Positions 1 to 22,888 of a stretch of 22,888 nt of DNA are shown here, one piece after another. A program made the position numbers and the translations under genes. This DNA is from an uncultured Clostridia bacterium (GTDB lineage Bacteria > Bacillota_A > Clostridia > TANB77 > CAG-508), in contig CALXSA010000020.1 of assembly GCA_944390995.1 (NCBI GenBank), positions 1 through 22,888 on the forward strand, read 5' to 3'. Each line of letters begins with the position of its first letter. Position 1 is the stretch's first letter. The notes under the pieces were generated by a model. That model searched no databases. It saw only the letters and a list, made by a program, of their open reading frames with translations, and had not been told where the DNA came from.

Positions 1-92
1 AAACGCTATCTACTAATATCAATATTCTCCAAACTTGTCTAAAATCCTTCTTTTTTTTTTTTTAAATTGCATAATACTACATTTTTTTAACA

Positions 93-1727
93 TTATTTAT
101 ATATTTTTAATAATTTCAGAAACCTATATATTCCATTTCCATATGGTAATGCCATAATGTCCTCTTTGGAGAATACCCTTAAAATTAGTATCAGTACCAA
201 ATAAATTGCCACTGCAAATACTAACGCTAGTATTATACACAATTTACTAGAAATTATACATAAAAAACTATTATAAATAAATATTGTGCAAATAGCCATC
301 ATAACTGTCGCTAATACAATCTTTATTATCTGCCTTTTTTGTATACCTACTTTAATAAATTTTTTCAGAAACATCCCTGAAATCACAAACATAACTATAT
401 TAGATGAAACAGTTGCAAATGCTGCTCCGTTAGTCCCGCCTAAGAAAAATACATTTGGGTTTATTGGAACCAATATTAAGTTTAATGCAAGTTTAATAGC
501 CATTCCTACAATTAGCCCTATTGTCGGAATTATGGTTTTCCCTAAGCCTTGCAAAATTGCATTTACATTTTGACTTAGCATCATAAATGTAATTGAAATT
601 GCACTAATTTGCAATAAGTTTGCTCCATCTGGTTGGTTTGGGAATAAAAGTTCCAAAATAGGCTTAGCAAAAAGCATCATTCCCACCATGCATGGAATTC
701 CTATTAATAAAGCGGTTAATAACGAAAACTTAATTTTCCTTTGCACTGGTGCAAAATTATTGCTTGCCTTTGCTGCCGCAACCATTGGAATTAGTGTGCT
801 TGTGAAAGCTGCATTAAATGACAGTGGAAACACAACCAAAGTATCTATTTTTCCAACTAACATACCATACTCTAGCTTAGCACTACTATCTGTCATAAAA
901 TTTTTTAAGCCTCTTACAATAGTCATTGAGTCTATGTTTTTATTTATGCCTGCCAATATTGGTCCTATAGACATTGGTATGGACACGGCTAATATATCGG
1001 ATATTGTTTTTCTTATTCCTCTATATTTATAATTCAAACTATTTTTCATTTCATTTGCAATTTCTCTACTAGCACTCTTGTAATACTTAAACAAATATGT
1101 AAAACAAATTATTTCAGACATTGTTGTAGCAATTGCTGCTCCAGCTGCCATAATTCTTGTGTCTGTTCCTGTACTTCTTGATATTACTTCTATTAATATT
1201 ATTGTAATTACAGTCCTAAAAATCTGCTCTATAGTCTGTGAATTAGCTCCAGCGCTTATATTTTCCCTTCCGTTAAAATAGCCTCTTACCACAGCTGTTA
1301 TTGACACAAAAAATATAGAAGGAGATAGCGCAACTAAGCTAAGCTCTGCTTCTGGAATTTGAAACCAATTGTGCGAAATATTGTGAGCACAAGTAAATAG
1401 AATTATTGAGCAAGTAAAACCCAAAGCTCCGAACGCAATTACTGCTATTTTAAATACCTTATGTGCCCCTTTACTATCGCCTATAGCTAGTCTTTCAGAA
1501 ACTAATTTGGACACCGCATTTGGAATTCCAATTGAGCAAATGGTGAGAAAAAGTGCATAAATTTGAAATGCACTGGAATATATAGCATTTCCCTCGTCTC
1601 CAAAGCCCTCTCTATTTGTTAAATATATTTTATTAACAACACCTATTATCTTCACAATCATGTGAGTAACAAGTAAAATTAAAATATTTTTTGTAAAACT
1701 AGATTTCTTTAATTTCGCTTTTCTCAT
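93..1727 (-). CDS. MurJ/SpoVB/YtgP-like lipid flippase (MOP superfamily)
   Basis: Polytopic membrane protein of about 544 residues with roughly 12-14 hydrophobic segments. The N-terminal part (KIIGVVNKIYL, then GIPNAVSKLVSERLAIGD and a KGAHKVFK stretch) matches the SpoVB/YtgP branch of the MOP flippase superfamily, whose members move lipid-linked wall or polysaccharide precursors across the membrane. Length is normal for the family. The start is chosen at ATG 1727 (MRKAKLKKS), a basic N-terminus just before the first membrane helix. The frame stays open to a TTG at 1793 and includes an ATG at 1763, but those codons run through a palindrome and a hairpin in the divergent spacer and lack good ribosome binding sites; the site at 1727 is also weak, so the start is uncertain. 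It diverges from the coupling-ATPase gene. A sporulation role (SpoVB proper) versus a general flippase role cannot be decided from sequence. Confidence 0.85.
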   Translation of the reverse strand: MRKAKLKKSSFTKNILILLVTHMIVKIIGVVNKIYLTNREGFGDEGNAIYSSAFQIYALFLTICSIGIPNAVSKLVSERLAIGDSKGAHKVFKIAVIAFGALGFTCSIILFTCAHNISHNWFQIPEAELSLVALSPSIFFVSITAVVRGYFNGRENISAGANSQTIEQIFRTVITIILIEVISRSTGTDTRIMAAGAAIATTMSEIICFTYLFKYYKSASREIANEMKNSLNYKYRGIRKTISDILAVSIPMSIGPILAGINKNIDSMTIVRGLKNFMTDSSAKLEYGMLVGKIDTLVVFPLSFNAAFTSTLIPMVAAAKASNNFAPVQRKIKFSLLTALLIGIPCMVGMMLFAKPILELLFPNQPDGANLLQISAISITFMMLSQNVNAILQGLGKTIIPTIGLIVGMAIKLALNLILVPINPNVFFLGGTNGAAFATVSSNIVMFVISGMFLKKFIKVGIQKRQIIKIVLATVMMAICTIFIYNSFLCIISSKLCIILALVFAVAIYLVLILILRVFSKEDIMALPYGNGIYRFLKLLKIYK

Positions 1728-1749
1728 ATTTAATACTATTCTTGTACTT

Positions 1750-1771
1750 TTGTAACTATGCATAGTCACAA
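1750..1771. promoter_or_regulatory. 22-bp palindrome in the divergent promoter region
   Basis: TTGTAACTATG and CATAGTCACAA form an inverted repeat matching at 10 of 11 positions with no spacer. It lies between the flippase and ATPase genes, a position and symmetry typical of a dimeric repressor operator. No regulator gene is adjacent, so the function is inference. Confidence 0.4.
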
Positions 1772-1776
1772 AAACT

Positions 1777-1800
1777 AAGACTTTTTTGCCCAAAAGTCTT
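1777..1800 (+). other. Hairpin followed by T8, just upstream of the ATPase promoter
   Basis: AAGACTTTT and AAAAGTCTT form a perfect 9-bp stem around a 6-nt loop (TTGCCC), followed on the plus strand by GTTTTTTTT. It has the form of an intrinsic terminator, yet no plus-strand gene lies upstream in the window. It may insulate the ATPase gene from read-through or be part of the divergent control region. Confidence 0.4.
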
Positions 1801-1827
1801 GTTTTTTTTCCAATTTTATAAGATAAT
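1799..1827 (+). promoter_or_regulatory. Possible promoter of the coupling-ATPase gene
   Basis: TTGTTT (1799-1804), 17 bp, GATAAT (1822-1827). The -10 box is good (5 of 6) and the -35 weak (3 of 6). It leaves a short 5' leader before the TTG start at 1866. Confidence 0.4.
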
Positions 1828-1865
1828 ATATATGTGTTATTTTATTTTTGAAAGTGGTGAAATTA

Positions 1866-4223
1866 TTGAAATACGTAGATAAATTTCTTAAGTTTTTGAA
1901 AACAGATAGAAATACATTTATGACATATATTTTAACATTAATTTCAGCATACATTCTTGTTGATAGATTAGTTGAATTAATGTTTATGATATTTACAGGA
2001 GTTTCGTATTCATATTGGGGGCCAATTGAATACACCTTAGCATTCGGTTGCTTAATCTTTGCATTTTACTTTTCGTTTTCGTCGAAATTTGTTAAAGCAG
2101 ACGTAGACAAGCTAAGGTTCTTTAATACATATGTAATTTGTTTATACATATTAATAGTGTCGTTTGTGGTGCAGTGCTTAAACTCCCTAGCTTGGGGACT
2201 GATACTATCTGTTCCAAACTATGCGGAAATTGTAAGCAATTACTCAAATCTGTTTAGACCTGCATTTACTGCAATTTCGCTATACATACCACTTGTATCA
2301 TTCTACAAGGTATTCAAGTGGCTTACATTTACAGTTAACGACTCAAAAGACCTTAAAGACTCAATCTTTGATTATGGCGGAATAAGCCTTTCTGGCAAAC
2401 CAAAAGACACCGGAAAATACTCATGCGAAGTATTCCTATGTAACGACTCAGAATCAGGCGAAGAAGTTATTATACCTGAATCAAAGAGAATGGAATCGTT
2501 CTTAGTTGTTGGTGTTTCTGGTTCTGGAAAAACAACAATGATTTACGAGCCAATGATTGCAAGAGATTTAGATAGAAAATATTTCTTCAAAGAAATATCA
2601 AAAGAAATGGGATATACAGCATTAAAAACAGGAATTGCAACTTTAAATACACCTTACGACAATTCATACTTAAACGAAAACTTTAACTTGAATATGCTTA
2701 CACCAAACCCAGATAAAATAAATTTGTATAATACATATATGAAGAAAATGATTTTGAGCTCATCTGGTGGAAAATATGTGTATAGAAATTTTGGTTTAAC
2801 ATACCTTTCTGCTGATTATGAATCAATAGAAAAAATGCTTGGAGTTGCTAAAAATTACAAAATTAAGGTAAACCTTATAGACCCTAATAATGCAGATTCT
2901 CCAGGTATGAACCCATTTGTATATGAAGACCCAATAAAAACAGGTATTGCAATATCTTCTGTATTAAAAGGGCTGTATGCTAGCAACAGACCAGATGTAC
3001 AATTAGCTTTTAGGGAAAACACAGCAATTCAAATTATAGAAAATTTGTCAATTTTGTTGAAAGAAATGTATCCTAAAATGCATGATGGAGACTTACCTAA
3101 CTTAGAGGATATGCTAGATATGATGAATGACTTCTCATTAGTAGAAGACATGACAAAGAAAATGAAAGACATACCTGCTCTAGCTACAAAATATAGAACA
3201 CTTATAAAATATTTTGAAAACAATTTCTATGCTGACAGCAAAGACTTGAAAAACACTAAACAATCTATTTACACAGCATCTGCTGAGCTAGATAATTTAC
3301 TAAGGTATCCAGGTGTTAAAAATATTTTATGTAACAGAACAAATAACCTAGAATTTGACAAGGTCCTAGCAAATGGTGAAGTAACATATGTATGTACAAG
3401 AAGAAGTGACCTAGGTGCAAACGCGCACAAGGCATTTGGTATATTCTTCCTATTGTTAATGCAACAATCAGTATTATCAAGGCCAGGTAACGATAGCACA
3501 AGAATACCACATTTCCTATACATAGATGATTTCCCAGAATTCATTTGCAAAGCAATAGAACCAGTATTTACAGTATATAGAAAATACAAAGTAGGTAACA
3601 TATTGTCAGCTCAAACCCTTTCTCAACTTGCTGATGAACATGGGAACTTTAAAGATGAAATATTGGCAAACTGCGTAAACAAAGCAATATTTGGAAACGC
3701 ACTTCCAGAGGATGTTACATGGTGGCAAACTGAATTGGAAGAAAAGAGAGAATGGGATTGGAACAAGAGTTATGAATCTGACCCAGACAAGAAAAATTAC
3801 GGATATGATACAAAGCTTGCTAGCATCAATTATAAATGGAAACCAAACTACATGGCAGGTAAGATTAAGTCATTAAAAGGAAAACAAATTCTATTTAAGG
3901 TAAAAGATGCTAAAGGAAAAAGCTATGTTGCAAAAGGTAAGCTTGATTTCTTAGAGGCAAAATATAAAGAGCCAAAGAAAATTAAAGAATATAACTTTGA
4001 GAAATTTACAGCTGGTTTAGTATCAGACAATATTAAGAAAAGACCAGTCAGCACAATGTTTAGAGGAAACTTCGCAGCAGCAACAGCAGATAATGATGCA
4101 ACAAGCACAGACAATGAAATAGACCCAATTCAAACAGACATTACAGATTCAAAATATCTTATGAATAATGACGATGCAATCATCTTCGACTTAAACAGGA
4201 AAAAAGATGATAACCAAGAATAA
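1866..4223 (+). CDS. VirD4/TraG-like coupling ATPase (T4CP-like), membrane-anchored
   Basis: Protein of about 785 residues. Four hydrophobic segments occupy roughly the first 150 residues, followed by a RecA-like ATPase with Walker A GVSGSGKTT (about 216-224) and Walker B-like FLYIDDFPEF (about 550-560). After these comes AQTLSQLADEHG and an NCVNKAIFGNALPED stretch, the pattern of the TraM-recognition/VirD4 C-terminal motor region. Known relatives are hexameric pumps that recruit DNA or protein substrates to a type IV secretion channel. The last 40 residues are acidic and probably disordered, as in substrate-docking tails. Start: TTG 1866, preceded by AAGTGGTGA, which matches AGGAGGTGA at 7 of 9 positions; the frame is open from TTG 1848, but that would place the ribosome site inside the gene. 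It converges on the replication-relaxation-like gene. No relaxase, VirB or TcpA-type channel gene is in the window, so the substrate is unknown. Confidence 0.8.
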   Translation: MKYVDKFLKFLKTDRNTFMTYILTLISAYILVDRLVELMFMIFTGVSYSYWGPIEYTLAFGCLIFAFYFSFSSKFVKADVDKLRFFNTYVICLYILIVSFVVQCLNSLAWGLILSVPNYAEIVSNYSNLFRPAFTAISLYIPLVSFYKVFKWLTFTVNDSKDLKDSIFDYGGISLSGKPKDTGKYSCEVFLCNDSESGEEVIIPESKRMESFLVVGVSGSGKTTMIYEPMIARDLDRKYFFKEISKEMGYTALKTGIATLNTPYDNSYLNENFNLNMLTPNPDKINLYNTYMKKMILSSSGGKYVYRNFGLTYLSADYESIEKMLGVAKNYKIKVNLIDPNNADSPGMNPFVYEDPIKTGIAISSVLKGLYASNRPDVQLAFRENTAIQIIENLSILLKEMYPKMHDGDLPNLEDMLDMMNDFSLVEDMTKKMKDIPALATKYRTLIKYFENNFYADSKDLKNTKQSIYTASAELDNLLRYPGVKNILCNRTNNLEFDKVLANGEVTYVCTRRSDLGANAHKAFGIFFLLLMQQSVLSRPGNDSTRIPHFLYIDDFPEFICKAIEPVFTVYRKYKVGNILSAQTLSQLADEHGNFKDEILANCVNKAIFGNALPEDVTWWQTELEEKREWDWNKSYESDPDKKNYGYDTKLASINYKWKPNYMAGKIKSLKGKQILFKVKDAKGKSYVAKGKLDFLEAKYKEPKKIKEYNFEKFTAGLVSDNIKKRPVSTMFRGNFAAATADNDATSTDNEIDPIQTDITDSKYLMNNDDAIIFDLNRKKDDNQE

Positions 4224-4262
4224 CCCCAAAACTGTTTTTGGGGACGGAGCAAAAAAACAGCT
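4224..4262. repeat. REP-like palindrome directly after the ATPase stop codon
   Basis: CCCCAAAA/TTTTGGGG forms an 8-bp hairpin with a 4-nt loop starting one base after the stop codon, continuing as GGGGACGGAGC and then a run of A and CAGCT. The second half recurs, inverted, after rplL at 19220-19242 with one inserted base. AGCAAAAAAACAGCT is also directly repeated at 4326-4340. There is no T-tract, so it is not a terminator by itself. Confidence 0.65.
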
Positions 4263-4326
4263 TTTGTCATAACTCTATGGGCACAAACTCCGTTACTGCC
4301 AACATAACAAAAGAAGATTACTTGTA

Positions 4327-4360
4327 GCAAAAAAACAGCTCTCGTCGAGCTGTTTTTTGC
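4327..4360. terminator. Bidirectional intrinsic terminator between convergent genes
   Basis: GCAAAAAAACAGCTC and GAGCTGTTTTTTGC pair around TCGTC, with A-tract and T-tract on either side. It serves the plus-strand ATPase gene and the minus-strand replication-relaxation-like gene, which both point at it. Confidence 0.8.
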
Positions 4361-4420
4361 TATTAATTTTTCATAACCAATCTAAACTTTCCTATAAATT
4401 TAATACTCATCCTCAACAAA

Positions 4421-5356
4421 TTAAATTCCCAATAACTTAACTTCCACATTTTCCATTTTGTACTTTCCATCTTCAAGTTTAAATTCAACCAATGTCTTGT
4501 CCAAAGTTTCCTCATTTTGTCTTAAGTCTGTAGAAAAATACATTTTTATTTTGCTCATTTCAACCTTGTTCATTACAATAGTTCTAAAAGTTTCAGCCAT
4601 ATGTTTCTCATCTTCGCAAATAAAAATTAATTGTGGCATTGAGCTAAAACCAGAATCTCCTGGAACAAAATTATCGTAGAAGTCATTATATAACCTCATT
4701 TTTTCAACCAACTTCTTCTCCCAGTCTTCCTCACGTCTAATAACTTCAAACAAAAACTCTATAGATTTATTATTCTTTGTAAGCTTAACACTACCACCTG
4801 TAGCCTTAAAAGTTTTACCCGTCTGCTTTGCCGTAATAGTTGGCTTTACAACATACGAATCAAACGCCTTAACCTTTCTCAAATATGCTATAATAGTTTG
4901 GTTTCCTGCCAATCTCTTTTTAATCATAGCAACAGGCTTAGTATTATCTGTAGGCTGCCATTTGCAATCTACACCTCTTGAGTTTAAAAGGTATTTGCCC
5001 ATTTTCTCCAAACAATATATTCTGTATATACCTTTCCCATCTTCTCCTTTGAAAAAGTATCTAGTTAATATTTTCGACTTTATTAATTGCTCTAACTTAT
5101 TATTAAGCTTGTCCTGTGAAGCTATCTCAACATTCTTCCACTGTAGCATTTGATATAGCTGCCTTGACGTTATAAATTCAAACTCATTCACAAGCTCTAT
5201 AATTCTAAAATGTAAATCATTAATATGACCAATATTTATCTTATGTATAATCTGGTTCATTGAAACATAGCCGTCTTTACCGTCAAATGTTTTAATTTCT
5301 CCTTCTCTTACTGCAAAAGGTGATACTACCGCCTTTATTTCATTATCTTCTACCAT
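4421..5356 (-). CDS. Replication-relaxation-like (Replic_Relax) winged-helix protein
   Basis: About 311 residues, soluble, no signal peptide. Residues around 45-130 read as a winged-helix region (ITSRQLYQMLQW, then IKSKILTRYFFKG and IYRIYCLEKMGKYLL, i.e. recognition helix and wing). The second half (EFLFEVIRREEDWEKKLVEKMRLY, QLIFICEDEKHM) resembles the C-terminal part of Replic_Relax proteins, which lie beside TraG/FtsK-type ATPases on conjugative or plasmid elements and are thought to act in DNA processing. Start: ATG 5356 is 8 nt from a GGGGGAG ribosome site; ATG 5362 is too close to it. It converges with the ATPase gene and has its own promoter. The family assignment is from memory of the pattern and is only moderately secure; a plain DNA-binding regulator is the alternative. 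Confidence 0.55.
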   Translation of the reverse strand: MVEDNEIKAVVSPFAVREGEIKTFDGKDGYVSMNQIIHKINIGHINDLHFRIIELVNEFEFITSRQLYQMLQWKNVEIASQDKLNNKLEQLIKSKILTRYFFKGEDGKGIYRIYCLEKMGKYLLNSRGVDCKWQPTDNTKPVAMIKKRLAGNQTIIAYLRKVKAFDSYVVKPTITAKQTGKTFKATGGSVKLTKNNKSIEFLFEVIRREEDWEKKLVEKMRLYNDFYDNFVPGDSGFSSMPQLIFICEDEKHMAETFRTIVMNKVEMSKIKMYFSTDLRQNEETLDKTLVEFKLEDGKYKMENVEVKLLGI

Positions 5357-5426
5357 AATCATCTCTCCCCCGTTTGGTATACTCTAATCTAAAAAAGTAC
5401 TACTTCTTTAGCTCATTACATGTAAT

Positions 5427-5455
5427 ATTTTATCACATTTTTTTTGGTTATACAA
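5427..5455 (-). promoter_or_regulatory. Promoter of the replication-relaxation-like gene
   Basis: Read on the minus strand: TTGTAT, 17 bp, TAAAAT, with a TG dinucleotide just before the -10. Spacing is ideal, the -10 is 5 of 6 and the -35 is 4 of 6. The leader to ATG 5356 is about 65 nt. Confidence 0.55.
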
Positions 5456-5463
5456 GCTGTTTA

Positions 5464-5492
5464 AAAGAAAAAGGCAAGTATGCTTGCTCGCC
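5464..5492 (-). terminator. Intrinsic terminator after the RluB-like gene
   Basis: On the minus strand GGCGAG and CTTGCC pair (one G-U) around CAAGCATA and are followed by TTTTTCTTTT, 11 bases after the stop codon. The stem is short, but position and T-tract fit. Confidence 0.55.
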
Positions 5493-5503
5493 CACATTGT
5501 CGC

Positions 5504-6220
5504 TCACTCCACAAGCCCTCTTACCTCTTTGCTACTTAAATACCTCCATTCGCCTAGTTTCAAGTTTTTCACATCTATGCTCTCTATCTTGCTTCTATGT
5601 AGCGCCAAAACCTTCCTTCCTATCGCAGCACACATTTTTCTTACTTCTCTATTTTTTCCCTCATGAATTGTAATCTCCACTCTTGAAATATTTTTCTCTC
5701 TATCTAATTTTAAAAGTCTTACCTTTGCTTTTCCTGAAACATAGTCCTCTATTTCCACTCCGCTTCTAAGCCTCTCTAGCTCCTCATTAGTCACAATTCC
5801 CTTTAGCGTAACATTGTATGTTTTCTCAATCTGATACTTTGGATGAGTAACTTTGTAAATAAACTCGCCATCATTTGTAAGTATTAACGCTCCTGAAGTA
5901 TACATATCCAGCCTTCCCACTGGCAAAACTTTCTCTGGTATGTCTATTAAGTCAAGCACTGTCTCCCTTCCAAACTGGTCCTTTGTTGTAGTAACATAGC
6001 CTATGGGTTTATTAAGCAGTATATATACTTTCTTTTCTGCTTTTCCCACAGGCTCATTTTTAAAATAGACCTTATCTTTTGCTGGGTCTATCTTTGTTCC
6101 TAATTCAGTTATAACTTTTCCATTTACCTTTACATCACCATTTAAAATATGTTCTTCTGCCTTTCGTCTTGAACAAACACCTTGGTTTGCCAGAAACTTT
6201 TGTAACCTCACTTCTTCCAT
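5504..6220 (-). CDS. rluB: rRNA pseudouridine synthase, RsuA/RluB family
   Basis: About 238 residues. An N-terminal S4 RNA-binding domain (RLQKFLANQGVCSRRKAEEHI, then NGDVKVNGK) precedes the RsuA/RluB catalytic domain with the motif GRLDMYTSGALILTNDG, whose Asp is the catalytic nucleophile of the family, and the later HEGKNREVRKMCAAIG block. It isomerises a uridine in rRNA; RluB acts on 23S helix 89 in known species, RsuA on 16S, and the length suits RluB. Start: ATG 6220, six nt after GGAGTGA; the GTG at 6229 lies inside that site. It is 20 bp downstream of the RluD-like gene, so the two pseudouridine synthases are probably cotranscribed. The RluB rather than RsuA assignment is inference. 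Confidence 0.85.
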   Translation of the reverse strand: MEEVRLQKFLANQGVCSRRKAEEHILNGDVKVNGKVITELGTKIDPAKDKVYFKNEPVGKAEKKVYILLNKPIGYVTTTKDQFGRETVLDLIDIPEKVLPVGRLDMYTSGALILTNDGEFIYKVTHPKYQIEKTYNVTLKGIVTNEELERLRSGVEIEDYVSGKAKVRLLKLDREKNISRVEITIHEGKNREVRKMCAAIGRKVLALHRSKIESIDVKNLKLGEWRYLSSKEVRGLVE

Positions 6221-6240
6221 TTTCTTCACTCCAAAAACAA

Positions 6241-7149
6241 TTATCTTTCCAACTCGTCCAGTTGGTTGAGTACAAAAACAAACCCCTCCGGAACCTCCGC
6301 CTCCAAATGCATCTGCTTACCAGTAATAGGGTGCTTAAAATCAAGGCTCTTAGCATGAAGCATTTGTCCTTGAACACCAAATTCATTCTTTCCGTTAGAA
6401 TACACCATGTCTCCCACAACAGGATGCCCTATTTCCGCCATATGCACTCTTATTTGGTGAGTTCTACCGGTATCTATTTTCACCTCAAGCAACGTATAAT
6501 TAGCATATCTTTTTAGCACTTTAAAATGTGTTATTGCCTCTTTGCCATCCTTTCTAACAGCCATTTTTTTCCTATCCTTGGTGCTTCTTCCTATAGGCAT
6601 ATTTATTGTAGCCTCATTTTCTGGAACAACGCCTCTTACCAAGGCAATATATATTTTCTTTACTTCCCTATTTTTAATCTGTTCACTCATATTTATATGA
6701 GCCCTGTCATTTTTTGCCACGATTAATAGACCTGAGGTATCCTTGTCCAATCTATGAACAATTCCAGGTCTAATCTCGCCGCCTATTCCAGATAAGCTAC
6801 CCTTGCAATGCGCCATAATAGCATTAACTAAAGTCCCATCCGGGTTACCATTTGCAGGGTGAACCACCATGCCCTTTGACTTATTCACAACTATAATATC
6901 TTCATCTTCATAAACAATGTCAAGGGGAATGTCTTCTGCCTTAACTCCTGTTTCTTTTGCCTCTGGAATATCTAATTCAATTACTTCTCCAACTTGTACT
7001 TTATATGAAATCTTTCTTTTTTTTCCATCTACTAAAACATTTCCATTTTCTATAAGCTTTTGTACCATCACTCTAGATAAGTCTTCGCGCTTTTTCGCAA
7101 TATATGCATCTAAACGCACATTATCTAAATCTACTACTATCTTTTCCAC
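6241..7149 (-). CDS. rluD: rRNA pseudouridine synthase, RluA/RluD family
   Basis: 302 residues. An N-terminal S4 domain (RLDAYIAKKREDLSRVMVQKLI, NGNVLVDG) is followed by the RluA-type catalytic domain: DEDIIVVNKSKGMVVHP, then HRLDKDTSGLLIVAKND with the catalytic Asp, and GRTHQIRVHMAEIGHPVVGD near the C-terminus. S4 plus this catalytic core is the RluD/YlyB architecture, which modifies helix 69 of 23S rRNA in characterised species. The start is GTG 7149 with AGGGGG seven nt upstream. It is the first gene of a likely pair with the RluB-like gene. The spacer upstream is filled by a tandem palindromic repeat. Which uridine it targets cannot be read from sequence. Confidence 0.88.
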   Translation of the reverse strand: MEKIVVDLDNVRLDAYIAKKREDLSRVMVQKLIENGNVLVDGKKRKISYKVQVGEVIELDIPEAKETGVKAEDIPLDIVYEDEDIIVVNKSKGMVVHPANGNPDGTLVNAIMAHCKGSLSGIGGEIRPGIVHRLDKDTSGLLIVAKNDRAHINMSEQIKNREVKKIYIALVRGVVPENEATINMPIGRSTKDRKKMAVRKDGKEAITHFKVLKRYANYTLLEVKIDTGRTHQIRVHMAEIGHPVVGDMVYSNGKNEFGVQGQMLHAKSLDFKHPITGKQMHLEAEVPEGFVFVLNQLDELER

Positions 7150-7168
7150 AATTCATCCCCCTATTTTT

Positions 7169-7260
7169 CGTTTTAGGGACAGGTCTCACGACGAAATTTT
7201 TTTCGTTCTGAGACCTGTCCCCAAAACGAAATTTTTTTCGCTGCGAGACCTGTCCCCAAA
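7169..7260. repeat. REP-like repeat cluster: long hairpin plus tandem copy
   Basis: Arms 7169-7196 and 7201-7228 are inverted repeats (25 of 28 matching) separated by TTTT. The second arm belongs to a 35-bp unit (7191-7225) repeated head-to-tail at 7226-7260 with few changes. Each unit has a CGAAA...TTTCG inner palindrome and an AGACCTGTCCCC block. It fills the spacer between the GT-C-like gene's stop and rluD. Confidence 0.85.
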
Positions 7261-7266
7261 ACGAAA

Positions 7267-8976
7267 TTATTCTTCTGCTATGCGCTCATATAGCACAAAA
7301 TGGTCGTCTTCGTATAATTTCTTGTAGTGTTCCTCGTCTCTCTTTAAGAACATGTTTAGCTTTGAGTTATCCCTAATTAGCACATGTGTTATGTCATATT
7401 TATTAAATGTTGTCTCATAATATGTTGATATGTTTGTCGTATTTATATAATCAGAGAAAATGTCTCTACCGTCATACTTACCGTCTTCTCCTTTTGTCCC
7501 ATTAAATTGAGGCGTGTATAGGTCTGCTCTTGAGTCGATAAACACTGGTATTCCTCTATATAGCATGTAACTTCCGTAGTTATATTCATTAAATATTCTC
7601 ATGTCATCAACATTTATATTTTCTAAAATGTAATCGCATGCTTTAGCTGGGTAAGAGCTTGTGCTTACAATTGGGCTATTTAGCTTGCCGTCAAAGAATG
7701 TGAAACTTAGTAATATTCCCAAAAGTATCGCAATTGTCTTGCCGTACCATGTTGTAATTACTTTAATTGCTTGTTCCGTTCCATTTTTATCATACTTATC
7801 TATTATAGCCACCAACATTTTCGCAAAAATGAAACCACCAATTAGCACAAACATGGATACTTGCCTTCTCGACATAAATGCCATAAGTACCAAACCTGCA
7901 AGCATGAATAAGTCTCTCAATTTAATTTTTGTATCTGTGAAAATTAGTATTAGTAAAAACAATACCAAAACAGTTAATGTATCTAGGTCATTAATTAATG
8001 TAAGTGGTAAATGCTCGCTTATGCTATCCATTGTATTGCCTTCCATAGTTTTTGGCAAATATGTAAATGGAGTTGTTCCTAGGGGTGTTAAAAATCCTGT
8101 AAATATGCATATTATCATTACTAATATCAAATATTTAACACATGGTTCTTTTCTAAAAATTATCCTGTAAGGGTTTTCCCTACGTTTCTCCCTTTTTAGG
8201 TCCGTCTTTTCTTTTGACTCTTGTAGCTTTTCAACCTTTTCAGTTAATTTCTGAATTAGTTCAGGTTTCTTGTTTTTTATAGTTAATTTCTTTATTCTGT
8301 GCTTGTTTACTGCAATTGCTATTTTATAGTAAAGGTCTGACTCTATAAACACTGCTAAAATGTATTCTACAATGTATGGCAAGTATAGCACGAAGCAGAA
8401 TGGCCACACTGCACAATGCACATTAGCAATTATTATAGGTATAATTACCAGCCCTACTAAGTACCTCTTTTTCTTTGTTTCTATAAAATTCTCTATAAAT
8501 AAAACTGTCAAAACAAACAATATATATGTAACAAGCTGCGCCCTCGCACAGATAAAGTCTTTAAGCAAGTACATCATGCCCATTGTTATGAAAAACGCAA
8601 CCAATTGGTTTTTGCAAACTCGTTTTAATGCCAGATAAATAAGAACGCCCAGCGCCATCGATAAAATTGCTGTGGTTAAATAAATTGCCATAAAGCCGCC
8701 AATTCCAACAGCTTCACCCAGTTGAAAAATTAAATATGTCGCCACATCATACGCCCAGTGCGGATAGGTGTACGGCAAATCTTCATGCCACGAAAATGGG
8801 TCTTGCATGTCAATTCCATTTTCTAAAATATGTTCTCCAATCGCAATCGTGTAATATGTATCATTTTGCAATGTCTTTGGTGTTAAAGCAAAACTAAAAA
8901 TTAAAATAATAAATATTGCTAGTACATTAAACTTCATTTTTGTCTTCTTGTCCATTTTTGTATCAATTCCCTTCAT
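7267..8976 (-). CDS. Multi-pass membrane protein, GT-C-like fold, function unknown
   Basis: Up to 569 residues with about ten hydrophobic segments and a C-terminal extracytoplasmic domain. The first external loop carries NDTYYTIAIGEHILENG...DPFSWHEDLPYTYPHWAYDV, the layout of bacterial membrane proteins related to GT-C glycosyltransferases (acidic residue plus aromatic after helix 1). The C-terminal part (RIFNEYNYGSYMLYRGIPVF then IDSRADLYTP) is the conserved tail of the same group. A basic coiled-coil-like loop (ELIQKLTEKVEKLQESKEKT) lies mid-protein. Such proteins are proposed to use polyprenyl-phosphate sugars; substrate unknown. ATG 8976 lacks a clear ribosome site; ATG 8955 (MDKKTKMKF) is possible. 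It has its own promoter and runs into the repeat cluster at its 3' end. Confidence 0.7.
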   Translation of the reverse strand: MKGIDTKMDKKTKMKFNVLAIFIILIFSFALTPKTLQNDTYYTIAIGEHILENGIDMQDPFSWHEDLPYTYPHWAYDVATYLIFQLGEAVGIGGFMAIYLTTAILSMALGVLIYLALKRVCKNQLVAFFITMGMMYLLKDFICARAQLVTYILFVLTVLFIENFIETKKKRYLVGLVIIPIIIANVHCAVWPFCFVLYLPYIVEYILAVFIESDLYYKIAIAVNKHRIKKLTIKNKKPELIQKLTEKVEKLQESKEKTDLKREKRRENPYRIIFRKEPCVKYLILVMIICIFTGFLTPLGTTPFTYLPKTMEGNTMDSISEHLPLTLINDLDTLTVLVLFLLILIFTDTKIKLRDLFMLAGLVLMAFMSRRQVSMFVLIGGFIFAKMLVAIIDKYDKNGTEQAIKVITTWYGKTIAILLGILLSFTFFDGKLNSPIVSTSSYPAKACDYILENINVDDMRIFNEYNYGSYMLYRGIPVFIDSRADLYTPQFNGTKGEDGKYDGRDIFSDYINTTNISTYYETTFNKYDITHVLIRDNSKLNMFLKRDEEHYKKLYEDDHFVLYERIAEE

Positions 8977-9013
8977 GTTTTATAATTCATTTTTATTTTA
9001 AAACCATTTACCT

Positions 9014-9042
9014 AATATAGTTTTTTAAGTAAACTTACTCAA
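9014..9042 (-). promoter_or_regulatory. Promoter of the GT-C-like gene
   Basis: Minus strand: TTGAGT, 17 bp, TATATT. Both boxes are close to the vegetative sigma consensus with ideal spacing, about 40-60 nt upstream of the candidate starts. Confidence 0.55.
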
Positions 9043-9065
9043 AAGCATATTTACTCCTATGCTGT

Positions 9066-9804
9066 TTAAATATTAAACTCTGCATAAATCGCATTGTGGT
9101 CTGAAATATTATTAGCCTCAATATTCTCATACTTTAAAAGCTCTACATTTTTAGAATAAAACATTGTATCTATGCAACCCTGTCCAAGTTTTGAAAACCA
9201 CGTATCTTCCTTGTTTGGCATTCTGGTCAAATTTTTCTCCAACAACTTATATTCCTCATACTCCTTTTGCTCAGAAAAAGTATATTTTCCCTTGCCAAGT
9301 CTAGTTACTCCAACATTAAAGTCACCACCAAGAATTATCATTTCATTTTGGTCAATCTTCTCTATAATTCTATTTAACTCTTTGCAGGCAAGAATTCTTT
9401 CATCTAAATATGTTGATAGATGCACCGAAAACAAATTAAGCTTTGCTGTTCCGAAGCGCAATTCGGTTGCACAAAATTCCCCTCTGCTCGTGTGATTTAT
9501 CAGTTAAAGGCATCAAATAATTTACCGAAAATGAAATTGGAAATCTGCTAATAATACCATCTCCATAATATCCATCCTCAAATGTAATATTACTTTCCAT
9601 AGAGCAATATGGCAAATACACCTTTTTGCTAAACTCTCGAATCTGGTTCTTATCGCCAGCCCTTTTTGTGTACATATCTATCTCTTGCAAAAAAACAATG
9701 TCCGGCTTGTATTCATTAATTAGCTTAGCCTGCCTTTCTATATCGATTATCCCATCAAGCCCTTTTCCATGCGCAATATTAAAGGTAACAATTTTAATTA
9801 ACAT
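9066..9804 (-). pseudogene. Endonuclease/exonuclease/phosphatase family protein, frameshifted
   Basis: Two overlapping frames together make one protein of about 246 codons. The N-terminal part (9436-9804) has TFNIAHG, VFLQEID and GDGIISRFPI and ends HEQRGIL plus a short tail. The C-terminal part (9066-9461) continues with FSVHLS, ILGGDFNV, CIDTMFY and ends SDHNAIYAEF. These are, in order, all the expected metal-binding and catalytic motifs of the EEP superfamily (Asn, Glu, Asp-Asn, terminal Asp-His), members of which cut nucleic acids or phosphoesters. The frames meet at about 9450-9465, where one extra base (or two missing) breaks the reading frame inside a small CCGAA/TTCGG hairpin. The start is ATG 9804 after AAAAGGAAA. 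No motif is damaged, so a recent mutation or a sequencing error is likely. Confidence 0.75.
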
Positions 9805-9813
9805 TTTCCTTTT

Positions 9814-9845
9814 GGGTCTATCATAATTCCGAATTAAATAGACCC
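9814..9845 (-). other. Hairpin just upstream of the EEP gene
   Basis: GGGTCTAT and ATAGACCC pair perfectly (8 bp), with an inner TAATTC/GAATTA pairing. The hairpin ends a few bases before the AAAAGGAAA ribosome site of the EEP gene and overlaps the end of a 19-codon ORF. It lacks a T-tract. A role in translation control is conceivable but unproven. Confidence 0.45.
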
Positions 9846-9893
9846 CTTCTCCTTCATATTATTTAGGTTTTTCAAGGCGAACCCATAAACCAT
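9834..9893 (-). CDS. Possible 19-residue leader ORF
   Basis: ATG 9893 to TAA 9834 encodes MVYGFALKNLNNMKEKGSI, between the tsf terminator and the EEP gene. No Shine-Dalgarno site precedes it, so expression is doubtful. Its 3' end enters the hairpin at 9814-9845, which would be the arrangement of an upstream ORF coupled to a structured leader. It may be chance. Confidence 0.2.
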   Translation of the reverse strand: MVYGFALKNLNNMKEKGSI

Positions 9894-9922
9894 GTCTGTT
9901 TTTTGTCCGCACCTATTATATC

Positions 9923-9953
9923 AAAAAAGAGCTTTGAAATAAAGCCCTTTTTT
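9923..9953 (-). terminator. Intrinsic terminator of rpsB-tsf
   Basis: On the minus strand AAAAAAGGGCTTT pairs with AAAGCTCTTTTTT (one G-U) around ATTTC, beginning about 15 bases after the tsf stop codon. The T-tract is followed by TATAAT (9915-9920), a possible -10 box for the downstream EEP gene; its -35 is poor. Confidence 0.85.
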
Positions 9954-9967
9954 GAAAATATTAACAA

Positions 9968-10849
9968 TTATCCATTAATTTGTTTTGCAACTTCTTCAGC
10001 AAAGTTTTCTTCTTTTTTCTCAATTCCTTCGCCTTTTTCAAATCTTGCAAATCTTATTATCTTAGCACCCTTATCAGCAACTAATTTTCCAACTTTGATG
10101 TCAGAATCTTTTACAAACTCTTGCTCTACTAAGCAGATTTCGCTGTAGAATTTTCCAAGTCTACCTTGAACTATTTTCTCAGCAATAGCCTCTGGCTTTC
10201 CTTCATTCATAGCTTGAGCTTTTAAAATTTCCATTTCCTTTTCAAGTCTCTCAGCTGGAACTGACTCTCTGTCTAAGTATTCTGGTCTTGCAGCAGCAAT
10301 TTGCATACAAATATCTTTTGCAAGCTCAGGAGTTCCATTCTCAATCTCTACTAAAACTGCAATCTTTCCATCTCCGTGGATATAGCTTTCTAGTAAATTG
10401 TTTGTCTCAAATCTCTCAAACCTTCTTATAGACATATTCTCGCCAATTGTAGCAATTTTGTTTGTTAAAACCTCTCCAACTGTTTTATCAGCCTCTGCAA
10501 TTGACTTTTCCTCTAATAGAGTCTCAACACTTGCTGGGTTTGTCTCAGCAACTTGTTTTGCAACATCTTTAACAAAACTTTTGAATTCGTCATTCTTAGC
10601 AACGAAGTCTGTCTCAGCATTAACCTCAACAACAACTCCAACTTTTCCATCTTCTGAAATATATGTGTCAACCAAACCTTCTGCCGCAATTCTGTCTGAC
10701 TTCTTAGCAGCCTTTGCAATACCTCTCTCACGTAAAAGCTCGATTGCCTTCTCCTCATCTCCATTAGTTTCTGTTAAAACTTTCTTGCAGTCCATCATAC
10801 CTGCACCTGTTTTCTCTCTTAACTCTTTAACTTGGCTAGCTGTAATCAT
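9968..10849 (-). CDS. tsf: Translation elongation factor Ts
   Basis: 293 residues, full length. EF-Ts is the nucleotide exchange factor that releases GDP from EF-Tu in the cytoplasm. The N-terminal UBA-like domain shows [19 protein letters not shown] and the ALREA-type helix, followed by the EF-Tu-contacting [10 protein letters not shown] motif (about residues 80-90), then the two-part core domain ([17 protein letters not shown]) and a C-terminal [10 protein letters not shown] segment. Start ATG 10849, with GGAGGAG seven nt upstream. It follows rpsB by about 125 bp with an attenuator-like hairpin between them, the conserved rpsB-tsf arrangement, and ends at a strong terminator. Confidence 0.98.
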
Positions 10850-10927
10850 TTAAAAACTCCTCCTTTATATTAATTTTATTGGTTTTTGTATAACAATATT
10901 TTCTAATCTTTTTATAAATTGTAATAC

Positions 10928-10961
10928 AAAAAGGAGTTAGAGCAGATAAAAGCTCTCCTCC
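10928..10961 (-). terminator. Attenuator-like terminator between rpsB and tsf
   Basis: Minus strand: GGAG-AGAGC pairs with GCTCT-CTCC, interrupted by a small asymmetric bulge, loop of 8 nt, then TTTTTG. It lies 14 bases past the rpsB stop codon. A partial terminator here would lower EF-Ts relative to S2 transcripts, as reported for rpsB-tsf in other bacteria. Confidence 0.6.
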
Positions 10962-10974
10962 TTCTGTTTCAAAA

Positions 10975-11814
10975 CTATTCTTCCTCTTTTTTCTCTGTTT
11001 CAGTAGCTTCTGCCTCTGCAACCTCTGCATTCTCAACAGGTTCTTCTGCTGCGGCAACAACTTCCTCAATGCTCTCTTGTGCTGTTTCTTCAGCTCCTTC
11101 AACCATCTCGCTCTCAACTGCCTCCATAGACTCACCTTGTCTACCCTCAATAACTGCATTTGCCATGCAATCAGCAACTAATGCAACTGCTCTTATAGCA
11201 TCGTCATTACCTGGTATTGGATAATCTACATCCTCTGGGTTGCAGTTTGTATCTATTAGTCCAATAACTGGAATTCCAAGCTTTTTAGCCTCTAAAATTC
11301 CTATTCTCTCCTTCTTAGGGTCAACTATAAACATTACACCTGGAAGCTCTTTCATATCTTTAATTCCTCCAAGGTTCTTTTCTAGTTTCTCCATTTCTTT
11401 CTTTAAAATAATAACCTCTTTTTTTGGTAGAACATCAAAAGTTCCATCCTCTTGCATTTTTTCAAGTTCTGTTAATCTTTCAATTCTCTTTCTAATTGTA
11501 CCAAAGTTTGTTAAAGTACCACCTAACCATCTTTGATTAACATAGAACATACCGCATTTCTCAGCAGCCTCTTTAACGCACTCTTGTGCTTGTTTCTTAG
11601 TTCCAACAAATAGAACTGTTTTTCCTTCCTCAGCTTGCTCCTTTAAGAAAGCATAAGCCTCATCTAACTTCTTAGAAGTCTTTTGTAAATCGATAATATG
11701 GATACCATTTCTAGCTTGGAATATGTATTCCGCCATTTTAGGATCCCATCTTCTTGTTTGATGTCCAAAATGAACACCAGCCTCTAGTAATTGTTTCATT
11801 GCAACTACTGCCAT
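10975..11814 (-). CDS. rpsB: 30S ribosomal protein S2
   Basis: 279 residues. S2 binds late to the small subunit near the head-body junction. Family blocks are clear: [22 protein letters not shown] at the N-terminus (shown here only in part), [24 protein letters not shown], and [12 protein letters not shown], then [25 protein letters not shown]. The start is ATG 11814 (MAVVAMKQ), eight nt after GGAGG; the frame stays open upstream to 11847, but that would bury the ribosome site. After residue ~225 an unusual tail of about 50 residues is rich in Glu and Ala ([20 protein letters not shown]), as seen in several Clostridia. Expressed from the promoter at 12018-12046 with a long leader. Confidence 0.98.
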
Positions 11815-12011
11815 TTCTAATTCCTCCTTTTTTGTTTTTACCTCCACTAAGCCTTAACATTTAAAAAGACTTGCTTTATATATGGTTTCCCGCATAAAAA
11901 ATATTTTGTCCATACTCTGGAAACATGCATAAACTAAACATCTTCCAAGCATCTCCATATACAATAAACAAGCACTCCTCTTTAAACTAGCTTGTGTGTG
12001 TATTTTCAACG
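11815..12011 (-). promoter_or_regulatory. Long 5' leader of rpsB
   Basis: The promoter at 12018-12046 implies a leader of about 195 nt, much longer than ribosome binding needs. It contains complementary segments GTTTCC and GGAAAC, about 30 nt apart, in the middle of the leader. S2 autoregulation through a leader RNA is known in other bacteria; whether this is such an element is inference, and no match to a defined leader family was confirmed. Confidence 0.4.
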
Positions 12012-12017
12012 TATTAT

Positions 12018-12046
12018 ATTTTACCATAGTTTGGAAGGAATTTCAA
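12018..12046 (-). promoter_or_regulatory. Promoter of rpsB-tsf
   Basis: Minus strand: TTGAAA, 17 bp, TAAAAT, with TGG in the extended -10 position. Five of six matches in each box and ideal spacing; the best promoter in the window. Confidence 0.8.
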
Positions 12047-12090
12047 GGGGTTTGGGAGAAATTTCTCCGTTTTGTTTTGCATTTGAAAAC

Positions 12091-12147
12091 TTGCAAGATA
12101 GGGACACGTCTTTTCTTGCAAAAAATTGCAAACTCGGGACAGGTCTT
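12091..12147. repeat. REP-like repeat pair upstream of rpsB promoter
   Basis: Two head-to-tail blocks, TTGCAAGATAGGGACACGTC and, after a TTGCAA..TTGCAA stretch, a CGGGACAGGTCTTG block at 12135-12149. The inner palindrome TTGCAA is shared with the cluster at 12686-12779 on the other side of the small zinc-ribbon gene. Confidence 0.7.
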
Positions 12148-12333
12148 GTTTTTCAATTCTACAAATAACCGAAAAATAATTCCACAAACAGCCGAAAAAT
12201 GTTTCAATATAAGCATAAATTTTTTTATGGCTACCCGAACATTTTTCATTTTTTTAGCAAAATCGGTTTATTTTTGTAAGATTATGTGATAAAATGTTTT
12301 CATAAAAATTAAAAAGTTCGGAAGGTGAAGAAA

Positions 12334-12573
12334 ATGCAATTTAATAAATGTAGTAGATGTGGATGTTTTTTTGTAAATGCAGGTGACGTTTGTCCCAACT
12401 GCCAACCAAAGGATAACTATGATATGAATAAATTGAAAAACTTTTTGGATAATTCAGATGCAAATTGCTCAATTGAGAATGTTGCTTATGGCACTGGAAT
12501 TACTGTTAAAAATTTGAACAGATATCTTGCTAAGGATGATTTCGTAAGTTATAAGCCAAAAATAACATTGTAG
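12334..12573 (+). CDS. Small zinc-ribbon/helix-turn-helix protein, YvyF-like
   Basis: 79 residues. An N-terminal zinc ribbon (CSRCGCFFVNAGDVCPNCQ, two CxxC pairs) precedes a short helical part, CSIENVAYGTGITVKNLNRYL, which reads as a helix-turn-helix of the kind that tests for a partner or DNA. This order matches the YvyF/TIGR03826-type proteins that accompany flagellar genes in Firmicutes, but no flagellar gene is nearby. Start ATG 12334 preceded by GGAAGGTGA; the GTG at 12325 lies inside that site. Monocistronic: possible -10 TAAAAT at 12290-12295 and a terminator at 12647-12677. It is flanked on both sides by REP-like repeats. The function is unknown; a regulator or chaperone role is only a guess. 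Confidence 0.75.
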   Translation: MQFNKCSRCGCFFVNAGDVCPNCQPKDNYDMNKLKNFLDNSDANCSIENVAYGTGITVKNLNRYLAKDDFVSYKPKITL

Positions 12574-12577
12574 TGTG

Positions 12578-12616
12578 CTATGCATAATTTTGAAACAATA
12601 CATATATTATGCATAG
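12578..12616. repeat. Perfect 11-bp inverted repeat after the zinc-ribbon gene
   Basis: CTATGCATAAT and ATTATGCATAG flank a 17-nt loop. It starts 4 bases after the stop codon and precedes the terminator, so it would form a stable 3'-UTR stem. Confidence 0.6.
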
Positions 12617-12646
12617 TCCACTTATATTATCGCTAAAAATTATATT

Positions 12647-12677
12647 GCACTTCTCTACTTAGTAAAGAAGTGCTTTT
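12647..12677 (+). terminator. Terminator of the zinc-ribbon gene
   Basis: GCACTTCTCTAC pairs with GTAAAGAAGTGC (one mismatch) around TTA, then TTTTGTT. Confidence 0.75.
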
Positions 12678-12685
12678 GTTCTTCT

Positions 12686-12779
12686 AAGACCTGTCCCCAA
12701 GTTGCAAATTTTTGCAATTTGGGGACACTCTTATTTTTGCAAATTTTTGCAAGAATTGACGTGTCCCTAACTTGCAAGG
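12686..12779. repeat. REP-like repeat cluster with TTGCAA palindromes
   Basis: Arms 12686-12708 and 12711-12732 are near-perfect inverted repeats (AAGACCTGTCCCCAA and TTTGGGGACACTCTT cores) separated by two bases. A third degenerate copy, ending GACGTGTCCCTAACTTGCAA, follows. It fills the spacer between the terminator at 12677 and the pdp stop codon. Confidence 0.8.
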
Positions 12780-12788
12780 TTACGAGTT

Positions 12789-14048
12789 TCAGGCAATTAT
12801 TTGATAAATGCTTTTTAGTCTGCTGACTGCTTTTTCTGCTTTGTCTTTGCTATTAGCATAAATGTAGGCAAGTGTGTCTCCTTTTTCCACTCTATCCCCA
12901 ATTTTCTTTTCAAGGCTGATGCCTGCTTCTGGTTCTATTTTGTCTTCTTTTTGCATCCTTCCTGCTCCCAAAAATACGGAAAGTTCGCCTACTTCTTCTG
13001 CATCAAGTTTATTTATTGTTCCGCTTCCTTCCGCGTACACAGGCAAAATGCATTCTGCTTTTTTGAATTTGCTTGGTTCGTCAATGTATGATGCATCTCC
13101 ACCTTGGCTTTCTACCAACTCTTTGAGTTTAGCTAATGCTTTTCCATTTGATATATTCTCTAACATTTTCTTTTTGTTTTCTTCCAAGTCGCCGCCTTTT
13201 CCTGCTAGTTTTAGCATGTTTGCTCCGAGAAGTAAAACTACATTTTTTACGTCTTCTGCCATATTTCCATTTAGTGCTTCGATTGCCTCTATTACTTCGA
13301 GGCTGTTTCCTACATTTCTTCCCAAAGGTTCTTTCATTGGAGTTAGTATTGCCACTGTTTCCCTTTTGGCCAATTCTCCTATTCTTACCATGGTATCTGC
13401 AAGCTCACTTGCTGCCTCTTTTGTCTTCATAAAAGCACCGCTTCCATATGTTACATCAAGCACTATTTTATTTGCTCCTGCCGCAATCTTTTTGCTCATT
13501 ATGCTAGATGCAATTAGAGGTATGCTCTCTGTTGTACTAGTCGCACTTCTTAAAGCATATATTTTCTTATCTGCCGGAACCAAGTTTGCTGTTTGTCCAA
13601 TTAGGCTAATTCCTATTTTCTTCACACTTTGTATAAATTCTTCTTCAGACAAACTCGTTCTAAAACCTGGTATCGACTCTAGTTTATCAATTGTGCCTCC
13701 TGTGTAGCCTAGCCCCCTGCCAGACATCTTTGCAATTGGCACCTCAAGAGATGCAACAATTGGAGTTAGTATTAAAGTTACCTTATCTCCTACTCCACCT
13801 GTGCTGTGCTTGTCTACAACTGTACCTAACTCAGACAAGTCCAAAACATCTCCCGAATTTACCATTGCAAAAGTTAGATTTATAATTTCTTCATCATCCA
13901 TGCCATTAATGCATATCGCCATCAAAAGTGCCGCCGCTTGATAATCTGGAATACTGCCATTTGTATACTCATTTACAAAAAACTCAATTTCCTCCTTATC
14001 TAACCTTTGCCTATCTCTCTTTTTCTCAATAATATCCTGAATATTCAT
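12789..14048 (-). CDS. pdp: Pyrimidine-nucleoside phosphorylase
   Basis: 419 residues, slightly shorter than the usual ~430. The enzyme cleaves thymidine, uridine or deoxyuridine with phosphate to give the base and (deoxy)ribose-1-phosphate in nucleoside salvage. Family blocks are all present: FFVNEYTNGSIPDYQAAALLMAI in the alpha domain, the phosphate-binding KHSTGGVGDKVTL, then KMSGRGLGYTGGTIDKLESI, ALRSATSTTESIPLIASSI with the pyrimidine-binding Arg/Ser/Lys, and the C-terminal domain KIGDRVEKGDTLAYIYA. The start is ATG 14048 after a GGGGGT box. It lies 63 bp downstream of rnhB and may be cotranscribed with it. No other deo genes are nearby. Pdp versus the narrower DeoA specificity cannot be settled by eye. 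Confidence 0.95.
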   Translation of the reverse strand: MNIQDIIEKKRDRQRLDKEEIEFFVNEYTNGSIPDYQAAALLMAICINGMDDEEIINLTFAMVNSGDVLDLSELGTVVDKHSTGGVGDKVTLILTPIVASLEVPIAKMSGRGLGYTGGTIDKLESIPGFRTSLSEEEFIQSVKKIGISLIGQTANLVPADKKIYALRSATSTTESIPLIASSIMSKKIAAGANKIVLDVTYGSGAFMKTKEAASELADTMVRIGELAKRETVAILTPMKEPLGRNVGNSLEVIEAIEALNGNMAEDVKNVVLLLGANMLKLAGKGGDLEENKKKMLENISNGKALAKLKELVESQGGDASYIDEPSKFKKAECILPVYAEGSGTINKLDAEEVGELSVFLGAGRMQKEDKIEPEAGISLEKKIGDRVEKGDTLAYIYANSKDKAEKAVSRLKSIYQIIA

Positions 14049-14111
14049 CCCTACCCCCTGTTTTTAATTAACTATAAATAATTACAACGCCAAAAACAAT
14101 TCTCTTGCGTT

Positions 14112-14768
14112 TTAAACTATATTCTTAACAAAACTACGCCTATGCAAAGGACAAAGCCCATACTCCCTTATTGCAGCAATATGTGCAGCTGTTCCATACC
14201 CCTTGTGCTTTTCAAAACCATACATTGGATAAACCTCGTCCCACTGGCGCATTATTCTGTCTCTTGTAACCTTTGCTATAATTGAAGCCGCTGCTATAGA
14301 GTAACTTTTGGCATCTCCTTTTATAATAGACCTATATGGTATATGGTCTGTATCTATTTTAGTAAGCGCATCTACCAAAATAATTTCTGGTTTTTCGAAA
14401 TCTCTTGCCTTTTTCTTCAAATCTTCTTCCATATCTTTTACAGCAAGACTTAAGCCCATTTTTGTTGCATTTAGTATGTTAATTCTATCTATCTCAGTTT
14501 GAGACACAATTCCAACCCCATACGCAAGTGCTTCATTTACTATATCTTCATAAACTCGTTCCCTTTTCTTTTCAGAAACTTTTTTCGAATCATTTACCCC
14601 TTCTATCATGGAATCTGGCCTCATCACCACACATGCAACCACAACAGGGCCAGCCAAAGGTCCACGTCCCGCTTCATCAATTCCAGCAATGCTTTTTACT
14701 CCACTTGTGTACAACTCATCTTCTATTTTTTTTAGTTCCTTTAATCTTTCAATTTCCTTCTCTTTCAT
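14112..14768 (-). CDS. rnhB: Ribonuclease HII
   Basis: 218 residues. It cuts the RNA strand of RNA-DNA hybrids, including single ribonucleotides in DNA. SIAGIDEAGRGPLAGPVVVA carries the first catalytic Asp-Glu pair; ILVDALTKIDTDHIPYRSII holds the third acidic residue, and SIAAASIIAKVTRDRIM the fourth. The C-terminal GYGTAAHIAAIREYGLCPLH block is typical. Start ATG 14768 lies five nt after GGAGG; the frame is open to 14804, but those codons overlap a palindromic element and lack a ribosome site. Upstream of pdp on the same strand. Confidence 0.97.
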   Translation of the reverse strand: MKEKEIERLKELKKIEDELYTSGVKSIAGIDEAGRGPLAGPVVVACVVMRPDSMIEGVNDSKKVSEKKRERVYEDIVNEALAYGVGIVSQTEIDRINILNATKMGLSLAVKDMEEDLKKKARDFEKPEIILVDALTKIDTDHIPYRSIIKGDAKSYSIAAASIIAKVTRDRIMRQWDEVYPMYGFEKHKGYGTAAHIAAIREYGLCPLHRRSFVKNIV

Positions 14769-14805
14769 TATTCCTCCAATTAAATATATTAAGCTATTCA
14801 ACATT

Positions 14806-14895
14806 TATATTATGAAAATATTCGCAGTGACGCGCAGCGACCAAACGAGCCATGAAATGGCGAGTGCGATTTCGAGAAACCTAGCACATAATATA
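14806..14895. repeat. 90-bp nested-palindrome element upstream of rnhB
   Basis: Bounded by perfect 9-bp inverted repeats TATATTATG (14806-14814) and CATAATATA (14887-14895). Inside are TCGCA/TGCGA and a GCCAT-GAA-ATGGC hairpin. The core (14820-14875) is clearly more GC-rich than the surrounding spacer. MITE-like or a structured leader of rnhB. Confidence 0.6.
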
Positions 14896-15058
14896 CTGAT
14901 TTCAATATACATATTATTTAGCTAATGGCTAATACTAGAATTCTTTTTCATATTTATTTTGTGCTTAGATGGTTTCGAACGGTAAGTCACAAGAATATTT
15001 GAATAATATACATGTTGAATAGCCCAAAACTAAATTGCTCATAAATTGTAACAAAAAC

Positions 15059-15499
15059 CTACTCCATTTCAGACAACCTATACCCCTCCACCGAAATAAT
15101 ATCATTCTGCTTATAATCAACTATATAGTAATCGTCCACCTTTATCTCACTTAGTCCAAGTTGTTCCAAATCTTCTTTATCCAAGCAGTAATAATTATGG
15201 TCCTTTGATTCAATATCTATTACTCCATTTTGAATTAAATTTTGTATTTTTGCATCATCTTGTTTCTCGCTTATCTTTGTGCCAATATATTCTGCTCCTT
15301 CTTCTTCTATTTCTACTTTCTGGGCAATTACCTCAGTTTGCCCTTGTATTAATAGCATGTCTGTTTTTACTGTTTCAAATGCGGTTTGGTCATATTCCTT
15401 ATTAAAAAACTGGTACGCAAAATAAATTGCTGCTGCTATTATTAAAATTACTATAATTATTTTTATATATGTTGCTAATACACTTTTTCTATGTTTCAT
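15059..15499 (-). CDS. Membrane-anchored protein of unknown function
   Basis: About 146 residues. A short basic N-terminus (MKHRKSVLATYIK) is followed by one transmembrane helix (IIIVILIIAAAIYFAYQFF, about residues 12-32), then an extracytoplasmic acidic domain with helix-forming segments (VKTDMLLIQGQTEVIAQKVEIEEE) and a C-terminal part with conserved-looking YYCLDKEDLEQLGL and DDYYIVDYKQNDI. No enzyme motif is seen. Start ATG 15499 is five nt after GGATGG; ATG 15508 would overlap that site. It diverges from htrA across a 200-bp region. Not recognised as a named family; an envelope-associated function is suggested only by topology. Confidence 0.7.
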   Translation of the reverse strand: MKHRKSVLATYIKIIIVILIIAAAIYFAYQFFNKEYDQTAFETVKTDMLLIQGQTEVIAQKVEIEEEGAEYIGTKISEKQDDAKIQNLIQNGVIDIESKDHNYYCLDKEDLEQLGLSEIKVDDYYIVDYKQNDIISVEGYRLSEME

Positions 15500-15579
15500 T
15501 GCTACCATCCTTTTTTGTTATAAGTTATCATATATTATATATTGTTCTCGCGTTTTTTTCAACAGATAAAATTTGAATA

Positions 15580-15627
15580 ATTACATTTTTTTCACAATTT
15601 GTTCACAAAAAACTTGTATTATATAAT
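15580..15627 (+). promoter_or_regulatory. htrA promoter with three 11-bp-period operator half-sites
   Basis: ATTACA (15580), TTCACA (15591) and TTCACA (15602) start exactly 11 bp apart, each with a 5-nt spacer. Nine bases after the last is TATTAT (15617-15622), with TATAAT overlapping at 15622-15627. No good -35 exists where the hexamers sit, as at activator-dependent promoters. Period and spacing match DNA sites of OmpR/PhoB-family response regulators. Confidence 0.65.
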
Positions 15628-15707
15628 TGTTTTAAGATATTATATTAAGATAGAGGTCATGGTTTTTTCGAACCAGAATTGTACCTTAAGAAAGGAATGT
15701 TAGTAAA

Positions 15708-16973
15708 ATGGAAGAAAATAACAATGTTCAAAACAAACCAAATGAAGATGGCAAAAAATTCAAAAGTTCTAATTCAAATATTTCGTATAGTTCTTTTGAA
15801 GATTCTAGCAAAAAACGAAAAGAGAAAAAGTCAGGAGGAGCAGGCTTTGGTAAAACTGTAGTACTTCCTTTTGCCTGTGGAATTCTAGGCGCTGGCATAG
15901 TAATAGGAACATGCTTTGGAGTTCCAAGTATTAGAAGCGATATTTTAGGATATGTTTCAGAAGGCGACAACTCTAGCTCTCAGACAGTAAACACACAACA
16001 AATTTCATTACTAGATTATTCAAACACTGCTGTAGGAGTTGCTGAAAAAGTTTTACCTTCTATTGTTGGTATTAACGTAACCTATTCAGTTAATTCAATA
16101 TTCTACAACAATCAGTCTGTTGCTACTGCATCAGGCTCTGGAGTTATAATTAGCGAAGATGGATATATTTTAACTAATAATCACGTTGTAAATTCAAGTT
16201 CTTCGTCTTCATATTATGAGTTAGGAAAAGCTAACAAGATAACAGTTTCATTATATAATGATGATACAGAATATGAGGCTGAAATTGTTGGTACAGATGA
16301 ACAAACAGACTTGGCAGTAATTAAAATTGACAAAGATGGGCTTACTGCTGCTGAACTAGGAGATTCAAGTTCAGTTAAAGTTGGTGAATTCTGTATGGCT
16401 ATTGGTAATCCGCTAGGACTAGGAAGTACTGTAACTGATGGTATTGTTAGTGCCGTTGATAGAGAGGTTACAGATGAAGATGGTAACACATATGTTGCTA
16501 TTCAAACAAATGCTGCTATAAATTCAGGAAATAGCGGTGGTGCTTTAGTAAATAGCCAAGGTCAGGTTATTGGAATTAACACATTAAAAATTGCAGGTGA
16601 TGGTGTAGAAGGCGTTGGTTTTGCAATTCCTATAGATTCTACTAAAGATATTTACGAGCAATTAATTCAATACAATAAAGTAAAAAGACCATATCTAGGA
16701 ATTGGCGGAATTGAGGTTGATGCTGCAACCGCTGAAAGAAATAATTTAGTAGAGGGCATTTATGTTAAAACATTGGAAAACTTTTCAGCTGCCGAAAAAG
16801 CTGGAATAAAAGTTGGAGATGTAATTATTAAGGCTGGTGGTCAAGACATAAAAACAATGGACGAATTAAATGAAATTAAAAATGCAAAGGAAATTGGAGA
16901 TGAAACAACCCTTACAGTATGGAGAAACGGAGATACTCAAGATATTAAGGTTACTTTGCAAGAACAACCTTAG
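15708..16973 (+). CDS. htrA: HtrA/DegP-type membrane serine protease with PDZ domain
   Basis: 421 residues. A charged cytoplasmic N-terminus (about 50 residues, lysine- and serine-rich), one membrane anchor (about 51-72, TVVLPFACGILGAGIVIGT), an extracytoplasmic trypsin-like domain and one C-terminal PDZ domain (about 325-415). The catalytic triad is intact: His159 in LTNNHVV, Asp201 in TDLAVIKID, Ser276 in NSGNSGGALVN. Homologues degrade misfolded envelope proteins. Start ATG 15708 follows AAAGGA. It is monocistronic, ends in a hairpin (16990-17033) and a bidirectional terminator, and its promoter carries a three-hexamer operator array. In Bacillus, htrA is controlled by the CssRS two-component system; an analogous regulator here is inference. 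Confidence 0.96.
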   Translation: MEENNNVQNKPNEDGKKFKSSNSNISYSSFEDSSKKRKEKKSGGAGFGKTVVLPFACGILGAGIVIGTCFGVPSIRSDILGYVSEGDNSSSQTVNTQQISLLDYSNTAVGVAEKVLPSIVGINVTYSVNSIFYNNQSVATASGSGVIISEDGYILTNNHVVNSSSSSSYYELGKANKITVSLYNDDTEYEAEIVGTDEQTDLAVIKIDKDGLTAAELGDSSSVKVGEFCMAIGNPLGLGSTVTDGIVSAVDREVTDEDGNTYVAIQTNAAINSGNSGGALVNSQGQVIGINTLKIAGDGVEGVGFAIPIDSTKDIYEQLIQYNKVKRPYLGIGGIEVDAATAERNNLVEGIYVKTLENFSAAEKAGIKVGDVIIKAGGQDIKTMDELNEIKNAKEIGDETTLTVWRNGDTQDIKVTLQEQP

Positions 16974-16989
16974 ATTAGTTTAGAAGTTT

Positions 16990-17033
16990 AAATTTTAGTG
17001 CTGAGTGTTAATTACACTCAAGCCCTAAAATTT
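16990..17033 (+). other. Stable hairpin in the htrA 3' region
   Basis: AAATTTTAG pairs with CTAAAATTT, and inside TGAGTGT pairs with ACACTCA around TAATT. There is no T-tract, so it probably protects the 3' end or acts together with the terminator at 17082. Confidence 0.55.
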
Positions 17034-17081
17034 TGAATATACTTTTTAAAAATATTTTTCCTTATTTAAAATTTATGCAAT

Positions 17082-17109
17082 AAAAAGTAGAGTTTCCACT
17101 CTACTTTTT
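17082..17109. terminator. Bidirectional terminator between htrA and the glycosyltransferase gene
   Basis: AAAAAGTAGAGT and ACTCTACTTTTT form a perfect 12-bp stem around TTCC, with A and T tracts serving both convergent genes. Confidence 0.9.
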
Positions 17110-17116
17110 ATTTTCC

Positions 17117-18895
17117 TTACTGCTTTGTAAGTATCTCATAAATTCCATATGTTTCCGAGCTAAAACCATTTTGCTTTAAGTAATTTATCGCTTCCTTATA
17201 ATTATTTGTTATTACAAAAACGCAATCCTCTTTATCTAAATCAATAAATTGTACTTCTATTTCATTGTATAAATAATTATATTCTAATATTTTACTAATT
17301 TGCTCTAATGTTCCACCATTATAGCTCCTTGTTTCTTTTGTAGAATTAAACTCCTCTGGAGATGGTTTAAGCGCAAGCATATTATATATGTATGGAGATG
17401 ATTTATATACTAGCAGATACTTGTCAATATCTTTTGTCTCCTCATTACTCTCTAATTCCTCTGTAATATCTTTTAAATATGTGTCTTCATACCAACTTAT
17501 TGTTCCAAGTCCATCAACCGTATAAAAATAGTATGTATAATTCACTACAGATACTGTAATTAAAGCCATAAACACTGCTAACAATATCTTTGAGTTGTTA
17601 CAAATTTCTAGTATTGCTATTGTCACAAAATATAAAATTGGTATGTACAAAACATTCGCCTTGTTTGGAGTTGGAATTCTGGTAGTCAACAAGCCAATAA
17701 ACATCGTGGTAAAAGCAATAACCATTAATGAAGTAACTCCATATTTTTTATCCTTGATTTCTTTTATCATTCTGCTAAATTCAATTATATAACCAATTAT
17801 GAATAATGGTATATACATTAAATATATTGTGCCTTCGGCGGTAAATATAGTCTTTATGCTTTCTAGTCCCGTCTTAAAAATATTAGTTACGCCTATCTCC
17901 CCTCCTCTAAATTCTGGAAGAACTGGCAACGAAAAAATTCCTATCTGGGTTTGTTTTACTATTCCATAGTTCAATAATAGGAAGTATATTAGTGGTATAG
18001 CAAATATAAAAATTGGTATTCCTAATATTATTAACTGTCTAAATTTAATTCGCTTAATATATAGCATATATGCTGCCCATACCAATAGGAACAAAGGAAT
18101 TGTAAGCCATGACAAAGCATAAGTATACAATGTCAGTCCTATAGATATTCCCGCTATAACAAAATGTACATTCTTTTGAGCCCTGTTTAATAAGTATAAA
18201 TCTAGCATAAATAACCCGGCAAACAAATTGCAATCTAGAGCCATTCTAGCATTGAAGATATTCCATGGGCATGTGATTATTAAAAACGTAAACAATAGTG
18301 CCGTCTTCTTATTTTTCGACTTCGAAATAAGCAAATACGAAACCACTACAGAAATCAAATACACTATTAATGCTGGAAGTCTGTATGCCACTTCATTAAA
18401 ACCAAAAAGCTTAATACATAATGCCGCTAAATACGCACATAGCGAGCTCTGTCCCTGCCCGAAATTCATCAAATATAGCGGATATGAATTCTGAAACCTA
18501 TCTGTACCATATTCAGCCAAGCAAAACGCATCATACGCCATTCCTGCCTCATCTACGCCTATATATGCTGGTATCTCTCCAAACTTAAAAATAACTGTAA
18601 AAAACAAAATAATGGCAAACACCAGCCAAATTATCTTATAATGCTTCTCAACAAAACCTGTTTTTTGGGTTTGAGCAGTAAAAGAATTTTCCTCCCCTTC
18701 CGTTTTTTCATTAGAAACATTCTCAAGCGTATCGCTAGTAACACCTTCTACCTGCTTTTTATTCTCTTTCTGTAAAAGTTTTGTACTTTTCTTAATATTT
18801 TTTCCCTTTTTCCTGTCATCTGCATAATTTTTTATAAGAGCAATAACTATTACTAATATTACTAGCATAAAACATGCAAAATCTATAATGTTCAC
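17117..18895 (-). CDS. GT-C family membrane glycosyltransferase (ArnT/PMT-like)
   Basis: About 592 residues with roughly twelve membrane segments. After a short N-terminal helix (IIDFACFMLVILVIVIAL) there is a charged linker of about 60 residues, then the GT-C core. The first external loop has IPAYIGVDEAGMAYDAFCLAEYG, with the paired Asp-Glu typical of ArnT/PMT-type enzymes that move a sugar from polyprenyl phosphate to lipid or protein outside the membrane. PLYLMNFGQGQSSLCAYLAAL and RLPALIV are conserved-looking. The C-terminus (about 120 residues) is extracytoplasmic. Start GTG 18895 follows GAGAGGAAG by 8 nt; the frame stays open to TTG 18964, but that codon lies inside the promoter. Sugar and acceptor are unknown. 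Confidence 0.8.
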   Translation of the reverse strand: MNIIDFACFMLVILVIVIALIKNYADDRKKGKNIKKSTKLLQKENKKQVEGVTSDTLENVSNEKTEGEENSFTAQTQKTGFVEKHYKIIWLVFAIILFFTVIFKFGEIPAYIGVDEAGMAYDAFCLAEYGTDRFQNSYPLYLMNFGQGQSSLCAYLAALCIKLFGFNEVAYRLPALIVYLISVVVSYLLISKSKNKKTALLFTFLIITCPWNIFNARMALDCNLFAGLFMLDLYLLNRAQKNVHFVIAGISIGLTLYTYALSWLTIPLFLLVWAAYMLYIKRIKFRQLIILGIPIFIFAIPLIYFLLLNYGIVKQTQIGIFSLPVLPEFRGGEIGVTNIFKTGLESIKTIFTAEGTIYLMYIPLFIIGYIIEFSRMIKEIKDKKYGVTSLMVIAFTTMFIGLLTTRIPTPNKANVLYIPILYFVTIAILEICNNSKILLAVFMALITVSVVNYTYYFYTVDGLGTISWYEDTYLKDITEELESNEETKDIDKYLLVYKSSPYIYNMLALKPSPEEFNSTKETRSYNGGTLEQISKILEYNYLYNEIEVQFIDLDKEDCVFVITNNYKEAINYLKQNGFSSETYGIYEILTKQ

Positions 18896-18935
18896 TTTGT
18901 TTCTTCCTCTCTTATTTCTATTAAATAACATGTAT

Positions 18936-18964
18936 ATAATATCATTATAAATTAGACTTGACAA
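18936..18964 (-). promoter_or_regulatory. Promoter of the GT-C glycosyltransferase gene
   Basis: Minus strand: TTGTCA (18959-18964), 17 bp, TATTAT (18936-18941). Five of six matches in each box. It begins about 18 bp from the hexamer array of the divergent sRNA promoter, so one regulator could affect both. Confidence 0.65.
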
Positions 18965-18981
18965 GCATAATTTTCCTATTT

Positions 18982-19024
18982 ATCACAATTAGTTCACACA
19001 ATGTTCAAATTTCCCCTGTATAAT
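18982..19024 (+). promoter_or_regulatory. sRNA promoter with three 11-bp-period operator half-sites
   Basis: ATCACA (18982), TTCACA (18993) and TTCAAA (19004) start 11 bp apart; nine bases later comes TATAAT (19019-19024) preceded by TG. No -35 is present. TCACAATTAGTTCACA (18983-18998) matches 15 of 16 bases of 15592-15607 in the htrA promoter. The geometry is the same at both sites. Confidence 0.65.
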
Positions 19025-19029
19025 ATGCT

Positions 19030-19126
19030 CATAGTTGATAAACAAGTTACTCCATTATCAACTATGTATAAGTAAAACATCCCCTTTTATTTTCAAAAAG
19101 CAACTGTATACTCAGTTGCTTTTTTA
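19030..19126 (+). ncRNA. Candidate ~97-nt small RNA with C-rich anti-Shine-Dalgarno motifs
   Basis: Begins about 6 nt after the -10 box. The first 12 nt, CATAGTTGATAA, pair perfectly with TTATCAACTATG (19055-19066) around a 13-nt loop holding TTACTCC. A single-stranded linker follows with CCCCTTTT (19081-19088), then a terminator: AAAAAGCAACTG and CAGTTGCTTTTT, 12 bp around a 6-nt loop, ending in a T run. No ORF with a ribosome site is present. The promoter-stem-linker-terminator order and two C-rich motifs exposed for pairing with ribosome binding sites are typical of Gram-positive regulatory RNAs. Not recognised as a known family. Confidence 0.65.
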
Positions 19127-19134
19127 TTATATAG

Positions 19135-19182
19135 AAAAAAGTATATGTCATAGAAATAAATACTCTCTGTGACATATACTTT
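19135..19182 (-). terminator. Terminator of the rplJ-rplL operon
   Basis: On the minus strand AAAGTATATGTCA pairs perfectly (13 bp) with TGACATATACTTT around a 19-nt loop, followed by further T residues. It lies about 70 bp after the rplL stop codon and faces the sRNA terminator. Confidence 0.8.
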
Positions 19183-19219
19183 CTTACAATATAATATTTT
19201 TCTAAAACGTAGCAATTTT

Positions 19220-19242
19220 AGCTGTTTTTTTGCTCCGTTCCC
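19220..19242. repeat. REP-like segment after rplL, shared with the ATPase 3' end
   Basis: Read on the minus strand it is GGGAACGGAGC then an A run and CAGCT, matching 4242-4262 except for one inserted A. It begins 9 bases after the rplL stop codon, and the relative at 4224 begins 1 base after a stop codon. Confidence 0.65.
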
Positions 19243-19251
19243 AAAAGCAAC

Positions 19252-19617
19252 TTAAGCAAGTTCAACAACTGCTCCAGCCTCTGTGAATTTAGCTTTTAAT
19301 TCTTCAGCTTCTTCTTTGCTTGCTCCTTCTTTAACTGTCTTTGGAGCTCCGTCAACTAATTCTTTAGCCTCTTTTAGTCCTAAACCTGTTGCATCTCTAA
19401 CTACTTTGATAACTTGGATTTTGTTTGCTCCAGCCTCTTTTAATACAACATCAAATGAAGATTTTTCTTCAGCTGCTCCTGCTGCTGCTCCTGCTGCTGG
19501 TGCTGCAACTGCTGCTGCTGATACTCCATATTTTTCTTCTATACCTTTCACTAATTCTGCTAATTCAACAACTGTTAAAGCGTCGATAGCTTCTAACATT
19601 TCATCTATTTTTGCCAT
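19252..19617 (-). CDS. rplL: 50S ribosomal protein L7/L12
   Basis: 121 residues. The N-terminal dimerisation helices ([22 protein letters not shown]) are joined by an Ala/Gly hinge (about 38-52) to the C-terminal factor-binding domain KTSFD-type start, [36 protein letters not shown] and [20 protein letters not shown]7/L12 forms the mobile stalk that recruits translation factors. Start ATG 19617 after AAGGAGG. It follows rplJ by about 50 bp with a small GTGAAC/GTTCAC hairpin between. It is followed by a terminator rather than rpoB. Confidence 0.98.
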
Positions 19618-19670
19618 TTTAAATTCCTCCTTATTTTTTAATTTTTTGTGAACATGGCAAGTTCACTATT

Positions 19671-20168
19671 TTAATTTTCTTTTTGAACCCTAACTGCATC
19701 CAATGTAGCAGCAAGTTTCGTAATATTTCCAAGCAATGCTCCAGCAAGTTTTGCAAGAAGCTCTTGTCTTGATGGTAATTTTGCAAGTGTTATTATTTCC
19801 TCAGCTGTCATAACTTTTCCTTCTATAATTCCACCTTTAATTTTGTAGAAGTCATTTTTCTTAGAAAAATTATATATTACTTTCGCTGGTGCTAAATAAT
19901 CTTCCTTGCTTGTAATTAATGCTGTTGGTCCTTCTAGTATTTCATCTAATCCATTTTCACCATTTGCATTTAATGCTCTTTTTATAATGTTATTTTTAAT
20001 AACTTTATATTCAGCATTTGCTTCTCTAACTTCGTTTCTTAACTTAGTAACATCTTCTACAGAAATTCCTCTGTAGTCTACTAAAAGAATTAAATTGTCT
20101 TCTTTTAGTTCTGCTGCTAAATTACTAACTAATTCTTCCTTTTGTTTTAATATTTTTTCACTAGCCAA
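19671..20168 (-). CDS. rplJ: 50S ribosomal protein L10
   Basis: About 165 residues. L10 anchors the L7/L12 dimers at the ribosomal stalk base. LKEDNLILLVDYRGISVEDVTKLR and YKVIKNNIIKRAL are the rRNA-binding N-terminal core; the C-terminal helix (LLAKLAGALLGNITKLAATL) binds L12 dimers. Start TTG 20168 is favoured because AGAGGTGA lies just upstream; GTG 20177 is part of that site but has a weaker GGTGA of its own. Preceded by a leader with a strong terminator hairpin, the expected place for L10 autoregulation. Part of the rplJ-rplL unit. Confidence 0.96.
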   Translation of the reverse strand: MASEKILKQKEELVSNLAAELKEDNLILLVDYRGISVEDVTKLRNEVREANAEYKVIKNNIIKRALNANGENGLDEILEGPTALITSKEDYLAPAKVIYNFSKKNDFYKIKGGIIEGKVMTAEEIITLAKLPSRQELLAKLAGALLGNITKLAATLDAVRVQKEN

Positions 20169-20177
20169 TTTTTTCAC

Positions 20178-20292
20178 CTCTTTTCACCAAAAAACTGTAT
20201 ATATAGCCACACAGGCATATATATACAGTCTAATCCGTACACTTATGCCTGGGTAAGACTTATCTTTATGCTTACTGTCTTTGGCTATTTAT
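20178..20292 (-). promoter_or_regulatory. L10 leader (rplJL autoregulatory leader)
   Basis: Transcribed spacer between rplA and rplJ. It contains AGACAGTAAGC and CTTACCCAGGC, resembling the conserved bulged helix bound by L10 in L10-leader RNAs, ahead of a terminator hairpin. In Bacillus subtilis rplJL is controlled by transcription attenuation at this position. Match to the family is by eye. Confidence 0.7.
20189..20229 (-). terminator. Attenuator terminator in the rplJ leader
   Basis: Minus strand: ACTGTATATATATGCC pairs with GGCTATATATACAGT around a short loop and is followed by TTTTT, ending about 15 bases before the rplJ start region. A strong intrinsic terminator inside an operon, therefore presumably conditional. 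Confidence 0.75.
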
Positions 20293-20298
20293 TTTTTA

Positions 20299-20982
20299 TC
20301 ATTTTTGATCAATATACATACTTGGTCCCATTGTTGTAGATATAGCTACACTCTTAATATATTGTCCCTTAGCTGCTGCTGGTTTTGCTTTTATAATAGC
20401 ATTCATAACTGTTTCGTAGTTTTCCATTAATTTGTCTGTTCCAAATGAAACTTTACCAAAGCCTAAGTGGATAATATTTGTTTTGTCTAGTCTATACTCA
20501 ACTTTACCAGATTTGATGTCTTTAATAGCTTTTGTAACATCCATTGTTACAGTTCCTGACTTAGGGTTAGGCATTAAACCTTTAGGTCCTAAAACCTTTC
20601 CTAATCTACCAACTACACCCATCATGTCTGGAGTAGCAACTATTACGTCATAATCAAACCAGTTTTCTTTTTCTATTTTTGGTATTAATTCCTCTGCTCC
20701 AACAAAATCAGCTCCAGCTTTTTCAGCTTCTTCTGCTTTTGGTCCTTTAGCAAATACTAATACCTTTAGAGTTTTACCTGTACCATTTGGAAGTACTGTT
20801 GTACCTCTAACTTGTTGGTCAGCTTGTTTTGAATCTACACCTAATTTAACATGTAGCTCAACTGTCTCATCAAATTTTGGTTTTGGCATTTTTTGAATTG
20901 TATCTAGTGCTTCTTTAACACTATATACCTTTGTTTTATCAACAAGCTTTTGAGCTTCTTGGTATCTCTTACCTCTTTTCAT
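20299..20982 (-). CDS. rplA: 50S ribosomal protein L1
   Basis: 227 residues. L1 forms the mobile stalk near the E site and represses its own operon in many bacteria. [16 protein letters not shown] is the usual N-terminus; [21 protein letters not shown] and [44 protein letters not shown] and the terminal [12 protein letters not shown] all fit. Start ATG 20982 follows AAAGGAGG by 6 nt. It lies about 96 bp after rplK and upstream of the L10 leader. Confidence 0.98.
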
Positions 20983-21078
20983 TTCTTACCTCCTTTGGTT
21001 CAAACGAGTTATACACTCTCCCATATTTTTTTATAAATAGTAAATAATCTAACTTCATATAAAACAAAAATTATCAGA

Positions 21079-21507
21079 TTATTCTTCGATTAAAACACCC
21101 ATAGACCTTGCAGTACCTGCTACCATACTCATTGCTGCCTCTAATGATGCTGCATTTAAGTCTGGCATTTTTTGTTTTGCAATTTCCTCTACTTGTGCTT
21201 TAGTTAGTTTGGCTACTTTTTCTCTGTTAGGTTTTCCTGAAGCCTTTTCTATTTTTGCAGCCTTTTTAATTAAAACAGCCATTGGTGGTTCTTTTGTAAT
21301 AAAGTCAAAAGATTTATCTTTATATACTGTAATTACAACTGGAACAACTGTACCATTAAGGTTTGCTGTTCTATCATTAAATTCTTTAACGAATTGCATG
21401 ATATTAACACCACTAGCACCTAAAGCTGGTCCAACTGGTGGAGCTGGTGAAGCTTTACCTGCTGGAATTTGTAATTTTATTACACTACCAATCTCCTTCT
21501 CTGCCAT
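21079..21507 (-). CDS. rplK: 50S ribosomal protein L11
   Basis: 142 residues. L11 sits at the GTPase-associated centre and is needed for stringent-response signalling. [20 protein letters not shown] is the proline-rich N-terminal domain that thiopeptides contact; [15 protein letters not shown] and [17 protein letters not shown] follow, and the C-terminal rRNA-binding domain ends [20 protein letters not shown]. Start ATG 21507 with AAAGGAGGTG about 10 nt upstream. Separated from nusG by about 250 bp occupied by a nested-palindrome element. Confidence 0.98.
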
Positions 21508-21632
21508 TTCCTATTGCACCTCCTTTAAAATAAATATGTATATTAATCTAAAAATAGATTATTAACTATAATTATAAAATTGTTTAAGTAACTATTCTTT
21601 TTCTAAAACGAATTAGTTTCATTAAACTATTA

Positions 21633-21759
21633 TTAAAATTAATTAGAAGCAAGTATTGCTAGGAGAGCGAGTTAAAAAGTTTGAAATAGTACGATTGTAC
21701 ATTGAAAACTTTTTATACGAAGCTCGACACCGCAAGACGACGCTTATAATTAATTTTAA
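21633..21759. repeat. 127-bp nested-palindrome element between nusG and rplK
   Basis: Ends TTAAAATTAATTAGAAGC and GCTTATAATTAATTTTAA are inverted repeats matching at 17 of 18 positions. Inside are TTGC/GCAA, GAGC/GCTC and a perfect 10-bp TAAAAAGTTT/AAACTTTTTA stem, with GTAC/GTAC near the tip. The outer arm overlaps the nusG stop codon. Either a MITE-like insertion or a structured 5' leader of rplK. Confidence 0.6.
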
Positions 21760-22289
21760 ATTTTTTGGACTTGAGAGAAGTCAAGCTCAACCGGAGTTTC
21801 TCTACCAAACATTGATACTAGCACTTTTACCTTATGCTTTTCCTTGTTTATTTCTGTAACAGTTCCTATGAAATCAGTCAATGGTCCTTCAAGCACCTTA
21901 ACAGAATCATTAACTTCATAGTCGACATTTATTTCTGTTAATTCAAATCCCATTGCTCTTATCTCATCCTCTGTTAAAGGAATAGGGTCTGTTCCAGAAC
22001 CAACAAAACCTGTAACACCTCTAGTATTTCTAACAATATACCAAGTTTTTTCAGTTACTATCATTTTTATTAAAACATAGCCTGGAAAAACTTTTTTCAA
22101 ATTAGTTTTCCTTTGACCATTCTTTATTTCTATTTGCTCCTCCATAGGAACAACTATATTATAGAAGTAGTCTTCAAGTTCCCTATTTTTTATAGTCTTT
22201 TCAAGGTCAGTTTTAACTTTGTTTTCATAACCTGAATAAGTATGTATAACATACCATCTTGGTACTAACTCATTTTCTGCTTGAGACAT
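21756..22289 (-). CDS. nusG: Transcription termination/antitermination factor NusG
   Basis: 177 residues. NusG binds the RNA polymerase clamp and modulates pausing and termination. [26 protein letters not shown] N-terminal NGN domain, with [20 protein letters not shown] and [18 protein letters not shown], and a C-terminal KOW domain ([20 protein letters not shown]). Start ATG 22289 with AGGAGG 8 nt upstream. It lies 14 bp after secE. Its stop codon lies within the outer arm of a nested-palindrome element. Confidence 0.98.
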
Positions 22290-22303
22290 CTTTTAGCCTC
22301 CTT

Positions 22304-22705
22304 TTATTCTTCTACATTATTAGTATTTTCTGTATTAGTACTATCTGCTTCACCATCTGTTTCGTTTGTAGTTGTATCAGAATCTGTTGCATTCTCTCCA
22401 GAAGTATCAGTATTTGACGCATCGTCAATACTAATTAATTGGTTTGTGTCTGTAGTATTAGTAGTTTCATTTGTAGTATCAACAACTGCTTTCAATTTAT
22501 CAATACCATATGTATTCATACTTTCGAACACAACATCCAATGCAAACACAATAACAGCAGTTATAAGAACAATAGTTATAACAGCAACAGTATTGTTTAG
22601 CAATTGCTTTGGTGTTGGCCAAATTACTCTTTTAAGTTCTGCCTTAAAATCTTTCATAAAATGTTTCTTGTCTTTACTTTGCTTTTTATTCGCTTCCTTA
22701 GGCAT
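22304..22705 (-). CDS. secE: Preprotein translocase subunit SecE with long C-terminal tail
   Basis: 133 residues, about twice the usual Firmicute length. The SecE core is clear: HFMKDFKAELKRVIWPTPKQ (amphipathic surface helix) then one transmembrane helix, VAVITIVLITAVIVFALDVVF (about 40-61). SecE clamps SecY in the export channel. After the core comes about 60 residues rich in Thr, Asn, Asp and Glu (TDTSGENATDSDTTTNETDG), predicted outside the membrane. Start ATG 22705 follows GGGGGAG by 6 nt. Cotranscribed with rpmG and nusG. Confidence 0.94.
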   Translation of the reverse strand: MPKEANKKQSKDKKHFMKDFKAELKRVIWPTPKQLLNNTVAVITIVLITAVIVFALDVVFESMNTYGIDKLKAVVDTTNETTNTTDTNQLISIDDASNTDTSGENATDSDTTTNETDGEADSTNTENTNNVEE

Positions 22706-22732
22706 TATTTACTCCCCCTTAAAGGTTTCTTG

Positions 22733-22888
22733 TTATTTTGTTTCTTTATGTGTAGTACGTTTTTTGCAATACTTACAATATTTAACAACTTCTAATCTTT
22801 CTGTATTGTTCTTCTTATTTTTTTCTGTCATGTAATTTCTTCTCTTACATTCTGTACATTCCAAAGTTATTGGTTCTCTTGCTCCTTT
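22733..22888 (-). CDS. rpmG: 50S ribosomal protein L33 (partial, start beyond window)
   Basis: 51 codons to the stop; the start codon and perhaps a few residues lie past the right edge. [19 protein letters not shown] then [18 protein letters not shown] is L33, with both CxxC pairs, so this is the zinc-binding (C+) form. Its place before secE-nusG is the usual order. Confidence 0.93.

What the first reader, a model, noticed from the sequence alone, without database searches (positions are those of the whole stretch)
18982..19126. Unannotated ~97-nt small RNA with an activator-type promoter
Seen: three hexamers at 11-bp period, a -10 box without -35, a 12-bp perfect 5' stem starting at the expected transcription start, a C-rich single-stranded linker and a 12-bp terminator with T run. 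Loop TTACTCC and linker CCCCTTTT are both anti-Shine-Dalgarno-like. Established: C-rich exposed motifs are the pairing sites of many Gram-positive sRNAs. Inference: a regulatory RNA induced by a response regulator.
Basis: partly seen in the sequence, partly recalled or inferred. Interest (0 to 1): 0.85.

Follow-up and report, generated by a model that had tools for sequence, protein, structure and literature searches.

The report
Conserved small RNA beside htrA
A short regulatory RNA, missing from the RNA family database, sits next to a cell-envelope protease gene in many uncultured gut Clostridia and appears to be switched on together with it, probably to adjust protein production when the cell surface is stressed.

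Summary
Window 18982-19126 (+) holds a roughly 97-nt intergenic RNA gene: three 11-bp-spaced hexamers, 9 nt, TATAAT, a 12-bp 5' stem, a C-rich linker and a terminator. No Rfam family matches. A covariance model matches 241 of 385 genomes of the same order; at class level 9 of 391, all 9 already in the order set. The 17-mer ACATCCCCTTTTATTTT is exact in 231 of 385 order genomes, zero in the reversed-pattern control. The 5' stem covaries: 6 of 12 pairs changed on both sides. TTCACA-N5-hexamer-N9-(-10) stands before 53 of 53 homologues counted. The same box precedes htrA, in this window at 15591, and lemA-htpX in relatives. htrA lies directly upstream of the RNA in 17 of 19 testable loci. Best reading: an envelope-stress sRNA co-activated with htrA by an OmpR-type response regulator, acting as an anti-Shine-Dalgarno RNA. 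It works like streptococcal csRNAs and Listeria LhrC but is a member of neither. Transcription, regulator and targets are not shown; no conserved target was found.

The parts
18982..19009 (+). activator-type promoter element: three half-sites ATCACA, TTCACA, TTCAAA at 11-bp period
   Evidence: TTCACA exact in 53 of 53 homologues counted, upstream .TCAC exact in 49 and within one mismatch in 52 of 53
19019..19024 (+). -10 box TATAAT, 9 nt after the third half-site
   Evidence: spacing 9 in 53 of 53
19030..19126 (+). small RNA, about 97 nt; ends inferred from -10 and terminator
   Evidence: fold z = -8.0; covariance model in 241 of 385 genomes of the order
19030..19066 (+). 5' hairpin, 12-bp stem 19030-19041 with 19055-19066, loop with TTACTCC
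   Evidence: 6 of 12 pairs changed on both sides in relatives; loop motif lost in 23 of 52 relatives
19077..19094 (+). invariant C-rich core ACATCCCCTTTTATTTTC, the likely pairing site
   Evidence: first 17 letters exact in 231 of 385 order genomes, reversed control zero
19095..19124 (+). intrinsic terminator, 12 pairs, then T-rich sequence
   Evidence: letters differ between relatives
15591..15622 (+). htrA promoter with the same box: TTCACA-N5-TTCACA-N9-TATTAT
   Evidence: the box precedes htrA in 16 of 18 htrA genes not chosen by the box
15708..16973 (+). htrA, trypsin-like/PDZ membrane protease
   Evidence: Pfam Trypsin_2 and PDZ; best NCBIfam match degP_htrA_DO, below its cut-off

Best explanation
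The locus encodes a trans-acting small RNA of a new, order-wide family. An OmpR/PhoB-type response regulator binds the 11-bp-spaced TTCACA half-sites in place of a -35 element and turns on htrA, in several genomes lemA-htpX, and this sRNA, in response to envelope or secretion stress. The RNA, capped by a variable 5' hairpin and a terminator, presents the invariant core ACAUCCCCUUUUAUUUUC, which pairs with GGGG-type Shine-Dalgarno regions and lowers translation of target mRNAs while HtrA and HtpX clear misfolded proteins. Shown by computation: the RNA gene, its structure, its conservation, the shared box and the htrA linkage. Inferred: transcription, response-regulator control, anti-SD repression and the stress signal.
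For: 5' stem covariation: 27 cells changed on both sides, 0 of 500 shuffles reach it, slid versions at most 8. Core 17-mer in 231 of 385 order genomes, reversed control zero; model in 241 of 385. Promoter box in 53 of 53 homologues counted, always 9 nt from the -10. Same box on htrA in 16 of 18 genes not chosen by the box. 50 strict promoter hits in 21 genomes against 1 for the reversed control, leading where read into htrA, lemA-htpX, HlyIII, an ABC-transporter gene and the sRNA. htrA directly upstream of the sRNA in 17 of 19 testable loci. Extra copies with the same core but other promoters in some genomes point to the linker as the functional part.
Against: No transcript data. No regulator identified and no autoregulated regulator gene found among the ones read. 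No conserved target: pairing in both G009 and G043 is within the range of shuffles; exported-protein enrichment in G009 did not replicate in G043; linker flanks add nothing to predicted pairing in G009. The linker is conserved over far more letters than an anti-SD site needs.
Confidence: 0.68

Rival explanations
1. The linker is mainly a protein-binding site (an RNA chaperone, or a protein being titrated), and the RNA acts as a sponge rather than as an antisense RNA.
For: The core is invariant over 17 or more letters, including A and U flanks that add nothing to predicted pairing with start regions in G009. No conserved mRNA target was found. U-rich UUUUAUUUU before a terminator resembles a chaperone site (recalled).
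Against: CCCCUUUU in C-rich Gram-positive sRNAs is a proven mRNA pairing motif (RoxS, PMC4409812, passages). A motif search in the held parts of G009 and G043 found no Hfq-type or KH-type match, though that search was crude and the genomes incomplete.
Confidence: 0.17
2. The conserved RNA acts in cis on its neighbour, as a leader, attenuator or 3' element of htrA or rplL.
For: It follows htrA directly in 17 of 19 testable loci.
Against: It has its own promoter box and terminator; in this window it is separated from htrA by a gene on the other strand; downstream rplL is on the opposite strand. Copies with the same core occur elsewhere in the same genomes. The htrA start region is not better complementary to the linker than shuffles: 102 of 200 reach it.
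Confidence: 0.08
3. Not an RNA gene: a two-way terminator for rplL plus an operator palindrome.
For: The terminator stem is stable on both strands and rplL converges on it.
Against: rplL has its own hairpin on the minus strand in this window (19130-19190). The stem covaries and the linker is invariant. In the wider order the element follows htrA with a one-sided promoter and its own terminator.
Confidence: 0.03

Closest known systems
CiaR-dependent csRNAs of Streptococcus (Rfam RF02379; PMC3091779 and PMC8186281, passages read)
   Same: OmpR-type response regulator on direct repeats with N5 spacing close to the -10; htrA in the same regulon; 5' hairpin, linker with anti-SD and CAU (anti-AUG) letters, terminator; several related copies per genome.
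   Different: Repeat is TTCACA, not TTTAAG, and 9 nt, not 10, from the -10; different core; the matching sRNA strand does not hit the Rfam family; found in one order of Clostridia; copies beyond the htrA-linked one mostly use other promoters.
LhrC family of Listeria (RF00616; PMC4132741 and PMC5880928, passages read)
   Same: Multicopy sRNAs under an envelope-stress two-component system (LisRK), with CU-rich single-stranded sites that bind SD regions and lower cell-envelope proteins.
   Different: [quoted passage not shown] score here 20 bits against a gathering score of 110.
RsaE/RoxS of Staphylococcus and Bacillus (RF01820; PMC4409812, passages read)
   Same: C-rich CAUCCCCUUU stretch, about 100 nt, response-regulator activated.
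   Different: RoxS duplicates CCCCUUUGUU and answers ResD/NO; score here 21.5 bits against 79.

Membership tests
csRNA (CiaR-dependent) | CiaR repeat TTTAAG-N5-TTTAAG, 10 nt from the -10 | tested here: not met
   TTCACA repeats, 9 nt from the -10, in 53 of 53 loci counted
csRNA (CiaR-dependent) | match to Rfam RF02379 on the sRNA strand | tested here: not met
   only a minus-strand match, 23.5 bits against a gathering score of 57
csRNA (CiaR-dependent) | two stem-loops with an open linker holding anti-SD and anti-start letters | tested here: met
   fold, covariation of the 5' stem, linker CAUCCCCUUUU; the linker may form a weak third hairpin
csRNA (CiaR-dependent) | expression depends on CiaR | not testable with these tools
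   needs a mutant; no CiaR comparison was made
LhrC | match to Rfam RF00616 | tested here: not met
   20 bits against 110
LhrC | induction by cell-envelope stress through a two-component system | not testable with these tools
   only indirect: box shared with htrA and lemA-htpX
RsaE/RoxS | match to Rfam RF01820 | tested here: not met
   21.5 bits against 79
RsaE/RoxS | repeated C-rich CCCCUUUGUU regions | tested here: not met
   a single CCCCUUUU stretch; CATCCCCTTTT occurs once in the window

The most novel reading that the evidence does not exclude
A whole order of small-genome gut Clostridia carries a Gram-positive counterpart of the sigma-E/MicA-RybB logic (recalled): a response regulator that raises envelope proteases (HtrA, HtpX) also fires an sRNA whose one invariant core shuts down translation of exported and membrane proteins, and paralogues with the same core under other promoters feed further signals into the same target set.
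Probability: 0.27. Interest if true: 0.8.

Novelty: new member of a known kind. Interest (0 to 1): 0.62.

Why it matters
It adds an apparently undescribed sRNA family to a lineage seen here only through metagenome assemblies, and ties it to a compact htrA and lemA-htpX regulon. It gives a clean signature (ACATCCCCTTTTATTTTC behind TTCACA-N5-N6-N9-TATAAT) that can be scored in any gut metatranscriptome. It suggests that coupling surface proteases to a C-rich sRNA under one response regulator arose more than once in Firmicutes.

Tried and rejected
Pho-box idea (PhoP/PhoB sites also have 11-bp spacing; recalled): not supported. In the held 1.18 Mb of G009 the sites with at most one mismatch are lemA-htpX, htrA, the sRNA and one place with no gene start within 300 nt on that strand; contig C22 with the HlyIII-type site was not in the held part.

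RR-B (VanR-like, a few kb from lemA) as the regulator: unlikely. Its best match is only E 1e-46 to 1e-61 in G043, G044, G050, G037 and G040, which carry the sRNA; it also seems missing from G007, G011, G014, G024 and G030, though all these assemblies may be incomplete. RR-C (PhoB-like, below every curated cut-off, with a HAMP-HisKA kinase) is a candidate only by elimination: by sequence, RR-B and RR-C are the two groups present in all five genomes read; a WalR-like group (name recalled) is in four of five.

Exported-protein target enrichment: 20 of top 40 in G009, 9 of 40 with its own linker and 13 of 40 with the consensus linker in G043, where shuffles reach 13; not claimed. Target pattern AAAAGGGGATN{3,9}ATG: 43 matches in 25 of 31 genomes against 21 for the reversed control, no shared target seen among the 30 loci read. 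htrA as a target: rejected. Peptide coding: by eye only MYK in the window copy, its ATG lost in relatives. Two weak model hits (L178, L179) look coding, not RNA.

Full report
OBSERVATION. The window is a Clostridia-type contig with rplL, rplJ, rplA, rplK and nusG (named by eye from the translations) on the minus strand and htrA on the plus strand. The scanner finds the 12-pair terminator and no sigma-70 -35/-10 pair for this promoter. The RNA 19030-19126 folds at -27.5 kcal/mol, z = -8.0. No Rfam family reaches its gathering score in the window. With permissive thresholds the leading plus-strand matches are SpF25, RsaE and LhrC at 20 to 22 bits against gathering scores of 48 to 110; the top hit overall, csRNA at 23.5 bits, is on the other strand.

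CONSERVATION. No genome is held for the window, so I anchored on rplJ in genome contigs. Of 346 relatives the best 80 were kept; 21 of these 80 carry the element downstream of rplL at blastn E<1e-15. Flanks are unrelated, while promoter, 5' stem and linker are kept; the 29-letter block ATAAGTAAAACATCCCCTTTTATTTTCAA is exact in the same 21. Model R1, from the window and 19 of these loci, matched 42 of 95 relatives at E<=0.1; its two weakest single matches (L178, L179) look false. On an alignment of 32 sequences (31 distinct) 6 of 12 stem pairs changed on both sides, in 27 cells (0 of 500 shuffles reach that number of cells, 3 of 500 the number of pairs), and 92.9% of cells are paired against at most 56.9% when slid. 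The outermost pair is unpaired in 18 of 31, so the common stem is about 11 bp. Stem and loop are dispensable: L176 lacks the stem, and TTACTCC is kept in 29 of 52 relatives and lost in 23.

DISTRIBUTION. Model R2 matched 241 of 385 genomes of the order at E<=0.01. In the class it matched 9 of 391 at E<=0.001, and all 9 had matched in the order search. The exact 17-mer ACATCCCCTTTTATTTT is in 231 of 385 order genomes; the reversed-pattern control is zero in every row. By my hand count of that table 49 genomes hold two or more copies, at most 5. Overlapping contigs can inflate this: G004 counts one copy twice.

PARALOGUES. In ten genomes, nine of them with three or more model matches in one of the two searches, a second search gave 32 matches, of which 22 are not the best of their genome; 20 of the 22 were read. 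Eighteen of the 20 hold the exact 17-mer; L396 differs by one letter at its start, and L407 is instead the leader of an OmpR-type regulator gene. By eye the upstream types differ: TTCACA-type without a 5' stem (L394, L401), sigma-70 type TTGACA-N17-TATAAT (L408, L409, L411), a TTTACAAT/TTCACAAT type (L405, L406, L410), and copies that follow an ORF end (L392, L395, L397-L399 and others). The linker is thus the shared part.

PROMOTER AND REGULON. I counted 53 sRNA loci: the window, 19 close and 13 more distant homologues, and 20 loci of the wider order. Left out before the count were five copies cut by contig ends (L003, L025, L165, L177, L181), two copies of the ORF-following paralogue without the box (L175, L182) and the two presumed false hits; the paralogues L392-L411 were not part of it. 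In 53 of 53 TTCACA is exact and the third half-site is 9 nt from the -10 (8 to 10 were allowed, 9 preferred); the first half-site .TCAC is exact in 49. The models contained the -10 region but, apart from stray letters of a few long rows, not these hexamers. The same geometry, TTCACA-N5-TTCACA-N9-TATTAT, stands before htrA in this window, the only exact repeat there. A strict pattern in 21 sRNA genomes gave 50 hits in 18 genomes against 1 for the reversed control. Loci of 30 of the 50 were read: they lead into htrA, lemA-htpX (LemA, Peptidase_M48), a HlyIII gene, an ABC-transporter membrane gene or the sRNA. Those htrA loci were chosen by the box, so the fair test is the window plus loci fetched with model R2: 16 of 18 htrA genes have the box, 15 exactly; L368 and L375, with irregular starts in my ORF call, do not show it. 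In the wider order htrA is immediately upstream on the same strand in 17 of 19 testable loci; L381 has one gene between, L373 no adjacent htrA, and L366 is cut. Here a PMT_2 gene on the minus strand (17117-18964) separates htrA from the sRNA; in G001 the two boxes are 1.4 kb apart.

REGULATOR. Direct half-sites one helical turn apart, next to the -10 in place of a -35, are typical of OmpR/PhoB-type activators (established; CiaR in PMC3091779, passages). Five genomes hold 4 to 8 such regulators. RR-B and RR-C are in all five; RR-B is missing from several sRNA-bearing genomes. RR-C is a candidate by elimination only.

TARGETS. In G009 (1.18 Mb held of about 1.4) the 40 start regions best paired to the linker, of 1089, include 20 genes with a hydrophobic N-terminus (background 28.7%, Fisher p = 0.003). 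Forty shuffles gave at most 18, but 40 shuffles that keep CCCCUUUU gave up to 23, so the flanks add nothing. G043 (0.97 Mb held) did not replicate this. Among 319 reciprocal best hits, 7 genes pair in the top tenth in both, against a shuffle mean of 4.6 and maximum of 8. Anti-SD action is inferred from motif and analogy.

LITERATURE. A search for the core letters found 14 papers, none of which by title and abstract start concerns such an RNA (listing only). Searches on sRNA, htrA, two-component and Clostridia terms listed no description of it (listings only). RoxS, csRNA and LhrC papers were read as passages. The library holds open-licence papers only.

VERDICT. A real sRNA family, absent from Rfam 15 and not found in print by these searches. 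Its wiring to htrA is strongly supported by sequence; its action is inferred.

Noticed in passing
L407 (G161:C5, about 40100-40320), ORF 1614-2294 of the locus: An OmpR-type regulator gene (MFNVLVVEDDKNLRKL...) has a promoter of the same geometry with TTCATA-N5-TTCATA-N9-TATAAT and a leader containing AAAATCCCCTTTTATTTTA; a related gene in G002 (L161) also has a TTCATA repeat upstream. Possibly a sister regulon.
   Followed up: partly
L084/L085, L175, L392, L395, L397, L398, L399: A nearly identical second sRNA copy, together with the end of the membrane-protein ORF before it, recurs in seven genomes (G004, G022, G251, G284, G387, G379, G398); in L084 it lies before a phosphoglycerate-mutase-like gene (Pfam His_Phos_1). 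This suggests recent transfer or strong constraint.
   Followed up: partly
window 18936-18964 (-): A sigma-70-like site (TTGTCA-17-TATTAT, TG before the -10, 10 of 12) points to the PMT_2 gene, so the gene and the sRNA may be divergently transcribed from about 100 bp.
   Followed up: no
window 19130-19190 (-): A long hairpin after rplL on the minus strand followed by T-rich sequence, z = -6.4, back to back with the sRNA terminator.
   Followed up: no
L362-L365, L367-L372, L374, L376, minus strand, beyond the start of htrA: Genes with a prepilin-like N-terminus (GITLVALTITI..., by eye) lie divergently next to htrA in many loci of the wider order.
   Followed up: no
G002:C8, G018:C4 and C20 (L091): A TTCACA repeat with a poor -10 (TACCAT) stands before an ABC-transporter membrane gene; a weak possible further member of the regulon.
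   Followed up: partly
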